64,000 nucleotides of DNA, taken from Lentisphaera araneosa HTCC2155 (GTDB lineage: Bacteria; Verrucomicrobiota; Lentisphaeria; Lentisphaerales; Lentisphaeraceae). The DNA lies in NCBI RefSeq assembly GCF_000170755.1, contig NZ_ABCK01000005.1, positions 62,001 through 126,000 on the forward strand, in the 5' to 3' direction. Both the position numbers and the translations under genes were made by a program. The first letter of the stretch is position 1. The number at the start of each line of letters is the position of its first letter. The notes beneath the pieces were generated by a model. That model made no database searches. It was not told the DNA's origin and saw only the letters and a program-made list of their open reading frames with translations. Positions 1 through 64,000 of this stretch are shown here, one piece after another.

Positions 1-390
1 ACAGTTCGGGTTGGCAATAATACCCTTGTTCCATTTGATGTCTTCAGGATTGATCTCTGGCACAACGAGTGGAACTTCTGGGTCCATTCTGTAGTGCGAT
101 GTATTATCAACAACCACTGCACCAGCTTTTACCGCTGAAGGAGCGTATTCTTTTGAAAGTGAACCACCAGCAGAAGCAAGAACAATATCTACGCCTTCAA
201 AACAGTCGTGAGTCAATTCTTCTACAGTGATGTCTTCACCACGGAAATTGATCTTTTTGCCTGCTGAACGAGCAGAAGCAAGAAGTTTAAGTGAGTTGAG
301 CGGAAAATTGCGCTCTTCGAGTAATTCTAAAAGTTCGGCACCCACTGCACCAGTGGCACCCATAATTGCAACATTAGGTTTATTCATCAT
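1..390 (-). CDS. asd: Aspartate-semialdehyde dehydrogenase, N-terminal part (cut by window edge)
   Basis: The first 130 codons are present. The enzyme reduces aspartyl phosphate to aspartate semialdehyde with NADPH, the branch point to lysine/diaminopimelate, threonine and methionine. The translated start MMNKPNVAIMGATGAVG is the family's NADP-binding glycine-rich loop, and the window ends at IANPNC, which contains the catalytic cysteine. Two ATG codons are adjacent (390 and 387); a GGA lies 7 nt before the first. Its start overlaps the stop of fabI (TAATG), so the two are probably co-transcribed. The C-terminal substrate and dimerisation part lies outside the window. Confidence 0.93.
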   Translation of the reverse strand, partial: MMNKPNVAIMGATGAVGAELLELLEERNFPLNSLKLLASARSAGKKINFRGEDITVEELTHDCFEGVDIVLASAGGSLSKEYAPSAVKAGAVVVDNTSHYRMDPEVPLVVPEINPEDIKWNKGIIANPNC

Positions 391-1190
391 TATTTTTCCA
401 GATTGTAAGCTTCCATGGGGCCCACGCCAACATTGCTGAACCCGCAATCAACATGAATGACTTCTGAAGTGATACCACGACTTAAGTCAGAACATAGGAA
501 CATCGCTGCATCACCAATCTCGTCGATTGTGTTTACACGACGTAGAGGAGAGATTTTCTCTTGAATGGTCAACATCTTTGTGAAGCCGGCGATACCACGA
601 GCGGCAAGAGTATTCACTGGACCGGCAGAAATTGAGTTCACACGAACGCCTTGAGGACCGAGGTCATTAGCTAAGTAACGCGTGCTACATTCTAAACCTG
701 CTTTCGCAACGCCCATAACATTGTAGTTAGTACAAATTCTTTCTGAACCGAGGTAAGTCAAACTCACAATACTCGCACTCTCACTGAGGTAAGGCTGAGC
801 CGCTTTAGAGATAGCCACTAAAGAGAAAGAACTTACTTCACCCGCCATCGCGTAACCTTCGCGACTGGTGTTGTAAAACTCACCTTCAAGCTCAGATTTG
901 TCAGCAAAAGCCAAACAGTGTACGACAAAATCAATTTCGCCATGTTTTTCGCCAAGTGCTTTGAAAGTTGAATCGATGGTTTCTTGATTAGTTACATCAC
1001 ATTCGAGTAGTTCTACATCATTGATATCGAATTTTTTAAAGAGTTTTTCAACTCCATCTTTCATACGATCATTCATGTAGGTCAAAGTGATATCTGCACC
1101 TTGATTTCTAAGGGACTCAAAAATGCCCCATGCAATTGATCTGTGATTTGCTACACCAAGGATAACACCTTTTTTGCCTTTCATTAACAT
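390..1190 (-). CDS. fabI: Enoyl-[acyl-carrier-protein] reductase (NADH), FabI type
   Basis: Last step of each fatty-acid elongation cycle: reduction of trans-2-enoyl-ACP. At 266 aa it has the usual length. Seen: the cofactor loop GVANHRSIAWGI near the N-terminus, and the FabI signature with Tyr146 (SLTYLGSE), Tyr156 and Lys163 (YNVMGVAK), matching the numbering of the E. coli enzyme. This is the classical FabI, the family that triclosan-type inhibitors bind, rather than FabK, FabL or FabV. ATG at 1190 has GGAG about 8 nt upstream; a second ATG two codons later is possible. It is the upstream gene of a pair with asd. Confidence 0.96.
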   Translation of the reverse strand: MLMKGKKGVILGVANHRSIAWGIFESLRNQGADITLTYMNDRMKDGVEKLFKKFDINDVELLECDVTNQETIDSTFKALGEKHGEIDFVVHCLAFADKSELEGEFYNTSREGYAMAGEVSSFSLVAISKAAQPYLSESASIVSLTYLGSERICTNYNVMGVAKAGLECSTRYLANDLGPQGVRVNSISAGPVNTLAARGIAGFTKMLTIQEKISPLRRVNTIDEIGDAAMFLCSDLSRGITSEVIHVDCGFSNVGVGPMEAYNLEK

Positions 1191-1361
1191 GGCTAAACTC
1201 CGTAAGTTGTTGGGATTTTATATTTTAAACTCGCAGATAGTAGCACAATTCAAGAGAAAAAAAAGATTAAAAAAATCTTTTTCATCACAGGATCAAGTGA
1301 AAGCATTATTTAAGGAAAGATTATGACAACAAAAGCAATTTTTATTTTGAAACAAAAAGAT

Positions 1362-1622
1362 CTATTTCTCTTCTTTTTGTGATTGCCGAACTTGAGCTTT
1401 GAGCTTTTCTTTGAAGTCTGAGTTTAATTTCTTTTGGCACCCTTCTTCGAACTCCGCAAACTTACTTTCTGCATGCTGAAATTTTTCGGCATCGCGCTGA
1501 TAGGAACCACATACCACGCACATTTTTATATGAAGCTTTATCCACCAACGCTGCATGGGCGAAGCTTTATGAAGTTTTTGGTCAGCCATTTTTCTAGCAA
1601 TCTGTTTACAAGTTAAAATCAT
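1362..1622 (-). CDS. Small putative zinc-finger protein, candidate anti-sigma factor
   Basis: A soluble protein of about 86 aa with the pattern H-x3-C-x2-C (LHIKMCVVC) after an N-terminal MILTCKQIARKMADQ. This resembles the zinc-binding anti-sigma fold found next to many ECF sigma genes. I place the start at ATG 1622 because it overlaps the sigma factor stop as ATGA, a typical coupled arrangement; the frame is open 18 nt further upstream. The C-terminal half is charged and probably helical. No membrane segment is seen, so if it is an anti-sigma factor it is cytoplasmic. The role is inferred from the motif and the position. Confidence 0.65.
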   Translation of the reverse strand: MILTCKQIARKMADQKLHKASPMQRWWIKLHIKMCVVCGSYQRDAEKFQHAESKFAEFEEGCQKKLNSDFKEKLKAQVRQSQKEEK

Positions 1623-2185
1623 TTGTACGTATCGCCCCAATTCTTATTCAAGCAGACTTTCATCGACTTTCTGACTCGGTGTGTGATCACCCATAAATTT
1701 GCATGGCTAATATTAAATTCTTCGCAAATTTGCTTTGCATCAATTCCGTCAATCTCTTTCATCATGTATATACTTCTCAAAGGCTCATTCATTTTTTCTA
1801 AACATGCTTTAAAGATCTGCCAAAACTCTTCTTTCTCAAATGATTGGAAAGGATCAAAGTCCCAATCGGCAACTTTTCGAGAGAAAACACCTGCCGTTTT
1901 AAAGATTTTACTATTGACTTCAGGGAAGGAATTGAGTTCACTTTCATTCAATTCTCTTAAATCGCGCTTAATGCTATCGATAATTTTATTTTTCATTATT
2001 CCGCGCAACCAAAATTTCACGGGGACACGCCCATCAAACTTATCTAAGGATTTTACTGCGGCTAAAAAAGTTTCTTGCACCACATCTTCTGCTTTGTGGC
2101 TATCATTGAGTCGAGAGTAAGCAAAGCCGAATAAATAATCGGAATATTCCTCTACCCAAAACTCGGGTTCACGCTCTTTGCTCAC
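1619..2185 (-). CDS. ECF-type RNA polymerase sigma factor
   Basis: 188 aa, with region 2 (YLFGFAYSRLNDSHKAEDVVQETFLAAVKSL, the DxxQ-type core-binding helix and -10 recognition region) near residues 15-50. Region 4 is at the C-terminal end (MNEPLRSIYMMKEIDGIDAKQICEEFNIS, helix-turn-helix). It lacks regions 1 and 3 as ECF factors do. It lies between a membrane-anchored kinase (15 bp upstream) and a small zinc-finger protein that overlaps it by 4 bp. This order suggests that the kinase and zinc-finger protein control it. The target promoters cannot be told from the sequence. Confidence 0.9.
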   Translation of the reverse strand: MSKEREPEFWVEEYSDYLFGFAYSRLNDSHKAEDVVQETFLAAVKSLDKFDGRVPVKFWLRGIMKNKIIDSIKRDLRELNESELNSFPEVNSKIFKTAGVFSRKVADWDFDPFQSFEKEEFWQIFKACLEKMNEPLRSIYMMKEIDGIDAKQICEEFNISHANLWVITHRVRKSMKVCLNKNWGDTYK

Positions 2186-2200
2186 GATAAAATCTCTTGT

Positions 2201-3418
2201 TTACTTTGTATACTGTATCAAGAGTAGAAGAATAATAATACTTGTCAAAACAGCAAAGATAGAAATCAGCACTAAAACGATACTTTTTTGATTCCTATAG
2301 ATAAATTGAGAAAAATGACGATTTAAACCTGCCCCTTTGTCGGCGTCGGGAATATAACCCGCCATATAGACCTCAACATCGCGCATCAAATCACCAACTT
2401 TTTGATAACGTTCAATTAATTTCTCATCCAAAGCTTTCATACAGATTGCGGCGAGCGAACGAGGCACTCGACAATTGGGCAAGTGGATGAGCTTCACATT
2501 ATCTGGATTGTCGCCAACGGCTTCCTCACTGTAAAGTAATGGGTGTTTGATTTTTTCATTCAATTTACGACGTAAAACTGCGGTAGTCGTCTTACCATTC
2601 GCGGGTGCACGCAGGGTTAAAATCTTATATAATATCCCCCCGAGTGCATAAACATCGCTACGAGTCCCCACGAGATCAGAATTACCAATCGCTTGCTCGG
2701 GCGACATAAAAGCAGGGGTCCCAATAACTTTTTCTTTTTCTGAATCAATGATGAAATCCACATCTTCATCAATATCAACCAACTCCAATTCAGACATATC
2801 TTCCATACCACGTCGCAAACGAGCTAAGCCCCAGTCCGTTACCTGAACATCACCTAAGTAACCCACTAGAATATTATCTGGCTTGAGGTCGAGATGCACC
2901 ACTCCCTTTGCATGAGCATAAGAAACCGCTTCACAAACTCTACGGAATATTTTCATCAAACTCGGCAAGGGAAAACGTTCAATCATATCTTTATCACCAA
3001 TGCGAATGCCTTCTAGAATTTCATCAAGAGTCACACCTTGAACAAGCTTCATTACATAATAAATCTCTTCATTCTCAGTCATGCCCAATTCGTACAAGGG
3101 AATAATATGTGGATGCTGAAGCTGTCCTGTGATTTTTGCTTCTTTAAGAAAATATCGAAGGGCAATTTCACTGGCCTTATCAGAGCGGATAAATTTAATC
3201 GCTACTCGACGACGAACATTTTTATCGTATGCTGCAATAACGCGACCGGCACCGCCCTCACCTAAGACTAATCCTAATTCGTAGCGGTCAGAGAAATTCG
3301 AGGCAATATTAAAACCTGAATCAGCATTTGACTCATTAGCTTCCCTGAGCTTTGCCAAAAGTTCTTCAGGCAATTGCGTCGCCATACTTTGATTTTCAAC
3401 CGATTCTTCTTGTGCCAT
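2201..3418 (-). CDS. Membrane-anchored serine/threonine protein kinase (non-RD)
   Basis: 405 aa Hanks-type kinase. Seen: glycine loop GEGGAGRV (about residues 53-60), the VAIK lysine (Lys75), catalytic loop HLDLKPDN (175-182), DWG in place of DFG (195-197) and the activation-segment end GTPAFMSPEQA. The Arg before the catalytic Asp is Leu (HLD, not HRD), which makes it a non-RD kinase; such kinases often do not need activation-loop phosphorylation. A single hydrophobic segment at the extreme C-terminus (about 378-402) should anchor it in the membrane with almost nothing outside, so it has no sensor domain of the PASTA type. First gene of the kinase-sigma-zinc-finger cluster. Confidence 0.93.
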   Translation of the reverse strand: MAQEESVENQSMATQLPEELLAKLREANESNADSGFNIASNFSDRYELGLVLGEGGAGRVIAAYDKNVRRRVAIKFIRSDKASEIALRYFLKEAKITGQLQHPHIIPLYELGMTENEEIYYVMKLVQGVTLDEILEGIRIGDKDMIERFPLPSLMKIFRRVCEAVSYAHAKGVVHLDLKPDNILVGYLGDVQVTDWGLARLRRGMEDMSELELVDIDEDVDFIIDSEKEKVIGTPAFMSPEQAIGNSDLVGTRSDVYALGGILYKILTLRAPANGKTTTAVLRRKLNEKIKHPLLYSEEAVGDNPDNVKLIHLPNCRVPRSLAAICMKALDEKLIERYQKVGDLMRDVEVYMAGYIPDADKGAGLNRHFSQFIYRNQKSIVLVLISIFAVLTSIIILLLLIQYTK

Positions 3419-3430
3419 TCACATACCTGC

Positions 3431-3457
3431 ATGTATAATAATCTTTCGATTATACAT
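3431..3457. promoter_or_regulatory. Inverted repeat upstream of the kinase gene
   Basis: Two perfect 9-nt arms (ATGTATAAT and ATTATACAT) separated by 9 nt lie 13 nt upstream of the kinase ATG. Such a site could be an operator for a dimeric regulator. It also contains TATAAT-like sequence, so it may overlap a promoter. Only the symmetry is seen; the binding protein is unknown. Confidence 0.35.
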
Positions 3458-3535
3458 AAAGCGATCAACACATGCAAGAACTAAAATCTTAATTTTCTTT
3501 TAAGGATCAAGTAATTTACACAAATTTAAACATTT

Positions 3536-4087
3536 ATGGTCAATATGAAACAACTTAAAATCACCGTTTACTGCGCTTCCAGTCCCAACATCCACCAAGA
3601 CTACTTTGACGCCGCCACTGAACTCGGACAACTTTTATCTGCTATCGACTGTACTGTCTCTTACGGAGGAGGTGCTAGCGGCCTCATGGGTGCACTCGCC
3701 GACAGCATGATCAAACATGGTGGTAACATTAAAGGTTTTATACCGCACTTTATGATTGAAAGAGAATGGCAACACCCCCATGTCCCGAGCATGCATGTCG
3801 TAAAAACCATTCATGAACGTAAAGACAAATTGCTGGAAGATTGCGATCTAGCTATTGCACTTGCAGGTGGCTGCGGAACTCTAGAAGAATTTATGGAAGC
3901 CCTCACCTGGAAACAACTTAATCTATACAAGGGAAAACTTATGATTTTAAATACAAGATCCTATTATAATCCACTCATACAAATGCTGGATTCTGCCATC
4001 TCGGAAAACTTCATGGCTCACGACTCTAGTGATATGTGGGAAGTGCACGAAAAACCCCAGTCTATTTTAGACTCTATACTGAAATAA
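3536..4087 (+). CDS. LOG family protein (TIGR00730 type)
   Basis: 183 aa Rossmann-fold protein of the family that includes cytokinin-activating nucleoside 5'-monophosphate phosphoribohydrolases (LOG) and bacterial YvdD-like proteins. Seen: the N-terminal VYCASSPN, the SYGGGASGLMGALAD loop and the family motif GGCGTLEEF (PGGxGTxxE form with Ala for Pro) followed by EALTWKQL. The family cleaves the ribose bond of AMP-like nucleotides; the bacterial role is not settled. An ATG three codons later (3545) is equally possible since neither has a clear ribosome binding site. It stands between divergent and unrelated neighbours. Confidence 0.88.
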   Translation: MVNMKQLKITVYCASSPNIHQDYFDAATELGQLLSAIDCTVSYGGGASGLMGALADSMIKHGGNIKGFIPHFMIEREWQHPHVPSMHVVKTIHERKDKLLEDCDLAIALAGGCGTLEEFMEALTWKQLNLYKGKLMILNTRSYYNPLIQMLDSAISENFMAHDSSDMWEVHEKPQSILDSILK

Positions 4088-4173
4088 AAATAAGCCTCAG
4101 ATTCAATTGAATCTTAATGAAATCCGCTTACCTTGAAGATCATTTTTTGACTTCGAATCTTAGGACAAACATC

Positions 4174-4866
4174 ATGAACAAAAAGTTCTCTTTCTTTATC
4201 ATCATCACCATAGCGACTATCTTATCTTTATTGATTGCCTTGTCGTCTATGGGGTTCATCATCAAAAAGACCGTAAACCAAGTCACTCACAATATCACTG
4301 GAACTGATGCTGAAATCTCACGCTCCAGCTTAAGCCTCATTACCGGCAAAGCAGAACTAAAAAAACTTATGATTGCGAGCCCAAAGGGTTCGTCGGCACC
4401 TCTTGCGCTCAAAATGGCTACAGCTCAAATGAAAATCAAGCCTTCTTCGGTAACTGATGACGTGGTTATCATCGAAAACTTCGAGAGTGATACAATCGAA
4501 ATTTTCTGGGAGGAAAAAGAAGGGCGAAATTACCGCGAGATCATGAAAAATATCAGTGAATTCGCGACTCGTGAACGCGGTATTATTGAAGATATCAAAA
4601 GTCGTGGTCTTGAAGACGAACACAAGTATTTTGCTTTAGAAAAAATGACTTTCACCAATACGAAACTCCATTTTATTCAAGGCAAGAACATTACCGAGAT
4701 CACGATCCCACAAATCACACTAGAAAATATTGGCGATGCAAAAAGAGGTGCCTCATTCGTCGATTTAATGGAAAAATCATTTAAAGAAATTATTATCACA
4801 TGCGAAAAACATATTAATGAGCATATTATTTCTTTAGAAAAAGCAAATAAAACTCCCTCAAACTAA
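4174..4866 (+). CDS. Membrane-anchored AsmA-like hypothetical protein
   Basis: About 230 aa from ATG 4174, chosen for its AGGA box 9 nt upstream; the frame is open from 4117. One hydrophobic N-terminal segment (FFIIITIATILSLLIALSSM) anchors it. The next part (TGTDAEISRSSLSLITGKAELKKLMIASPKG) has the pattern of the start of AsmA/DUF748-like proteins, where a short beta-rich repeat describes a function in envelope lipid or outer-membrane homeostasis. It is much shorter than AsmA itself. The function is not known; the similarity is judged by eye. It lies 20 bp upstream of the exonuclease gene and may share its transcript. Confidence 0.6.
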   Translation: MNKKFSFFIIITIATILSLLIALSSMGFIIKKTVNQVTHNITGTDAEISRSSLSLITGKAELKKLMIASPKGSSAPLALKMATAQMKIKPSSVTDDVVIIENFESDTIEIFWEEKEGRNYREIMKNISEFATRERGIIEDIKSRGLEDEHKYFALEKMTFTNTKLHFIQGKNITEITIPQITLENIGDAKRGASFVDLMEKSFKEIIITCEKHINEHIISLEKANKTPSN

Positions 4867-4886
4867 GGGCTAAAGCAGGACAAAAC

Positions 4887-5672
4887 ATGAAACTTAATCT
4901 ACAGCGACCCATCGTTTTTTTCGATTTGGAGACTACAGGGCTCAACCCTACAGAAGACCGAATCATCGAGATATGCTGCATCAAGGTTCATCCTGATGGC
5001 AAACGCGACATTAAAACTCGCCGCGTCAACCCTGAAAAACCAATCTCCTCTGAAGCTTCTGAAATCACGGGAATTACTGACGAAGATGTGAAAGATGAGC
5101 CCACTTTTAAGCAAATGGCGAAAGGGATTTATAAATTTTTTGAAGGCTGCGACATCTCAGGCTACAATATAATGCGCTTTGACTTGCGTGTATTGACTGA
5201 GGAATTTAAGCGCGCAGGAATAAGTTTTGACGCTTCGGCCCACGATTTGGTGGATGTACAGAGAATCTTTCATAAAAAGGAGCCCCGCACCCTGGAAGCC
5301 GCTTTGCGTTTCTATTGCAAAAAGGACCTGGAAGGCGCCCATGCAGCCGAAAATGATGTAATTGCTACAATCGATGTCCTCGAAGGACAACTCGACATGT
5401 ATGACGACTTAGAAAACGACATGGCAAAGCTTGCAGAGTACTGCAAAGACGAACGCTGGGTCGACATGAATGGTCGTCTTCATTGGAAGGGTGAAGATGC
5501 TTCAATCGGTTTTGGTAAAAACCAAGGTAAGCTGCTTAAAGATTTGGTAAAAACCGATCGTGGCTACCTAGACTGGATTCTCCGTGGGGAATTTCCTGAA
5601 GACACCAAACGCATCATTCAAAATGCCATTGACAAAGGCATCTATCCATCAAAAAACACAACTTCAAGTTAA
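4887..5672 (+). CDS. DnaQ-like DEDDh 3'-5' exonuclease with ExoX-type C-terminal domain
   Basis: 261 aa. The N-terminal 170 residues form a DEDD exonuclease domain: motif I FFDLETTGLNP, motif II around GYNIMRFDLRVL, motif III HAAENDVIAT (H-x4-D, the DEDDh class). The C-terminal part (SIGFGKNQGKLLKDLVKTD followed by YLDWILRGEFP) is the small domain also found at the end of exonuclease X-like proteins. It is not a full polymerase III epsilon subunit, since the polymerase-binding tail is replaced. A role in repair or end trimming is likely. It lies 13 bp upstream of leuA, so the two are probably transcribed together, without an obvious functional link. Confidence 0.88.
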   Translation: MKLNLQRPIVFFDLETTGLNPTEDRIIEICCIKVHPDGKRDIKTRRVNPEKPISSEASEITGITDEDVKDEPTFKQMAKGIYKFFEGCDISGYNIMRFDLRVLTEEFKRAGISFDASAHDLVDVQRIFHKKEPRTLEAALRFYCKKDLEGAHAAENDVIATIDVLEGQLDMYDDLENDMAKLAEYCKDERWVDMNGRLHWKGEDASIGFGKNQGKLLKDLVKTDRGYLDWILRGEFPEDTKRIIQNAIDKGIYPSKNTTSS

Positions 5673-5685
5673 GTAATATAAGATT

Positions 5686-7350
5686 ATGAAAAAATATTCA
5701 CCTATCCCAGAAATTGGCATTCAAAATAGAACCTGGCCAGATACGCAAATCACTCAATCACCCACTTGGTGTGCAGTTGACCTCCGCGATGGTAACCAAG
5801 CACTTCCCGATCCCTTGACGCTTGAACAGAAAAAAATCTATTTCGATATCCTCGTAAAAATTGGCTTTAAAGAAATCGAAATTGGTTTCCCTTCTGCGTC
5901 AAAAGACGACTATGACTTTTGCCGTCACTTGATCGACAACAAAGTCATCCCAGATGACGTGATGATCTCTGTACTCGTTCCTGCTCGTCCTGACCTCGTT
6001 GTAAAAACGATGGACGCCTTGCGCGATGTTCCAAAAGCTACGGTGCATTTCTACGTAGCCACGAGTGACCTTCACCGCGAACACGTACTCGGCAAATCAC
6101 ATCAAGAAGTTTTTGAGATGTGTACGGCTACCGTGCAGTCAATTAAAGAAGAAGCCAGTAAACTCAAAGAGAGTACGTTTTATTTGGAGTTCTCTCCAGA
6201 AGAATTCACTGACACGGACTTAGACTTCGCTGTAGAAGTCTGCGATCACGTTATCGAACAATGGCAACCTGCAGCGGATGAAAAAGTGATTTTGAACCTT
6301 CCTGCTACAGTTGAACGTCGTCCACCGACTCATTACGCCGATATGATTGAGCTCTTTCAACGCAAGCTTAAATCTGAGCAGGCGATCATTTCACTTCACG
6401 CTCACAATGATATGGGCTGTGCTGTTGCATCGACTCAACTTGCGATCCAAGCTGGCGCACACCGTGTCGAAGGCACACTCTTTGGCCAAGGCGAACGCTC
6501 TGGCAACGTCGATTTAATCACTCTTGTCTTGAACTTGCAGTACCTCGGCATTGATACGGGGCTCGACTTCTCAGACTTAATGAATATCACTGAACAGATT
6601 TCAGAGCTTACAAATATGCCTCCTCACGAACGTCATCCTTATGTCGGTTCTTTGGTATTCTCAGCTTTCTCTGGCTCACACCAAGACGCTATCCACAAGT
6701 CCACTTTACGCAAAGATGAACTCATGGAAACTTTTGGGCGCTGGAAAATCCCTTATTTGCATATTGACCCAGCTGATGTCGGTCGCGAATTTGAAAACCT
6801 CATCCGCATCAATAGCCAATCGGGCAAAGGTGGAATTGCTCACATCATTGAAAAAGAGCATAACATCAAACTTCCACGTTTTGTTCAAGTTGATTTTGCC
6901 AAGCGAGTTCAAGCTTATGCTGAAGAAGTGAGTCGCGAAGTATCGACGCAAGAAGTCTGGAAAGTTTTTGAAGAAGCCTATATCGCTCCTAAAAACCCAA
7001 AGTTGGTCTTAAACAATTACTGGCCCTACCCTGACGAAGATCAATCAGAAATCGTCAATGCTAAAATTGAAGTTGAGTTTAAAGGCGAGACTTTCACACA
7101 TGAAGCTACTGGCAATGGCCCCATATCTGCGTTTGTTGCTGCTCTTAAAAAACTCGACATCCCTGATTTTGTTCTCGAACACTTCGGCGAAGATTCCATT
7201 GGTGATTCTGCTCAAGCAGAAGCTGTTTCGAGCATATCAGTTAAAAACAGCGATAATGGTAGCGTTCATATTGGTTTTGGTTATCATTCCAATATTAACC
7301 ATGCGGCAGCACGAGCTATTATCGCTGCTGTTAACAAGCTAATCGGTTGA
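5686..7350 (+). CDS. leuA: 2-isopropylmalate synthase
   Basis: First committed step of leucine synthesis: condensation of acetyl-CoA with 2-oxoisovalerate. 554 aa, the length of the longer (type 2, yeast/actinobacterial-like) LeuA. Seen: VDLRDGNQALPDPLTLEQK (the HMGL-like domain with the catalytic Arg-Asp), HAHNDMGCAVA with metal-binding His residues, GQGERSGNVDL, and a C-terminal regulatory domain from about residue 440 (leucine feedback in the family). No attenuator leader is seen because the gene starts 13 bp after the exonuclease. A strong hairpin follows the stop. Confidence 0.96.
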   Translation: MKKYSPIPEIGIQNRTWPDTQITQSPTWCAVDLRDGNQALPDPLTLEQKKIYFDILVKIGFKEIEIGFPSASKDDYDFCRHLIDNKVIPDDVMISVLVPARPDLVVKTMDALRDVPKATVHFYVATSDLHREHVLGKSHQEVFEMCTATVQSIKEEASKLKESTFYLEFSPEEFTDTDLDFAVEVCDHVIEQWQPAADEKVILNLPATVERRPPTHYADMIELFQRKLKSEQAIISLHAHNDMGCAVASTQLAIQAGAHRVEGTLFGQGERSGNVDLITLVLNLQYLGIDTGLDFSDLMNITEQISELTNMPPHERHPYVGSLVFSAFSGSHQDAIHKSTLRKDELMETFGRWKIPYLHIDPADVGREFENLIRINSQSGKGGIAHIIEKEHNIKLPRFVQVDFAKRVQAYAEEVSREVSTQEVWKVFEEAYIAPKNPKLVLNNYWPYPDEDQSEIVNAKIEVEFKGETFTHEATGNGPISAFVAALKKLDIPDFVLEHFGEDSIGDSAQAEAVSSISVKNSDNGSVHIGFGYHSNINHAAARAIIAAVNKLIG

Positions 7351-7356
7351 TCATTT

Positions 7357-7376
7357 ATCCCGCCTTCGGGCGGGAT
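7357..7376 (+). terminator. Hairpin after leuA with TTCG loop
   Basis: Perfect 8-bp stem ATCCCGCC/GGCGGGAT with a TTCG tetraloop, 6 nt after the leuA stop. The following T-run is short (TTCTTA), so termination may be partial. It ends only 7 nt before the next ATG (7384) and could also hamper ribosome loading there. Confidence 0.7.
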
Positions 7377-7383
7377 TTCTTAT

Positions 7384-8379
7384 ATGAAACATCTCATTAC
7401 AGGCGGAAGTGGCTTTCTTGGTCGCTATATAGCTCGACAACTCCTCGAGCAAGGACAAGAAGTTGTTTTATATAATCGCTCTCAGCCTCCGAGCGACCTA
7501 AGTGAATGCACTTGGGTTCAGGGTGACATCAACGAAACGATGAAACTCACCCGTGCCATGGAAGGCTGTCACAATGTTTTTCATACTGCGGCCATCGCAG
7601 GTGTTTGGGGTGATGAAGAACTCTTTCATAAAGTCAATACTTTAGGAACGCAGTCTGTGCTCAACGCCTGTTTGAGCGCAAAAGTTAGTAAGCTAATCTA
7701 CACGTCTTCACCTTCAGTCGTATTTGGAATTGACGCTATTGAAAATGGCAACGAATCACTCCCCTACCCGGATGAGTACCTAACCACGTATCCCAAGACA
7801 AAAGCTGAAGGTGAAAAAATCGTTCTGGAAGCTAATAGCGAGCAACTCAAAACCTGTTCACTTCGCCCACATCTAATTTGGGGACCCGAAGACCAGCACC
7901 TCATCCCCCGACTCATTCAAAAAGCAAAAAGTAAAAGACTTAAGCAAGTGGGCAATGGAGAAAACTTAGTTGACCTCACCTACGTAGAAAATGCTGCCAA
8001 AGCCCACCTCCAAGTCGCTAGTGAATTAGACAAGAGTTCAAAACCAGCCGGCAAAGCCTACTTTATTTCTGATCCGAAACCCGTGAGCCTATGGCCATGG
8101 ATCCGCGAGATCCTCAGTTTAAGTGAGTGTCCTCCGCCCAATGGTAGCCTCTCTTATGCAAAGGCCGCAAAAATTGGTGCTATTCTCGAATGGATCTACA
8201 AAACTTTCAAATTAAAGGGCGAACCGCCCATGACTCGCTTTGTTGCGGCTCAACTTGCCAAAGCTCATTACTTTGATAACTCTGCGGCGAAAAAAGATTT
8301 TGGCTATGCACCTGAAATAGACAATAAAGAAGGTTTAAAACGCACTTTAGCTTGGCTCAAAGAATCGGGAACTGTATGA
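7384..8379 (+). CDS. NAD(P)-dependent epimerase/dehydratase (extended SDR, 3-beta-HSD-like)
   Basis: 331 aa extended short-chain dehydrogenase. Seen: nucleotide loop TGGSGFLGRYIARQL at the N-terminus, the DVxN-like HTAAIAGVWG, and the active-site YPKTKAEGEK (Y-x3-K). The overall pattern resembles sterol dehydrogenase / 2-alkyl-3-oxoalkanoate reductase-like members, but substrate cannot be assigned. The ATG at 7384 sits directly after the leuA hairpin with no separate Shine-Dalgarno. The stop overlaps the next gene's start (ATGA at 8376-8379). Confidence 0.88.
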   Translation: MKHLITGGSGFLGRYIARQLLEQGQEVVLYNRSQPPSDLSECTWVQGDINETMKLTRAMEGCHNVFHTAAIAGVWGDEELFHKVNTLGTQSVLNACLSAKVSKLIYTSSPSVVFGIDAIENGNESLPYPDEYLTTYPKTKAEGEKIVLEANSEQLKTCSLRPHLIWGPEDQHLIPRLIQKAKSKRLKQVGNGENLVDLTYVENAAKAHLQVASELDKSSKPAGKAYFISDPKPVSLWPWIREILSLSECPPPNGSLSYAKAAKIGAILEWIYKTFKLKGEPPMTRFVAAQLAKAHYFDNSAAKKDFGYAPEIDNKEGLKRTLAWLKESGTV

Positions 8380-9080
8380 GTCATATTATTTCTGACGATA
8401 TCTACCTTTTAAAAGAAGAACATGAGTACAAGCTCAAGTCAGATCCCAGTGCAGAATTCACCTCATGTACCACTTTTATCAAACAATTTTTCTCCCCCTT
8501 TAATGCCGATGCCGTCGCTCAAAAACTCGTATCCTCTGTACCTAAATACGCCGAAATGACCATTGAAGAACTAAAAGATGAATGGACGGCTGCTGCAGAT
8601 CATGGAACACAAGTTCACGAAGAACTCGAAGAGTATATCTTAAGCGGTGCAGAGCCCAAAGAAGATAAGGGTATTGCGGGGAAAAATTGGTTAATAGAAA
8701 ATATCGACCTCGAAAAATTCACTCTCTATCCAGAAGTCATCATCTTTTGCAAAGAACTCAAACTTGCAGGGACCATTGACCTTATTGCTCAGCATAAAAA
8801 GTCAGGCTCACTGCTGCTTTTCGACTGGAAGACGAATAAGCGTATTAATAAACGCGCCTTTAGAGGCGAAAGAGGCATTCACCCTGCCAGTGAGCAATTA
8901 GATGACTGCAACTTCAATCATTATTCAGCCCAGCTCTCCCTCTACCGTTATTTATTAGAGAATAACTATAATTGTAAAATTCATCGTCAAATCATCCTGC
9001 ACCTCGATGAGACTAAGTCGAACGTGATTGATTGTGATTACTTGGAGAGCACCATACACAAGATGCTTGAGGTTCTTTAG
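8376..9080 (+). CDS. PD-(D/E)XK nuclease superfamily protein
   Basis: 234 aa from ATG 8376, which overlaps the previous stop as ATGA. Seen: an N-terminal THGTQVHEELEEYI-type segment (around residue 85, written HGTQVHEELE), then LAGTIDLIAQHKKSGSLLLFDWKTNKRIN, which has the GxxD...(D/E)xK order of PD-(D/E)XK nucleases, and a C-terminal NHYSAQLSLYRYLLE helix containing the QxxxY motif. This combination is typical of Cas4/RecB-like 5'-3' exonuclease domains and phage exonucleases. There are no Fe-S cysteines of Cas4 and no Cas genes nearby. The role is unknown; it ends head-to-head with murG (4-bp overlap of the 3' ends). Confidence 0.75.
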   Translation: MSHIISDDIYLLKEEHEYKLKSDPSAEFTSCTTFIKQFFSPFNADAVAQKLVSSVPKYAEMTIEELKDEWTAAADHGTQVHEELEEYILSGAEPKEDKGIAGKNWLIENIDLEKFTLYPEVIIFCKELKLAGTIDLIAQHKKSGSLLLFDWKTNKRINKRAFRGERGIHPASEQLDDCNFNHYSAQLSLYRYLLENNYNCKIHRQIILHLDETKSNVIDCDYLESTIHKMLEVL

Positions 9081-10153
9081 ATTTTAGGGAAAATTTCTTT
9101 TAGAACTTTATCTGCTGCATCGGGATAATCAATCATACTAAAATCAAGCTCTTTATCTTGTCGCATTTGTAACTCAATGGCATTGGCCAAACTAAACTGA
9201 TCAATTTCGGATTGATGGAGTTTATAAAAACCATTTGATTGACAAGCGTAATCTGCGTTGATCTCCTGGTGATCTTCCGCCGCAATGGGATAGGGAATCA
9301 ACACTGCCTTAGTTTTAAAATGAATGAGCTCCGCTATACTCGAGGCTCCTGCTCGGCAAACGACCACATTAGCACGATTAATAAGAGCCCCCATTTCTTG
9401 GCTTTGCTTGCTTACAGCAACTGGAGAATTACCGTAAAAGTCAATGAGTTCAGCATTATCATCAGATCCCGTTAACTGCACGAGCTGCAATTTATATTTA
9501 CGAGCGTTCATGACATCATATGCGTACCGAAGCATTTTATTAATCGCTTCTGCCCCCTGGCTACCGCCAAAGCATAGTACTAGAGGATCTTCATCGTTCA
9601 GATGACTGATAAAATCCGGTTTTTTAAAATTCTCCTCAAGCAACTCAGGACGTATGGGCATACCCACAACTACTGTGGGGCATTGAATCGCCGACTCATT
9701 CTTTAATGGGAAACTCGCCAAGAATTTTTGTGCGTACTTCGACATAAAACGATTAGCTTTACCTGCCCACACATTGCCTTCGTGGATAAAGGTGGGGATT
9801 TTCAAACTGGCACAAGCTAAGCCCAAGGGAACACCCGCAAAACTTCCCATAAACAAAACGGCATCAGGTTTTTCTTCTCGTAGGAATTTTTTGGCCTTCA
9901 AGTAATCACAATAGAATCGCCAAGCAAAAAGTGGGATACGCCATGGTTTTTTTATACTAGGCAGACTTAAGGCCCTCGCCAAATTTGATTTCAAACCATG
10001 TTCTTCAGCAATCTCTGCTTGGCCAGGGGCTCGTCTGCCAGTCAAGAAAAGGCTCACATCTAGCCCTTTATCCTGCGCCTTCCTTGCAATAGATAAACCT
10101 GGGTAATAATGCCCACCTGTCCCACCGCAGGATACGATTAATTTACTCAACAT
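9077..10153 (-). CDS. murG: UDP-GlcNAc:lipid I N-acetylglucosaminyltransferase
   Basis: 358 aa peripheral membrane GT-B glycosyltransferase that converts lipid I to lipid II. Seen: SCGGTGGHYYPGLSIA at the N-terminus (acceptor-side glycine loop), FMGSFAGVP, IHEGNVWAGKANRF and the donor-side motifs GGSQGAEAINKML and CRAGASSIAEL. Complete in length. It overlaps ftsW by 11 bp and is the last gene of the operon RNB-IMPase-ftsW-murG. Like FtsW it acts at the division and elongation machinery. Confidence 0.95.
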   Translation of the reverse strand: MLSKLIVSCGGTGGHYYPGLSIARKAQDKGLDVSLFLTGRRAPGQAEIAEEHGLKSNLARALSLPSIKKPWRIPLFAWRFYCDYLKAKKFLREEKPDAVLFMGSFAGVPLGLACASLKIPTFIHEGNVWAGKANRFMSKYAQKFLASFPLKNESAIQCPTVVVGMPIRPELLEENFKKPDFISHLNDEDPLVLCFGGSQGAEAINKMLRYAYDVMNARKYKLQLVQLTGSDDNAELIDFYGNSPVAVSKQSQEMGALINRANVVVCRAGASSIAELIHFKTKAVLIPYPIAAEDHQEINADYACQSNGFYKLHQSEIDQFSLANAIELQMRQDKELDFSMIDYPDAADKVLKEIFPKI

Positions 10154-11351
10154 TTTCTCCGGGCAGGATTAAAGGACCTTTCACGTGACTATTTGAAGGC
10201 TTGTCAGGTACGTATTCCCCAGTGGAAGTCATACGATCCACACTCAATAATAAACCCACTGAGATAAAAGCCGAAACCATACTCGATCCACCATAGCTAA
10301 TAAATGGCGCCGTAATACCCGTCGTGGGAAGCAAGCCACAAATCACTCCCATATTAACGAAAGCATGCTGAATTACCGTACAACCAAGAGTTGAAGCGAG
10401 AATGACGCCTCGAACATTACGTGCCTGTCCCGCAACTTTAAGTGATGAAACTAAAAATAATAGGTAGAGAAAGCAGACAAATAAAATACATAAGAAGCCC
10501 AGCTCTTCTCCCACAATTGCGAGAATAAAGTCTGTATGAGCTTCAGGGAGATACTCATTTTTCATACGACTTTCAGAAAAACCTTGCCCCGTCCAACCTC
10601 CCGAGCCGAGAGATAGCAATGAGTGCCAAAGCTGGTAACCCTTATCAGCCGAAAGTTCTTCCGGAGTTAGAAAAGACTCAAATCGCGCCGCTCTAACCGG
10701 AGATATGATCGCCACAGAAAAAACGCCCACTATGCCCATAATTACACAGCCTACTAACCAACGCATACGAGCTCCCGCAACAAACATTACGGTTATTATC
10801 ACTGTGCCCGTAAGTACTGTCATCGATAAACTACCACCCAACATAATCAACATCATTACCGAGCCACCAATGAGCGCTGGAAAAATGAAACCCCACTTAA
10901 GCTCGTGGACGCGTTTAATATTATGGTGATAATACTCCGACAAAACGAGCACCAAAGCAATCTTGGTAAACTCCGCAGGCTGAATACCAAAGCCTCCAAT
11001 TCTAAACCAACGATAGGAGCCTTTAATCGCTTTGATCAGTGGAAATTTTTTCGCAATATCTGAGTAGCCTGCCTTACTCAGTATGTTGGCTAAAACCAAA
11101 TACAGCAAAGCCACACAACAAATCACCAGAAACCATCGGGCATTGCGGCATAACCAATTGTAATCAATGAACTGAATGAAAAATGCGAGAGTCGCACCAA
11201 TACATACAAAAAGGGATTGGTTAAAGAAGTATTTATTACCATGCACAGGAGCACTCGTCGAATAGAGCATCGGTAAACTAAAGCAAATCAGCAAGAAAAC
11301 GCTCACGAGCATGATCACCCTAAACTGAGGACGGTAAGGTGCTTTTTCCAT
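10143..11351 (-). CDS. ftsW: SEDS-family peptidoglycan polymerase FtsW
   Basis: 402 aa polytopic membrane protein with about ten hydrophobic segments. Seen: GSYRWFRIGGFGIQPAEFTKIALVL, the SEDS signature, AHTDFILAIVGEELGF, and the C-terminal INMGV-like VNMGVICGLLPTTGITAPFISYGGSSM. Together with a class B penicillin-binding protein it polymerises lipid II. The coupling to murG (11-bp overlap) supports FtsW rather than RodA, since ftsW-murG is the classic dcw order; the rest of the dcw cluster is not here. Confidence 0.93.
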   Translation of the reverse strand: MEKAPYRPQFRVIMLVSVFLLICFSLPMLYSTSAPVHGNKYFFNQSLFVCIGATLAFFIQFIDYNWLCRNARWFLVICCVALLYLVLANILSKAGYSDIAKKFPLIKAIKGSYRWFRIGGFGIQPAEFTKIALVLVLSEYYHHNIKRVHELKWGFIFPALIGGSVMMLIMLGGSLSMTVLTGTVIITVMFVAGARMRWLVGCVIMGIVGVFSVAIISPVRAARFESFLTPEELSADKGYQLWHSLLSLGSGGWTGQGFSESRMKNEYLPEAHTDFILAIVGEELGFLCILFVCFLYLLFLVSSLKVAGQARNVRGVILASTLGCTVIQHAFVNMGVICGLLPTTGITAPFISYGGSSMVSAFISVGLLLSVDRMTSTGEYVPDKPSNSHVKGPLILPGENVE

Positions 11352-11386
11352 TAATGGACCCCTAGATGAAGATCATTCAACATAAA

Positions 11387-12208
11387 CTAAAACTGTAAAC
11401 CCTCTTCACCGTAATGATCAGCGACTCTAGCTAATAACTCTTTATGCACTTCCGGTTTTGCCGTCACTAACATGCGATCCACATTCATATCGTAAGCTTC
11501 GCCTTTGTGATTACTTACCGTCATACCCATTTCTTCCAAAAAGAGCAAACCCGCACCTACGTCATAGGGTTGTAAATCACTTTCCCAAAAACCCTGTAAC
11601 CAACCTGCTGCCACATAACTCAAGTCTAAAGCTGCTGAACCAAAACGTCTGATACCTCGACAACGCGGCATTAAATCTTCAATCAAGGAGAAAAACTGGT
11701 CTTTTAAATCGGGCGAGCGATAAGGGAAACCCGTCCCTATCATTGCCTTTTCAAAGGAACGTTGAGTTTGAAGTGAATGCAGTTGTTTATGATTGTGGAA
11801 AAAACCAAGGCCTTTAAAGGCATGAAAAAACTCACTACTTATAGGCTTGTATACCGCTCCGAACTGAGGTTTTCCTTTGTAGAGGAGTGCCACAGAAATA
11901 GAAAATTGATCTAAGTGATTGAGATAATTCGTCGTCCCATCGAGTGGGTCAACTAACCACATCCAATCGGCTTCGCCACGCTTGCCATTCTCTTCGCCCC
12001 AAAACTCAGCTTCGGGGTAGAGTGGACTTAAGCCTTCAAAAAGCATACTTTCACTTTGGCGATCTACAAATGACACCAATTCACGTGGTTCTTTTTCTTC
12101 TTCTTGAACTTCTAAATCTCGGAAATTATCTAATTGGAAATCTCCGACTCCCTGAAGTAAGCGCTCGACTTCTTCAATAAATTTGTATCTATCCAGCTCT
12201 AAAAGCAT
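11387..12208 (-). CDS. Inositol monophosphatase family protein
   Basis: 273 aa Mg2+-dependent, Li+-sensitive type phosphatase fold. Seen: WGEENGKRG (metal-binding Glu), WLVDPLDGTTNYLN (the DPLDGT motif) and the C-terminal GSAALDLSYVAAGWLQGFWE. The family includes inositol-1-phosphatase (SuhB), fructose bisphosphatase and PAP phosphatase; which substrate applies is not decided by sequence. The gene starts 3 bp after the RNB exonuclease stop and is 35 bp ahead of ftsW. SuhB-like proteins are also linked to transcription and RNase function in some bacteria, which makes the pairing with an exoribonuclease notable but unproven. Confidence 0.9.
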   Translation of the reverse strand: MLLELDRYKFIEEVERLLQGVGDFQLDNFRDLEVQEEEKEPRELVSFVDRQSESMLFEGLSPLYPEAEFWGEENGKRGEADWMWLVDPLDGTTNYLNHLDQFSISVALLYKGKPQFGAVYKPISSEFFHAFKGLGFFHNHKQLHSLQTQRSFEKAMIGTGFPYRSPDLKDQFFSLIEDLMPRCRGIRRFGSAALDLSYVAAGWLQGFWESDLQPYDVGAGLLFLEEMGMTVSNHKGEAYDMNVDRMLVTAKPEVHKELLARVADHYGEEGLQF

Positions 12209-12211
12209 ACC

Positions 12212-14218
12212 CTATTCGTCCAAGATTGATTCTAAACTTAATTTTGCATGATTTAGTTTAGGGTCGACTAGTTGAATTTTCACCTCTAGACGAGTACCAA
12301 TCTCAAGCTTTTTACCGTGATTTAATTTTAAGCGCAGAGTCAGTCCATCTAATTCGACTAATAGGCCACCATTTAAATGATTGACCACAGTCGCCAAATA
12401 AGTCTCTCCAATCTTTGATTGTTCGAGGTACGTGTAAAGCCAAAAGTTCTCTGACTGCCTTTGTACATCTCTTACTTCCCCCAAACGACTTTCAGCTTTT
12501 GATTTGATTTCTAATAATTCATCTTCAGTATAAACCAAATCTCGTCCCTCTAAAAAGGCGATAAGTTGCCTTTGCATCATCAAGTCGCTATAGCGACGAA
12601 TCGGAGAAGTAAACTGAGTATAACAATCCAAACCCAGGCCCGCATGATCTGAGGGGTAAGGGGTCATACGGGACTTTTTCATACACTTAATCGCTGCATC
12701 AAAAGATACCGGATCATACGTCTCGGGCATCGCCACTTGTTCATCAGACTTTTCTTGAACGCGATATAAGGCTGGAATCTCATTGTCCCGACAAAATTGC
12801 GCTCCTAAATTATTCGCGAGAATCATAAACTCACCCACTAATGCACGACTCTTTGAATGAGCTCTTACTTCAGTAATATCAACCACGCCATCGACAATGG
12901 TAATTTTATTTTCTGGTCGATTAAAAGTTATCGCTCCCTTTTCTTGTCGCTTGAGTATCAATTCATCTGCTAAATTCGCTAGAATATCAAGATCTTTTTT
13001 TAAGTCTTCTTTTGCTTCTTCATCGCCTTCTAGGACTCCATCACAATAACGATAGCTCAATTTTTCAGAAACTTGAATTAAACTTCTTTCAATATGGGTA
13101 GATCTCAATTCCCCATCACTTGTCAAAGTGGCGTAATAAGACAGCGCAGGCTTGGGCGAACCAGGAAGAAGAGATGCCTTATGAGTGGCTAATTCCGCAG
13201 GAAACATATTCACTGTTCCAGTTGGTAAATAAATACTCGTGGCCCTGTGCTCTGCTTCTAGGTCCAAGGTGCTTGCTTTGGCGATATAGGCACTAACGTC
13301 TGCGATATGAATCCCAATTTTAAATAAATCATTTTCTAGATATTCAACACTGAGAACATCGTCCACATCTGAAGTTGATTCATCATCAATACTAAAGCAA
13401 TAAAAGTCTTCACCCAAGTCATTTCGACCTGTTGAATCAAAATCCAGCTCTTCAGCCATCGCGAGGAGTTTCTGGGAGAAATCGGGGCGTATTCCTGCTA
13501 TCACTAAGTGTTCATCACAATCTTTACTAATCTGCCCTGTTTTCATCAAAAACTCGACAGCTTTTAATCTCAAGGGAGACTTGCCAATCAGTTTATCTAA
13601 AAACCTCGAGGCATCAGAACTCTGTTTCAGCCAAATCAAGTTACCTAATTGCCCGACAAAAGTTTTAAATTTTCCAGGAACTTCGACAGTGGAATCCTCA
13701 TCACTTTCCAAAACACTCTGAACCCAGGGTCCAAGCTCAGCTTCGTACTCTTCTTGAAGGCGCTTTTTCTCTCGACTCTTTAAAATAGCCTCAACTTGCT
13801 CTTGGTCGCGAATCGTAAATTCAGCAAGCCGGCGCTTAAAGTAAACTATATCTTGGGACAAAACATCAAATAAACCCGCTTTCAGGTAATCACTTAGTTC
13901 TGAAAAATAAAAATCGCAGAGCTCATCTAAGGTGAAAACTTTACACTCTTCGCCTTCCAGCATCTCCCACAGCATCCCAAGGTCAACATCAGCGGCTAAT
14001 GATTTTATCTTCTCTTCATACTGCGGGTGGTTTAAACGAAAGTCATCTTCGCTCACTTTTTCATTAAAACTAAATAAAACGTTCTTTAATGGCAAAGGAA
14101 TTGTGCGTCCGCTCGCAATTAAAGACTTGGCCTTTTTTTTCTCTATCCCCAAGACATAAGCTAGTCTTAATTGGTTTCCGTCCGTGTAAGCACTCAGCCC
14201 ATAAAATTCTTCTGTCAT
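12212..14218 (-). CDS. RNB-domain 3'-5' exoribonuclease (RNase II/R family)
   Basis: 668 aa. The catalytic RNB domain begins near residue 275 with FSIDDESTSDVDD, the cluster of Asp residues that bind two Mg ions, and ends with YTQFTSPIRRYSDLMMQRQL. A C-terminal S1-like part (TYLATVVNHLNGGLLVEL) follows. The N-terminal 250 residues are not typical cold-shock domains by eye, which makes it closer to the shorter RNase II-like members than to classical RNase R. It degrades RNA processively from the 3' end. First gene of the minus-strand operon; its upstream gap holds the twin-hairpin structure. Confidence 0.9.
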   Translation of the reverse strand: MTEEFYGLSAYTDGNQLRLAYVLGIEKKKAKSLIASGRTIPLPLKNVLFSFNEKVSEDDFRLNHPQYEEKIKSLAADVDLGMLWEMLEGEECKVFTLDELCDFYFSELSDYLKAGLFDVLSQDIVYFKRRLAEFTIRDQEQVEAILKSREKKRLQEEYEAELGPWVQSVLESDEDSTVEVPGKFKTFVGQLGNLIWLKQSSDASRFLDKLIGKSPLRLKAVEFLMKTGQISKDCDEHLVIAGIRPDFSQKLLAMAEELDFDSTGRNDLGEDFYCFSIDDESTSDVDDVLSVEYLENDLFKIGIHIADVSAYIAKASTLDLEAEHRATSIYLPTGTVNMFPAELATHKASLLPGSPKPALSYYATLTSDGELRSTHIERSLIQVSEKLSYRYCDGVLEGDEEAKEDLKKDLDILANLADELILKRQEKGAITFNRPENKITIVDGVVDITEVRAHSKSRALVGEFMILANNLGAQFCRDNEIPALYRVQEKSDEQVAMPETYDPVSFDAAIKCMKKSRMTPYPSDHAGLGLDCYTQFTSPIRRYSDLMMQRQLIAFLEGRDLVYTEDELLEIKSKAESRLGEVRDVQRQSENFWLYTYLEQSKIGETYLATVVNHLNGGLLVELDGLTLRLKLNHGKKLEIGTRLEVKIQLVDPKLNHAKLSLESILDE

Positions 14219-14343
14219 TCTTATCCTTAATAAAATTTGGCGTAAAGTGCCCTCGCGGGCATACTTTTCAAACTCAAAGCATCAAGCAGGAAGAACTTAT
14301 TTTCTGCATAAATTAACCTTTTCTTAATATTTTATTCAAAAAA
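14219..14343. other. Intergenic start between RNB gene and twin-hairpin region
   Basis: AT-rich region between the divergent RNB gene and the hairpin structures. I see no gene; promoters for the minus-strand operon should lie here. Confidence 0.4.
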
Positions 14344-14560
14344 CGTTTGAAATGCGTATATTTATGAATATTATAATATTAGGAAAACGAACGAGTATTT
14401 CAAACGATCTTTTAAGTCGCCGTCCCAAACACTCCTCACTCCCTCCTATTGACACTCCCCGGGGCGGCGACTTAAAAGATCTAGTAAATACACTTTAAAC
14501 TGCCGTCCACTCCTCACTCCCTCCTATTTACACTCCCAACACTCCGGGCGGCAGTTTTTT
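14344..14560 (+). ncRNA. Candidate small RNA: two stem-loops with a repeated C-rich loop and T-tract
   Basis: Seen directly: a 17-bp perfect stem (14406-14422 with 14465-14481) with a 42-nt loop, then a 9-bp stem (14497-14505 with 14549-14557) with a 43-nt loop, followed by six T. The loops share a 30-nt sequence with one mismatch (14430-14459 and 14508-14537), containing CTCACTCCCTCCTATT. A third 10-bp inverted repeat (14344-14353 with 14397-14406) abuts the first stem. TATAAT at 14372-14377 with TTGAAA 19 nt upstream may be a promoter. The loop core CCUCC is complementary to Shine-Dalgarno sequences. On the other strand the loops read AGGAGGGAG, but no T-tract follows there. Expression as RNA is inferred. 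Confidence 0.5.
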
Positions 14561-14703
14561 CTTCCTCAAAGCACCTGACTGTCATTAATCTTTGCTAAGT
14601 CACAAATTACCTAGATTTTTGATCATTTTTATTGAGTGGCTTTTTTGCAAAAGCCATTAATGAACTATCTTAGGACTTGTTTAAATTTTAAAATCAACTT
14701 CCT

Positions 14704-15765
14704 ATGAGTCTAGCTAATAAAATCAGATCAGTTTTTGTCAAAGATATCGGTATCGATCTTGGCACAGCAAACAGCCTTGTTTTCGTACGCGATCAAGGCA
14801 TCGTCCTTAATGAACCCAGTGTAGTTGCTGTACACGAAGATACCGGAAAGGCTCTCGCCGTAGGTATTGAAGCGAAAAAAATGCTAGGTAGAACGCCAGG
14901 TTCCATCAGAGCGATTCGCCCCATGAAAGATGGCGTTATTGCTGATTTTGACATCACCGAGATTATGTTACGCTATTTCATTAACAAAGTTCACTCCCGC
15001 GCACGCAACCTCACCATGCCCCGTGTCCTCATTGCCGTTCCATCAGGAATCAATGAAGTTGAAATGCGTGCCGTCAAAGAAAGTGCCAAAAAGGCTGGTG
15101 CTGGAGAAGTAGAAACAATTTTCGAGCCCATGGCAGCTGCTATTGGCGTTGGCCTTCCTGTTGCCGACCCAACCGGCAACATGGTTGTTGATATCGGTGG
15201 CGGCACAACTGAAGTCGCCATGATTTCACTTGCCGGCATCGTGGAAAGTAAAAGTGTTAAAGTTGGTGGTGATGCCATGGACATGGCTATTACTAATCAC
15301 GTAAAGAATAACTACAATTTAAAAATTGGTCCTAGAATGGCTGAGCAAATCAAGATTAATCTTGGCTCTGCATTCCCTCTTGAAGAAGGCGAACTAACAA
15401 TGGAAGTTCGTGGTAATGACCAACTCGCTGGTTTACCAAAAGCCATCACCATTACGAGCACAGAGATCCGCGAAGCTTTAATGCCCCCAGTAACTGCCAT
15501 TGCAGAATCTGTTCGTCAAACTCTTGACCGCTGCCCTCCTGAGCTATCAGCTGACTTAATTGACCATGGCATTTATCTCGCTGGCGGTGGCGCCCTATTG
15601 CGTGGCTTAGATAAATTACTTCGCCAAGAAACTGGCCTCCCAGTAACCGTTGCTGATGACCCCCTCTGTGCGGTGGCTAACGGTACAGGTTCTGCGCTTC
15701 AGAATATGGATACGCTCTTTAGAAACTCCCAAGAAGCAGCCAAGCGCAACAAAAAGTACCGCTAA
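14704..15765 (+). CDS. mreB: Rod-shape determining protein MreB
   Basis: 353 aa actin-like ATPase that organises cell-wall elongation. Seen: DIGIDLGTANSLVFV (phosphate 1), VVDIGGGTTEVAMISL (phosphate 2) and YLAGGGALLRGLDKLL (adenosine motif). The N-terminal MSLANKIRSVFVK may form the membrane-binding amphipathic helix. No mreC or mreD follows: instead plsY begins 3 bp after the stop, so this mreB is the head of an envelope operon. The 5' gap contains the twin-hairpin structure ending about 140 bp upstream. Confidence 0.96.
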   Translation: MSLANKIRSVFVKDIGIDLGTANSLVFVRDQGIVLNEPSVVAVHEDTGKALAVGIEAKKMLGRTPGSIRAIRPMKDGVIADFDITEIMLRYFINKVHSRARNLTMPRVLIAVPSGINEVEMRAVKESAKKAGAGEVETIFEPMAAAIGVGLPVADPTGNMVVDIGGGTTEVAMISLAGIVESKSVKVGGDAMDMAITNHVKNNYNLKIGPRMAEQIKINLGSAFPLEEGELTMEVRGNDQLAGLPKAITITSTEIREALMPPVTAIAESVRQTLDRCPPELSADLIDHGIYLAGGGALLRGLDKLLRQETGLPVTVADDPLCAVANGTGSALQNMDTLFRNSQEAAKRNKKYR

Positions 15766-15768
15766 GCA

Positions 15769-16401
15769 ATGCCCTACCTCGTGACAATCCTCATCTGCTA
15801 TTTATGCGGATCCATCCCCTTTGGTTTAATCCTATCAAGAATACATGGCATTGATATCCGTCAACATGGCAGCGGCAATATCGGCGCCACGAATGTCCTA
15901 AGAACTCTGGGTAAGAAATGGGGCTACAGCTGTTTTATCCTTGATTTTTTAAAAGGCCTAATCCCCGTCTTAATGATTCACTTTTACTTCACGAAAAATC
16001 ATCCTGAACTTGCGAACACCGCAACCATCATTGCTTTACCTGCCACAATCTCAGGACATATATTTAGTATTTTCCTAAATTTCAAAGGCGGTAAAGGTGT
16101 TGCCACAGGTGCTGGCGCCGTCATGGCCCTCTGCCCTCCCGCAGTTATCCTTGCTTTAACAGTTTGGTTTCTCTGCTTCAAAGCCTCAGGCTACGTTTCT
16201 CTCGCCAGTATCATAGCTGCCATTACGGTCCCCATTTTTGCCATACTGCTCAATAAGATCAATTTCATTGAGACCAATCCAGCTCAGATCAGCCTGTTAA
16301 TTATACTTGCGCTACTTGTTACCTATATGCACAAAGCTAACATCAAACGACTCTGTAATGGCACTGAAAGCTGCTTTAAAAAGAAGGAGAAGAAATCATG
16401 A
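15769..16401 (+). CDS. plsY: Acyl-phosphate:glycerol-3-phosphate acyltransferase
   Basis: 210 aa integral membrane enzyme that makes lysophosphatidic acid from acyl phosphate. Seen: CGSIPFGLILSRI, the loop GSGNIGATNVLRTLGKKWG with the glycerol-phosphate site, and FKGGKGVATGAGAV, all PlsY signatures, between five or so hydrophobic segments. Starts 3 bp after mreB and overlaps gpsA by 4 bp. Its partner PlsX is not in the window. PlsY and GpsA act in consecutive steps (GpsA supplies the glycerol 3-phosphate), which explains the pairing. Confidence 0.95.
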   Translation: MPYLVTILICYLCGSIPFGLILSRIHGIDIRQHGSGNIGATNVLRTLGKKWGYSCFILDFLKGLIPVLMIHFYFTKNHPELANTATIIALPATISGHIFSIFLNFKGGKGVATGAGAVMALCPPAVILALTVWFLCFKASGYVSLASIIAAITVPIFAILLNKINFIETNPAQISLLIILALLVTYMHKANIKRLCNGTESCFKKKEKKS

Positions 16402-17393
16402 AAATCACTGTTTTATCTTCTGGAAGCTGGGGCACTGCCTTAGCCAAGACGCTCTGCGATAATAATCACGATGTACACCTCTGGTCACGATCACAAGAAT
16501 ACTCTGATGCGATGGAAGCAAAGCGAGAAAACTTTCGCTACCTTCCTGGCTTTCCCCTGCCGGACTCACTGCATTTAACTGCGGATCTCGCAAAAGCGAT
16601 CGAAAATACCGACCTCATTGTAACTTCTACGCCAACTCAATACGTTCGCCACAGCCTTGAAATGCTCAAGGAGCATAAAACGACGGCTCCCATCTGTAAC
16701 GTCTCCAAGGGAATTGAAGTCAGCTCACTCCAACGAATCAGTGAAATTACTTCCGAAATACTTGGTGAAAGTCACCCCTTCTGTGTTTTAGTTGGACCCA
16801 GTCACGCTGAAGAACTCATCAAAAACATGCCTACCGCGGTGGTTGTTAGTTCACAATTTAACTACCTAGCAAAAATGGTTCAAAATGTGTTCATGAACCA
16901 AAACTTTCGCGTTTATACGAGCTCGGATTTAGTGGGCGTAGAGCTCGGCGGCGCCCTCAAAAATATCTTTGCGATTGCCGCAGGTGTGATTGATGGTTTA
17001 GGTCTAGGCGATAACACAAAAGCTGCATTAATGACTCGAGGCAATGTAGAAATGGCTCGCTTAGGTCGCGCACTCGGTGGATTTGAAGAAACCTTTAATG
17101 GTCTTTCGGGAATTGGCGACCTCATTGTGACTTGTACAAGTAAGCACAGCCGTAACCGTAGTGTGGGTGAGATGCTTGGCAAGGGTCTGAGTATGGACGA
17201 TATCAAAGCAAAACTCGGCCACTCTGTTGCCGAAGGTGTCGCCACAACTAAAAGCGCTTACCAACTCGCTCAACAATACAAAGTTGAAGTCCCCATTATT
17301 GAACAATGCTATCAGGTTCTCTACGAAGATCGTTCTGCTGCCGAAGCCATTAACTACTTAATGACTCGTGACGCTAAACAGGAACGCAATTAA
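16398..17393 (+). CDS. gpsA: NAD(P)H-dependent glycerol-3-phosphate dehydrogenase
   Basis: 331 aa cytosolic enzyme reducing dihydroxyacetone phosphate to sn-glycerol 3-phosphate for phospholipids. Seen: VLSSGSWGTALAKTL (dinucleotide loop), CNVSKGIE (catalytic-Lys region), VGPSHAEEL and GVELGGALKNIFAIAAG, then NTKAALMTRG. Complete length. The start overlaps plsY as ATGA. It feeds PlsY, encoded just upstream. Confidence 0.96.
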   Translation: MKITVLSSGSWGTALAKTLCDNNHDVHLWSRSQEYSDAMEAKRENFRYLPGFPLPDSLHLTADLAKAIENTDLIVTSTPTQYVRHSLEMLKEHKTTAPICNVSKGIEVSSLQRISEITSEILGESHPFCVLVGPSHAEELIKNMPTAVVVSSQFNYLAKMVQNVFMNQNFRVYTSSDLVGVELGGALKNIFAIAAGVIDGLGLGDNTKAALMTRGNVEMARLGRALGGFEETFNGLSGIGDLIVTCTSKHSRNRSVGEMLGKGLSMDDIKAKLGHSVAEGVATTKSAYQLAQQYKVEVPIIEQCYQVLYEDRSAAEAINYLMTRDAKQERN

Positions 17394-17396
17394 TCA

Positions 17397-18077
17397 ATGA
17401 GGACGGCTCTTCGCTATAAGCTTATTTTATTAGCTTTTTTCCTCTGTAGTTCATTCCAAGATGCTCCTAATCGCAATGTTCAATACTCTGGAAAAAACCC
17501 TGTAGTTCGCCCCGTAAAACACAGCAATGGAAACATCGAACTCAACGGCATCCTCTTTGATGCCAAAGCTGCAGAGCTGCGTTTTCCTGCTGAATACATT
17601 GTTGGCAGCGAGCACAATAAAGAATACCTCATAACAAGTAGTGATGCTCTGATACACGAAAGTTTATTTTATACCAAAATCCAAGCTTTCCATCTCCAGT
17701 TCATGCTCATCGTTTTGGGTGCCGATAACACTATACCACGCGAACAAAAAGGACGACGAGGCTCTATCATTGACATAGAAGTTGAATACACTGCCAACAA
17801 AAAGAAAGTCCGACGCAATATTGAAGCCTGGCTTAATGCTGAAGAAAAACCCATGAAACGCACCGGCTTTTACTTTCTCGGTTCCCGTATACACAACAAA
17901 TTTTTCCAAGCCCAAGGTAGTGGTAAGATATGTTCCCTGTGGCACCAAGACGATGCCATCTTAGACATTATCCACCCCAAGAATGATGCCGGTGACTTAT
18001 TCAGCCTCAACAAGAAAAATATTGCTATGCATAAATTTTCTAAAGTCAACATCATCTTAAGTCTTCGCAAGGAATAA
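17397..18077 (+). CDS. Secreted YdjY-like domain protein
   Basis: 226 aa. An N-terminal hydrophobic stretch (LILLAFFLCSSF) is a likely signal peptide; the Cys is not in a convincing lipobox. The segment EYLITSSDALIHESLFYTK followed by a FMLIVLGADN stretch fits the YdjY domain (E-x-hydrophobic, HESL, then a leucine-rich helix with LG) common in PVC bacteria and attached to Fe-S or envelope proteins. The function of the domain is not known to me. It starts 3 bp after gpsA and ends 2 bp before murA, so it belongs to the envelope operon. Confidence 0.6.
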   Translation: MRTALRYKLILLAFFLCSSFQDAPNRNVQYSGKNPVVRPVKHSNGNIELNGILFDAKAAELRFPAEYIVGSEHNKEYLITSSDALIHESLFYTKIQAFHLQFMLIVLGADNTIPREQKGRRGSIIDIEVEYTANKKKVRRNIEAWLNAEEKPMKRTGFYFLGSRIHNKFFQAQGSGKICSLWHQDDAILDIIHPKNDAGDLFSLNKKNIAMHKFSKVNIILSLRKE

Positions 18078-18079
18078 CT

Positions 18080-19360
18080 ATGTCCAAACTCATTATCGAA
18101 GGTGGCACTGCCCTCAATGGCAGCATAAAAGTTTCTGGCAATAAAAACGCAGCTCTCCCCATGATTGCCGCCTGCCTTTTAACCGACAAAGCCATCACTC
18201 TCCACAATTTACCCGATATTCTCGACGTCAAACACATGCTTGAAGCTCTCCAGTCTCTGGGAGCTAGCATTGAAAGACATGCCGATTCAGTCACTATCCA
18301 CGCCAAAGATCTCAGTAAATCTTCTCTTGACCATGAAACCTGCTCAAAAATCCGTACGAGCATCTTACTCGTGGCCCCCATCTTATACCGCACGGGGAAA
18401 GTTGAACTTCACCCGCCCGGTGGCGATGTCATTGGACGTCGTCGCTTAGATACTCACTTTTATGGCTTGGAAAAACTGGGTGCTAAGCTTACCGACTCTT
18501 TTCCTGCTTTTGTCTTTGAAGCCAAAGACGGCTTCTCTGGCTCCGACCTCTTTTTTGACCAAGCAAGTGTTACCGCAACCGAACACATCCTGATGGCTGC
18601 GGTCGTCGCAAAAGGGAAAACCTGGATCCGCAATGCCGCGAGTGAACCCCACGTTCAAAACCTCGCCGAAATGCTTATTAATATGGGGGCAAGAATTAAG
18701 GGCTTAGGAACCAACTGCCTAGAAATTGATGGCGTCAGTTCTCTCGATGGCGGAGACATCCATATTGGTGGTGATTATATCGAGGCAGCCAGTTTCTTGG
18801 CTCTCGGTGCAGCCACTGGCGGGGAGATCACTGTAACGGGCACTAACAAATCCGACTTCTGGATGGCTCGAAGAGTTTTTGAACGCCTCGGAATCCTACT
18901 CAATATGGAACATAGCCAGATTTCTATTGACCCCAATTCTCCTAGAAAGATCCAAGCTGATTTTGGTGGCGCTATCCCAGTCATTGACGATGGCCCCTGG
19001 CCTCAATTCCCCTCAGATATGATGAGTTGCATGATTGTTTTAGCGAGCCAAGTAGAAGGCACGGTACTCTTCTTTGAAAAAATGTTTGAGAGCCGACTCT
19101 ATTTTGTCGACCGCCTCATTAGCATGGGGGCAAACGCTATTGTCTGTGACCCTCACCGCGTGGTAATCAGCGGACCTGCAAAACTAAGAGCCAATACTCT
19201 CAGCAGCCCAGACATCCGAGCTGGCATGGCTTTACTTGGAGGCGCCCTCTGCGCAAGCGGTACAAGTACCGTCAAGAATATTCAAATGATTGACCGTGGT
19301 TACGCCAATATTGAAAGCCGACTCCTACAGCTCGGTGCGAGAGTTCAACGAGTTAACTAA
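18080..19360 (+). CDS. murA: UDP-N-acetylglucosamine 1-carboxyvinyltransferase, Asp-type
   Basis: 426 aa, first committed step of peptidoglycan synthesis (enolpyruvyl transfer from PEP). Seen: GGTALNGSIKVSGNKNAALP, the active-site loop HPPGGDVIGRRRLDTH and the C-terminal DIRAGMALLGGALCASG. The residue normally cysteine (Cys115 in E. coli, PGGCxIG) is aspartate here (Asp116). From family knowledge, Asp at this site, as in mycobacteria, chlamydiae and Borrelia, keeps the enzyme active but prevents alkylation by fosfomycin. Last gene of the mreB operon. Confidence 0.95.
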   Translation: MSKLIIEGGTALNGSIKVSGNKNAALPMIAACLLTDKAITLHNLPDILDVKHMLEALQSLGASIERHADSVTIHAKDLSKSSLDHETCSKIRTSILLVAPILYRTGKVELHPPGGDVIGRRRLDTHFYGLEKLGAKLTDSFPAFVFEAKDGFSGSDLFFDQASVTATEHILMAAVVAKGKTWIRNAASEPHVQNLAEMLINMGARIKGLGTNCLEIDGVSSLDGGDIHIGGDYIEAASFLALGAATGGEITVTGTNKSDFWMARRVFERLGILLNMEHSQISIDPNSPRKIQADFGGAIPVIDDGPWPQFPSDMMSCMIVLASQVEGTVLFFEKMFESRLYFVDRLISMGANAIVCDPHRVVISGPAKLRANTLSSPDIRAGMALLGGALCASGTSTVKNIQMIDRGYANIESRLLQLGARVQRVN

Positions 19361-19366
19361 TTAACT

Positions 19367-20632
19367 TTAAGAAATTTCTTGCAAGGAGCTGATGATCGAA
19401 TTTAAAAGTTCATCAGCTTCACTGCGATCGACAAGATTTGCTGGGAAGGACAAGTTAAGAACCACTTCATTCTGATGCGTGGAAGTTGCTAAGCAGTAAA
19501 AAGGTTTATTCACTAAATGAGTCGCTGGAATATGATAGCAATGAAGTAGCTTCATTTGACCATACTCTTTCTGTAAACCCGTCTCACCGATATTAGTTAC
19601 AAGTCCAACAGCATTTTGATTCTCCTGAACTGCACTTAAGAACTTTGGAGCTTCTGGAAACTTCTTTATTGCCATCGAGCGAACAAATTTGTCAAAAGCA
19701 AATTGAATGGGTGTACATTTTTCATTGAACTCTGTTTTAAACTGTCCCGTAACTGCAGATAGCTTAGTCGATTTGCCAAATTTATAACCCACTTCTATCG
19801 TTCCAACTGCATAATTTAAGGCCTCATAGTCACTATCATTTGCATAGGGGCGTGTATCCACTGCAACGAAAGAATGAAGTGGCTTATGAAGGTCATATTT
19901 TTTTGCAATCTCATTTAGAAAAACTGTTGTTACAGTCGAGGTGAAAGATGCTTCATAGAGTCGACTAAAGGATAAAATTTTACTTAAGCTAGCTGAATCA
20001 ATACGCTTGCTGACATACGAGGTAGATGCTGAAGTGCTTGATTTAGGTTCAACTGAACTTGGAATAAGAGCTTTCCTCGCAAATTTGTTTTTGATCCCCC
20101 AAGAATAAGTCTTCAAAGTTTGCATTACATCTTTTTGCTGAGAATAGGAATGCTCAAAACTTTTAATCGGTTCAGATTGAGGTATTTCATAGTTGCTATC
20201 AGCCATTGATTTCAATAAGTAATCAAAGAATTTCACCCCTGCACGACCATCGGCTAACATGTGATTAAAACTTAAAACTAAACTATGTTGATAACGACCT
20301 ATGGAAATGATTTTCAGGTTCCAAAATGGACAAGCTGTGATCGGTGTATTGAGACATTTGTCGATGATGTAATTGCGTTCATCTTTATTTTTTACAGAAT
20401 AACTCTCTAAGGGTACATCTTCTAATTCCCCTTGAACGTAATAAAGTTTATCGCCCTTAGAAGCAATATCATAGCTAAGTATAGCCTGTGATTGAATCAG
20501 TTTAACTAGCGAGTCATGTAACAAAGCTTCATTTAAAGCTCCACTGAGTTCTGCAATCACGATAAAATTGTTTGAATCAAGCTCCCCCACTCTCTGCCAA
20601 GAATGCTCCGTAGGACTTAATTGTCTTAACAT
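19367..20632 (-). CDS. Solo condensation-type acyltransferase
   Basis: 421 aa, with the acyltransferase motif H-x3-D (HMLADG, around residue 130), the form of the condensation / alcohol acetyltransferase / wax-ester synthase superfamily. A second conserved-looking segment (FVAVDTRPYANDSDYEALNYAVGTIEV) corresponds to the DFGWG-side half. It has no carrier protein or adenylation domain and no NRPS or PKS genes next to it. It may transfer an acyl or amino acyl group onto an alcohol or amine, for instance a lipid. The substrate is unknown. It is transcribed away from murA (6 bp between the 3' ends). Confidence 0.7.
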   Translation of the reverse strand: MLRQLSPTEHSWQRVGELDSNNFIVIAELSGALNEALLHDSLVKLIQSQAILSYDIASKGDKLYYVQGELEDVPLESYSVKNKDERNYIIDKCLNTPITACPFWNLKIISIGRYQHSLVLSFNHMLADGRAGVKFFDYLLKSMADSNYEIPQSEPIKSFEHSYSQQKDVMQTLKTYSWGIKNKFARKALIPSSVEPKSSTSASTSYVSKRIDSASLSKILSFSRLYEASFTSTVTTVFLNEIAKKYDLHKPLHSFVAVDTRPYANDSDYEALNYAVGTIEVGYKFGKSTKLSAVTGQFKTEFNEKCTPIQFAFDKFVRSMAIKKFPEAPKFLSAVQENQNAVGLVTNIGETGLQKEYGQMKLLHCYHIPATHLVNKPFYCLATSTHQNEVVLNLSFPANLVDRSEADELLNSIISSLQEIS

Positions 20633-20785
20633 ATTTTTACACCTAAAAAATGAATTATCAAAAGATACATCTTAATATATTCTTAACATTCTTTATATGA
20701 AACGGTTCTCGTAAAATAAAATGTTTTTTTTCTTGTTTTTTGGTGTGTTTTCGGCAAACAACTTTGAAATACCACAAGTCAAAAA

Positions 20786-20814
20786 AAAGCCCAGCCTCTT
20801 GCGAGCTGGGCTTT
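20786..20814 (-). terminator. Terminator of carB
   Basis: Stem AAAGCCCAGC/GCTGGGCTTT with a 9-nt loop, 18 bp after the carB stop. On the minus strand it is followed by a run of eight T, a textbook intrinsic terminator. Confidence 0.88.
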
Positions 20815-20831
20815 AAAACTTATTTAAACTC

Positions 20832-23800
20832 TTAGGAGTGGATTTCCTGTAAGCTTAAGACACCAAATGACTTGCCTGCACCTAAGTGCTTTAAGCCCGA
20901 CACTGCAGAAGCAAGTGCTGGAATCGTAGTCGTCATTGGGACACCATTCATAATGGCTGCCGCACGCATGGCGACTTCATCTTTACGAGGTTGAGAGCCC
21001 GTTGGGGTATTGATAATCCACTTGATCGTACCATCTTTGATGAGATCTAAAGTATTGGGCTGACCTTCGCTAATTTTGAAGAGAGCATTCACTTTAACGC
21101 CCTGCTCATAAAGGAAAGTAGCCGTACCTTGAGTTGCATAAAGTTCGTAACCAAGATCAACAAGATCTCTCGCATGCTCAACAATTTTCGGCTTATCGCG
21201 ATCCATTACAGTGATGAATACAGCGCCACCTTGAGGGATCTTGTTACCGGCCATAACCTGAGCTTTTAAGAAAGCTAAGCCAGAGTTATCAGAAATACCC
21301 ATAACTTCACCAGTCGATTTCATTTCTGGCGAAAGGATCACATCGTGACCAGGGAATCTAACAAATGGGAATACAGCTTCTTTCACAGACCAGTACTTGG
21401 CTTCAACTTCTTGCGTGAAACCGAGTTCTTTGAGTGATGTACCCGCCATTACAAGTGAAGCGTACTTCGCCATTGGAACACCAATTGCTTTAGATACATA
21501 AGGCACTGTACGTGAAGCACGGGGATTCACTTCAATAATATAAACTTCACCACTCTGCACAGCATACTGAATATTCATGAGACCACGAACTTTAAGAGCT
21601 TTTGCTAAGTTATACGTATGCTGGCGAATCACATCTTTAACACTGTCTGTAAGAGTCATTGATGGAATACATGTAGCTGAGTCACCTGAGTGAACACCTG
21701 CGGGTTCAACGTGCTCCATGATGGCACCAATAACAGAAGTTTCACCATCAGAAATACAGTCAACATCTACTTCCACTGCGTCATCAAGAAATTTATCTAC
21801 AAGGATTGGTTTATCATCAGAAACATCTACGGCCGTCTCCATATATTTACGGAGTTCGGGTTCATCATAGACAATCGCCATTGCGCGACCACCTAGAACA
21901 AAAGAAGGACGAACGAGAACTGGGTATTCAATTCTATCGGCAATGGCTACTGCTTGCTCAACATTAACCGCAATACCATTAGCTGGCTGTTTAATATCTA
22001 ATTCAGTAACGAGCTTTTGGAAGAAATCACGGTCTTCTGCTTGCTCAATACTTTCAGGACTTGTACCAATAACATTAACGCCATTCGCTTTTAGGTCCGC
22101 AGCCAAGTTAAGTGGAGTTTGACCACCAAACTGAACAATAGCGCCATCACATTCTTCGGATTCATATATAGCTAAAACATCTTCTAGAGTTAAAGGCTCA
22201 AAATAAAGTTTATCTGAAGTATCGTAATCTGTAGAAACAGTTTCAGGATTGGAGTTAACCATGATTGTTTCAAACCCTGCTTCACGGAGTGCAAAAGATG
22301 CATGAACGCAGCAGTAATCGAATTCAATACCTTGTCCAATTCTATTGGGACCGCCACCGATAATCATGATCGTCTTCTTATCATTTGAAGGGCGAACTTC
22401 ATTGATTTCAGAATAAGTCGAATAGTAATAAGGAGTCACAGCCGCGAACTCAGCTGCACAAGTATCAACTAAGTTGTAAGATGGAGTTAAACCAATCTTT
22501 TTACGAGCAGCACGTACTTCGTCAGCTTTTGTAAAAAGAAGGTAAGCAATTTGCGGATCCGAGTAACCAAACTCTTTAGCTTGACGGAAGAGTGCGATAT
22601 CAGCACTTAAACCGGCCAAATCACCCGCTGATTTAATTTCATCTTCGTAGGCGACTAATTCTTCTAAATGACTAAGGAACCAAGGATCAATAAAGCAAAT
22701 ATCAAAAACCTTCTCCATTGACCAACCACGCTTGAACGCCGCTCTAAGAGCAAAAGTACGCTGCGAGTTTGGATCTTCGAGTAATCTTTTGATCTCTTCA
22801 TCACTGGCATTTTCAAAAGGAGCATCTTTGCCATCGGCACCGAAACCAAAACGACCAAGTTCCATACCACGTAAAGCTTTTTGAAAAGATTGTTTAAAAG
22901 TCTTACCGATTGCCATCACTTCACCAACAGATTTCATCTGTGTATTAAGTGAATCTTCAGCACCCGCAAACTTTTCGAAAGTGAAACGAGGAATCTTTGT
23001 GACAACGTAATCAATTGAAGGCTCGAAACAAGCGGGAGTCGATTTAGTAATGTCATTTTGTAATTCGTCGAGCGTGTAACCTATAGCGAGTTTTGCTGCA
23101 ATTTTAGCAATTGGGAAACCCGTTGCTTTAGAAGCGAGCGCCGATGAACGCGACACACGTGGATTCATCTCGATAATAACCATACGGCCAGTTTTTGGAC
23201 ATACCGCCCATTGAACGTTTGAACCACCAGTTTCTACGCCAACTTCACGCAAAACGGCAATTGATTTATCACGCATGATTTGGTATTCACGGTCAGTCAA
23301 AGTTTGAATGGGAGCTACTGTAATTGAGTCACCGGTGTGAACACCAACGGGGTCAAAGTTTTCAATTGAACAAACAATGATCGCATTATCATTTTTATCG
23401 CGAACAACTTCGAGTTCATACTCTTTCCAACCGAGAATAGATTCGTCAATCAAAACTTCATTTGTAGGACTCATGTCCATACCCGTTTTACAAATGCGAT
23501 CGAACTCTTCATCATTGTAAGCAATACCGCCACCAGATCCACCCATAGTGAAACTCGGACGTATAATAAGGGGATATTCTCCACCTAACCATTCACGGAC
23601 TTTATAGCAACCTTCCATATCAGTTGCCGTAGCACAGCGTGGCATATCGAGACCAATACCTTCCATCAATACACGGAAACGGTCACGGTTTTCTGCTTTA
23701 TCAATAACGTCTGGTGTCGCACCGAGCATCATTACATTATATTTTTCTAAAATACCTTCATCATGCAAAGCAATTGCTGCATTAAGTGCTGTTTGGCCAC

Positions 23801-24071
23801 CGAGTGTTGGCAGAACCGCATCGGGGCGTTCGCGTTCGATGATTTTTTCAAGGAATTCAGTTGTGAGTGGCTCTATGTATGTACGATCAGAAAATTCTGG
23901 ATCGGTCATAATTGTTGCAGGATTACTGTTTACGAGAACAACTTCGTAACCTTCTTCTCTGAGTGCTTTACAAGCTTGAGTTCCGGAGTAATCAAATTCG
24001 CAGGCTTGACCAATAACAATGGGGCCTGATCCGAGGAGTAAAATTCTTTTTATGTCATTGCGTTTAGGCAT
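20832..24071 (-). CDS. carB: Carbamoyl-phosphate synthase large subunit
   Basis: 1079 aa, full length. It makes carbamoyl phosphate for arginine and pyrimidines from bicarbonate, ATP and ammonia delivered by CarA. Seen: two homologous ATP-grasp halves ([17 protein letters not shown] near the start and [17 protein letters not shown] around residue 570), [36 protein letters not shown] and its second copy [19 protein letters not shown], and a C-terminal MGS-like allosteric domain (about 940-1079). carA is not adjacent. A perfect terminator follows. Confidence 0.97.
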
Positions 24072-24334
24072 CTAGGACTCTCTTAAAATCTAAAAATTAA
24101 GGCTTTATCTATATCGAAGGAAATAGAAACTAAGGACGCATTTTTGCAAGGTAGATATTTTTTTTTAGAAGGCTTTTTTTACCATCTCACAAAGTCTTAA
24201 AAAAGAATCCCTTAAGAAGGTCTAATAAGTCTACCCTCAGATCACCTTTATGATGAAAAAACTCTTTTATGACGAGTAAATAAATACTCTTTGATTATAT
24301 TCTGACAATTAAATCATGGAGACCAGAAAAAGAT

Positions 24335-25369
24335 ATGAAAATTTTCCTTAAAGGGATGCTAATGGGAAGTGCCGATGTTGTCCCCGGTATTAGCGGAGGA
24401 ACTCTCGCGCTCATCGTTGGGATATACGAAAGACTGATCAATGCTCTTAAGAACCTTTCCCCCACTCTCATTATTAATCTATTGAAAAAAATCTTCTTTT
24501 GTACATCAAAACAAGGGCGCAGCGATTTTTTAAATGAGTTCAAAAAAATCGATGGACTCTTTCTCTTCACACTAGGCGCAGGCGTCGTTACGGCGGTCGC
24601 TATAGGTAGTAGTTTTATACCTTATTTAATTATCAATCATACAGAGCTCACTTTCTCCTGCTTCCTAGGCCTCATCATCCCATCTATTTTTCTACCATGG
24701 AGAATGATTAAAGAACGCAAGACTTCTTCATACCTGTTTTTCTTAATTGGACTCGCCATTACTGTGGGCAGTACCTTGGCCGCCAAAGGAGATGTCTCCT
24801 CCTCCCATCAAGCGATCAGCTTCACCCAAGCTACGTGGATTTGTTTCAGCTCAGCTTTCATTGCGATTTGCGCAATGATCCTCCCTGGCATTAGTGGATC
24901 CTTCATCCTCATGCTACTCGGTCAATATATCTTCGTACTAGGTTTAATCACCCGCTTCATATCCTTAATGACAGGTCGAACATCAGAGAGCAAAGCCGAG
25001 GCTCTAAGCTTGGTCGCACACTTCTCGAATATTCAAACAATTAGTTTACTTTGCATCTTTGCACTCGGTTGTCTCCTTGGGCTTGGGATCATGAGTCGAG
25101 TCATCCACAAAGCTTTAGAAAAATTCCACGATAACACCATGGCTTTACTCACCGGAATGATTGCGAGCTCACTCTATGTTTTGTGGCCCTTCAAAATCGA
25201 CATGCTCAATGCCGACGGCTCTGTCCTTGCCAATAAAGGAAAATGGATCCCTCGCGCCTACAACACCCTGCCAGATTTTAGCTCCAGTACTTTTCTGCAA
25301 GCAGCAATAATTTTTGCTTTCAGCTTAGGCCTCTCCCTCTTCATTATAAGAAAGGGCAATAAAGCCTAA
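24335..25369 (+). CDS. DUF368 membrane protein, probable undecaprenyl-phosphate transporter (PopT-like)
   Basis: 344 aa with about eight hydrophobic segments and two signature repeats: GSADVVPGISGGTLALIVGIYERLI at the N-terminus and CAMILPGISGSFILMLLGQY in the middle (written here in parts). DUF368 proteins were recently shown to recycle undecaprenyl phosphate across the inner membrane (PopT). Assignment to that role is from the family. Only gene on the plus strand between carB and ilvD; a shared hairpin separates it from convergent ilvD. Confidence 0.85.
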   Translation: MKIFLKGMLMGSADVVPGISGGTLALIVGIYERLINALKNLSPTLIINLLKKIFFCTSKQGRSDFLNEFKKIDGLFLFTLGAGVVTAVAIGSSFIPYLIINHTELTFSCFLGLIIPSIFLPWRMIKERKTSSYLFFLIGLAITVGSTLAAKGDVSSSHQAISFTQATWICFSSAFIAICAMILPGISGSFILMLLGQYIFVLGLITRFISLMTGRTSESKAEALSLVAHFSNIQTISLLCIFALGCLLGLGIMSRVIHKALEKFHDNTMALLTGMIASSLYVLWPFKIDMLNADGSVLANKGKWIPRAYNTLPDFSSSTFLQAAIIFAFSLGLSLFIIRKGNKA

Positions 25370-25372
25370 TAA

Positions 25373-25398
25373 AAAAGGCCGCCCTTAGGCGACCTTTT
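25373..25398. terminator. Bidirectional terminator between DUF368 gene and ilvD
   Basis: AAAAGGCCGCC and GGCGACCTTTT form a hairpin with a 4-nt loop and one mismatch, between two convergent genes (stops at 25369 and 25423). A and T runs flank it on both sides, so it can serve both directions. Confidence 0.75.
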
Positions 25399-25422
25399 CA
25401 CTAGATTAACTGAGTCCTAAAA

Positions 25423-27267
25423 TTAGAACCAGTCAACGTCCCTTACGGCACCCTTATCTGCAGAAGTCGCCATGGCTCCATAAGCTTTAAGAGCTTTGGA
25501 GATTGTACGCTTTCTGTTAATTGGCTGCCAAGGCTTTTCCGATGCTTCCATAGCTGCGCGACGCGAAGCCAATTCTTCATCAGAAATATCAATCGCAATG
25601 ATGCGGTTAGGAATATCAATCTTGATCATGTCACCTTCTGCAACAAGTCCAATAGCTCCACCTGAAGCTGCCTCAGGAGAAACGTGACCAATCGAGAGAC
25701 CTGAAGTGCCGCCAGAGAAACGTCCATCAGTAATCAAAGCACAGGCCGCACCAAGTCCACGTGACTTGAGGTAAGTCGTTGGATAGAGCATTTCCTGCAT
25801 ACCAGGACCGCCCTTAGGACCTTCATAACGAATAATGACCACATCGCCTTCGACAACTTTATCACCTAAAATTGCGGCAACCGCAGCATCTTGGCTTTCA
25901 AAAACTCTTGCAGGACCATTAAATTTCAAGATCGACTCATCAACACCCGCAGTTTTTACAATGCAGCCATCTTCAGCTAAGTTACCATAGAGAACCGCTA
26001 AACCGCCATCTTGAGAGTAAGCATTTTCCTTGTTGCGAATACAACCGTTTTCACGGTCATCATCAACGGAATCGTAGCGACAATCTTGACTAAAAGCTGT
26101 CTGAGTTGGAACGCCCGCAGGGCCTGCTCTAAAGAACTCTCTTACTTCCGCGTCATCGCTTTGAACAATATCATATTTCTTAAGCGCATCAGCCATCGTG
26201 GGACTGTGAACTGTGCTTAAGTCAGTTTTTAAGAGACCTGCACGATCCAATTCACCTAAGAGACCAAAAATACCGCCAGCTCTGTGAACATCTTCCATGT
26301 GGTAATGCTGTACTGAAGGTGCCACTTTACAAAGGTTTGGCACTTGGCGAGACAGACGGTCAATGTCTTTCATTGTGAAATCGATGCCACCCTCTTGGGC
26401 TGCTGCCAAGATGTGCAATACAGTATTTGTAGAACCACCCATAGCAATATCGAGTGTCATAGCATTTTCAAAAGCTTCAACAGTCGCAATTGAACGAGGC
26501 AAGACTGAATCGTCAAATTTTTCGTAATAACGTTTAGAATTTTCAACGATGAGTTGACCTGCTCTCAAGAAGAGTTGCTTACGGTCAGCATGAGTTGCTA
26601 AAGTCGAACCATTACCTGGAAGCGAAAGACCGAGAGCTTCAGTCAAACAGTTCATTGAGTTTGCGGTAAACATACCAGAACAAGAACCACAAGTTGGACA
26701 CGCAGAACGCTCATAGTTCTCGGCATCTTCATCACTTACGTTGCGGTCTGCACCTGCAATCATCGCATCAACCAAGTCTGTGGCTCGAGTTGTTCCATCG
26801 GCCAGTTTAGTTTTACCCGCTTCCATGGGGCCACCAGAAACAAAGACAGCTGGGATATTTAAACGCATTGCCGCCATTAACATACCAGGAGTAATTTTAT
26901 CGCAGTTAGAAATACAAACGATGGCATCAGCTTTGTGACCATTCACCATGTACTCAACCGAGTCAGCAATGATTTCACGAGAAGGCAAACTGTAAAGCAT
27001 GCCGTCGTGACCCATCGCAATACCATCATCAATCGCAATCGTATTAAATTCTTTCGCCACACCACCGTGCTTTTCGATTTCTCTGGCAACTAATTGGCCC
27101 ATATCCTTTAAGTGAACGTGACCTGGAACAAATTGAGTAAAAGAATTTACAACCGCAATAATTGGTTTACCAAAATCTTCATCTGTCATTCCAGTTGCAC
27201 GCCAGAGAGCGCGAGCCCCTGCCATATTACGACCTTCAGTCGTTGCTTTCGAGCGATAATTACCCAT
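25423..27267 (-). CDS. ilvD: Dihydroxy-acid dehydratase
   Basis: 614 aa; the third step of valine/isoleucine synthesis, releasing 2-oxoisovalerate, which is the LeuA substrate. Seen: [15 protein letters not shown] and [18 protein letters not shown] with the cysteines that ligate the Fe-S cluster, [12 protein letters not shown], and [20 protein letters not shown]. The length and the three cysteines point to the [4Fe-4S] E. coli-type enzyme. It is divergent from nirB and alone in its transcript. Confidence 0.97.
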
Positions 27268-27623
27268 GTCTTAATACCTTATATATAATATGCTTTAAAA
27301 TTGCCCCTATTTTATCGCGCCTTATGACATACTCAATTCACAACAATCATTTTTTACCTAATTAAAGAGTTTATCAGCAAATTGTACCTTCAGAATCTAA
27401 TTAAGTCAAAAACACACCTATTTTGAAAAAACCTATTTTAGGTTACATTTTTGTAATAAATATATTTTAATTCATTTTTTACGTTGTTTTAACGACTTAA
27501 ATGCCCTTTTTGCTAAATTTTGACTTGGAAAAGAAGCCTCAATACGTACATTTGAGACGCAGATTGAAAGAATAATGAAATCATTTACATAATTGTAATG
27601 ATTAGAACTTTAGGTAAATAAAA
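27268..27623. other. Divergent intergenic region ilvD / nirB
   Basis: 356 bp, AT-rich, with no gene seen. It should carry the promoters of ilvD (leftward) and of the nitrate operon (rightward). Visible symmetry: AACCTA-TTT-TAGGTT at 27430-27444, and an imperfect palindrome around 27581-27604 next to the nirB start that contains TTACATAATTGTAAT. No terminator-like leader or riboswitch is recognised. Confidence 0.5.
27585..27599. promoter_or_regulatory. Possible operator TTACATAATTGTAAT before nirB
   Basis: Arms TTACA and TGTAA around TAAT, 24 nt upstream of the nirB ATG, in a longer imperfect palindrome. The same 15 bases occur at 59074-59088 upstream of hpf. The function is unknown. Confidence 0.3.
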
Positions 27624-30134
27624 ATGAAAGAACAAATTGTTGTTATTGGTAATGGCATGGTCGGTTACAAATTTTGTGAACGACTCCTCGAAAAAGACAC
27701 TCAAAAGAAATTTCAAATCACGAGCTTCTGCGAAGAACCTCGCCCCGCTTATGACCGAGTCCACCTCTCTTCCTACTTTGATGGGAAGACTGCTGATGAT
27801 CTTCTTATGGCAAAAATCGAGTGGTACGAAGAAAATGGCATCACACTTCACCTCGGTGATAAAGCGACGATTATTGATCGCAAAGCTAAACTCGTCACAT
27901 CTTCAAAAGGCTTAACTATCCCTTACGACAAACTCATCCTCGCTACGGGCTCAGATGCTTTTGTTCCTCCAGTACCAGGTATTGATAAGGAAGGTGTTTT
28001 TGTTTACAGAACAATTGAAGACCTCGATCAAATGCTTGAATACTCTAAAAAAGTAGACACTTGTGCCGTTATCGGTGGCGGTCTACTTGGCCTTGAAGCA
28101 GCCAAAGCGGCGCAAGATATGGGCCTTAAAACTGAAGTTGTTGAATTTGCTCCGCGTCTCATGCCTAGACAGCTTGATGAAGAAGGCGGTGAAATGCTGA
28201 AAAATCTTATCGAAGACCTCGGCATTAAAGTTAACTGCAGTAAGGCTACATCAAACATCGCCGGCGAAGGCAAAGTAACGGGCATGGAATTTGCCGATGA
28301 CACCTCTCTTGAAACCGAAATGATTATTGTCTCCGCAGGTATCCGCCCTCGTGACGAAATTGCGCGTGAAGCAGGCCTCACACTCGGCCCACGCGGCGGC
28401 ATCCTCGTCAACGATCAGCTGAAAACTTCTGATGAAGATATTTATGCTATCGGAGAATGTGCTCTTTACAACAACATGATTTATGGCCTCGTCGCACCTG
28501 GTTATACTATGGCTGATGCTGTAGCCGAACAGCTCCTTGGTCGCGATGCTGAATTCACGGGCGCTGACATGTCAACAAAACTCAAACTGCTCGGTACAGA
28601 CGTAGCAAGTTTTGGTGATATTGACCCACAAGGTGTAGCGGTTAAACATTTAAAATTCAACAACCCACACTCAGGTGTTTACAAAAAAATCGTCGTTTCT
28701 GAAGATGGCGAAAAACTTTTAGGCGGGGTTCTTGTAGGTGATGCCGAAGAATACGGTACTCTCCTTCAGATCTACCAAAATGGCATGAAGCTTCCTGAGG
28801 ATCCAATGGCTCTCATCCTTCCTGCAAATGACGATGCTCAAACGGGTATTGGTATTGGTGACCTTCCTGATACAGCACAGATTTGTTCATGTGAAAATGT
28901 GACAAAAGGCGACATCTGCAAAGCGATTGACGAAGGTTCTTGCAGCGTTGGCGAACTTAAATCTTGCACAAAAGCTGGTACAGGTTGCGGTGGATGTATG
29001 CCACTTCTCACAGACCTCTTTAAGCATCAAATGGCAGAATCAGGCGTTGAAGTTTCTAACGCTCTCTGCGATCACTTTGATATGTCTCGTTCAGAAATGT
29101 ATGACCTCGTTCGTAAAACGGGTATTGATAACTACGCCACACTTCTTGCTAAACACGGTAAGGGTATTGGTTGCGAAGTCTGCAAACCCACTGCCGCTTC
29201 TATTTTTGCTTCAGTATTCAATCGCCCTATCCTTGAGCATGCTCCACTTCAAGACACCAACGACATCTACTTAGCCAACATTCAGAAAGATGGGACGTAC
29301 TCAGTCATCCCACGTATCCCAGGTGGCGAAATCACTCCTGATAAACTCATCGTCATTGGCCAAGTTGCTAAAGACTTCAATCTCTACACAAAGATTACTG
29401 GTGGCCAACGCGTTGACCTTCTCGGTGCACGTCTCAATGATCTCCCTAAAATTTGGCAAATCCTCGTAGATGCTGGTTTCGAATCAGGTCACGCTTACGG
29501 TAAATCACTCAGAACAGTAAAATCTTGTGTTGGTGAAACTTGGTGCCGTTACGGTGTGGGTGATTCTACTTCTCTCGCTATTCGCGTTGAAGAACGTTAC
29601 CGCGGTTTGCGCTCTCCGCACAAACTCAAGTCAGCCGTTTCTGGCTGTACTCGTGAATGTGCCGAAGCACAGAGTAAAGACTTTGGTATCATTGCCACAG
29701 AAAAAGGTTGGAACCTCTACGTTTGCGGTAATGGCGGCATGAAGCCACGTCACGCAGACCTACTCGCTGCTGACCTCGATGAAGAAACGCTGATTAAATA
29801 TATTGACCGCTTCCTGATGTATTACGTCAAAACGGCTGAACGTCTCGAACGTACTTCAACTTGGATGACCAAACTCGAAGGCGGCCTAGACTTCCTCAAA
29901 GATGTTGTCATCAATGATTCCTTAGGAATCAACGAAGAACTCGAAGCTCAAATGCAGCACGTGGTTAACACTTATGAATGTGAATGGAAAAATACAATTA
30001 ATGATGAAGAAAAAATGAAGCGTTTCACTCACTTTAACAACTCAGAAGCACAAGACGAAACAGTTGAATTCGTACTCGAACGCGATCAAATTCGCCCCGC
30101 AAACGAAGAAGAAAAACTCAAGGTCACAATTTAA
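27624..30134 (+). CDS. nirB: Assimilatory nitrite reductase (NADH), large subunit
   Basis: 836 aa cytoplasmic enzyme reducing nitrite to ammonium with six electrons. Domains in order: FAD/NAD(P)H reductase (about 1-400; VIGNGMVGYKFCERL and AVIGGGLLGLEAAKAA), one BFD-like [2Fe-2S] domain (CSCENVTKGDICKAI ... CTKAGTGCGGC, about 420-470), a second Cys-containing stretch (GIGCEVC), a nitrite/sulfite reductase ferredoxin-like half, and the siroheme/[4Fe-4S] region (TVKSCVGETWCRYGVGDS and SGCTRECAEAQSKDFG). First gene of the nitrate operon, 11 bp ahead of nirD. Confidence 0.96.
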   Translation: MKEQIVVIGNGMVGYKFCERLLEKDTQKKFQITSFCEEPRPAYDRVHLSSYFDGKTADDLLMAKIEWYEENGITLHLGDKATIIDRKAKLVTSSKGLTIPYDKLILATGSDAFVPPVPGIDKEGVFVYRTIEDLDQMLEYSKKVDTCAVIGGGLLGLEAAKAAQDMGLKTEVVEFAPRLMPRQLDEEGGEMLKNLIEDLGIKVNCSKATSNIAGEGKVTGMEFADDTSLETEMIIVSAGIRPRDEIAREAGLTLGPRGGILVNDQLKTSDEDIYAIGECALYNNMIYGLVAPGYTMADAVAEQLLGRDAEFTGADMSTKLKLLGTDVASFGDIDPQGVAVKHLKFNNPHSGVYKKIVVSEDGEKLLGGVLVGDAEEYGTLLQIYQNGMKLPEDPMALILPANDDAQTGIGIGDLPDTAQICSCENVTKGDICKAIDEGSCSVGELKSCTKAGTGCGGCMPLLTDLFKHQMAESGVEVSNALCDHFDMSRSEMYDLVRKTGIDNYATLLAKHGKGIGCEVCKPTAASIFASVFNRPILEHAPLQDTNDIYLANIQKDGTYSVIPRIPGGEITPDKLIVIGQVAKDFNLYTKITGGQRVDLLGARLNDLPKIWQILVDAGFESGHAYGKSLRTVKSCVGETWCRYGVGDSTSLAIRVEERYRGLRSPHKLKSAVSGCTRECAEAQSKDFGIIATEKGWNLYVCGNGGMKPRHADLLAADLDEETLIKYIDRFLMYYVKTAERLERTSTWMTKLEGGLDFLKDVVINDSLGINEELEAQMQHVVNTYECEWKNTINDEEKMKRFTHFNNSEAQDETVEFVLERDQIRPANEEEKLKVTI

Positions 30135-30145
30135 GGAAAATCAAT

Positions 30146-30478
30146 ATGTACACTCAATGGCACCCCGTAGGAAAAACCGCTGACTTCCCCCAAGATTTAG
30201 GGACAAACGTAAAAGTTAATGACAAGCAAATCGCTATCTATCATCTTACAGATGGAAATTGGTACGCCGTCCAAAACTTATGCCCTCACCAAAAACGTAT
30301 GGTTTTATCCAGAGGTTTAGTTGGCGGAGACTTTGAAAAACCCACAGTTATCTGTCCTTTACACAAACGTTCTTTTAGCCTTAAAGATGGCCAACTCATG
30401 AGCGACAATAAGGATTGCGACAATATCAAGACTTACCCCGTTAAGCTTGAAAACGACCTAATCCTAGTAGAAGTCTAA
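30146..30478 (+). CDS. nirD: Nitrite reductase small subunit, Rieske-type
   Basis: 110 aa Rieske-fold subunit of NirBD. The two cluster-binding boxes are kept: CPH (residues around 47-49) and CPLH (around 71-74). This differs from the E. coli NirD, which as far as I recall lost them; here a [2Fe-2S] cluster could be bound. Immediately after nirB and 35 bp before the nitrate reductase gene, so one operon. Confidence 0.92.
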   Translation: MYTQWHPVGKTADFPQDLGTNVKVNDKQIAIYHLTDGNWYAVQNLCPHQKRMVLSRGLVGGDFEKPTVICPLHKRSFSLKDGQLMSDNKDCDNIKTYPVKLENDLILVEV

Positions 30479-30513
30479 ACTTAAAGGGCGCTGAGCGCCC
30501 AATGTGATAAAGA

Positions 30514-33500
30514 ATGAAAAACTGTAAAACAACCTGCTCTTATTGCGGAGTTGGATGTGGTATTTCTTTAAGCAAAGACAAGGACAGTTTTCTTTCGCTC
30601 AAAGGTAATGAGCATTACCCCGTGAACACGGGAATGCTCTGCTCCAAGGGCATGAACCTTCACAACACTGTCATGGACAAGAGTGACCGTTTGCTAGAAC
30701 CGCAAATGCGCACTGCCAAACACCACCCCTTACAAAATGTAAGCTGGGATCAGGCCATGACACGAGCTGCAGCAGTCTTTAAGTCTATCATAAAGAAGTA
30801 CGGTCCAAACTCAGTTGGCCTTTACGTATCTGGTCAACTCTTAACAGAAGAGTACTACTTGGCCAACAAGCTCACCAAAGGCTTTCTCGGCACAAATAAC
30901 ATCGACACTAACTCACGCCTGTGCATGAGCTCAGCTGTTGTTGGATACAAAAAAACAATTGGCGATGATGCGCCTCCCATTTCCTATGACGACATCGAAA
31001 ACAGTGACTGTTTCTTTATCGCTGGTGCAAACCCAGCCTGGTGTCACCCCATCCTCTTCCGTCGCATAGAGAAAAGAAAAGAACAATTTCCCGACGCAAA
31101 AATTATTGTTGTCGATCCTCGTAAAACTCAAAGTGCTGAAATGGCAGACCTGCATCTGCCCCTTATCCCCGGCACAGATGTCTACCTCTTTAACGCCATC
31201 GCAAAACTTCTCATACAATATGGTGCGGTGGATTACCATTTCTTAGAGTCTCATTGTAATGGTGGACATCAACTACTCGAATTTCTTAAAGATGTGGATC
31301 TTATTGAATCTGCACAAGCCTGTGGCCTTGAACTCAATTTAATTGAACAAGCCGCAAAAATGATTGCTAAATCCAAAACCTTACTCTCTATGTGGACCAT
31401 GGGTTTGAATCAAAGTTCCATTGGAACTAACAAGAATTTAGCTCTCATCAACCTCAACTTACTAACAGGTCGCATTGGCAAAGCTGGGAGTGGTCCATTT
31501 TCACTCACTGGTCAACCCAATGCCATGGGGGGTCGCGAAGTCGGCGGCCTCGCCAACCTGTTAGCAGCCCATCACGACCTTGCTAACCCTGATCATTGTA
31601 ATAAAGTCGCCAATTACTGGGGTTGCGGGTCGGTTTCTTCTCAGCCGGGTTTAACTGCTACGGAAATGGTTGATGCACTCGACGACGGTCGCCTGAAGGC
31701 GATTTGGGTCATTTGTACCAACCCTGTGGTTAGTTTACCCGATCTCGAAAAAGTTGAACGCGCTTACAAAAATGCCAAGTTTGTCATGGTGTCCGATATC
31801 TCATCGAAATCCGACACACTCAAATATGCCGACATGATTCTCCCCGCCGCTGGCTGGGCTGAAAAAGAAGGCACCATGACCAACTCTGAGCGTCGTATTT
31901 CCTATGTGCCCAAACTCATTGAGGCTCCAGGTAATGCTCGCCCCGATGTCGACATCCTCATGCACTTTGCGCAAAAAATGGGTTTTGAAGATGCCTTCAC
32001 TTACCCTAATGCCGAAGCTATTTTCAACGAGCATAGGGAATTAACCCGCGGAACCAACATCGACATCTGTGGTGTTTCTTATGAGCGTTTAAAGAAAAAT
32101 TCCATCCAATGGCCTTGTCCAAGCACAGATCACCCGGGTACAATACGCCTCTTCGAGGACTTTAAATTTTTCACTTCCGACAAACGCGCCAATCTTCATG
32201 TGGTGGAAGCTCCTCACCAATCGGAAAAAACGAATTCTGATTTCCCTCTGGTTCTTACAACGGGGCGTATTCGCGATCAGTGGCATACCATGACGCGTAC
32301 AGGAAAAGTCCAACGCCTTAATCAACACATTCCTGCTCCTAAGCTTGAGATCCACCCTAATGATGCTCTTGAACTCGGCATTATTGACGGAGAAAATGTC
32401 GAAGTCACCAGTCGTCGTTCTAAGTCAATTATCGCCTGCCAAGTAACTGATTCAATTCGTCCAGGCACCGTCTTTCTTCCCATGCACTGGGGTTATATCA
32501 ACGGTTCCAAACAAGCTCGTGCCAATAACCTCACGTCCGATTTGGTTGATCCTATTTCCAAAGAACCCGACTTCAAATATTCGGCCGTTCGCGTGCAAGC
32601 TTTAGCCAAGAAGAAGCGTAAGATTGTTCTTGTGGGTGCCGGTGCCGCTGCACTTGAATTCATTCACTCTTACAGAAAAATCAATCAAGAAGATGAAATC
32701 CACGTCTTTGGTCGCGAACCTCACCTCTTTTATAATCGCGTCATGCTCCCCGATTACATCAACAATGAAAAAAGTTGGGAAGCTATTCTTCTTTCTGAAA
32801 CTCAGGAATTGGAAAAACTCAAAGTCACGTATCACGAAGGTACTGCCATTGAGCAAATCTCTCGTGAGCAGCAAACCATTACGGATAGCAAAGGGACTTC
32901 TCATAACTACGACACGCTCATTTTAGCGACGGGAAGTCGTCCCACTCAAACCATGAAAACTCCCGATAATATGCAGGGATTCTTTGGCTTGCGTACCAGA
33001 CGTGATGCCGATCGTATCAAATCTTATCTCAAAGATGGTGGTAAAGCCGTCATTATTGGTGGTGGTTTACTCGGCCTCGAACTCGCGGGATCACTCGCTT
33101 CACTCGGAGTCGAAGTCACTATTATCCAACGCTCTTCTCGCCTTATGCGTGGCCAACTCGATGATATGGGTAGTGATATTCTCCACGACGAAATCATCAA
33201 CCGCAACATCGAAATTGTCTATAATGATGAAGTCGCAAGCTTTGAGGGGGACACACACTTAAAAGCTATTGAACTCAAATCGGGTAAAAAACTTGCCTGT
33301 GATGCGCTCTTCTTTGCTGCTGGCATAAAACCCAATATTGAAATTGGCCAAGAAGCAGGACTCAAATGTGATCGTGGCATCATGGTCAATGATCAACTCT
33401 TAAGTTCCGATCCAAAAATTTTTGCCATGGGTGAAATTGCTCAACACCGCAATAAAACTTACGGCACGACTCCTTCAGCTCAAGACCAAGCACGTATCGT

Positions 33501-34020
33501 TGCCGCCTACCTCAATGGTGACCGCTGGGCGACTTACAAGGGTTCACTGAGTTTCAACATTCTCAAACTCAAAGATCTCCAACTCGCTTCTTTGGGTCAA
33601 GTTCGCAAACCTGAAGGACCTGAGTACGACGAAATCACTTTAATTGACCGTCGCAAAAATTATTATAAAAAATGTATCTTGCGTAACGACGTGCTTATTG
33701 GCGCCATCCTCATTGGTGACAAATCTGAATTCAACCACTTTAAAGATTTGATTGAGCAGGAGATTGAACTCGCTGATCAACGCCTCCCACTACTCAAAGG
33801 AAGTGCAGAACCCGCCGAGCCACCAATAGGCAAAGTTGTCTGCTCATGTAATAATGTCGGTGAAGGCAACATAGAAAACCTTATTAACGAAGGCTGCTGT
33901 AACTTTCAAGAACTCTGCACAAAATCAGGTGCAGGTACTGGCTGTGGTTCTTGCCGACCTGAAGTTAAAAAAATACTTATGAAAAACATTGCCAATAAAG
34001 CCGAAGAGGTTCAATCATGA
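30514..34020 (+). CDS. Assimilatory nitrate reductase fused to FAD-dependent NAD(P)H reductase and [2Fe-2S] domain
   Basis: 1168 aa fusion. Residues 1-690: molybdopterin enzyme with N-terminal [4Fe-4S] ligands Cys8, Cys11, Cys15 and Cys43, the LCMSSAVVGYK active-site region, GRIGKAGSGPFSLTGQPNAMGGREVG, and a C-terminal MoCo-binding domain with TTGRIRDQWHTMTRTG. Residues 700-1080: FAD/NAD-binding reductase (VLVGAGAAALEF, AVIIGGGLLGLELAGSLASLG). Residues about 1108-1155: BFD-like [2Fe-2S] (CSCNNVGEGNIENL ... CTKSGAGTGCGSC). Usually the catalytic subunit (NasA/NasC) and the reductase (NasB) are separate proteins. Here the electron path from NADH to nitrate would be inside one chain. Overlaps the next gene by 4 bp. 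Confidence 0.92.
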   Translation: MKNCKTTCSYCGVGCGISLSKDKDSFLSLKGNEHYPVNTGMLCSKGMNLHNTVMDKSDRLLEPQMRTAKHHPLQNVSWDQAMTRAAAVFKSIIKKYGPNSVGLYVSGQLLTEEYYLANKLTKGFLGTNNIDTNSRLCMSSAVVGYKKTIGDDAPPISYDDIENSDCFFIAGANPAWCHPILFRRIEKRKEQFPDAKIIVVDPRKTQSAEMADLHLPLIPGTDVYLFNAIAKLLIQYGAVDYHFLESHCNGGHQLLEFLKDVDLIESAQACGLELNLIEQAAKMIAKSKTLLSMWTMGLNQSSIGTNKNLALINLNLLTGRIGKAGSGPFSLTGQPNAMGGREVGGLANLLAAHHDLANPDHCNKVANYWGCGSVSSQPGLTATEMVDALDDGRLKAIWVICTNPVVSLPDLEKVERAYKNAKFVMVSDISSKSDTLKYADMILPAAGWAEKEGTMTNSERRISYVPKLIEAPGNARPDVDILMHFAQKMGFEDAFTYPNAEAIFNEHRELTRGTNIDICGVSYERLKKNSIQWPCPSTDHPGTIRLFEDFKFFTSDKRANLHVVEAPHQSEKTNSDFPLVLTTGRIRDQWHTMTRTGKVQRLNQHIPAPKLEIHPNDALELGIIDGENVEVTSRRSKSIIACQVTDSIRPGTVFLPMHWGYINGSKQARANNLTSDLVDPISKEPDFKYSAVRVQALAKKKRKIVLVGAGAAALEFIHSYRKINQEDEIHVFGREPHLFYNRVMLPDYINNEKSWEAILLSETQELEKLKVTYHEGTAIEQISREQQTITDSKGTSHNYDTLILATGSRPTQTMKTPDNMQGFFGLRTRRDADRIKSYLKDGGKAVIIGGGLLGLELAGSLASLGVEVTIIQRSSRLMRGQLDDMGSDILHDEIINRNIEIVYNDEVASFEGDTHLKAIELKSGKKLACDALFFAAGIKPNIEIGQEAGLKCDRGIMVNDQLLSSDPKIFAMGEIAQHRNKTYGTTPSAQDQARIVAAYLNGDRWATYKGSLSFNILKLKDLQLASLGQVRKPEGPEYDEITLIDRRKNYYKKCILRNDVLIGAILIGDKSEFNHFKDLIEQEIELADQRLPLLKGSAEPAEPPIGKVVCSCNNVGEGNIENLINEGCCNFQELCTKSGAGTGCGSCRPEVKKILMKNIANKAEEVQS

Positions 34021-35393
34021 ATATGAAAAATTTACTCACGATTAATGCTCCTGGCGGCATGCTTACTCCTAATGACCTGCTCAAATTAGTCGAACCCGAA
34101 GGAGTCGACGGCTTCATTTTGGGACGCCGTCAAAATATCCTCATTGATTATCCTGGTACTCCACAAGAGCTTTCTAGACGCGTTAATGTAGACCCCGTGC
34201 CCCTCGTGCATCCCAATATCATTTGTTCGCATGCTTCTGGTGGCATTGATCTCGAAAAAAATGACTGGGCTTACATTAATGAAGATTATCAGACTATTTT
34301 TGATTCGTTTACTTTTAAGCCAACACTCTCTGTCAGTATCTGCAGTTTTCAGCAGAGCATGTTCCCCCTCTTTTCGAGTAAGCTTAATTTTATCGCCTCA
34401 AATATCGAAGGTCTTTGGCATTTAGTTATCATGCTGAACCAAGAGCGTGTTTTACTCCCACACTTATTCAAAACGACTCAAGTGGCACCTGCCGTCCAGG
34501 CCATGCAGGACTTTATTGCTAACGATCAATTCATTACTTCGCATCATTTAGCTGAACTCCTTGAAGCCTCGCTACCCCTCAATGAAAACAAGAGTGCTGA
34601 CCTCATCTTGCCACCACTTCAGAATAGGGATTTTGAAGGTTTCACCCCCATGAAAAATGGTCGTCTTGCCCTCAACATCTTCTCTAACCACAAACCTTGG
34701 AAAAAAGAGTTCATCCGCGATTTTGCGAATCTCGCAAAAGAACATGATCTCAATAGGCTTTATGTGACGGCTGGACGTTCATTACTGATGAAGCATATCA
34801 GTAAAAAAGATCTCCATTCCTGGGAAGCTCTACTCGGACGCCATAACATTAGTATTCGTCATTCTGAACAGGATTTAGCTTGGATTGTGCCTTCACACAA
34901 GTCCAATTCGATCAAGTTAAAAGAGCAAGTCATTCAGGAACTCAATCACGAAGGTTTCGCTTGCCATGGCCTCAATATTGCCATTGATCCACGAGATTCA
35001 GATTGTGGCGCCCCCATTATCATTAATACCTCAAAGAACTTCATGAGTCTTTCTTGTAGAGTCATTTATAAGCCAAGTTTTGACTATCGGCATTCAGGCT
35101 TTAAAACTGCAGGCAAGAACCTTAATTTCGATGAACTCCTTACTTGTTTGAGAGATTTGCAACAGCAATTCCATACACGTAAAATCGATTCCGCAGGTGT
35201 AAGAATCCAGCCCATTAGTTTAGAGGATAATCAACCCGAGCAATATCAATGCCCTGATTGCCTCAGTGAATATCACAAAAATGCAGGTGATCCTCAAAAC
35301 GGTATTTCTCCAGGAACTGACTTCATGGACTTACCCAAGTCTTGGGTCTGCAACTTATGTGAATGCTCCAAATTAAAGTTCCAGCCCATATAA
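34017..35393 (+). CDS. Sulfite/nitrite-reductase-like half domain fused to rubredoxin
   Basis: 458 aa. The last 50 residues are a rubredoxin: CPDC at about 411-414, the spacer GISPGTDFMDLPKSWVC and CNLC, four Cys for one iron. Residues about 210-310 (GRLALNIFSNHKPW ... LYVTAGRSLLMKHISKKDL ... WEALLG) look like the ferredoxin-like half domain of nitrite/sulfite reductases and CobG, but the siroheme/[4Fe-4S] cysteine motif is absent. I infer an electron-transfer partner or scaffold for the upstream nitrate and nitrite reductases. The start overlaps the previous stop (ATGA). Last gene before the intron. Confidence 0.75.
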   Translation: MNMKNLLTINAPGGMLTPNDLLKLVEPEGVDGFILGRRQNILIDYPGTPQELSRRVNVDPVPLVHPNIICSHASGGIDLEKNDWAYINEDYQTIFDSFTFKPTLSVSICSFQQSMFPLFSSKLNFIASNIEGLWHLVIMLNQERVLLPHLFKTTQVAPAVQAMQDFIANDQFITSHHLAELLEASLPLNENKSADLILPPLQNRDFEGFTPMKNGRLALNIFSNHKPWKKEFIRDFANLAKEHDLNRLYVTAGRSLLMKHISKKDLHSWEALLGRHNISIRHSEQDLAWIVPSHKSNSIKLKEQVIQELNHEGFACHGLNIAIDPRDSDCGAPIIINTSKNFMSLSCRVIYKPSFDYRHSGFKTAGKNLNFDELLTCLRDLQQQFHTRKIDSAGVRIQPISLEDNQPEQYQCPDCLSEYHKNAGDPQNGISPGTDFMDLPKSWVCNLCECSKLKFQPI

Positions 35394-35424
35394 CATAAGG
35401 TCTCAGGTCTCAGAACCAAGCTGG

Positions 35425-37310
35425 ATAAGGGTAGGGAAAGCTCCTTGCGGAGCCTCCCCTCCTTCCGAACCGTACGTGCGGATCTCCCGCATACGGCTCT
35501 CCGGTCAATGCTTACTCCGAAGAGACTGAGATTCCAATAGCCAAGCCTCTTCCAGTGAAAAGAACCCTAGCTCTGCAAAGTATTTCTTGGTATATTTCCT
35601 GTTATCTATAAAGCGATGTGAACCTTTCTTACGATTGTACTTAGCGATAATACTTCGTAACCTTCGACGAAAGAAAGCATCAACTTCGAGCATAGCCCAA
35701 CGATTTGAGTGTTTGAAGTACTCATACCAACCTTTGAGACTAGGCCTGAGACCTTTAATGATTTCTTCTACCGATTGCCAGTTACAACGCCTCGTATGCT
35801 TTCGCACAGTGTCTTTCATTTTAGCCATACTCTGTTTTCTTGGCCACCTATTTATCCTGCCCGTTCTTTTCGAGCGCTCAAAGTGATAACCTAGAAATTC
35901 AAAGTACTCATCCTGCTGATTCATGTCGGCAATTCGGGTTTTATCGGGATGGAGGTTCAGACCATGAGCCTTCATCCAACGCTTGATTTTGCGCAAGCCC
36001 CTCTTAGCCGATTTCGCATTATTACACACCACCAGAAAGTCATCCGCATACCTTACGATTTCAAAGCCAGCCGCTGTCATCCTGTGGTCGAATTCATTGA
36101 GGTAAATATTGGCAAGTAGTGGGCTAATTACGCCTCCTTGCGGAGTCCCTTTCTCGGGATCCCACTCCTTGATCCCATCAAATATTCCTGCTTTGAGGAA
36201 AGCTTCTATAAGATCTAGGGTCTTGCCATCGCTTATTTTCTCTTTGACTCGTTCCATGAGTTTGTCGTGCGGTATCATATCAAAGTAACTTTGAATATCC
36301 GCATCAATGACGTAGAGCTGTCCCTGCGTAAGTAGATGATGAACACGCCGAAGCGCATCTTTACATCCACGTTGCGGACGAAAACCAAAACTTTGTGTAG
36401 AAAAATCCACATCATATATCGGTTCAATAACATTCTTGAGCGCAGTCTGAACAACTCTATCGCGCACGGTCGGTATTCCCAAAGCACGCGTTTTACCATC
36501 TGCTTTTGGGATCTCTACCCTGCGAACGCATTGTGGTAGGTAAGTCCCTGCCTGCAGTTGCTTCATCAATTGCTTTGTATTGTGCTCTAGCTCTGATTCG
36601 TAACGATCCAAGCTCACCATATCCACCCCGTGACTCCCGCCGTTTGCACGAACAGATTCCCAAGCTTCTATAAGGTTTACTTCTCGCGCTACTTTATCTA
36701 TTAAGCTATACCATTTCTTACCTTCAACTCTTGTTTCAAGAGTTCCCAGCATCTGATCTGTCCAGACTGAAGTCGAGGCCCACGCACGAATTTCTTCGGT
36801 GCGCCCTAAGTGCTCCCATGTATGTTTAGTCATCTCTGACAATTGTTTCACTCCTTCATTCTTTTCTTCTCAGTTTCATCTTCCTACTCTCCTTCGCTCT
36901 AACAGCTTTCACCGCCTTCTTCGCTACTATGAGAGCTCTGACTCCTGCATGCCTTATTGCACTGCACATGCAGATCTCCCTAATTAACGTCACACAACCT
37001 TCACCGCATTCCGTCTCCAACCACTCTATAGACTTCCTCTACTGCTTTTCTACTCGCTGATATTCAGCATAAAGGATCTTCAGAATTACTCCTTATTATT
37101 ATTTTCATTCCGTTCCAAGCTTCGCCACGCGATCGCAGGCTCGCTAGTACTATAAAGCCGAATCGAGTTCGTCATCCTACGGACTGCTGCTTCGCCTTGC
37201 CTTGCTCTCCACCCCGCCTCACGACAACGCAGTTAGGTTCGACTACAACATAATCAGCCTTTGTTGATGAGGACTTTCACCTCACTGATTGTGTGCGCTC
37301 TCAGGCGCAC
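35425..37310 (-). mobile_element. Group II intron, apparently intact copy
   Basis: 1886 bp on the minus strand. The 5' end is GTGCG (37310 downwards), the 3' end AT (35425). Domain V is at 35467-35499 (GAGCCGTATGCG ... CGTACGGTTC, with the AGC catalytic triad), followed by domain VI with a GCAA loop and the bulged A in CCCTACCC. The maturase gene lies in domain IV. The 5' exon is a REP-like palindrome (37311-37331) and the 3' exon starts CCAG. This is the same junction as in copy 2. No HNH endonuclease domain is seen in the maturase. Confidence 0.92.
35505..36851 (-). CDS. ltrA: Group II intron reverse transcriptase / maturase
   Basis: 448 aa. Seen: RT block with VIDADIQSYFDMIPHDKLM, GTPQGGVISPLLANIYLNEFD and the catalytic YADDFLVV (around residue 268), then HPDKTRIADM and the maturase X domain (RPSLKGWYEYFKHSN). 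The C-terminal end is short and has no HNH endonuclease, so the intron should prime on a nascent strand during replication or invade without second-strand cleavage. The protein also assists splicing of its own intron. Start ATG at 36851, in the intron loop. Confidence 0.93.
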   Translation of the reverse strand: MKQLSEMTKHTWEHLGRTEEIRAWASTSVWTDQMLGTLETRVEGKKWYSLIDKVAREVNLIEAWESVRANGGSHGVDMVSLDRYESELEHNTKQLMKQLQAGTYLPQCVRRVEIPKADGKTRALGIPTVRDRVVQTALKNVIEPIYDVDFSTQSFGFRPQRGCKDALRRVHHLLTQGQLYVIDADIQSYFDMIPHDKLMERVKEKISDGKTLDLIEAFLKAGIFDGIKEWDPEKGTPQGGVISPLLANIYLNEFDHRMTAAGFEIVRYADDFLVVCNNAKSAKRGLRKIKRWMKAHGLNLHPDKTRIADMNQQDEYFEFLGYHFERSKRTGRINRWPRKQSMAKMKDTVRKHTRRCNWQSVEEIIKGLRPSLKGWYEYFKHSNRWAMLEVDAFFRRRLRSIIAKYNRKKGSHRFIDNRKYTKKYFAELGFFSLEEAWLLESQSLRSKH

Positions 37311-37331
37311 GAGCGCGGGCATCTTGCCCGC
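37311..37331. repeat. REP-like palindrome at the 5' exon of intron 1
   Basis: GAGCGCGGGCATCTTGCCCGC: palindrome GCGGGC-AT-type core with GAGC before it. The same 21 bases are at 44903-44923, and close relatives are at 45167-45187 and near 41121. It is directly adjacent to the intron end. Confidence 0.8.
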
Positions 37332-37445
37332 ATTTCCTGAAAAATATTTCATTCCTCTTTTCTAAGAAAAACTCATAAAGTCATTAATAAATTGTTGCTC
37401 AGCTAAAAAGAAGCACCATATTAGGACAACGTTTTAGGAGTAGCA

Positions 37446-38048
37446 ATGAGTTCAGATTATAACACCCGTCACACTTTAATCGCCAAAATACGCAATCAGC
37501 ACGATGATCATTCATGGGAAGATTTCGTCTATTTTTACCAACGTTACATTTACGTGGTGATCGCCAAGATGGGAGTTAATAATCAGGATGTGGAAGATTT
37601 AGTGCAACGCGTCTTACTCGCCCTTTGGGAAAAACTCCCCTCCTTTGAGTACGAGCCCAACAAATGCAAGTTCAGGACTTGGATGAACCAAATCACTCGC
37701 AACACAGTGATTGCTTATTTCCGCAAACAAAAACGTTACAAAAACGACCTGGATCGCGCCGCGTCAATTCGTCTCAATGAAGAAGACCCCGAGCAAAGCG
37801 AACCCGAAGTCTACAACATGGCTGAAAAAGAATGGAAACTTCATGTCTCTAACTTGGCATGGGAGAACATCAAGGACGATTTCAAAGGCAAAGCTGCCCA
37901 GGTTTTTCTCGCTTTTAGTGAAGGTAAAGAGATCGAGCAAATTTGTCTTGATCTCGACATAAAAAAGAACACGGCCTATGTATTAAAGAACCGTGTTCAA
38001 GATAAACTTTACAAAGAAATTCGTCGCTTGGACGACGAACTCAGTTAA
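37446..38048 (+). CDS. ECF-type sigma factor (second)
   Basis: 200 aa. Region 2: WEDFVYFYQRYIYVVIAKMGVNNQDVEDLVQRVLLALWEKLP with the D-x2-Q-type helix (DLVQ), then FRTWMNQITRNTVIAYFRKQKR for -10 contacts. Region 4: KAAQVFLAFSEGKEIEQICLDLDIKKNTAYVLKNRV, a clear helix-turn-helix. The start is supported by AGGAG 6 nt upstream. It resembles the ECF factors expanded in Planctomycetes and Lentisphaerae. There is no anti-sigma gene next to it; its stop overlaps convergently with the lipoprotein gene. Confidence 0.9.
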   Translation: MSSDYNTRHTLIAKIRNQHDDHSWEDFVYFYQRYIYVVIAKMGVNNQDVEDLVQRVLLALWEKLPSFEYEPNKCKFRTWMNQITRNTVIAYFRKQKRYKNDLDRAASIRLNEEDPEQSEPEVYNMAEKEWKLHVSNLAWENIKDDFKGKAAQVFLAFSEGKEIEQICLDLDIKKNTAYVLKNRVQDKLYKEIRRLDDELS

Positions 38049-38719
38049 TTCGCTTTCATACCCGTATTAGCTAAACGCGCAAAATAGGCACACCAGTCGT
38101 GAATCAAGGGCCTCACGTGACTATAGCGTTTCAGTTTTCCCTGCAATTCTTGCTTGGGGCTATTTTCAATGCGACGATCGCTAAACATCATCAACATCTC
38201 GCCAGTTCCACCATTAAAAACTTGACCTTCAATCGCCATGGCCCCACCTTTGACTGAGCCCATTGCTGGAAAGTATTTTTTAATAGGCACAAGCTCAATA
38301 ATTTGAATTTCCATCAGCAGTGTCTGATTATCCAAGAAAGTGTGAGGTACAAAGCGAACATCTTTTTGCGGATCATCTAAAAAAGCTTGACGCATTTGAT
38401 GCTCAAACATCTTAGCGACATCAGAAGCGACCTTGCGATTATCGGCATTATCAAAACCTGGAAAAACATCGTTCTCCTGATAGGATGTGGCATTCTTTTT
38501 ATCCCACCAACCCAAACGCTTCATATATGTCACACCAATGGGTTTCATAGCAAACTTTGTGTACTGACCGATGTGAGCATTTGGTGATTTCCAAACCAAT
38601 TGTAAATTCCTGCCCTCTTCCATTTTCCAAGCGTCTTCTAAAAAACTCGTTGGTGCTGCAGGTGAAGTTCCACACGCAGATAAGAAAATGGCGATAAAAA
38701 TGGCCCCAATATATTTCAT
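38045..38719 (-). CDS. DUF3313-like lipoprotein
   Basis: 224 aa with an N-terminal signal ending in the lipobox LSAC (Cys about residue 16), so a lipoprotein. The mature part (LVWKSPNAHIGQYTKFAMKPIGV, then DVAKMFEHQMRQAF) resembles the DUF3313 family, envelope lipoproteins of unknown function, by eye. The 3' end overlaps the sigma factor's 3' end by 4 bp. Confidence 0.6.
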   Translation of the reverse strand: MKYIGAIFIAIFLSACGTSPAAPTSFLEDAWKMEEGRNLQLVWKSPNAHIGQYTKFAMKPIGVTYMKRLGWWDKKNATSYQENDVFPGFDNADNRKVASDVAKMFEHQMRQAFLDDPQKDVRFVPHTFLDNQTLLMEIQIIELVPIKKYFPAMGSVKGGAMAIEGQVFNGGTGEMLMMFSDRRIENSPKQELQGKLKRYSHVRPLIHDWCAYFARLANTGMKAN

Positions 38720-38849
38720 TTTGTACTCCTAAATTAAAAATCGTCATTAAGATACCTCAAGTGGTAATTTAGGCTAGTACGATGCTCTTTAGCACTTGTT
38801 TAATCTCAATGAAAAGTCATTTTAATAAGGATAAATACGGAGTTGTCAT

Positions 38850-39932
38850 TTGGCGCATCAGCATCGCAATACATTAAGCATTGACTTAAGAGCTTTAAAA
38901 GAAAATTTTCACAAGCTCGAAAAGTTGAGCTCGCCCTCTCAAGTCATGCCCGTTTTAAAAGCCAATGCCTATGGCCTTGGAGCCAAAGAAATCGCCGCTG
39001 AACTCAAAGAATCTGGAGCCACAATCATTGCCGTAGCTGATCTCAACGAAGCTCTTGATCTACGTGACTTAGACCTCGACATCCTCATCCTTGGCGATAT
39101 CATTCCCGAGGAAATCCCCCTCGCTATCAGAAACAATTTCATCTTACCCATTGGTTCACTGGAAAGCGCCCAGCTCATTTCTGCTCACGCAGGAGAACGT
39201 CGCGTCTTTTGTCATCTGGTTATCGATTCAGGCATGGGACGACTCGGCATCCCAGCTGCACAAGCCTTGGAGGAATTTGCGGAGATTGCAAAACTCGAGA
39301 AACTTCACTTCGATGGCGTTTACACTCACTTCCCAGTTGCTTATTCCGATCGCGAGTTCTCACTCCAACAAATCGAAGCATTTAAAGATTTCCTAAATCA
39401 ATGCCCTCATACATTTAAACGTATCCACATTGCCAACTCCGATGGCATTCATAATATCCCCGAAGCCTGCCAAGCTCCTTTTAATTTTGTCCGCACTGGA
39501 CTCAACCTCTATGGATGTTTTGACCTAGAAGGTGCTCAACGAGTTCAACTAGAACCCATTTTGACACTTGCATCGCGCCTCGTTCGCGTTCGCGAATTAA
39601 ATGCTGGTATGAGTATTGGCTATGGACGAGAATGGCTATTAGAAAAAACGACTTTAGTGGGAACCGTCGCGCTCGGTTATGCCGATGGTTTTCCATTTAA
39701 CACAAAGGCCTATGTATTATACCAAGGCCATAAATGCCCCGTTATCGGGCGCATATCTATGGATTACATCACCATTGATCTCAGTCAATGTCCTAACGCA
39801 AAGAGTGGCGATGCCGTTCTCTGCCTAGGCGATGCAATCCCCGTTGCAAAATGGGCCAAATGGAAAGGTACCATTACTTACGAAATCATTTGTTCCTTGG
39901 GACAAAGAATAAAACGCATATACAAAAAATAG
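38850..39932 (+). CDS. alr: Alanine racemase
   Basis: 360 aa PLP enzyme making D-alanine for peptidoglycan. Seen: the PLP-lysine region PVLKANAYGLGAKEIA (Lys37), MGRLGI, and GYGREWLLEKTTLVGTVALGYADGFP with the second catalytic Tyr. No in-frame ATG exists at the N-terminus before this core; a TTG at 38850 is the start, supported by GGAG 8 nt upstream. In an otherwise ATG-using window this is worth noting. It may be first in a transcript with the lactonase, 8 bp downstream. Confidence 0.93.
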   Translation: MAHQHRNTLSIDLRALKENFHKLEKLSSPSQVMPVLKANAYGLGAKEIAAELKESGATIIAVADLNEALDLRDLDLDILILGDIIPEEIPLAIRNNFILPIGSLESAQLISAHAGERRVFCHLVIDSGMGRLGIPAAQALEEFAEIAKLEKLHFDGVYTHFPVAYSDREFSLQQIEAFKDFLNQCPHTFKRIHIANSDGIHNIPEACQAPFNFVRTGLNLYGCFDLEGAQRVQLEPILTLASRLVRVRELNAGMSIGYGREWLLEKTTLVGTVALGYADGFPFNTKAYVLYQGHKCPVIGRISMDYITIDLSQCPNAKSGDAVLCLGDAIPVAKWAKWKGTITYEIICSLGQRIKRIYKK

Positions 39933-39940
39933 GAGAAACC

Positions 39941-41047
39941 ATGAATAGAAGAACCTTCATCCAAGCCAGTTCACTCACCGTTTTAGCGAGCTCATGCGCC
40001 ACGAGTAAGAGCCAAGAGAAGCATGGCAGCTACTTTGTTGGTGGTGGATCCGGTAAGAACGGCGGCCTACACCTCTACAAAACTTGTGCCACAGGAGAAA
40101 ACATCGAACTACTTTCGATTGCGGGAGAAGGTGAAAGTCATGGCTTCCAAGTTTACCACAATGACACACTCTATTCATGTGCGACTCGAGGTGCTAAAAA
40201 AGAACAAGTTCATTCTATAGAAGCTTATAAGCTTAATACGAAAGAAAACACTCTAGAGAAAATCAGTTCTTTCGAAACTGCCGCTAAACTTTGCCATGTG
40301 GCAGCGCATGGCTCACTGCTTGTGGTGACGGCTTATGGTGGCAATTATATTGAAAGCTTCCAGCTCGGCGAATCTGGCGAAATTCAAAAGCAATTGCAAA
40401 AATATAGCTTCACTGGCGGTAGCAAGGTTAACCCCAAGCGCCAGAATTCACCACATCCTCACTGCTTTACTTTTGATAATGAGGGTAAATTCGGCTTCAT
40501 GCCCGACCTCGGCCGTGACCTCATGCAAGCTTTCCAAGTCGTTAATAACAAGCTCATTTATCGTCATGACCTCGACTATAAATCAGCTCCAGGTTCTGGA
40601 CCACGCCACTTTACTTTCCACCCAGATGGCAAACGCGCTTACTTGATCAATGAACTCGATTTCACTCTTACCGCATTCATCTACCAAGAAGGTCAGCTCA
40701 CAGAAACGGATAACAAGCGCTGCTTACCTACTGACTTCACAGAATGGAATAGTTGTGCCGACGTTCACGTTCACCCCAATGGCCATTACGTCTACGCCTC
40801 AAACCGTGGTCATAATAGCCTCGCTATCTTCAAAATAGCTTACGATAAAATCGAGTTCCTCAAAAACGAATCGACCATGGGAGAAATCCCCCGTAACTTT
40901 GGCATCTATGATGACTTTGCTCTCGTGGCCAACCAAAGTAGCGACAACATCGTTTTATTCGATCTCGATGCTGAAACGGGTATGCTCACCTACAAATCTA
41001 AAACCGAAGGTATTGGTCGCCCTAGCTGCGTCAATCTTATTGACTAA
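39941..41047 (+). CDS. Lactonase-like seven-bladed beta-propeller lipoprotein
   Basis: 368 aa from ATG 39941 (AGGAG about 8 nt upstream; the frame is open from 39851 inside alr). The N-terminus MNRRTFIQASSLTVLASSC has twin arginines and a lipobox-like Cys, so Tat export and lipid anchoring are likely. The body has repeats of the type GPRHFTFHPDGKRAYLINE and DVHVHPNGHYVYASNRGHNSLAIF, diagnostic of the 6-phosphogluconolactonase / YbhE propeller family. Because it is exported, a cytosolic pentose-phosphate role is unlikely; it may act on another lactone or sugar. Confidence 0.85.
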   Translation: MNRRTFIQASSLTVLASSCATSKSQEKHGSYFVGGGSGKNGGLHLYKTCATGENIELLSIAGEGESHGFQVYHNDTLYSCATRGAKKEQVHSIEAYKLNTKENTLEKISSFETAAKLCHVAAHGSLLVVTAYGGNYIESFQLGESGEIQKQLQKYSFTGGSKVNPKRQNSPHPHCFTFDNEGKFGFMPDLGRDLMQAFQVVNNKLIYRHDLDYKSAPGSGPRHFTFHPDGKRAYLINELDFTLTAFIYQEGQLTETDNKRCLPTDFTEWNSCADVHVHPNGHYVYASNRGHNSLAIFKIAYDKIEFLKNESTMGEIPRNFGIYDDFALVANQSSDNIVLFDLDAETGMLTYKSKTEGIGRPSCVNLID

Positions 41048-41078
41048 TATGTTTGCATACCCGCATTAACGAACACTA

Positions 41079-41108
41079 AAAAATGCCGAGCACCCGCTCA
41101 GCATTTTT
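41079..41108 (+). terminator. Terminator after lactonase gene
   Basis: AAAAATGC-C-GAG / CTC-A-GCATTTTT hairpin with one mismatch and a T-run, 31 bp after the stop. Confidence 0.8.
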
Positions 41109-41115
41109 TATATTA

Positions 41116-41157
41116 TTTACCTGGAATCGCGGGCAGCTTGCCTGTATAAACAGGTGG
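41116..41157. repeat. REP-like element, degenerate
   Basis: CCTGGAATCGCGGGCAGCTT then GCCTGTATAAACAGG. It shares CCTGG and CGCGGGCAGCTTGCC with the copy at 45162-45187, and ends in a small hairpin CCTGTATAAACAGG. Confidence 0.65.
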
Positions 41158-41174
41158 TTTTATCAGAATAGTAA

Positions 41175-41280
41175 CGGATTAGAGTTCTCTCGCAAAGGCG
41201 CCAAGCCACAAAGTTTTTTTCCCATAAATAATTAAAGAAACTATTTCACCACAGAGTGCACGGAGAACTCAGAGAAAAGA
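41175..41280. repeat. Short-period intergenic repeats (CGCAAAGGCGCCAAG and CACAGAGTGCACGGAG types)
   Basis: CTCGCAAAGGCGCCAAGCCACAAAG at about 41189-41213, shortly followed by TCACCACAGAGTGCACGGAG near 41247-41266 and AACTCAGAG. Both have an internal period near 9-11 nt and look like the widespread junk-like intergenic repeats found in many environmental bacteria. No gene is seen in 41048-41351 apart from the terminator and REP copy. Confidence 0.5.
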
Positions 41281-41497
41281 GGAGTTTTTAGTTTGTTCTT
41301 TTTGAACAGTTGGCAGATCGGCTTCGCAGGCTCGTCTTGATTTTTTACTGGATAAGGGTAGGGAAAGCTCCTTGCGGAGCCTCCCCTCCTTCCGAACCGT
41401 ACGTGCGGATCTCCCGCATACGGCTCTCCGGTCAATGCTTACTCCGAAGAGACTGAGATTCCAATAGCCAAGACTCTTCCAGTGAAAAGAACCCTAG

Positions 41498-43159
41498 CAG
41501 CCTGTCGGAATTCTGAAAAGATATATTGCGTATCAAGCCGATCAAATCACGTCAACATGTACATGTAATGATGAGTTTAGTCGTCTTTACAGAGCACCAA
41601 GTAATTAGCGAGTAGAAATCACCTTATCTGTATAAAAAAGAGTGCCTGAGAGCCTTTTTAGGCTCCAATAAAGAATTTTTTATCGAACGGCGACAGGCCA
41701 TTGCCTTTTGTGAGTTTAAATATTCTTTTGAGGTTATAAGCGATGCTGAGTAAGTCCCACTCGAGGTTAACTTTTTCAATACCTCGCAGGAAAAATTGCC
41801 TGAACCCGAGCACTTCTTTAATTATACCAAAGGCTGGTTCCACTGTTTGTTTACGCAGCTTATAACATTCTCTCCCTCGTGTAGTTTGAAGCTTTTGGCG
41901 CATAGCTTCTTTTGGAGTTAAACCTTGAGGTGAGTATTCTAGGTCATCTCTCTTTTCTAAGTCTGCGACTGTTCGCCCGTGAGGCGTACGTTCTACATCA
42001 CAATAAACTTCAGTGTTTTGGGTTTCATCGCTTTCGATTTTTGTAACAGCTCCCTCGGAGTAATAACCACTATCAGCCAAGAGTTCACTGACTTCTCTGA
42101 TGGAGGAATCTATGCTATTCAAGGCTGGATCAAGCTGTAGTTTGTCATTGGGATCATTTGTTACATAGGCACCGAGAATCAACATGCTACCTTCAATATC
42201 TACCGCCGCTTGAGCGTTATAGCATTGCTGAAAACCTGATGAAGATGTCTTCATAATACGACTTTCTTCATCGGTGAAATTTACTTGCGCTTTATCGTCA
42301 GGTATATCTTGAGGAGGCTTGGGTTCACGTCCACGAGGTTTTCCGCCTTTATCACGAATAGTTTGTCGTGTTTTTTGTTTCTGTTCATACTCTTCTTGCT
42401 TTGCTTTCATCTTTTCGGAATGACGCTCTTCGATGATTTTTCTCGCATCTTTGAGTTTAGCTATACGGGTTTCGCGTCGAGTGATTTCTTCTGGTATGCT
42501 CAAGCCTTCTTCAAGTGGTTTAGAGTCGGCCTGTTCAGCTTTTTGAGTTAACGCATCAACTTCTGCGCTAAGCAACTCAAGTAACTCACCTGATTTCTTA
42601 TACGACACGGCCGAATGCTTACTTGCATTGGCCTTAATCTTTGTGCCATCTACGCTTACTCCACCCAATTTCTTAAGAACTTTTAATTCCGAAGCTAATT
42701 CTAAAACTTGAATAAATGCTTCTTTGAAAGCGACTCCATTTTCTCTGCGAAATTTACAGATAGTATCATGATCGGGATGTAAATCTGCTGCTATGTAGCG
42801 CACGGCTAGATCTGAATAAGTAGCGCATTCTATTTCTCGTGAGGAAAAACGACCCGTTGCATAACAATAGATCAATATTGAAAGCATTAAGTGAGGATGG
42901 AATTGATCGGAACCACTGCCTGTTGGATTTGTCTTGAATTTATCGACTGGCACAAGATCCACTGCATCAATTATAAAGTGGACTATATGATCTTCGGGTA
43001 TCCAGTCATTCAGACTTGGAGGTAGTAACAAAGGAGTATTTCTATCAAAGTATTTGAACCGGGATGACATAAAATAAACCTACTTGAATTAGCATTTATT
43101 CAAAATACTCCAGCTTCCTCTAATTTCACTTCTCGAGTCAGGATAAGTCCGACAGGCTG
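41498..43159 (-). mobile_element. IS1182-type insertion sequence inside intron 2
   Basis: 1662 bp. Ends are CAGCCTGTCGGA in inverted orientation (41498-41509 and 43148-43159). It is flanked by CTAG on both sides (41494-41497 and 43160-43163), an exact 4-bp target duplication when compared with the uninterrupted intron 1, which reads CCCTAGCTCTGC. It carries a single transposase gene. Confidence 0.93.
41658..43070 (-). CDS. IS1182-family transposase
   Basis: 470 aa. Seen: the N-terminal DUF772-like domain (FKYFDRNTPLLLPPSLNDWIPEDHIVHFIIDAVD, HPHLMLSILIYCYATGRFSSREIE), then a DDE core with GVSVDGTKIKANAS (first Asp), ADSGYYSEGAV (second Asp) and the C-terminal RKQTVEPAFGIIKEVLGFRQFFLRG (Glu). 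A long charged coiled insert (about 180-240) separates the first two. The ORF appears intact. The family name rests on the domain order and element layout, not on a search. Confidence 0.88.
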   Translation of the reverse strand: MSSRFKYFDRNTPLLLPPSLNDWIPEDHIVHFIIDAVDLVPVDKFKTNPTGSGSDQFHPHLMLSILIYCYATGRFSSREIECATYSDLAVRYIAADLHPDHDTICKFRRENGVAFKEAFIQVLELASELKVLKKLGGVSVDGTKIKANASKHSAVSYKKSGELLELLSAEVDALTQKAEQADSKPLEEGLSIPEEITRRETRIAKLKDARKIIEERHSEKMKAKQEEYEQKQKTRQTIRDKGGKPRGREPKPPQDIPDDKAQVNFTDEESRIMKTSSSGFQQCYNAQAAVDIEGSMLILGAYVTNDPNDKLQLDPALNSIDSSIREVSELLADSGYYSEGAVTKIESDETQNTEVYCDVERTPHGRTVADLEKRDDLEYSPQGLTPKEAMRQKLQTTRGRECYKLRKQTVEPAFGIIKEVLGFRQFFLRGIEKVNLEWDLLSIAYNLKRIFKLTKGNGLSPFDKKFFIGA

Positions 43160-44443
43160 CTAGCTCTGCAAAGTATTTCTTGGTATATTTCCTGTTATCT
43201 ATAAAGCGATGTGAACCTTTCTTACGATTGTACTTAGCGATAATACTTCGTAACCTTCGACGAAAGAAAGCATCAACTTCGAGCATAGCCCAACGATTTG
43301 AGTGTTTGAAGTACTCATACCAACCTTTGAGACTAGGCCTGAGACCTTTAATGATTTCTTCTACCGATTGCCAGTTACAACGCCTCGTATGCTTTCGCAC
43401 AGTGTCTTTCATTTTAGCCATACTCTGTTTTCTTGGCCACCTATTTATCCTGCCCGTTCTTTTCGAGCGCTCAAAGTGATAACCTAGAAATTCAAAGTAC
43501 TCATCCTGCTGATTCATGTCGGCAATTCGGGTTTTATCGGGATGGAGGTTCAGACCATGAGCCTTCATCCAACGCTTGATTTTGCGCAAGCCCCTCTTAG
43601 CCGATTTCGCATTATCACACATCACCAGAAAGTCATCCGCATACCTTACGATTTCAAAGCCAGCCGCTGTCATCCTGTGGTCGAATTCATTGAGGTAAAT
43701 ATTGGCAAGTAGTGGGCTAATTACGCCTCCTTGCGGAGTCCCTTTCTCGGGATCCCACTCCTTGATCCCATCAAATATTCCTGCTTTGAGGAAAGCTTCT
43801 ATAAGATCTAGGGTCTTGCCATCGCTTATTTTCTCTTTGACTCGTTCCATGAGTTTGTCGTGCGGTATCATATCAAAGTAACTTTGAATATCCGCATCAA
43901 TGACGTAGAGCTGTCCCTGCGTAAGTAGATGATGAACACGCCAAAGCGCATCTTTACATCCACGTTGCGGACGAAAACCAAAACTTTGTGTAGAAAATCC
44001 ACATCATATATCGGTTCAATAACATTCTTGAGCGCAGTCTGAACAACTCTATCGCGCACGGTCGGTATTCCCAAAGCACGCGTTTTACCATCTGCTTTTG
44101 GGATCTCTACCCTGCGAACGCATTGTGGCAGGTAAGTCCCTGCCTGCAGTTGCTTCATCAATTGCTTTGTATTGTGCTCTAGCTCTGATTCGTAACGATC
44201 CAAGCTCACCATATCCACCCCGTGACTCCCGCCGTTTGCACGAACAGATTCCCAAGCTTCTATAAGGTTTACTTCTCGCGCTACTTTATCTATTAAGCTA
44301 TACCATTTCTTACCTTCAACTCTTGTTTCAAGAGTTCCCAGCATCTGATCTGTCCAGACTGAAGTCGAGGCCCACGCACGAATTTCTTCGGTGCGCCCTA
44401 AGTGCTCCCATGTATGTTTAGTCATCTCTGACAATTGTTTCAC
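43160..44443 (-). pseudogene. ltrA: Group II intron maturase, frameshifted and truncated
   Basis: The same maturase as at 35505-36851. A missing A in a poly-A run near 43994-43997 shifts the frame after about residue 148 (the 5' piece runs 44443 to 43868; the rest opens again from 43871). The IS at its 3' end removes the last residues after FAEL, which are replaced by IS sequence. The catalytic YADD is preserved in the second piece, but no full-length protein can be made. Confidence 0.9.
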
Positions 44444-44902
44444 TCCTTCATTCTTTTCTTCTCAGTTTCATCTTCCTACTCTCCTTCGCTCTAACAGCTT
44501 TCACCGCCTTCTTCGCTACTATGAGAGCTCTGACTTCTGCATGCCTTATTGCACTGCACATGCAGATCTCCCTGATTAACGTCACACAACCTTCACCGCA
44601 TTCCGTCTCCAACCACTCTATAGACTTCCTCTACTGCTTTTCTACTCGCTGATATTCAGCATAAAGGATCTTCAGAATTACTCCTTATTATTATTTTCAT
44701 TCCGTTCCAAGCTTCGCCACGCGATCGCAGGCTCGCTAGTACTATAAAGCCGAATCGAGTTCGTCATCCTACGGACTGCTGCTTCGCCTTGCCTTGCTCT
44801 CCACCCCGCCTCACGACAACGCAGTTAGGTTCGACTACAACATAATCAGCCTTTGTTGATGAGGACTTTCACCTCACTGATTGTGTGCGCTCTCAGGCGC
44901 AC

Positions 44903-44923
44903 GAGCGCGGGCATCTTGCCCGC
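44903..44923. repeat. REP-like palindrome at the 5' exon of intron 2
   Basis: Identical to the copy at 37311-37331 and directly abutting the 5' end of the second intron. Confidence 0.8.
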
Positions 44924-44926
44924 AAC

Positions 44927-45139
44927 TGCGGACAAATCTTCCCATTCAAAATCTAAAATTAAGCATTCATAATTAGCTCCCACCTTTCCGCCCGCGGTGG
45001 CAGCCGCAACCCGCTGTTAAGCGAAACTCTCCTAACCCTATGCTGACAAAACTTCCCATTCAAAATCTAAAATTAAGCATTCATAATTAACTCCCCCCTT
45101 TCCGCCCGCGGTGGCAGCCGCAACCCGCTGTTAAGCGAA
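44927..45139. repeat. Tandem copies of a 99-bp intergenic repeat
   Basis: Two copies (44927-45025 and 45041-45139, offset 114 bp) share GACAAA(A)CTTCCCATTCAAA, an AT-rich stretch ending CATTCATAATTA and a GC-rich part with CCGCCCGCGGTGGCAGCC then GCAACCCGCTGTTAAGCG. A third, partial copy begins at 45191 after a REP. No ORF of note is seen in 44903-45384. Confidence 0.85.
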
Positions 45140-45161
45140 GCCCTACAACTTTTAATATTCA

Positions 45162-45187
45162 CCTGGGAGCGCGGGCAGCTTGCCCGC
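45162..45187. repeat. Empty REP-like element (intron-free target)
   Basis: CCTGGGAGCGCGGGCAGCTT then GCCCGC. The introns at 41352 and 35425 are inserted exactly between CTGG and GAGCGCGGGC in the corresponding elements, so this copy shows an unoccupied target. Confidence 0.8.
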
Positions 45188-45384
45188 AATTGCTGACAAA
45201 ACTACCCATTCATAATTAAGAATTCAAAATTAAGAATTAACCTCCTCCCTCTTACCCACAAATAAACTAATCAAATGAAGCAAGAAAGCTCCGACCTTTC
45301 CCTGTCACAAATCTTGTACTTAAAATGCCTCACTTTATATTGGCCGATCGTTTAAAAAAATATCTTAAAACTAAGGATACTTCA

Positions 45385-47025
45385 ATGTCTGCGATTTCCG
45401 CACTCCAGGCTGCCCGTGCAGCTTACCAACCCAAGCTCCCCACCGTTTTTGCCAATGGCGCCGCCGTCAACATTATCGAAGGTGATGCGACCACTGCAGC
45501 GGCTGACCTCGATCAAATCCAAGCTCTGTTCCCCGAAACTTATGGTGCACCAAAAGTCAATTTCGAAGCAAATATGAATAAGACCACTACAGCCATCAAT
45601 GTTGCCGTTATCCTCTCTGGTGGACAAGCTCCGGGCGGACACAATGTGATTGCCGGTATTTTCGATGGCATCATATCCTTGAATGCAGATTCAAAACTCT
45701 ACGGATTTCTCGGTGGCCCCGGTGGTGCAGTTGATAATAAGTATATGGAAATTGACTCGGCAATCATGGATGCCTACCGCAACACAGGCGGTTTTGATAT
45801 CATTGGTTCCGGTCGTACAAAACTTGAAGAAACGGCTCAGTTCGACCAAGTTATTACCAACTGTAAAGCACTGAATATTGGCGCTCTCGTCATCATTGGT
45901 GGTGACGATTCCAATACCAACGGTTGCGTTTTAGCTGAGTACTGCAAAGCACAAAACTCTGGCATCCTCGTCATTGGCGCACCTAAAACGATTGATGGCG
46001 ACCTTAAAAACGAAGACATCGAAGCTTCATTTGGTTTTGACACAGCCTGCAAAGTTTACAGTGAACTCATTGGTAATATCTCGCGTGATGCTTGCTCAGC
46101 TCGCAAATACTGGCACTTCATCAAAGTCATGGGGCGTTCTGCTTCCCACATTGCCCTTGAATGCGGACTTCAAACCCGCGCCAACGTCACGCTCGTTTCC
46201 GAAGAAGTGGAAGCTAAAGCCATGACACTTGGTGGCATTGTTGCAGATATCGCAGATAAAGCCGTCAAGCGCGCAGCGAAAGGCGAGCATTTTGGTATTG
46301 TCGTTATCCCCGAAGGCGTCATTGAATTCATCCCCCAAATGAAAGTTCTCATTGCTGAGCTCAATGACCTACTTGCACATGACGCAAGCCTCTCCGACTC
46401 TCTCCCTATCGCTGCTGATGTAGATCAACTCCAAAGCCACGGCCTCAGTGCTGAATCCGCAAGTGTTTACCTCTCCATGCCAGCAAATATCCGTCAGCAA
46501 CTGGTGATGGATCGTGACCCTCATGGCAACGTGCAAGTTTCTCGTATTGAAACCGAGAAACTCATTGCGAGCATGGTAGAAATGTATATGGAAGAGAATC
46601 ACGCGGATATCCACTTCTCTGAGCAACATCACTTCTTTGGTTACGAAGGTCGTTGCGCTGCGCCATCGAACTTTGATGCCGATTACTGCTATAGCCTTGG
46701 TTATACCGCAGCCGCACTCATTGGCGCCGGTAAAACTGCTTGCTTAGCCTCAGTTAAAAATCTTAAATCACCCGCTTCTGAATGGGTTGCTGGGGGTATT
46801 CCATTGACTTCTATGATGAATGTTGAACGCCGTCATGGTGCCGATAAGCCCGTGATCAAAAAAGCACTCGTCGAACTCGATGGCGCTCCCTTCAAAGAAC
46901 TCGTCGCTAATCGCGATGAATGGGCACTTCATTCAAACTACGTCTTCCCAGGTCCGATTCAGTACTTCGGCCCCACAGAAGTTTGTGATCAACCCACCAT
47001 TACTTTGACTCTCGAACAAAGATAA
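45385..47025 (+). CDS. Pyrophosphate--fructose 6-phosphate 1-phosphotransferase (long, plant-like)
   Basis: 546 aa from ATG 45385, supported by AAGGA 8 nt upstream (the frame is open from 45325). It phosphorylates fructose 6-phosphate with pyrophosphate, reversibly. Seen: ILSGGQAPGGHNVIAGIFDG, GFLGGPGGAVDN, IGGDDSNTNGCVLAEY and APKTIDGDLKN. The GGDD instead of GGDG in the phosphate-binding motif is the mark of PPi specificity. The long form is like the plant beta subunit and Borrelia/Treponema enzymes. It stands alone with its own terminator. Confidence 0.92.
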   Translation: MSAISALQAARAAYQPKLPTVFANGAAVNIIEGDATTAAADLDQIQALFPETYGAPKVNFEANMNKTTTAINVAVILSGGQAPGGHNVIAGIFDGIISLNADSKLYGFLGGPGGAVDNKYMEIDSAIMDAYRNTGGFDIIGSGRTKLEETAQFDQVITNCKALNIGALVIIGGDDSNTNGCVLAEYCKAQNSGILVIGAPKTIDGDLKNEDIEASFGFDTACKVYSELIGNISRDACSARKYWHFIKVMGRSASHIALECGLQTRANVTLVSEEVEAKAMTLGGIVADIADKAVKRAAKGEHFGIVVIPEGVIEFIPQMKVLIAELNDLLAHDASLSDSLPIAADVDQLQSHGLSAESASVYLSMPANIRQQLVMDRDPHGNVQVSRIETEKLIASMVEMYMEENHADIHFSEQHHFFGYEGRCAAPSNFDADYCYSLGYTAAALIGAGKTACLASVKNLKSPASEWVAGGIPLTSMMNVERRHGADKPVIKKALVELDGAPFKELVANRDEWALHSNYVFPGPIQYFGPTEVCDQPTITLTLEQR

Positions 47026-47362
47026 GTCCCAGAGCAAAAACTCTTAAAGCCCTTCTCAAACGAGAAGGGCTTTTTTGCGTAAAGGTCTAATCATTATAGA
47101 AGTTTGACTCCCTCTTAAATACGGGCCAGTTACACTGAACACTCACTAGCAAGACAAAAGTCCATAAAATAACCCAAGTCCCCAAGGCTTTTTTCACCTA
47201 AGCTTTTGCGAAGTCCGCAAAGTCCTAGTCTATTAAATTATTGATATTTACTTGGAGGTAGGAGTCACTCAAACAATTCAGTTTCCCCTTATTCCACAAA
47301 AGTGCTTTGGCCACTTTTGATGCGGAGCCTGTCTTAATGAGTCGCCTCACCTGAAATCACTG
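47026..47362. other. Intergenic region after PPi-PFK
   Basis: Apart from the terminator, I see a hairpin AAAAGTG...CACTTTTG around 47297-47321 and no supported gene. Confidence 0.4.
47048..47076 (+). terminator. Terminator of PPi-PFK gene
   Basis: AGCCCTTCTC-AAAC-GAGAAGGGCT followed by six T, 22 bp after the stop. A strong intrinsic terminator. Confidence 0.9.
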
Positions 47363-47698
47363 ATGAATATACTTTTTATTTGCTCCATGAATCAATGGCG
47401 TAGTCCCACTACAGAACATATCTATCGCAATCATCCTGAGCTCGCAATTCGCTCTGCAGGAACAAGCAGAAAAGCGAGGAGAACTGTTTCCCACTCAGAT
47501 ATTAAATGGGCTGAGCTCATTTGTGTCATGGAATCCAAGCACCGCAACAAATAAAAAGCCGACTTCAGAGATTTAATGAATTACAAAAAGATATATGTTT
47601 TGGATATCGAAGATAATTATCAGTACATGGATGCCGAACTCATTGAAATCTTGCGACAAAGCATCGACACCATAATAGAAATCGCTAAAGAAGCCTAA
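47363..47698 (+). pseudogene. Low-molecular-weight phosphotyrosine phosphatase-like protein with an in-frame stop
   Basis: From ATG 47363: FICSMNQWRSPTTEHIY (C-x5-R-S), SAGTSRKARRTVS, and AELICVMESKHRNK, then TAA at 47552-47554. In the same frame the text resumes KADFRDLMNYKKIYVLDIEDNYQYMDAELIEIL and ends at 47698. This is the pattern of a ~111-aa family (HRNKL-K-FR-L ... DIPDxYxxMDxELIxLL), so one codon became TAA. The N-terminal C-x5-R loop is intact. Either a recent pseudogene or a readthrough product. Confidence 0.75.
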
Positions 47699-47705
47699 GC
47701 TGACT

Positions 47706-48035
47706 ATGAAGAAAAATATTGTAGAAAGAAATATAAAGAGGCGTTTAGCTAAGCTCGAAAGAAGAAGAGGCAAACTTTCCAAAAAACAAATCTTAAAAAC
47801 GAAGGTTTCCACTATTGATCCCTGGATGCGCGTCGCCATTAACCTCGTTGGTGGCGTCAGTATTCTTTATGCCGTCACAAATGAGCATTCAATTCCTGCT
47901 TATATTTTTGGGTCCATTATGTTATTATTTGGAATATTCGGAAATAGGCAAAGCCTTGAAACGATTGTCGATCAATTATGCACCCAGGGTGTCGATCTCA
48001 CTTTGGATGCTATTCTTGCCAGCATAATCGACTAA
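47706..48035 (+). CDS. Small membrane protein, unknown
   Basis: 109 aa. The N-terminal 35 residues are strongly basic (NIVERNIKRRLAKLERRRGKLSKKQ), then two hydrophobic segments (VAINLVGGVSILYAV and IPAYIFGSIMLLFGIFG) and a soluble tail. It starts 7 bp after the phosphatase-like gene. No family is recognised; the basic head suggests it contacts nucleic acid or lipid head groups, which is a guess. Confidence 0.5.
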   Translation: MKKNIVERNIKRRLAKLERRRGKLSKKQILKTKVSTIDPWMRVAINLVGGVSILYAVTNEHSIPAYIFGSIMLLFGIFGNRQSLETIVDQLCTQGVDLTLDAILASIID

Positions 48036-48067
48036 TCAAAAATCCCAAGAACGTAAAATTGTAAGAA

Positions 48068-48382
48068 ATGAATAAACTTAAATCAACTTCCATCCTCGTC
48101 CTAACAATTATTGCCGGCAGTTTGGTGGGCAATGTATCGATCTATTACGATATCGTCTTTTTTTCTGGGCTCATCTTCTTATTAGCTGTGGTCACTTACT
48201 TCATGAAGAAAGCGGAACAAATTGTGGATGAAGGCTCACTTGAAGAGTTAAATCAATGCTTGAAAGAATTAGAAAACTCGAATGATTTAGACGAAAAATC
48301 TAAGCAAAAATTAATCATCGAAATCCAGCAAAAAATCGAACTCAAACAAAACGCCGAAGAAGTAAATTCTTCGCAAGAATAA
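48068..48382 (+). CDS. Small two-TM protein, unknown
   Basis: 104 aa: two hydrophobic segments near the N-terminus (SILVLTIIAGSLVGNVSI and IVFFSGLIFLLAVVTYF), then a highly charged helical tail rich in Glu, Lys and Gln that may form a coiled coil. No family is recognised. Part of the run of small membrane proteins. Confidence 0.5.
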   Translation: MNKLKSTSILVLTIIAGSLVGNVSIYYDIVFFSGLIFLLAVVTYFMKKAEQIVDEGSLEELNQCLKELENSNDLDEKSKQKLIIEIQQKIELKQNAEEVNSSQE

Positions 48383-48406
48383 ATAATCTATAGAAGACTC
48401 AAAACA

Positions 48407-48511
48407 ATGAAAATATTCGCCATCGTCACAATCATTATCGCATTGATTATAAGCATTTTTATAGGCTCAAATTTATTCATCAAAAACATCTACCTAAGCG
48501 TTAGTATATAA
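48407..48511 (+). CDS. Tiny membrane peptide, possible
   Basis: 34 aa, ATG 48407 to TAA 48511: MKIFAIVTIIIALIISIFIG then a short polar tail. A single hydrophobic helix. No clear ribosome binding site; it may be a real small protein or chance. Confidence 0.3.
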   Translation: MKIFAIVTIIIALIISIFIGSNLFIKNIYLSVSI

Positions 48512-48538
48512 TTTAAAAACAGAAAATAAGGTAACAAC

Positions 48539-48733
48539 ATGGATGGTCGAAATCGTTCAAATATTAAATTTGGTCTAGAAGTGAGAATTGTTCTTAAAAA
48601 AGACCAAAGGTCTGGGGCGCTCACGGAAGGAATTGTCCAAAATATATTGACCAATTCCTCCTTTCATCCCCATGGTATCAAAGTTCGCCTAGAAAGCGGC
48701 GATGTCGGAAGAGTCAAAGAAATCTCAGAATAA
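48539..48733 (+). CDS. YwbE family protein
   Basis: 64 aa, complete: GRNRSNIKFGLEVRIVLKKD, QRSGALTEGIVQNILTNSSF and HPHGIKVRLESGDVGRVKEI match the conserved DUF2196/YwbE pattern from end to end. The family is widespread in Firmicutes and others with unknown role; the small beta-barrel-like sequence could bind RNA or protein. It precedes the TPM gene by 5 bp. Confidence 0.88.
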   Translation: MDGRNRSNIKFGLEVRIVLKKDQRSGALTEGIVQNILTNSSFHPHGIKVRLESGDVGRVKEISE

Positions 48734-48738
48734 AAATC

Positions 48739-49194
48739 ATGAAAAATACACTACTAATCATCACGTTAATTTTCTTTGCTTTGTCAACTCAAGCAAAAGC
48801 ACCGCTCTCAAAATATGTCATCACAGAAACACCATTTTTAAGTAAGACGGCAATATCAACTTTAAATTCAAAATTAAGCGATTTTGAACATGGAGAAAAT
48901 AAAAAAATACTTGTCTTTGTAATCAAAAGTTTTAATGGGCAAGACGAGGTGAAATATTCACATGAGCTATGGAAAAGAAAGAAACTCGATGGCAACACCA
49001 TCATATTTATCATTGCAAAGAATGATAGAAAAACACGTATAAGTGTGGGTGACCATTTAGACGAAAAGCTAACTGATAAAGAAGCTAAATTCATACTCGA
49101 TAAAATAGTAAAACCTAATTTCCAAAAGAAGTTGTTCGATAAAGGAACTGAATTAGCAATTGATCAAATAATAAAAGAATTTGAAAAAGAGTAA
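48739..49194 (+). CDS. Secreted TPM-domain protein
   Basis: 151 aa with a signal peptide (LLIITLIFFALSTQAKA) and a TPM domain: LSKTAISTLNSKLSDFE, KILVFVIKSFNGQD, NTIIFIIAKNDRKTRISVGDHLDEKLTD. TPM proteins (YgcG, Psb32/TLP18.3 relatives) have been called phosphatases or assembly factors of membrane complexes. There is no C-terminal transmembrane segment. Function in this cell unknown. Confidence 0.75.
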   Translation: MKNTLLIITLIFFALSTQAKAPLSKYVITETPFLSKTAISTLNSKLSDFEHGENKKILVFVIKSFNGQDEVKYSHELWKRKKLDGNTIIFIIAKNDRKTRISVGDHLDEKLTDKEAKFILDKIVKPNFQKKLFDKGTELAIDQIIKEFEKE

Positions 49195-49235
49195 CACTTA
49201 AATTGAACCCAGCTTAAAAATTCCGCACCAATAAA

Positions 49236-49733
49236 ATGCACTTAAAGAAACACTTTACTAAAACCGACCTCTTAGTGATCCTTGCCATTTTTTGTGTGAT
49301 TGGCATTTTTACTATCCCTGCACTCTCAACAAACTCCGATAGAAGAGCTCCACACCCGTGTAATATTAATTTGAAAAAAGTTAGCATTGCAATGCAGATG
49401 TATTTTTCAGATGGTTCAGAAACAGTGTTTCCAACAAATACTAAGTTCTCTTATTTAGATCAAAATAGTCATATAGCTAAAGTCTTCGGATTAGATGCAA
49501 GTATCCTTACATGCCCAGCAAAAAGAAAACATGGCGACCATGTTTATTCGATTGACAAGGCTATTCAAGGACTCGAGATAAGAAAATGGGAAAGCACTGA
49601 TTCACTTATTGGCTATGACAGTACGAAAAAAGGTAATGTGGACGTTCATATCCCTGCAAATAAAGCATACGGCCTATTTGGCGACGGACATATTGAACCG
49701 ATACTAGAAAACAAAGAACGAGCATACAAGTAA
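49236..49733 (+). CDS. Prepilin-like secreted protein (degenerate)
   Basis: 165 aa. The N-terminus FTKTDLLVILAIFCVIGIFTIPAL is like type IV prepilin/pseudopilin starts (FTLIELLVVIAII...), with Glu5 replaced by Asp. The C-terminal part (LTCPAKRKHGDH ... GYDSTKKGNVDVHIP ... GLFGDGHIEPI) is the H-x-G/GDGH pattern common in PVC DUF1559-like prepilins. It may be cleaved by prepilin peptidase only poorly. No pilus genes nearby. Confidence 0.65.
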   Translation: MHLKKHFTKTDLLVILAIFCVIGIFTIPALSTNSDRRAPHPCNINLKKVSIAMQMYFSDGSETVFPTNTKFSYLDQNSHIAKVFGLDASILTCPAKRKHGDHVYSIDKAIQGLEIRKWESTDSLIGYDSTKKGNVDVHIPANKAYGLFGDGHIEPILENKERAYK

Positions 49734-49810
49734 ATCGAACTAAGTGCCATAGTCAATACTCTCGATCCCTCGATCATAGAGTAACTTAGGTGCTTAGGCA
49801 TAAATGAAAT

Positions 49811-50482
49811 ATGAATGAAACTGAAAGCATAAAGCGCACGCCATTACATTTTGGGATTACCCTTATAATCTCAATCTCAATATGTTTATTTAACTTTGCG
49901 TTCATAATTGATCAGTTTTCCCGATGGAGTGACCATATTCGAGGATTACAAAATGGCTTGTTTCACACAATATTTCACAGTATTGGCTGGTGCATTTATT
50001 TTTTACCCTGGAGTTTGCTGATATACGGGATCTATAAGTGGAGAAAACTGCAAAAATATAGAACACATTGGATTGTGAGTCCTTCTATTCTACCCCTAAT
50101 TTTTGTTCTATGGTCTTTATTCACTAATCCCCCTACTCCCCACAAACGCTTCAAGTCATTGACCAAAGTTGATTTACCCCAAGACCTAAAAAACCTTAAT
50201 CACCATTTTAGTGGTGGTGGAATCGCTGATTACTTTGATACATATTATTTTGAGACATCGCCTGAAAAGATTGATAAACTTATATTACAACTTCAGGTCA
50301 CACTCGATGAGCATTATGAAGGAAAACTTTCCCATTCAATAGTCCCAGTCCTCAAAGGTTCACCAAACTACAAAGAATGGTCAGATGCCATGCAATATAA
50401 GAACAATGAAGGCACTTGGTTTTATTCTCTCATCACCAACAATAACAAGACACAAGTCTATGTAGTGGTGGGATGTATATGA
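49811..50482 (+). CDS. Membrane protein with soluble C-terminal domain, unknown
   Basis: 223 aa. Three hydrophobic segments (about 15-35, 50-75, 88-105), then about 115 soluble residues (DYFDTYYFETSPEKIDKLILQ ... TWFYSLITNNNKTQVYVVVG) with alternating beta-like pattern. No family is recognised. Codon use and AT content fit the neighbouring accessory genes. Confidence 0.5.
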   Translation: MNETESIKRTPLHFGITLIISISICLFNFAFIIDQFSRWSDHIRGLQNGLFHTIFHSIGWCIYFLPWSLLIYGIYKWRKLQKYRTHWIVSPSILPLIFVLWSLFTNPPTPHKRFKSLTKVDLPQDLKNLNHHFSGGGIADYFDTYYFETSPEKIDKLILQLQVTLDEHYEGKLSHSIVPVLKGSPNYKEWSDAMQYKNNEGTWFYSLITNNNKTQVYVVVGCI

Positions 50483-50541
50483 AATCATCAACAAGGCTAA
50501 TTATACTTTTGGCAAATAAATAAAATCAAAAAATTCATTAA

Positions 50542-51006
50542 ATGAAAAATAAAATAAGCATATTGAATCTCCTACTCTTCATCACTTCAACGAGTATTCT
50601 GGCGTGGAACTATTCCATATATACTCAAATCGATCCAATAGCTGAAGAGGCTCGACATACATTTCAAAAAATCAGTGATTACCACGAATATCAAGCATCA
50701 TTACAAGAATCAGGGATGAACCAACAAGAGTTAAATGATTTTTTGATAAAATATGGCAATGGTTCCCTCCAAAAAAGGTTAGAAGAAGTTAATCACGCAA
50801 TTGAAGAAGAAAGATTAATGTCTAACCTCATAATTCTTAGCGTTCTCAAAAACGCCACTGATGAACAGAAGCTTGCCGATTTAATGATTAAATACACAAA
50901 GTTCATTGAAGCGTATTATGAAGATTTATCGGATAAACAAACGATTACAGACAAGCAAAAAAAGTTCCTCGAAAAATATACGAAATATAAAAACGACAAC
51001 GCCTAA
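50542..51006 (+). CDS. Single-TM helical protein, unknown
   Basis: 154 aa: an N-terminal hydrophobic segment (ILNLLLFITSTSILAWNY) followed by charged helical sequence with coiled-coil character (EEARHTFQKISDYHEYQASLQ and EEVNHAIEEERLM). Probably a membrane-anchored or exported helix bundle. No family is recognised. Confidence 0.45.
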   Translation: MKNKISILNLLLFITSTSILAWNYSIYTQIDPIAEEARHTFQKISDYHEYQASLQESGMNQQELNDFLIKYGNGSLQKRLEEVNHAIEEERLMSNLIILSVLKNATDEQKLADLMIKYTKFIEAYYEDLSDKQTITDKQKKFLEKYTKYKNDNA

Positions 51007-51029
51007 TCATAGCTTAGGCAACAATAATA

Positions 51030-51236
51030 ATGAACCCTGAGCAAATCATCCATATTCTTTTTGGAATATTTTTCTTAATTGTAGGAATTATAATCATCAA
51101 AGAAAACAAATTTAGATTTATTTTTTTTGGGAAAGAAACTTTAGTAAAAAAGTCAGACAAACCAGTCTTTTTCTGGGTATTCTTTCTCGTTACTTTATCT
51201 GTAGGGATCACTTTTTTAAAAAGTGGAATCACATAA
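51030..51236 (+). CDS. Small two-TM protein, unknown
   Basis: 68 aa: hydrophobic segments IIHILFGIFFLIVGIIII and VFFWVFFLVTLSVGITFL joined by a short basic loop. No family is recognised; 23 bp after the previous gene. Confidence 0.4.
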   Translation: MNPEQIIHILFGIFFLIVGIIIIKENKFRFIFFGKETLVKKSDKPVFFWVFFLVTLSVGITFLKSGIT

Positions 51237-51285
51237 TAATTAATAGAAACGCAGGCTCAATTTAAGCGTTCTAAAGGAATAAAAA

Positions 51286-51726
51286 ATGAAACTATTATTA
51301 CTCATTCTGACTGCCATATGTTCACTGCACACACATGCCTATGAGGAGATGATTTCTAAAAAAGAAGCCGAAAAACTCATAGAGGACTTAGCTGAAAAAT
51401 TACAATTAAAGTTTGATATAAATCAACAATACATGGGGCATGCAAACAAAAATTTTTCTGCTATCCGAGTGCTAGAATTACTAAGGTCATCACAACACTC
51501 AAACGATCCACACATATCACAAGCAATTGCAACTTTAGAATTAAACTTAAATAGTCACCTGGTAACATTTATTGCATACATAGACTCTAAAAAAGATCCA
51601 AATTCTCATAAGTTAATCATGGGAGCTTTAAAGAAAGCAGTTAAATATAGAACTAAATATCCCTATACATATGAACACAAAGTGCTGAATTCGGGTAGTA
51701 AGTGCAACACCTCTGTTAGTTGCTAG
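51286..51726 (+). CDS. Secreted hypothetical protein with IS-altered C-terminus
   Basis: 146 aa as it now reads: signal peptide MKLLLLILTAICSLHTHAYE then a helical domain (EMISKKEAEKLIEDLAEKLQ ... IATLELNLNSHLVTFIAYI). The last 15 residues (LNSGSKCNTSVSC) come from the left end of the IS30 element. Joining the flanks across the IS gives ...EHKVRV-stop, a product of about 135 residues. So the original lost only two residues and gained IS-coded ones; it may still work. Confidence 0.55.
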   Translation: MKLLLLILTAICSLHTHAYEEMISKKEAEKLIEDLAEKLQLKFDINQQYMGHANKNFSAIRVLELLRSSQHSNDPHISQAIATLELNLNSHLVTFIAYIDSKKDPNSHKLIMGALKKAVKYRTKYPYTYEHKVLNSGSKCNTSVSC

Positions 51727-52804
51727 TACAGAAGCTATTGAGTGAAACAAGACTCAAATGTACTCTGTATTAGTGACCAAACCAAAAACAGAGGAGACAA
51801 GAAATATGTCCTATAAACATCTGAGTCTTGAAGAAAGACATTACCTTGAGTTGGAACAAAAGGCAGGTACATCCATCAATAAAATAGCAAAAAAGCTATG
51901 TCGTCACGTGAGTACTCTCTCACGGGAACTTAAACGTAACACAGGTAAACGTGGTTATCGTAACAGGCAGGCTAATGAATTAGCTCAAAAGCGACTAAAA
52001 GAAAAGCCAAAATCCATCAAATTAACAGTTGAGGTTAAAATTTATATCGATGAACATCTTACGAAGGATTGGAGTCCAGAACAAATCGTTGGGCGATTAA
52101 AAGATGATATGTCAATATCACTTCATCATGAAACAGTTTACCAATATATTCTCAAAGACAAAAAATCGGGTGGTGAACTATATAAGTTGCTTCGACATCA
52201 AGGTAAGCCTTACCGTAAACGTTATGGTAATCAACACAGTAGAAATGGCATTCCCAACAGGATTGATATAGATCAGCGACCTGAAGCTGCAAACAAAAGA
52301 GAACGAGTTGGTGACTGGGAGCTTGATACAATCATCGGAAAAGCTCATAAAGGGGCAATAGTAACAATGGATGATCGTAAGTCAAAAGTACGGTTAGCAC
52401 TGCCTGTTTCTCAGAAAAAGGCTTCCTTAGTTAGTGAAGCCATCATTAATTTGTTGACACCTATTAAAGAACAAGTTCACACTCTCACCTTTGATAACGG
52501 GAAGGAGTTTGCTAAACATGAGAGTATTTCTGAAAAGTTGGAATGTAAAAGCTATTTTGCAAAACCATATCATTCATGGGAGCGAGGACAGAACGAAAAT
52601 GCAAATGGCTTACTACGTCAATACTTTCCCAAGTACATGACTCTTGATAAAGTTAATGTTTCAGAAGTTGAAATTGCTGTCGACAAGCTTAATAATAGGC
52701 CTAGAAAATGCTTAAAATTTAAAACACCTTATGAAGTATTTCAGAAATTAACTGGAATTGATTTAACAAAAACAAAGGGTGTTGCACTTATGAGTTGAAT
52801 TCAA
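51686..52804 (+). mobile_element. IS30-family insertion sequence
   Basis: About 1119 bp. Ends are imperfect inverted repeats: TGAATTC then TAAGTGCAACACC (51686-51711) against GGTGTTGCACTTA ... GAATTCA (to 52803), with 6 non-matching bases between the two matched blocks. A 2-bp GC duplication (51684-51685 and 52805-52806) fits the joined open frame of the interrupted gene. The transposase fills the element. Confidence 0.8.
51806..52798 (+). CDS. IS30-family transposase
   Basis: 330 aa from ATG 51806 (GAGGAG about 10 nt upstream; the frame is open from 51758). Seen: the N-terminal helix-turn-helix YKHLSLEERHYLELEQKAG and ISKLCR-like SRELKRNTG, then a DDE domain: GDWELDTIIG (first Asp), LTFDNGKEFA (second Asp) and HSWERGQNENANGLLRQYFP (Glu), the IS30 signature. 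Complete; the stop lies in the right inverted repeat. Confidence 0.92.
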   Translation: MSYKHLSLEERHYLELEQKAGTSINKIAKKLCRHVSTLSRELKRNTGKRGYRNRQANELAQKRLKEKPKSIKLTVEVKIYIDEHLTKDWSPEQIVGRLKDDMSISLHHETVYQYILKDKKSGGELYKLLRHQGKPYRKRYGNQHSRNGIPNRIDIDQRPEAANKRERVGDWELDTIIGKAHKGAIVTMDDRKSKVRLALPVSQKKASLVSEAIINLLTPIKEQVHTLTFDNGKEFAKHESISEKLECKSYFAKPYHSWERGQNENANGLLRQYFPKYMTLDKVNVSEVEIAVDKLNNRPRKCLKFKTPYEVFQKLTGIDLTKTKGVALMS

Positions 52805-52891
52805 GCGAGTCTAAATTTTCACTTAAAGAATTTATCAGTAATCTTTACTGGAAATGGAAATATTCTTAATAAAACATAATTAGGAGCTTAC

Positions 52892-53314
52892 ATGAGTAAG
52901 AGTATTGAAAACACTGGCCAATGTCTTTGTGGTGCGGTTAAAATTCACGCAAAATCAATGAGTAATGATGTGGGCGCCTGTCATTGCGAGATGTGCAGAA
53001 AATGGGCCGGCGCACCCTACTTAGGAGTGGACTGCAAGGATTCCGTAAAATTCGACGGCACGGAAAATATCAAAATTTTTAATTCTTCCGAATGGGCGGA
53101 GCGCGGTTTTTGCTCAGAATGCAGCACTCACCTTTTCTATCACCTAAAGAAAAACGATCAGTTTATCGTGCCCATAGGTCTCTTTGATAATCAAATGGAA
53201 CTCAATTTTGACCACGAAATTTTCATTGATTCAAAGCCGGATTATTACTCCTTCAAAAACGAGACTCACAAAATGACTGGTGCTGAAGTCTTTGCCATGT
53301 TTAGTGAAGAGTAA
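52892..53314 (+). CDS. GFA-family zinc protein (CENP-V/GFA domain)
   Basis: 140 aa with the GFA cysteine pattern: CLCGAVKI (C-x-C), ACHCEMCRKW (C-H-C-x2-C) and FCSECSTHLF (C-x2-C). The family contains glutathione-dependent formaldehyde-activating enzymes and many members of unknown substrate. Two structural zinc sites are expected. It lies 86 bp after the IS30 element and 8 bp before a small membrane protein gene. Confidence 0.88.
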   Translation: MSKSIENTGQCLCGAVKIHAKSMSNDVGACHCEMCRKWAGAPYLGVDCKDSVKFDGTENIKIFNSSEWAERGFCSECSTHLFYHLKKNDQFIVPIGLFDNQMELNFDHEIFIDSKPDYYSFKNETHKMTGAEVFAMFSEE

Positions 53315-53322
53315 GCTTAGGG

Positions 53323-53640
53323 TTGAAATATAAATTGAAAGGCCAGGATCCATTTAAACCTCCCGAAACACTACAGGATGATTTTGTGCAAGACGAATAC
53401 AAAGTCACGTTATTCGATAAAGCTTTATCAATCCTTATGTGTCTCATGGCTGGAATTGTTGCCTCTGGCATTTCCTATTCATTCTGTTTTCTTGGTCTTA
53501 ATAATCCTCTAGCAACTCTACTTGGTCTTTCAAAAGAAATCGTAAACAATATTCTTTTTTGTCTTCACCTTTTATTGGCATTCTATGTCATCCCAAGAGT
53601 GCTCTACAAATACGCTATGAAAGCTTCCACTACTAAATGA
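53323..53640 (+). CDS. Small two-TM protein, unknown (TTG start)
   Basis: 105 aa: a polar N-terminal 35 residues then two hydrophobic segments (ALSILMCLMAGIVASGISYSF and NNILFCLHLLLAFYVI). No in-frame ATG precedes the first membrane segment; TTG at 53323 with AGGG just upstream, or TTG at 53335, could start it. The start is therefore uncertain. Confidence 0.45.
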   Translation: MKYKLKGQDPFKPPETLQDDFVQDEYKVTLFDKALSILMCLMAGIVASGISYSFCFLGLNNPLATLLGLSKEIVNNILFCLHLLLAFYVIPRVLYKYAMKASTTK

Positions 53641-53702
53641 AAGTATTGTATTAAGGTAACTCAACTTAAATAACGATATTATATATAGAGCCATGTGTTT
53701 AA

Positions 53703-53734
53703 AAAAAGCGCCTCGCAAATGCGAGGCGCTTTTT
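53703..53734. terminator. Bidirectional terminator
   Basis: AAAAAGCGCCTCGC-AAAT-GCGAGGCGCTTTTT: 9 GC-rich pairs plus A/T ends, between converging genes at 53640 and 53773. Confidence 0.9.
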
Positions 53735-53772
53735 GTTAAACAACTATTGGTGTCTCGTCTGTGAGCAGAGTG

Positions 53773-54084
53773 TTATTTATTATATTTCTTTTTATGGCCA
53801 TCTGATTTAGTTTTATGAAGCTTGTTTTTGAGTTCATAGTACTCATCCCAAGAAATGTCATCCCATTTGCCTTCGTCAGCTAATTTAGCCGCATTTTTTT
53901 TGATGGCCGCTAAGCGAAAATAAATCTTTGAACGTTCGGCTTCCCCCTTCTCAAGGCTTTTCTTCGCTTTCACCTCATATTCTACGCCAGCTTTACGGAA
54001 ATCATCTCCGGCATTTCCTTTTTTACCTTCTGCCATCAGCATGCTACTTAAAGTTAAAATCAATATCATCAATAATTTTTTCAT
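53773..54084 (-). CDS. Small secreted protein, unknown
   Basis: 103 aa with a signal peptide (KKLLMILILTLSSMLMAEG) and a highly charged helical mature part (KAGVEYEVKAKKSLEKGEAERSKIYFR) ending in Lys-rich GHKKKYNK. No family is recognised; it looks like a periplasmic helical protein. Confidence 0.55.
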   Translation of the reverse strand: MKKLLMILILTLSSMLMAEGKKGNAGDDFRKAGVEYEVKAKKSLEKGEAERSKIYFRLAAIKKNAAKLADEGKWDDISWDEYYELKNKLHKTKSDGHKKKYNK

Positions 54085-54528
54085 GTCATCACCCTTTTAG
54101 TTCTTTCAAATCCTAGTCATTTTAACTAGCTCTTACTTACTTAATCTTAAGCATAATTGAAAAGCTTTCACGAAAAAAGAGTTTTTTATCTTTTTTTTGG
54201 TATTTCTCGTTTTTTCAAAGCTCAACAACACCCTCTTTCATTTAAACACTTTCGTCTAATAAGATTTTAAGGCTACATAAAAAGCTCCCCCCATATCCTC
54301 CAAAACAACCATAAGCCCCCTAAAAAGCACGAAATACGTAAATTAGATCAGTTAACCATTTGTTAATTTTATTTCATGCAGTAATAGGAGAACGCAAAAT
54401 CAAAAAACTGAGGCATACCGATAAGAGCCCGGCATCGACCGGCGTAAGGTTTTTATGAGATGATAAATAAGCACTTCTGACTTATTTGATTTTTTTGTCG
54501 GTGAGCCTTTACACTAAAGGTATCTATT
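54085..54528. other. Long leader / intergenic region before the DEAD-box gene
   Basis: 444 bp, AT-rich, with no gene. Its last 130 bases carry structure: AAATAAG/CTTATTT (54465-54471 with 54481-54487) followed by a T-run, which is attenuator-like, and a small hairpin around the Shine-Dalgarno (see 54506-54520). The upper half (54085-54380) shows nothing I can name. Confidence 0.45.
54506..54520 (+). promoter_or_regulatory. Shine-Dalgarno-sequestering hairpin of the DEAD-box gene
   Basis: CCTTT-ACACT-AAAGG: the AAAGG is the ribosome binding site, 8 nt before ATG 54529, and pairs with CCTTT. Opening it would be needed for translation. The idea of control by temperature or by the helicase itself is inference. 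Confidence 0.45.
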
Positions 54529-56142
54529 ATGGATAAATTCACCGCCCTGGGCCTCGAGCCCTGGATTACTCAATGTCTTGAAGCTAAAGGTTTCAAAGAG
54601 CCATCCCCTATTCAAGAGCAAGCGATTCCCGTTTTACTCTCTCAGGATCACGACATTATTGGCCAAGCCCAAACTGGTACAGGTAAAACTGCTGCATTTG
54701 GTCTTCCTATCGTACAAAAAATTGAACCCGGACTCAAAAAGCCACAAGCGCTTATCCTTTGCCCAACTCGCGAACTCGCGATTCAGGTTAACGAAGAAAT
54801 TAAAAGTTTTTGTAAAGGTCGCGGTATTACAACTGTTACACTTTACGGTGGCGCTCCGATCATGGATCAAAAACGTGCCCTTAAGAAAGGTGTTGATTTA
54901 GTTGTCGCTACTCCTGGTCGCTGTATTCACTTTATTGAAGACGGTAAACTTGAGCTCGATAGTCTCGAGTACCTAGTACTTGACGAAGCTGACGAAATGC
55001 TCAACATGGGTTTTGTCGAAGACGTTGAAAAAGTTCTCAAAGCTTCACCAGATGACCGCACAGTTCTCATGTTCTCTGCGACTATGCCTCCAAGACTCAA
55101 AAAGATTGCTGAGTCCTACATGCACAACAGCATCACGATTAAAGCTAAATCCGAAACAATGACAATGGAAACTATTGATCAAGTTGTTTACGAAGCTTAC
55201 CCAGAGAATAAATTCGCTGCACTTTGTCGTATCATGGATCTCGAAAAAGATTTCTACGGTATCATTTTCTGCCGTACTAAAGTTGAAGTAGAAAAAGTTT
55301 CTGCGGGTCTCGCAAACGAAGGTTACGCTGCTGACTACATCCACGGTGACGTAGCTCAGGAAAGCCGTGAACGCCTTCTTAAGCGTTTCCGTAACCGCAA
55401 CATCTCTTTACTCATTGCAACTGACGTTGCAGCTCGTGGTATCGACGTAACTGATCTTTCTCACATTGTAAACTTCTCTCTTCCTGAGCAATTCGAATCT
55501 TACGTTCACAGAATTGGTCGTACAGGTCGTGCTGGTAAGACAGGTACCGCTATCACTTTGATCACGCCTAAAGAGCGTAGTAAAATGAGCTTCATCGAAA
55601 AGAAAACTGGTGCTAAAACTGAGCGTCGCAAACTTCCTTTCGGCGAAGAAATGATTAAACTCAGAATCCAAAAGCTCAGCAAAGAACTCGCTCACTTCCA
55701 AGAGAACAATGCGGAACTCGAAGAACTTGCACCCATTAAAGAAGTGGCGGCTCAACTCTTAGAAGATAACTCTCCTGTTGATATCATCACGGCTCTTCTC
55801 TCGAAGATCTTTGGTACTAAGCTCGACGCGAGTAACTACCCTGACATTAACTGTTCTGCTGCTAAGAAAAAGTCGCGTGACTCACGTAACTTTAAAGGCA
55901 ACACTGCTTCAGGTGATAGTAAATCACTTTTCTTTGCCAAGGGCAAACGCGATGGCATGATGCCTAAGAAAGTTATCAGCTTTATTAGTGGTAAAAGTAA
56001 AGTAGCACCACGTGGAATCGACAATCTCAAAGTTTTTGATAAGTTCTCTTTATTCACGACTAATGCCAATGATGCCGAGCGCATTATTCGCTCTTGTAAC
56101 CGTAAAGGCATGAGCCCGATCGTTCGTTACGACCGCGACTAA
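54529..56142 (+). CDS. DEAD-box ATP-dependent RNA helicase (CsdA/DeaD-like)
   Basis: 537 aa. Seen in order: GFKEPSPIQEQAIP (Q motif), AQTGTGKTAAFGLP (Walker A), PTRELAIQ, DEAD box LDEADEML, SAT (MFSATMP), RGIDVTDLSHIVNF and HRIGRTGRAGKTGTA. The C-terminal 75 residues (MPKKVISFISGKSKVAPRGIDNLKVFDKFSLF) form the DbpA/CsdA-type RNA-binding domain. These enzymes unwind rRNA and mRNA during ribosome assembly, often at low temperature. It is monocistronic with a structured leader and a terminator. Confidence 0.95.
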   Translation: MDKFTALGLEPWITQCLEAKGFKEPSPIQEQAIPVLLSQDHDIIGQAQTGTGKTAAFGLPIVQKIEPGLKKPQALILCPTRELAIQVNEEIKSFCKGRGITTVTLYGGAPIMDQKRALKKGVDLVVATPGRCIHFIEDGKLELDSLEYLVLDEADEMLNMGFVEDVEKVLKASPDDRTVLMFSATMPPRLKKIAESYMHNSITIKAKSETMTMETIDQVVYEAYPENKFAALCRIMDLEKDFYGIIFCRTKVEVEKVSAGLANEGYAADYIHGDVAQESRERLLKRFRNRNISLLIATDVAARGIDVTDLSHIVNFSLPEQFESYVHRIGRTGRAGKTGTAITLITPKERSKMSFIEKKTGAKTERRKLPFGEEMIKLRIQKLSKELAHFQENNAELEELAPIKEVAAQLLEDNSPVDIITALLSKIFGTKLDASNYPDINCSAAKKKSRDSRNFKGNTASGDSKSLFFAKGKRDGMMPKKVISFISGKSKVAPRGIDNLKVFDKFSLFTTNANDAERIIRSCNRKGMSPIVRYDRD

Positions 56143-56168
56143 TTCCCCGACCCCATCAAATCAAAAGG

Positions 56169-56197
56169 CTGAATGACTTGTTCATTCAGGTTTTTTT
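56169..56197 (+). terminator. Terminator after the DEAD-box gene
   Basis: CTGAATGA/TCATTCAG stem with a 5-nt loop followed by GTTTTTTT, 26 bp after the stop. Confidence 0.8.
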
Positions 56198-56364
56198 GTA
56201 TTTAGTCGAATTCAGTAACTTCTATAATTATCTTGATCTTATCGAGCGACGAAGACTAAGAACACAAAGCAATGATATTATATGGCCATAAGGCACATCA
56301 TAAAGGAGAGGCTCTTGCCCACTCTATTAAGGCTTCAAGCCTCCAATTAGCTGTGCGGCAACAC

Positions 56365-57216
56365 TTAACTTATTTCTTTCTTGCGGAGCAAACTCGTGAG
56401 CAAGTGCACAAAGATATAAAGAGCCGATGAAATCAAAACAATGCACGGCCCTGTTGGAATATCCCAGGAAATACTACAAACAAAGCCGAGCGTCACCGAT
56501 AACAAGCAAATCAGCGAAGCCCAGACCATACAATGCCATAAGCGCTTGCTTAAGAGCGCCGCCGTCACTGCAGGCAAAGTCATCAGTGCAATCACTAAAA
56601 CAATGCCCACAATAATGGTCATCGCAATCACTGATAGAGAGATAATGGTGAGTAAAAGATAATAATAAAAAGCTGAATTCACACCACGTAGACGCGCGTA
56701 TTCTTCATCAAAACAGACCATCTTGAGTTTATTGTAAAAAAGGACACCGCAGAACAGCACCACGGCATTTACCCACAAAATCACCGTCACATCCTCTTTA
56801 CTCACAAACATTATATCACCAAAAAAAATCGCCGTGGTCGAGAGCGTTTTTACACTCTCTGCCATATGGATAAGAATTAAACCCAAGGCCATACTCACCA
56901 CCATCGTCGATGAAATAACCGAATCGCCTTTCTCTTCATTGCGAAGCGTGCAAAAGCCTATAAACAAAGCCATTAAAACAGTGAAAAATGCCCCTCCAAC
57001 AAAAGGGTGCATCAAGAGGCCAGTCTTTTCCTGTATGAAATAGGTCAAGCCAATGCCAGCTATTGCGCTATGGCCAATGGCTGTGGCAACGTAGGACAAT
57101 TTACGAACGTAGACATATGAACCCACTACCCCAAAGGACAAACTCCCCACAAGTCCCGCTAAAAAGGGCCAGAAGAGAAAACCTCCAGGGAGCAATTCTT
57201 TAAAGAGTTCGATCAT
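56365..57216 (-). CDS. Metal ABC transporter permease (ZnuB/MntB family)
   Basis: 283 aa inner-membrane protein with about eight hydrophobic segments. Seen: SLSFGVVGSYVYVRKLSYVATAIGHSAIAGIGLTYF (the substrate-passage and coupling region, given in part) and VIALMTLPAVTAALLSKRL, typical of the ABC-3 family. Its start overlaps the ATPase gene as ATGA. Third gene of the operon binding protein - ATPase - permease. Specificity is Zn or Mn, not decided. Confidence 0.88.
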   Translation of the reverse strand: MIELFKELLPGGFLFWPFLAGLVGSLSFGVVGSYVYVRKLSYVATAIGHSAIAGIGLTYFIQEKTGLLMHPFVGGAFFTVLMALFIGFCTLRNEEKGDSVISSTMVVSMALGLILIHMAESVKTLSTTAIFFGDIMFVSKEDVTVILWVNAVVLFCGVLFYNKLKMVCFDEEYARLRGVNSAFYYYLLLTIISLSVIAMTIIVGIVLVIALMTLPAVTAALLSKRLWHCMVWASLICLLSVTLGFVCSISWDIPTGPCIVLISSALYIFVHLLTSLLRKKEIS

Positions 57217-57971
57217 TTGCCACCTCTATAGTAGTTCATCAATTTATCGGCATGGATTTCTTGGGGTGATAAATCTTGTAAACTGCGGTTCACAACGAAA
57301 GCGCGGTCGATATCACCAGTAATAAAAGAGATATCGTGAGAAACTGTCAATACGGTGGCTTGCCCCTTGAGCTTGCTGATGAGTTCGCGAAAATCTTCTG
57401 CCGAGCCCGGGTCCACATTTGCCGTAGGTTCATCTAGGAGCAATAACGCGGGGTGTGAAGCAATCGCACGAGCAATGAGCACGCGCTGGCGTTGCCCACC
57501 AGACAAACTATTAAACTGCTGCTTACCTAAGTCTCCAATACGCATAAAATCCATAGCTTCCTGCGCCTGATCATGGCAGGCTTTTTTGTGACGGCTAAAG
57601 ATTGAATGTAAGTGACACCCCATCAGCACCACCTCTTTCACAGTAATTGGAAAGTTGTTATTGAGTTTTACATGCTGAGGTACATAACCAATTTGATCAC
57701 AAGTATGGTGCGCTGCCGTTCCAAAAATCTTTACACTACCAGAAGCCGGGCGTAAAAAGCCAAGTAGCAATTTGAGTAGAGTTGTTTTGCCTCCCCCATT
57801 GGGGCCAATAACACAAATATTCTCTCCGTGCTTAACTTCTAAACTAAGATCTTGAAGGATGTTTTTTTCACCATAAGAAAAAAACATATCTTTGATCTCA
57901 ATGACCGGCCCCTCAAGGTCGTGACAATGATGCTGATGATTTTCGTGATTATGGTCGTGACATGAATGCAT
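57213..57971 (-). CDS. Metal ABC transporter ATP-binding protein with His-rich N-terminus
   Basis: 252 aa from ATG 57971. Seen: Walker A GPNGGGKTTLLKLLLGF, Q-loop GYVPQHVKLN, signature LSGGQRQRVLIARAIA and Walker B LLLDEPTANVD. The extreme N-terminus HSCHDHNHENHQHHCHD is packed with His, Cys and Asp, a metal-binding sequence unusual in the ATPase rather than the binding protein. It may sense or buffer the metal. I chose ATG 57971 over a TTG 15 nt upstream because it lies 1 nt after the znuA-like stop. Confidence 0.9.
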   Translation of the reverse strand: MHSCHDHNHENHQHHCHDLEGPVIEIKDMFFSYGEKNILQDLSLEVKHGENICVIGPNGGGKTTLLKLLLGFLRPASGSVKIFGTAAHHTCDQIGYVPQHVKLNNNFPITVKEVVLMGCHLHSIFSRHKKACHDQAQEAMDFMRIGDLGKQQFNSLSGGQRQRVLIARAIASHPALLLLDEPTANVDPGSAEDFRELISKLKGQATVLTVSHDISFITGDIDRAFVVNRSLQDLSPQEIHADKLMNYYRGGK

Positions 57972-57972
57972 T

Positions 57973-58743
57973 CTATAAGGCTTCAACAGCCACCTTAAGC
58001 AAATCTACTATGTCTTCTTGTAAGGGATTAATTTTGACAATTTTTGCACCAGTTCGCGAGGAAATCATCTTGGCTGGACGGTCATTAAACTGCGCTTGCA
58101 TAAAAATAACTTTCACTTTGTCTTTTTTTGCCTTATTGATAATCGTTAACAACTGTCTAGGAGTTGGTGCCTTTTCGTTTACTTGTATATAAACCTCATT
58201 CAAGTTATGCTCTTTTGCAAGATAGTAAAAGACTCCATGGTAAGAATAAAACATTGGCTGAGTAATTTCTGCTCTTTTCTCTTTAATAAACTTTTCACAT
58301 GCCTCAACAGACTTGAGATAGGCCTCTAAGTTTTTTTCCACATCTGCTTTGGCTGCATTATTTTTTTTGATAATATTTTCGGCCACTGCTTTTGCCGCAA
58401 CTTTCAAAAATTTTGTATGAAGCCACAAATGCTCATTTTCTTGTTCAAAACTTGCACCTAAATTCACCGTATCTGTTCTAAACTTGAGAAGTTTTTTCTC
58501 AAAGTCCATTGTCCCCACCACCATCAATAAGTCAGCTTTTTTAACTTGACTCATTTGACCTGGGCTCAAACTAAAAACATGAGGATCAACAAGTTCACCC
58601 ATTACACTATTAACATTAACCCATTTTCCACCAATGCTTTTCACTAAGCCCTTTAATGGAGGGATAGATACTTGCACCTGAACTTCTTTGGCACTTAGGA
58701 GCCCCATACTTAGAACCATAAGCGTACATAAAAAATATTTCAT
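57973..58743 (-). CDS. Metal ABC transporter substrate-binding protein (ZnuA-like)
   Basis: 256 aa with a signal peptide (YFLCTLMVLSMGLLSAKE). Seen: the first metal-binding region VDPHVFSLSPGQMSQVKKADL with His, the loop YSYHGVFYYLAKEHNL with a second His, and FMQAQFNDRPAKMISSRTGAKI, the cluster A-I fold. The His-rich loop typical of many ZnuA is absent; in this operon the His-rich stretch sits on the ATPase. First gene of the operon, with a Fur-like palindrome 8 nt upstream of its start. Confidence 0.88.
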   Translation of the reverse strand: MKYFLCTLMVLSMGLLSAKEVQVQVSIPPLKGLVKSIGGKWVNVNSVMGELVDPHVFSLSPGQMSQVKKADLLMVVGTMDFEKKLLKFRTDTVNLGASFEQENEHLWLHTKFLKVAAKAVAENIIKKNNAAKADVEKNLEAYLKSVEACEKFIKEKRAEITQPMFYSYHGVFYYLAKEHNLNEVYIQVNEKAPTPRQLLTIINKAKKDKVKVIFMQAQFNDRPAKMISSRTGAKIVKINPLQEDIVDLLKVAVEAL

Positions 58744-58751
58744 CTTTTTCC

Positions 58752-58775
58752 TTACTGATAATTTATTATCAGTAA
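58752..58775. promoter_or_regulatory. Fur-family-like operator before the metal transporter operon
   Basis: Perfect inverted repeat TTACTGATAA-TTTA-TTATCAGTAA, 8 nt upstream of the start codon. The core TGATAAT-TT-ATTATCA differs from the classical Fur consensus (TGATAAT-N-ATTATCA) by one extra spacer base. Binding here would cover the ribosome site or promoter. Which metal and regulator apply is inferred: a Fur, Zur or Mur-type repressor. Confidence 0.65.
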
Positions 58776-58952
58776 ATTAAATGTCTCTGAATAAAAAGCA
58801 ATAATTATAATTTATATTAAGCAAGAATAAGCTTGAGTTCAGAAATCAATTTTATAATTTATTGCATTTTTACCATATTTGGCGACAGTTTGTCAAATTT
58901 GGCTTCGTATCCACTATACACAAGGGTGTCAAATACTACAAAAGAGGAAAAA

Positions 58953-59030
58953 ATGTTCGCTACCTTATTAACCATACAGATTTTAGCCTTTCTATTTATT
59001 ATAGGCGATTTAGCTCGAGGTTTCAAATAG
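58953..59030 (+). CDS. Possible 25-residue membrane peptide
   Basis: MFATLLTIQILAFLFIIGDL then ARGFK: a hydrophobic helix with basic end. AGAGG lies 5-9 nt upstream of ATG 58953. The good ribosome site argues for translation; otherwise unsupported. Confidence 0.4.
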   Translation: MFATLLTIQILAFLFIIGDLARGFK

Positions 59031-59073
59031 AAGATTCTAACTACAAATGGTAGACGCCCACAGAGTTCTGATG

Positions 59074-59088
59074 TTACATAATTGTAAT
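59074..59088. promoter_or_regulatory. Second copy of TTACATAATTGTAAT, upstream of hpf
   Basis: Identical 15 bases to 27585-27599 upstream of nirB. It is followed by TAATGTAAA, a further half-site-like TGTAA. Function unknown. Confidence 0.3.
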
Positions 59089-59207
59089 TAATGTAAATTT
59101 TATATAATTTTCGTAATTTTGCTATTGCTTTTTATCAACTCTCCCCTCATCTTAATACATGGCCATTCCGGCCTTTTGAGCACCATGTTAAAAACAGGAG
59201 TTGTATC

Positions 59208-59555
59208 ATGGAAATCATTGTAGCAAGCCGTCATTTCAAAGTGCAAAAAGATGTAAAAACACAGATCGTCGAAGAAATGAAAAAGTTCGATACTTGTGCG
59301 AGTAAACTCACTACCGCTGAAGTTATTTTAAATAACATTCATCACAATATTCACGTGGAGATTATCATCCGAGGCAAGCACCTCAATTGTAAATCCGAAG
59401 CTGAAACCGATGATCTACTCAAGTCCTTCTACCTAGCTTTTAAAAAAATGCGAAATCAACTCGATAAAAGGCGAACGAAAGTTAAGAATCACCGCGCCAA
59501 GCACATTGGGGATCTCGAACTTTGGCAAATCAATAAAAAACAACGCGCCTCGTAA
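59208..59555 (+). CDS. hpf: Ribosome hibernation promoting factor, short type
   Basis: 115 aa HPF/RaiA family. Seen: EIIVASRHFKVQKDVKTQIVE, the beta strands ILNNIHHNIHVEIIIRGKHLN and the basic C-terminus KKMRNQLDKRRTKVKNHR that contacts 16S rRNA. It is the short form without the C-terminal dimerisation domain of long HPF. It binds the decoding site in stationary phase and protects ribosomes. AGGAG lies 7-8 nt upstream of the ATG. Followed by its own terminator. Confidence 0.9.
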   Translation: MEIIVASRHFKVQKDVKTQIVEEMKKFDTCASKLTTAEVILNNIHHNIHVEIIIRGKHLNCKSEAETDDLLKSFYLAFKKMRNQLDKRRTKVKNHRAKHIGDLELWQINKKQRAS

Positions 59556-59580
59556 AGACATAGACTCATAAACTAAATAG

Positions 59581-59607
59581 TGCTCGGCTATACGTCGAGC
59601 ATTTTTT
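59581..59607 (+). terminator. Terminator of hpf
   Basis: TGCTCG/CGAGCA stem with a 9-nt loop followed by six T, 26 bp after the hpf stop. It lies at the 3' end of the converging MOSC gene as well. Confidence 0.8.
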
Positions 59608-60253
59608 ATTTCAAACGTGATACAAAAGTATCTTTCCAACTTGCGGAAAGCGCAGAATAATGAGCCAGTTTCTCTAAAGCTGCAAAATTGTTTTTATCGC
59701 GATAAAGAATTTCATTACAGTACGCCACTGAAAACTTTCCGCGCTCCACGAGCTCGAGTTCTTGACCAAATTGAATCTTTCCGCTCTTCAAGACACGAAA
59801 ATAAAAACCCGTCTTTCCACTGACTTCCACTTGTTTGGTACGATCTTTGATTTTCCAACGACGCGCCAACTTCCAGCAAGGTTGACGAGGTTGCGAGACT
59901 TGCACCAAGACTTCCTCACCTATTTTATAGATATCTCCCACATTGACATCTGCTTCTGTACAGTCCGATAAGGTGAGGTTTTCTCCAAAAGCACCGCATT
60001 CAAAATCACCTAGCTGTGGTTTCCAAAAATCGCGATAATCCTCACTATAAACACAGACGGCTTTATCACTACCACCATGATTGCGTCGATCCGCTTGATC
60101 ATCATTTAAAAAGCCCTCATAGGCTAAATGAACTGGCCCCTTCACTGGAACTTTAAAAAAGCCTGTCGCCCATTCTTTATCCCACCATTCACCACTACCC
60201 GTATCAGCAATGGTTCTAATTTCGCTTACTTGAAGACTTTTAATTTTGGTCAT
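59606..60253 (-). CDS. MOSC-domain protein
   Basis: 215 aa from ATG 60253 (the frame is open further up). YiiM-like MOSC protein: NHGGSDKAVCVYSEDYRDFW, GAFGENLTLSDCTEADVNVGD, QVSQPRQPCWKLARRW (with the conserved Cys) and TGFYFRVLKSGKIQFGQELEL. YiiM-type MOSC proteins use molybdenum cofactor to reduce N-hydroxylated bases such as 6-N-hydroxylaminopurine. The molybdenum context fits a cell with a nitrate reductase. Its start overlaps the preceding gene by 14 bp. Confidence 0.88.
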   Translation of the reverse strand: MTKIKSLQVSEIRTIADTGSGEWWDKEWATGFFKVPVKGPVHLAYEGFLNDDQADRRNHGGSDKAVCVYSEDYRDFWKPQLGDFECGAFGENLTLSDCTEADVNVGDIYKIGEEVLVQVSQPRQPCWKLARRWKIKDRTKQVEVSGKTGFYFRVLKSGKIQFGQELELVERGKFSVAYCNEILYRDKNNFAALEKLAHYSALSASWKDTFVSRLK

Positions 60254-61262
60254 TTTTTCGTGCTTCTTCACTTAAATAAATATTGACTCGATTTCTGGCA
60301 TTTAAAATAACACCTTTTTCATCACATGAAATTAATTGATCTTCTAAAGAATAATAAAACGACCCTCCATTAATAATATTTTGGGGGACCTCATTCATAA
60401 ACTCAGGGACAAGCGAAGATAATTCTTTTGGGTATTCACCATATTTGAAAGAATACAGCTTCAAAGCTTTTTTTATTTTGAGCATTTCAAAACGCGCATG
60501 AGATAAATAAATCTTACTGTATGGATAATCTATATTTGATATAAATAATTGATGTAAGCTAGCTCCAATTTTATTTCGAAAGGTTTTTTCAGCCATTAAT
60601 TCAAATGCTCTTTGATTCATCTTGCTAGTGGACTCCACAAACTCTTCATAGCTTGATTTATTTTCAAAGGTTGTAATGAACTCTTTAAAGTAAGTCGCCG
60701 TTTGATTAGTCGTACGATTTGGATGATAAAAGTATGGCTGGAGAATAGGATGAAACATGTAGTCTAATTCTTCAAAATCAGAGTACAGTTCTGACTTTTC
60801 TCCTTTATTTATATCCCTATAAGTTCGTGACAAAATAGAAAATTCTTGCCGGGCAAGATTTATCAAACTTTCTTGAGTATGCATAGATAATCCGACTAAA
60901 TCCATACGAACTAAATCTTGATTCATGCACGTGTCTACTAATCTTGATATATAATCCATAACTATTTGTTCTTTCCCAATCACCGAAATAAGTTCTAAGG
61001 TGGATTTAGCCTCAACTTTCATAAAATGTAAGAATTTTAGAACTTCTATATAATATTCAAACTTTTTGATATCCGAATCTTGAGAACCAATCCAAAACAA
61101 ATAAAAGTCCATTTGTTCTATAAAATTCACGATATTTATATTCATGTCAAAACAATGCCTTGAATGGCGCGATTTATACACTTTACCTTTAATGAGTTCT
61201 CGAAGTATATATAAACTATTTTCGTGTTTTCCAAAAACTGCATTTAGCTTATTATTATTTAC
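60240..61262 (-). pseudogene. 3' half of a gene split by the DUF1670 element
   Basis: Open from the element edge to 60240 (313 codons from GTG 61181, plus 25 codons before it). No signal or membrane segment in this half. The last part contains ALKLYSFKYGEYPKELSSLVPEFMNEVPQ, a pattern common in PVC hypothetical proteins (K/R-Y-P-x2-L-x2-L-V-P-E-Y). When the element and one 8-bp duplication are removed, this half joins in frame with the 5' half at 63143-63381, giving a protein of about 417 residues. As it stands only the half can be made. Its function is unknown. Confidence 0.75.
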
Positions 61263-61364
61263 GATTCAGTCATTTGTCCGGTAAGTATCGCTAGATACTA
61301 AAAAAGTGTAGTGTCCCCTTATAAATTGTTCTACCAAAAAGCAAAAAATAAGGAGCACTACACC

Positions 61365-62243
61365 ATGAGTATACAAATAGCGAACTCTCAAGAAAATCAA
61401 AGTCGTCGCTTATCTTTAAAAACAATGAACCAGCAAATGAGTCACTTGGCGGTTCATGGAGCGGGCCTAAGTCCCTGGGAAGCCAAAGAACTGGTTCGCA
61501 TGATAGATGAGGTCTATTTTTCCTATAGCCAAAAGGAACTTAAAGAAGGTCAACTCAAGTACAACTGCGTCTCGACCAAGGAAGGTGCAGGTAAGGCACT
61601 CAAAGACTGTGAAATGATAAGCGTCACTCTAAGTGTATTCAGTGATTTTGACGAAGAAGAGTTGCCCAATAGAAAAAATAAACAACGGCAAGTTGTTCGC
61701 CGTCAGCGTAGGTTAATACGTTTGAGCGAAGAGGCTCGCGATCAAGGAGGTCTATTAAGCCAGGAGGATTTGGCCAAGCTGTTGATGTGCGATACAAAAA
61801 CGATCCGACGTGATATCAAACACTTACAAGAGGAAGGTATTGTCATTCCGACGCGTGGCCAACAAAAAGATATTGGTCCTGGAGTTACACACCGTGAATT
61901 GGTCATTCGTCATTGGGTGGAAGGCAAAGAAGAAGTTGAAGTTGCGAGTGCTACAAAACATTCGATGGGCGCCGTTGAGAGTTACCTTCAAAAGTTTAAA
62001 GTTGCGGTTTACTTACGGGTAGGGAAGAGCTTCACTGACCATGAAATCGCGGTAGTTGCAGGAATCTCACAACGCGGCGTGAAGACATTCCTTAAGATTT
62101 ACGACGAGTTTAAGAATAAAGATATGTTCAAACATCGTCTGGATGAAATCCTGCTTACAGGAGATGAATACTATAAGGAAGTTGGCGAAAAAAAAGACTC
62201 ACTACTGTCGAATCTATCAAATCCCGTATGGAGCAGAGCATGA
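61365..62243 (+). CDS. DUF1670-family protein A
   Basis: 292 aa from ATG 61365 (AGGAG 9 nt upstream). About residues 130-162 form a DeoR-like helix-turn-helix (LSQEDLAKLLMCDTKTIRRDIKHLQEEGIV). Next comes the conserved RGQQKDIGPGVTHRE, then two more helix-turn-helix-like segments (VASATKHSMGAVESYLQKFK and DHEIAVVAGISQRGVKTFLK). The N-terminal 100 residues are helical. It overlaps gene B as ATGA. Probably DNA-binding; whether it catalyses strand transfer is unknown. Family name from recalled features of DUF1670, not searched. Confidence 0.75.
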   Translation: MSIQIANSQENQSRRLSLKTMNQQMSHLAVHGAGLSPWEAKELVRMIDEVYFSYSQKELKEGQLKYNCVSTKEGAGKALKDCEMISVTLSVFSDFDEEELPNRKNKQRQVVRRQRRLIRLSEEARDQGGLLSQEDLAKLLMCDTKTIRRDIKHLQEEGIVIPTRGQQKDIGPGVTHRELVIRHWVEGKEEVEVASATKHSMGAVESYLQKFKVAVYLRVGKSFTDHEIAVVAGISQRGVKTFLKIYDEFKNKDMFKHRLDEILLTGDEYYKEVGEKKDSLLSNLSNPVWSRA

Positions 62244-63097
62244 AGACGCATATTTCAGCGAATGAAGCAACTTACGGACCACAACAATATAAAACTTTTG
62301 CTGGAGCTTTAACAGCTTTTTTCTCAGAGGAGTGTCCGCAACTGGGAGGAATGAGGACTCGGCAAGTTTTGAGCTCAACTATTATCTCTATGGTCAATAA
62401 ATTCTATCCCGAAACTTCTCATTTAAAACAGGGTCAGACGCCATGGGTGACCACTGACAAAAATGCGACTAAATCATACGGAAAAAAGATCAATCAAACA
62501 CCTTTAGTGAGTGTTATCCTAGATTTAGTACGAGCAGAAGATATTCAAGAGCGCAAAGACGGTAAGAAGCTCAGAGACATAAAAAAGGAAGCTGTTGCAA
62601 GGATGCTCAAACAAAGTTATAAGCAAGGTGGCTGTATGACCTCGGTTGAATTAGCCATTCTTTTAAAGATCTCTCCACCAACTGTGGGTAAGTATATTAA
62701 AGAATGGGAACTGGAACACAATGAGGTCTTACCTCGAAGAGGTTCAATACATGATATGGGGCCAACTCTCACGCACAAAAAAATTATAATTGAAAAACTT
62801 TTCATAAAGAAACTCAGCGTTCAACAAGTAAGTCGTGAGACTTATCATTCATTCCAGGCTATCCAGCGTTATATCAGCAAATTTAAACAGGTTCTTATCT
62901 GTTATAAGAAGGGCATGAATATCAATGAGATCGCCAAAGTTATTGGAAATACACCCCGGTTAATCAAAGAATATGAAGCTATCATCTTGGAGTACAAAGA
63001 CCGAGGGTTTGTTTTAGAGCAAATCATCAATACGGACGCAAAGGTGGACTCACAATACGAAACCATCGTCAATGACTTGAACTCTCAGAAAAACTAA
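62240..63097 (+). CDS. DUF1670-family protein B, paralogue of A
   Basis: 285 aa from ATG 62240. It has the same layout as A: a helix-turn-helix at about 133-160 (TSVELAILLKISPPTVGKYIKEWELEHN), the motif RGSIHDMGPTLTHKK (172-180), then SFQAIQRYISKFKQVLICYKKG and INEIAKVIGNTPRLIKEYE. The N-terminal 100 residues differ (ECPQLGGMRTRQVLSSTIIS, SYGKKINQTPLVSVILDLV). The pair arose by duplication. The stop is 12 bp before the right inverted repeats. Confidence 0.75.
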   Translation: MKTHISANEATYGPQQYKTFAGALTAFFSEECPQLGGMRTRQVLSSTIISMVNKFYPETSHLKQGQTPWVTTDKNATKSYGKKINQTPLVSVILDLVRAEDIQERKDGKKLRDIKKEAVARMLKQSYKQGGCMTSVELAILLKISPPTVGKYIKEWELEHNEVLPRRGSIHDMGPTLTHKKIIIEKLFIKKLSVQQVSRETYHSFQAIQRYISKFKQVLICYKKGMNINEIAKVIGNTPRLIKEYEAIILEYKDRGFVLEQIINTDAKVDSQYETIVNDLNSQKN

Positions 63098-63142
63098 ATA
63101 TCTGTACGTAAGGGGACAAATACACCTCACGGACAAATGACC

Positions 63143-63381
63143 TTATTTACAGACTCCCCTTCATTAAATTTATCGACTAAGTCGTACTCTTCAGCACTAA
63201 ATGTTATTTCTACACCAGTGAACACATTTACCATTTCAGAGGTATTAGGTTCTTCATACTCAACAAGTAAAACACTCAAATCTTCTAGTTCTACATCTCG
63301 AGAGCCGATGAAGTACTCTACTCCAACGCTTACAATAAGTAAGCACAGAAAGGCTGAAAATATCTTAAAACACTTTTTCAT
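63143..63381 (-). pseudogene. 5' half of the gene split by the DUF1670 element
   Basis: MKKCFKIFSAFLCLLIVSVGVEYFIGSRDVEL: a signal or membrane segment followed by an acidic region ending ESVN, then element sequence (reading KVICP-stop). This supplies the missing signal for the half at 60240-61262. The original gene started at ATG 63381. Confidence 0.75.
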
Positions 63382-63476
63382 ATTACTGTATGAACCCCTC
63401 TCATAATAGTTTTACCCTCTCGAAAAAATTGAATGCTAAAATATATTTAACTTAATGAATAAACAAGGGCCTTAGC

Positions 63477-64000
63477 GTGAAAGATAAAAAGAGAAAAATC
63501 ATCCATGTGGATATGGATTGTTTTTTTGCCGCTGTTGAAGTGCGCGACCAGCCCGAACTCAAAGGCAAAGCCGTTGCGGTTGGTGGAGCAGCAAAACGAC
63601 GCGGGGTTATTGCGGCTGCAAATTATGAAGCTCGTAACTTTGGTGTGCACTCGGCGCTCTCTACCGCCATTGCCTTACGACGTTGCCCTGAGCTTATCAT
63701 TGTTCGTCCTAACATGAGTAAATATAAAGAAGTGAGTACTGAAGTTTTTAAAATCTTTCGCAAGTACACTCACTTGGTCGAAGCCATTTCCCTGGATGAA
63801 GCTTTTTTAGATGTGAGTGAATGCCCTCTGCATCACGGTAGTGGTACGCTGATTGCCGAGGCCATAAAAAAAGACATCTATGCTAAAACGGGACTCCGCG
63901 CATCTGCGGGAATTGCCCCCAATAAATATTTAGCTAAAATTGCTTCTGATTGGATGAAGCCTGATGGAATCTACACGATCCCACCGGAAAATATCGAAAA
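63477..64000 (+). CDS. dinB: DNA polymerase IV, N-terminal part (cut by window edge)
   Basis: 174 codons of a Y-family lesion-bypass polymerase. Seen: [22 protein letters not shown] (first catalytic Asp), [18 protein letters not shown], and [20 protein letters not shown] (SxDE), [20 protein letters not shown]. The start is GTG at 63477 with AAGGG 9-13 nt upstream; no in-frame ATG precedes the conserved part. The little-finger domain and beta-clamp peptide lie beyond the window. Confidence 0.93.

Follow-up and report, generated by a model that had tools for sequence, protein, structure and literature searches.

Two neighbouring stem-loops that present nearly the same C-rich loop lie between a divergent RNase gene and mreB in Lentisphaera araneosa, and the question raised by this locus is whether they form an RNA, on which strand it would lie and what a loop repeated in this way would do. 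The locus was analysed within a stretch of 64,000 nucleotides, hereafter the window, and all positions given without a locus name are those of the window. The reading that we favour, with a probability of about 0.58, is that of a trans-acting small RNA (sRNA) of ~180 nt that would have its own promoter, would end at the second hairpin as terminator, and would use anti-Shine-Dalgarno (anti-SD) loops to pair with mRNAs that carry a strong Shine-Dalgarno (SD) sequence, thereby blocking initiation. The features of the locus are the following.

12212-14218, minus strand: divergent RNase II/R-type gene with an RNB domain (Pfam RNB, 8e-78), a neighbour of the hairpins in both genera
14347-14377, plus strand: putative promoter, TTGAAA (14347-14352) with TATTAT/TATAAT (14369-14377), from a consensus scan and conservation
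14382-14405, plus strand: 5′ leader of the putative sRNA, 76-100% identity across the genus
14406-14481, plus strand: hairpin 1 (HP1), 21-nt arms, from a repeat search and folding
14443-14459, plus strand: HP1 loop core CTCCTATTGACACTCCC, 17 of 17 bases identical in three species
14497-14557, plus strand: hairpin 2 (HP2), the putative terminator stem, 12-nt arms, from a repeat search and folding
14521-14537, plus strand: HP2 loop core CTCCTATTTACACTCCC, from the repeat search; the congeners read CTCCTATTGACACACTCCC
14555-14560, plus strand: T-tract TTTTTT after HP2, intrinsic-terminator-like by its sequence
14704-15765, plus strand: mreB (Pfam MreB_Mbl, 5e-140)

In agreement with the first-pass annotation of this DNA, two stem-loops with a common loop are present at 14406-14481 and 14497-14557. 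A repeat search recovers a shared 30-mer at 14430-14459 and 14508-14537 (29 of 30 bases identical, spacing 78), together with inverted repeats of 21 nt for HP1 (14406-14426/14461-14481, 95% complementary) and 12 nt for HP2 (14497-14508/14546-14557, 92% complementary). Because the full stems are counted here, the unpaired loops measure ~34 and ~37 nt rather than the 42 and 43 nt given earlier. The arms, AAGTCGCCGTCCC in HP1 and AAACTGCCGTCC in HP2, had been described as unrelated; they can be aligned, with compensated differences, and on this alignment the two hairpins are diverged duplicates. The plus strand of 14382-14562 folds at −57.8 kcal/mol, compared with −29.0 ± 3.1 for shuffled sequences (z −9.2, 0 of 200 shuffles as good). 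The loop core is accessible, with an unpaired probability near 1 except for one end base at 0.51.

Relatives were compared using the genomes of L. araneosa (G000, 6.02 Mb), two Lentisphaera congeners (G001 and G002), a third genus of the Lentisphaeraceae (G003), and a sister genus represented by two genomes (G004 and G005). Both congeners searched retain the twin hairpins, with the RNase gene on one side and mreB on the other, and in 3 of 3 Lentisphaera genomes cmk is adjoined by a third hairpin, which has another stem but the same loop. Each sister-genus genome holds a single hairpin beside the orthologous divergent RNase gene, and orthologues of this gene adjoin a hairpin in G001, G002, G004 and G005; sister-genus sequences, as judged by sequence identity, also occur in records JAJPOQ010000147 and JAKVBD010000111. 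No C-rich-loop hairpin is found upstream of the RNase gene in G003. A covariance model was built from the 11 hairpins and searched on 198 genomes of the class, 25 candidates per genome being scored. Among these candidates, it gave 11 strong matches in five Lentisphaeraceae genomes, which are all 11 input hairpins, and nothing comparable beyond them. Nine further matches were weak, and those inspected were unrelated short hairpins or coding sequence lacking the loop. The exact motif, searched among 84,980 species genomes, occurs in Lentisphaeraceae and in two other places that lack a hairpin and were taken as chance; none was found in viral contigs. In the searches made, the hairpin RNA family is restricted to Lentisphaeraceae.

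The alignment of the 11 hairpins separates a constant loop core from stems that change in a compensated manner. The core CUCCUAUU is invariant throughout; CTCCTATT is likewise invariant and is followed by G (T once), AC, A/G and, in most hairpins, CTCCC. Of the stem pairs, 11 remain paired in 121 of 121 cells, four of them with changes on both sides, and in the outer stem of HP1 a compensatory change from C-G to U-A is seen in G001. When 12 pairs are counted, 96% of cells pair, versus 31-56% with the partner slid, and 15 cells are changed on both sides, versus 5.6 in shuffles; given the relatedness of copies and species, few independent covariation events lie behind these counts. Relatives show what the first-pass annotation had proposed to look for, namely stems that covary around a constant loop. 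Its statement that the loops are conserved and the stems are not holds for the loop core between copies and genera but fails within the genus, where the arms are 90-100% identical (HP2 arms, 100%), compared with 85-97% for the HP1 loop, 64-87% for the HP2 loop and 65-87% for the flanking gap. Similarly, drift of the loops at the pace of the gap, which it had set against its own proposal, is observed for the flanks of the HP2 loop (64-87%, versus 67-75% in the downstream gap) and not for the loop core. Judged by these comparisons, the twin-hairpin RNA is almost certainly real and represents a structurally selected family that is not in Rfam, and a functional role of the loop itself is supported.

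The 3′ end of the 16S rRNA is a normal GGATCACCTCCTTTTT and contains CCUCCU; therefore, the loop core copies the anti-SD and is complementary to a strong SD, and the complementarity to AGGAGG noted at first pass is correct. An unpaired loop core together with a CCUCCU 16S end makes the loop complementary to the SD, as in trans-acting anti-SD sRNAs. The RNA would very likely act in trans, and it probably blocks the ribosome-binding sites of messages by SD pairing. In the proposed mechanism, the stems of the family are interchangeable, and the single-stranded loop that they hold, CUCCUAUUGAC(A/G)CUCCC, is constant; this anti-SD loop would most likely pair with the ribosome-binding region of a few mRNAs whose AGGAGG-type SD is unusually strong, the pairing would block translation initiation, and the two loops would be two equivalent docking sites. 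Of 55 genes in the window, 0 have AGGAGG, and their SDs are weak (mean duplex energy −3.9 versus −2.3 shuffled); such a loop would therefore single out few messages. Since weak SDs prevail among the window genes, this RNA could serve to test whether the few strong-SD messages are controlled selectively.

Searches for such messages gave two candidates. Neither ATAGGAGG nor AGGAGGG before ATG is commoner than a reversed-pattern control, with no enrichment of strong SDs, and no 13-mer complement of the loop outside the sRNA loci is conserved, the positions being coding or antisense. A search with the invariant 8-mer found two orthologue pairs. The first, with the best-conserved candidate site, is a 386-aa protein with no Pfam family. 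In G001 and G002, its gene carries TCAATAGGAGG, which matches over 11 nt, whereas G000 has CTACAGGAGG, with the AGGAGG core only. The second, a 501-aa protein with no Pfam match and by its look a transporter permease, has AAATAGGAGG in G000 and G001 and only partial matches in G002. A candidate target leader reads AAATCAATAGGAGGATTTATG, and the predicted duplexes of loop and candidate range from −13 to −25 kcal/mol. The two sites are weak leads, since strong SDs would be expected to be conserved even if no sRNA acted on them.

A different use of the same loop can be proposed tentatively: in a lineage-specific RNA family, the 17-nt loop element as a whole, and not a bare anti-SD, would be held out on covarying, interchangeable stems, and a dedicated partner, either a protein or one specific class of mRNA, would read it. 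As genes of this phylum mostly lack strong SDs, the strong-SD messages concerned would be a small, privileged set. Rather doubtful is the further step of taking the constant loop as a protein site, bound by a protein that recognises C-rich single strands or by the ribosome, so that the RNA would titrate the protein or decoy the translation machinery with no mRNA pairing at all. The conserved core (CUCCUAUUGAC plus CUCCC) does exceed what an SD-blocking seed needs, it is displayed repeatedly in a fixed stem-loop setting, and the target searches returned no enriched or conserved mRNA complement; an exact anti-SD within the core speaks against this account, which also comes without a candidate protein.

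Returning to an sRNA that pairs with SDs, its ends may be placed from signals on either side of the hairpins. A sigma-70-like TTGAAA-16-TATTAT is found by consensus scan at 14347-14374, 5′ of HP1. Because the scan gives 5 promoter-like sites versus 1.6 expected, this match is weak by itself; however, the site is conserved, TTTGAAATG and TATGAATA-TATA being kept in three species and the region being 78-85% identical. The T-tract is conserved as well, and is also found 3′ of the hairpin in the third copy and in the sister-genus copies. The RNA would start near 14383, from its own promoter divergent from the RNase R-type gene, and HP2 as terminator would end the transcript near 14560. Taken with the covarying stems and the constant loop core, the conserved promoter-like site and T-tract are consistent with the independent small RNA suggested at first pass. 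Upstream of the putative sRNA promoter, a block AATTAACCTTTTCTTAA at 14311-14336 is also kept in three species and is either the promoter of the divergent RNase gene or a regulator site.

HP2 sits 146 nt before the mreB ATG, and the hairpins were initially linked to that gene. This link does not extend to all copies: the sister-genus hairpin beside the RNase gene has a short ORF and pilin-like genes downstream of it instead of mreB, and the third copy is beside cmk. Probably, mreB is only an incidental neighbour. It is unlikely that the hairpins act in cis, as leader or attenuator of the gene that follows them. The T-tract of HP2 and its distance from mreB could suggest this, along with a sister-genus short ORF that begins no more than tens of bases from the T-tract; however, the copies have different neighbours (mreB, the cmk locus, a short ORF), and an identical loop in copies at different genes indicates action in trans. 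The sister-genus short ORFs, of 40 and 47 aa, start just past the T-tract (L039:1561-1683 and L040:about 1181-1324) and have a common C-terminal stretch, IKVKxKRxxxPF. Upstream of mreB, an inverted repeat GGCTTTTTTGCAAAAGCC at 14635-14665 is conserved.

The strand is indicated by the stems themselves. G-U pairs fill 18 of 121 stem cells; these become A-C mismatches on the minus strand, where 103 of 121 cells would pair, and the functional RNA is therefore on the plus strand. On the minus strand, GGA recurs in the loops and the fold is also better than shuffles (z −3.4), which could recall a GGA-rich, CsrB-type double hairpin that titrates a CsrA-like protein, but this is very improbable given those mismatches, a plus-strand fold that is far stronger, and a T-tract that lies 3′ of the stem on the plus strand in HP2, the third copy and the sister-genus copies. 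Equally improbable, and disfavoured, is a mobile or repeat element (a REP/MITE-like hairpin) or a set of ordinary terminators with a loop shared by chance: several copies per genome and a terminator-like form would fit, but each of the three species has no more than three copies, always at the same syntenic positions, model matches with full loops occur in 5 of 198 genomes of the class (25 candidates scored per genome), and plain terminators would not be expected to keep a 17-nt loop core across separate loci.

To our knowledge, no sRNA has been characterised in Lentisphaerota, and a literature search found none. The hairpins match no Rfam family at its gathering cutoff, either in the window or at related loci; mir-873 and others fall far below. 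The closest parallel is with the alpha-r14/NfeR1 'cuckoo' sRNAs of Alphaproteobacteria, in which three hairpins with highly different stems carry an identical unpaired anti-SD motif, CCUCCUCCC (PMC10746234). The Lentisphaeraceae RNA resembles these in its identical anti-SD loop on diverged stems and its repeated hairpins, with two (or one) here and three in alpha-r14. It differs in phylum and in motif, CUCCUAUUGAC(A/G)CUCCC: exact CCUCCUCCC is absent from the loops here, which read (A)CUCCCUCCUAUUGACACUCCC, with CCUCC present. The alpha-r14 model (RF02344) has no match at E ≤ 1 in 14300-14720, and its best score, 20.7 bits (E 4.1) at the related locus L007, compares with a gathering cutoff of 58.8. 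Because the Rfam test fails and the motif differs, the RNA is an analogue of alpha-r14 and not a member. This repeated use of one anti-SD loop on different stems seems to have an origin separate from that of the cuckoo RNAs and would be a convergent solution. C-rich loops of the CUYCCUCCC type are also present in CcsR1-4 of Rhodobacter sphaeroides. The latter are related small RNAs with a Rho-independent terminator at the end (PMC10253847), processed by RNase E from the 3′ UTR of ccaF1 (PMC8625941); unlike them, the present RNA likely has its own promoter and has no such protein gene upstream. The multicopy LhrC1-5 RNAs of Listeria bind G-rich SD regions through redundant UCCC loop motifs (PMC4132741). 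Redundant C-rich loop motifs complementary to the SD, in multiple copies, are common to LhrC1-5 (also RsaE, FsrA and SprD) and the Lentisphaeraceae RNA, which differs in having no Rfam match, a longer fixed loop core and an unrelated lineage.

Several structured elements were observed alongside this family. Just upstream of the third hairpin, in 3 of 3 genomes, lies a mini-hairpin, AGAGAAGGAGAGCTTCTC (L002:1555-1605, minus strand), that is invariant and contains an SD-like GGAG; it could pair with a CUCC loop or act as a motif of its own. Directly 3′ of the third hairpin is a second, highly conserved putative structured RNA, GCTGGAACACCACAGTCGTAATGC...GACCGCGGGG... (L002:1250-1440, minus strand; about 1700-1860 in L035 and L036). 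This element combines a closing stem and internal bulges with a strong terminator; its outline looks 6S-like, although it gives no 6S match and no Rfam family reaches its cutoff there. Elsewhere in the window, two group II introns (35425-37332 and 41352-44924; Rfam RF00029, 57.7 bits each) are ~99.5% identical over matched pieces, and the second appears to be interrupted, with a transposase-like gene at 41658-43070 splitting the reverse transcriptase gene.
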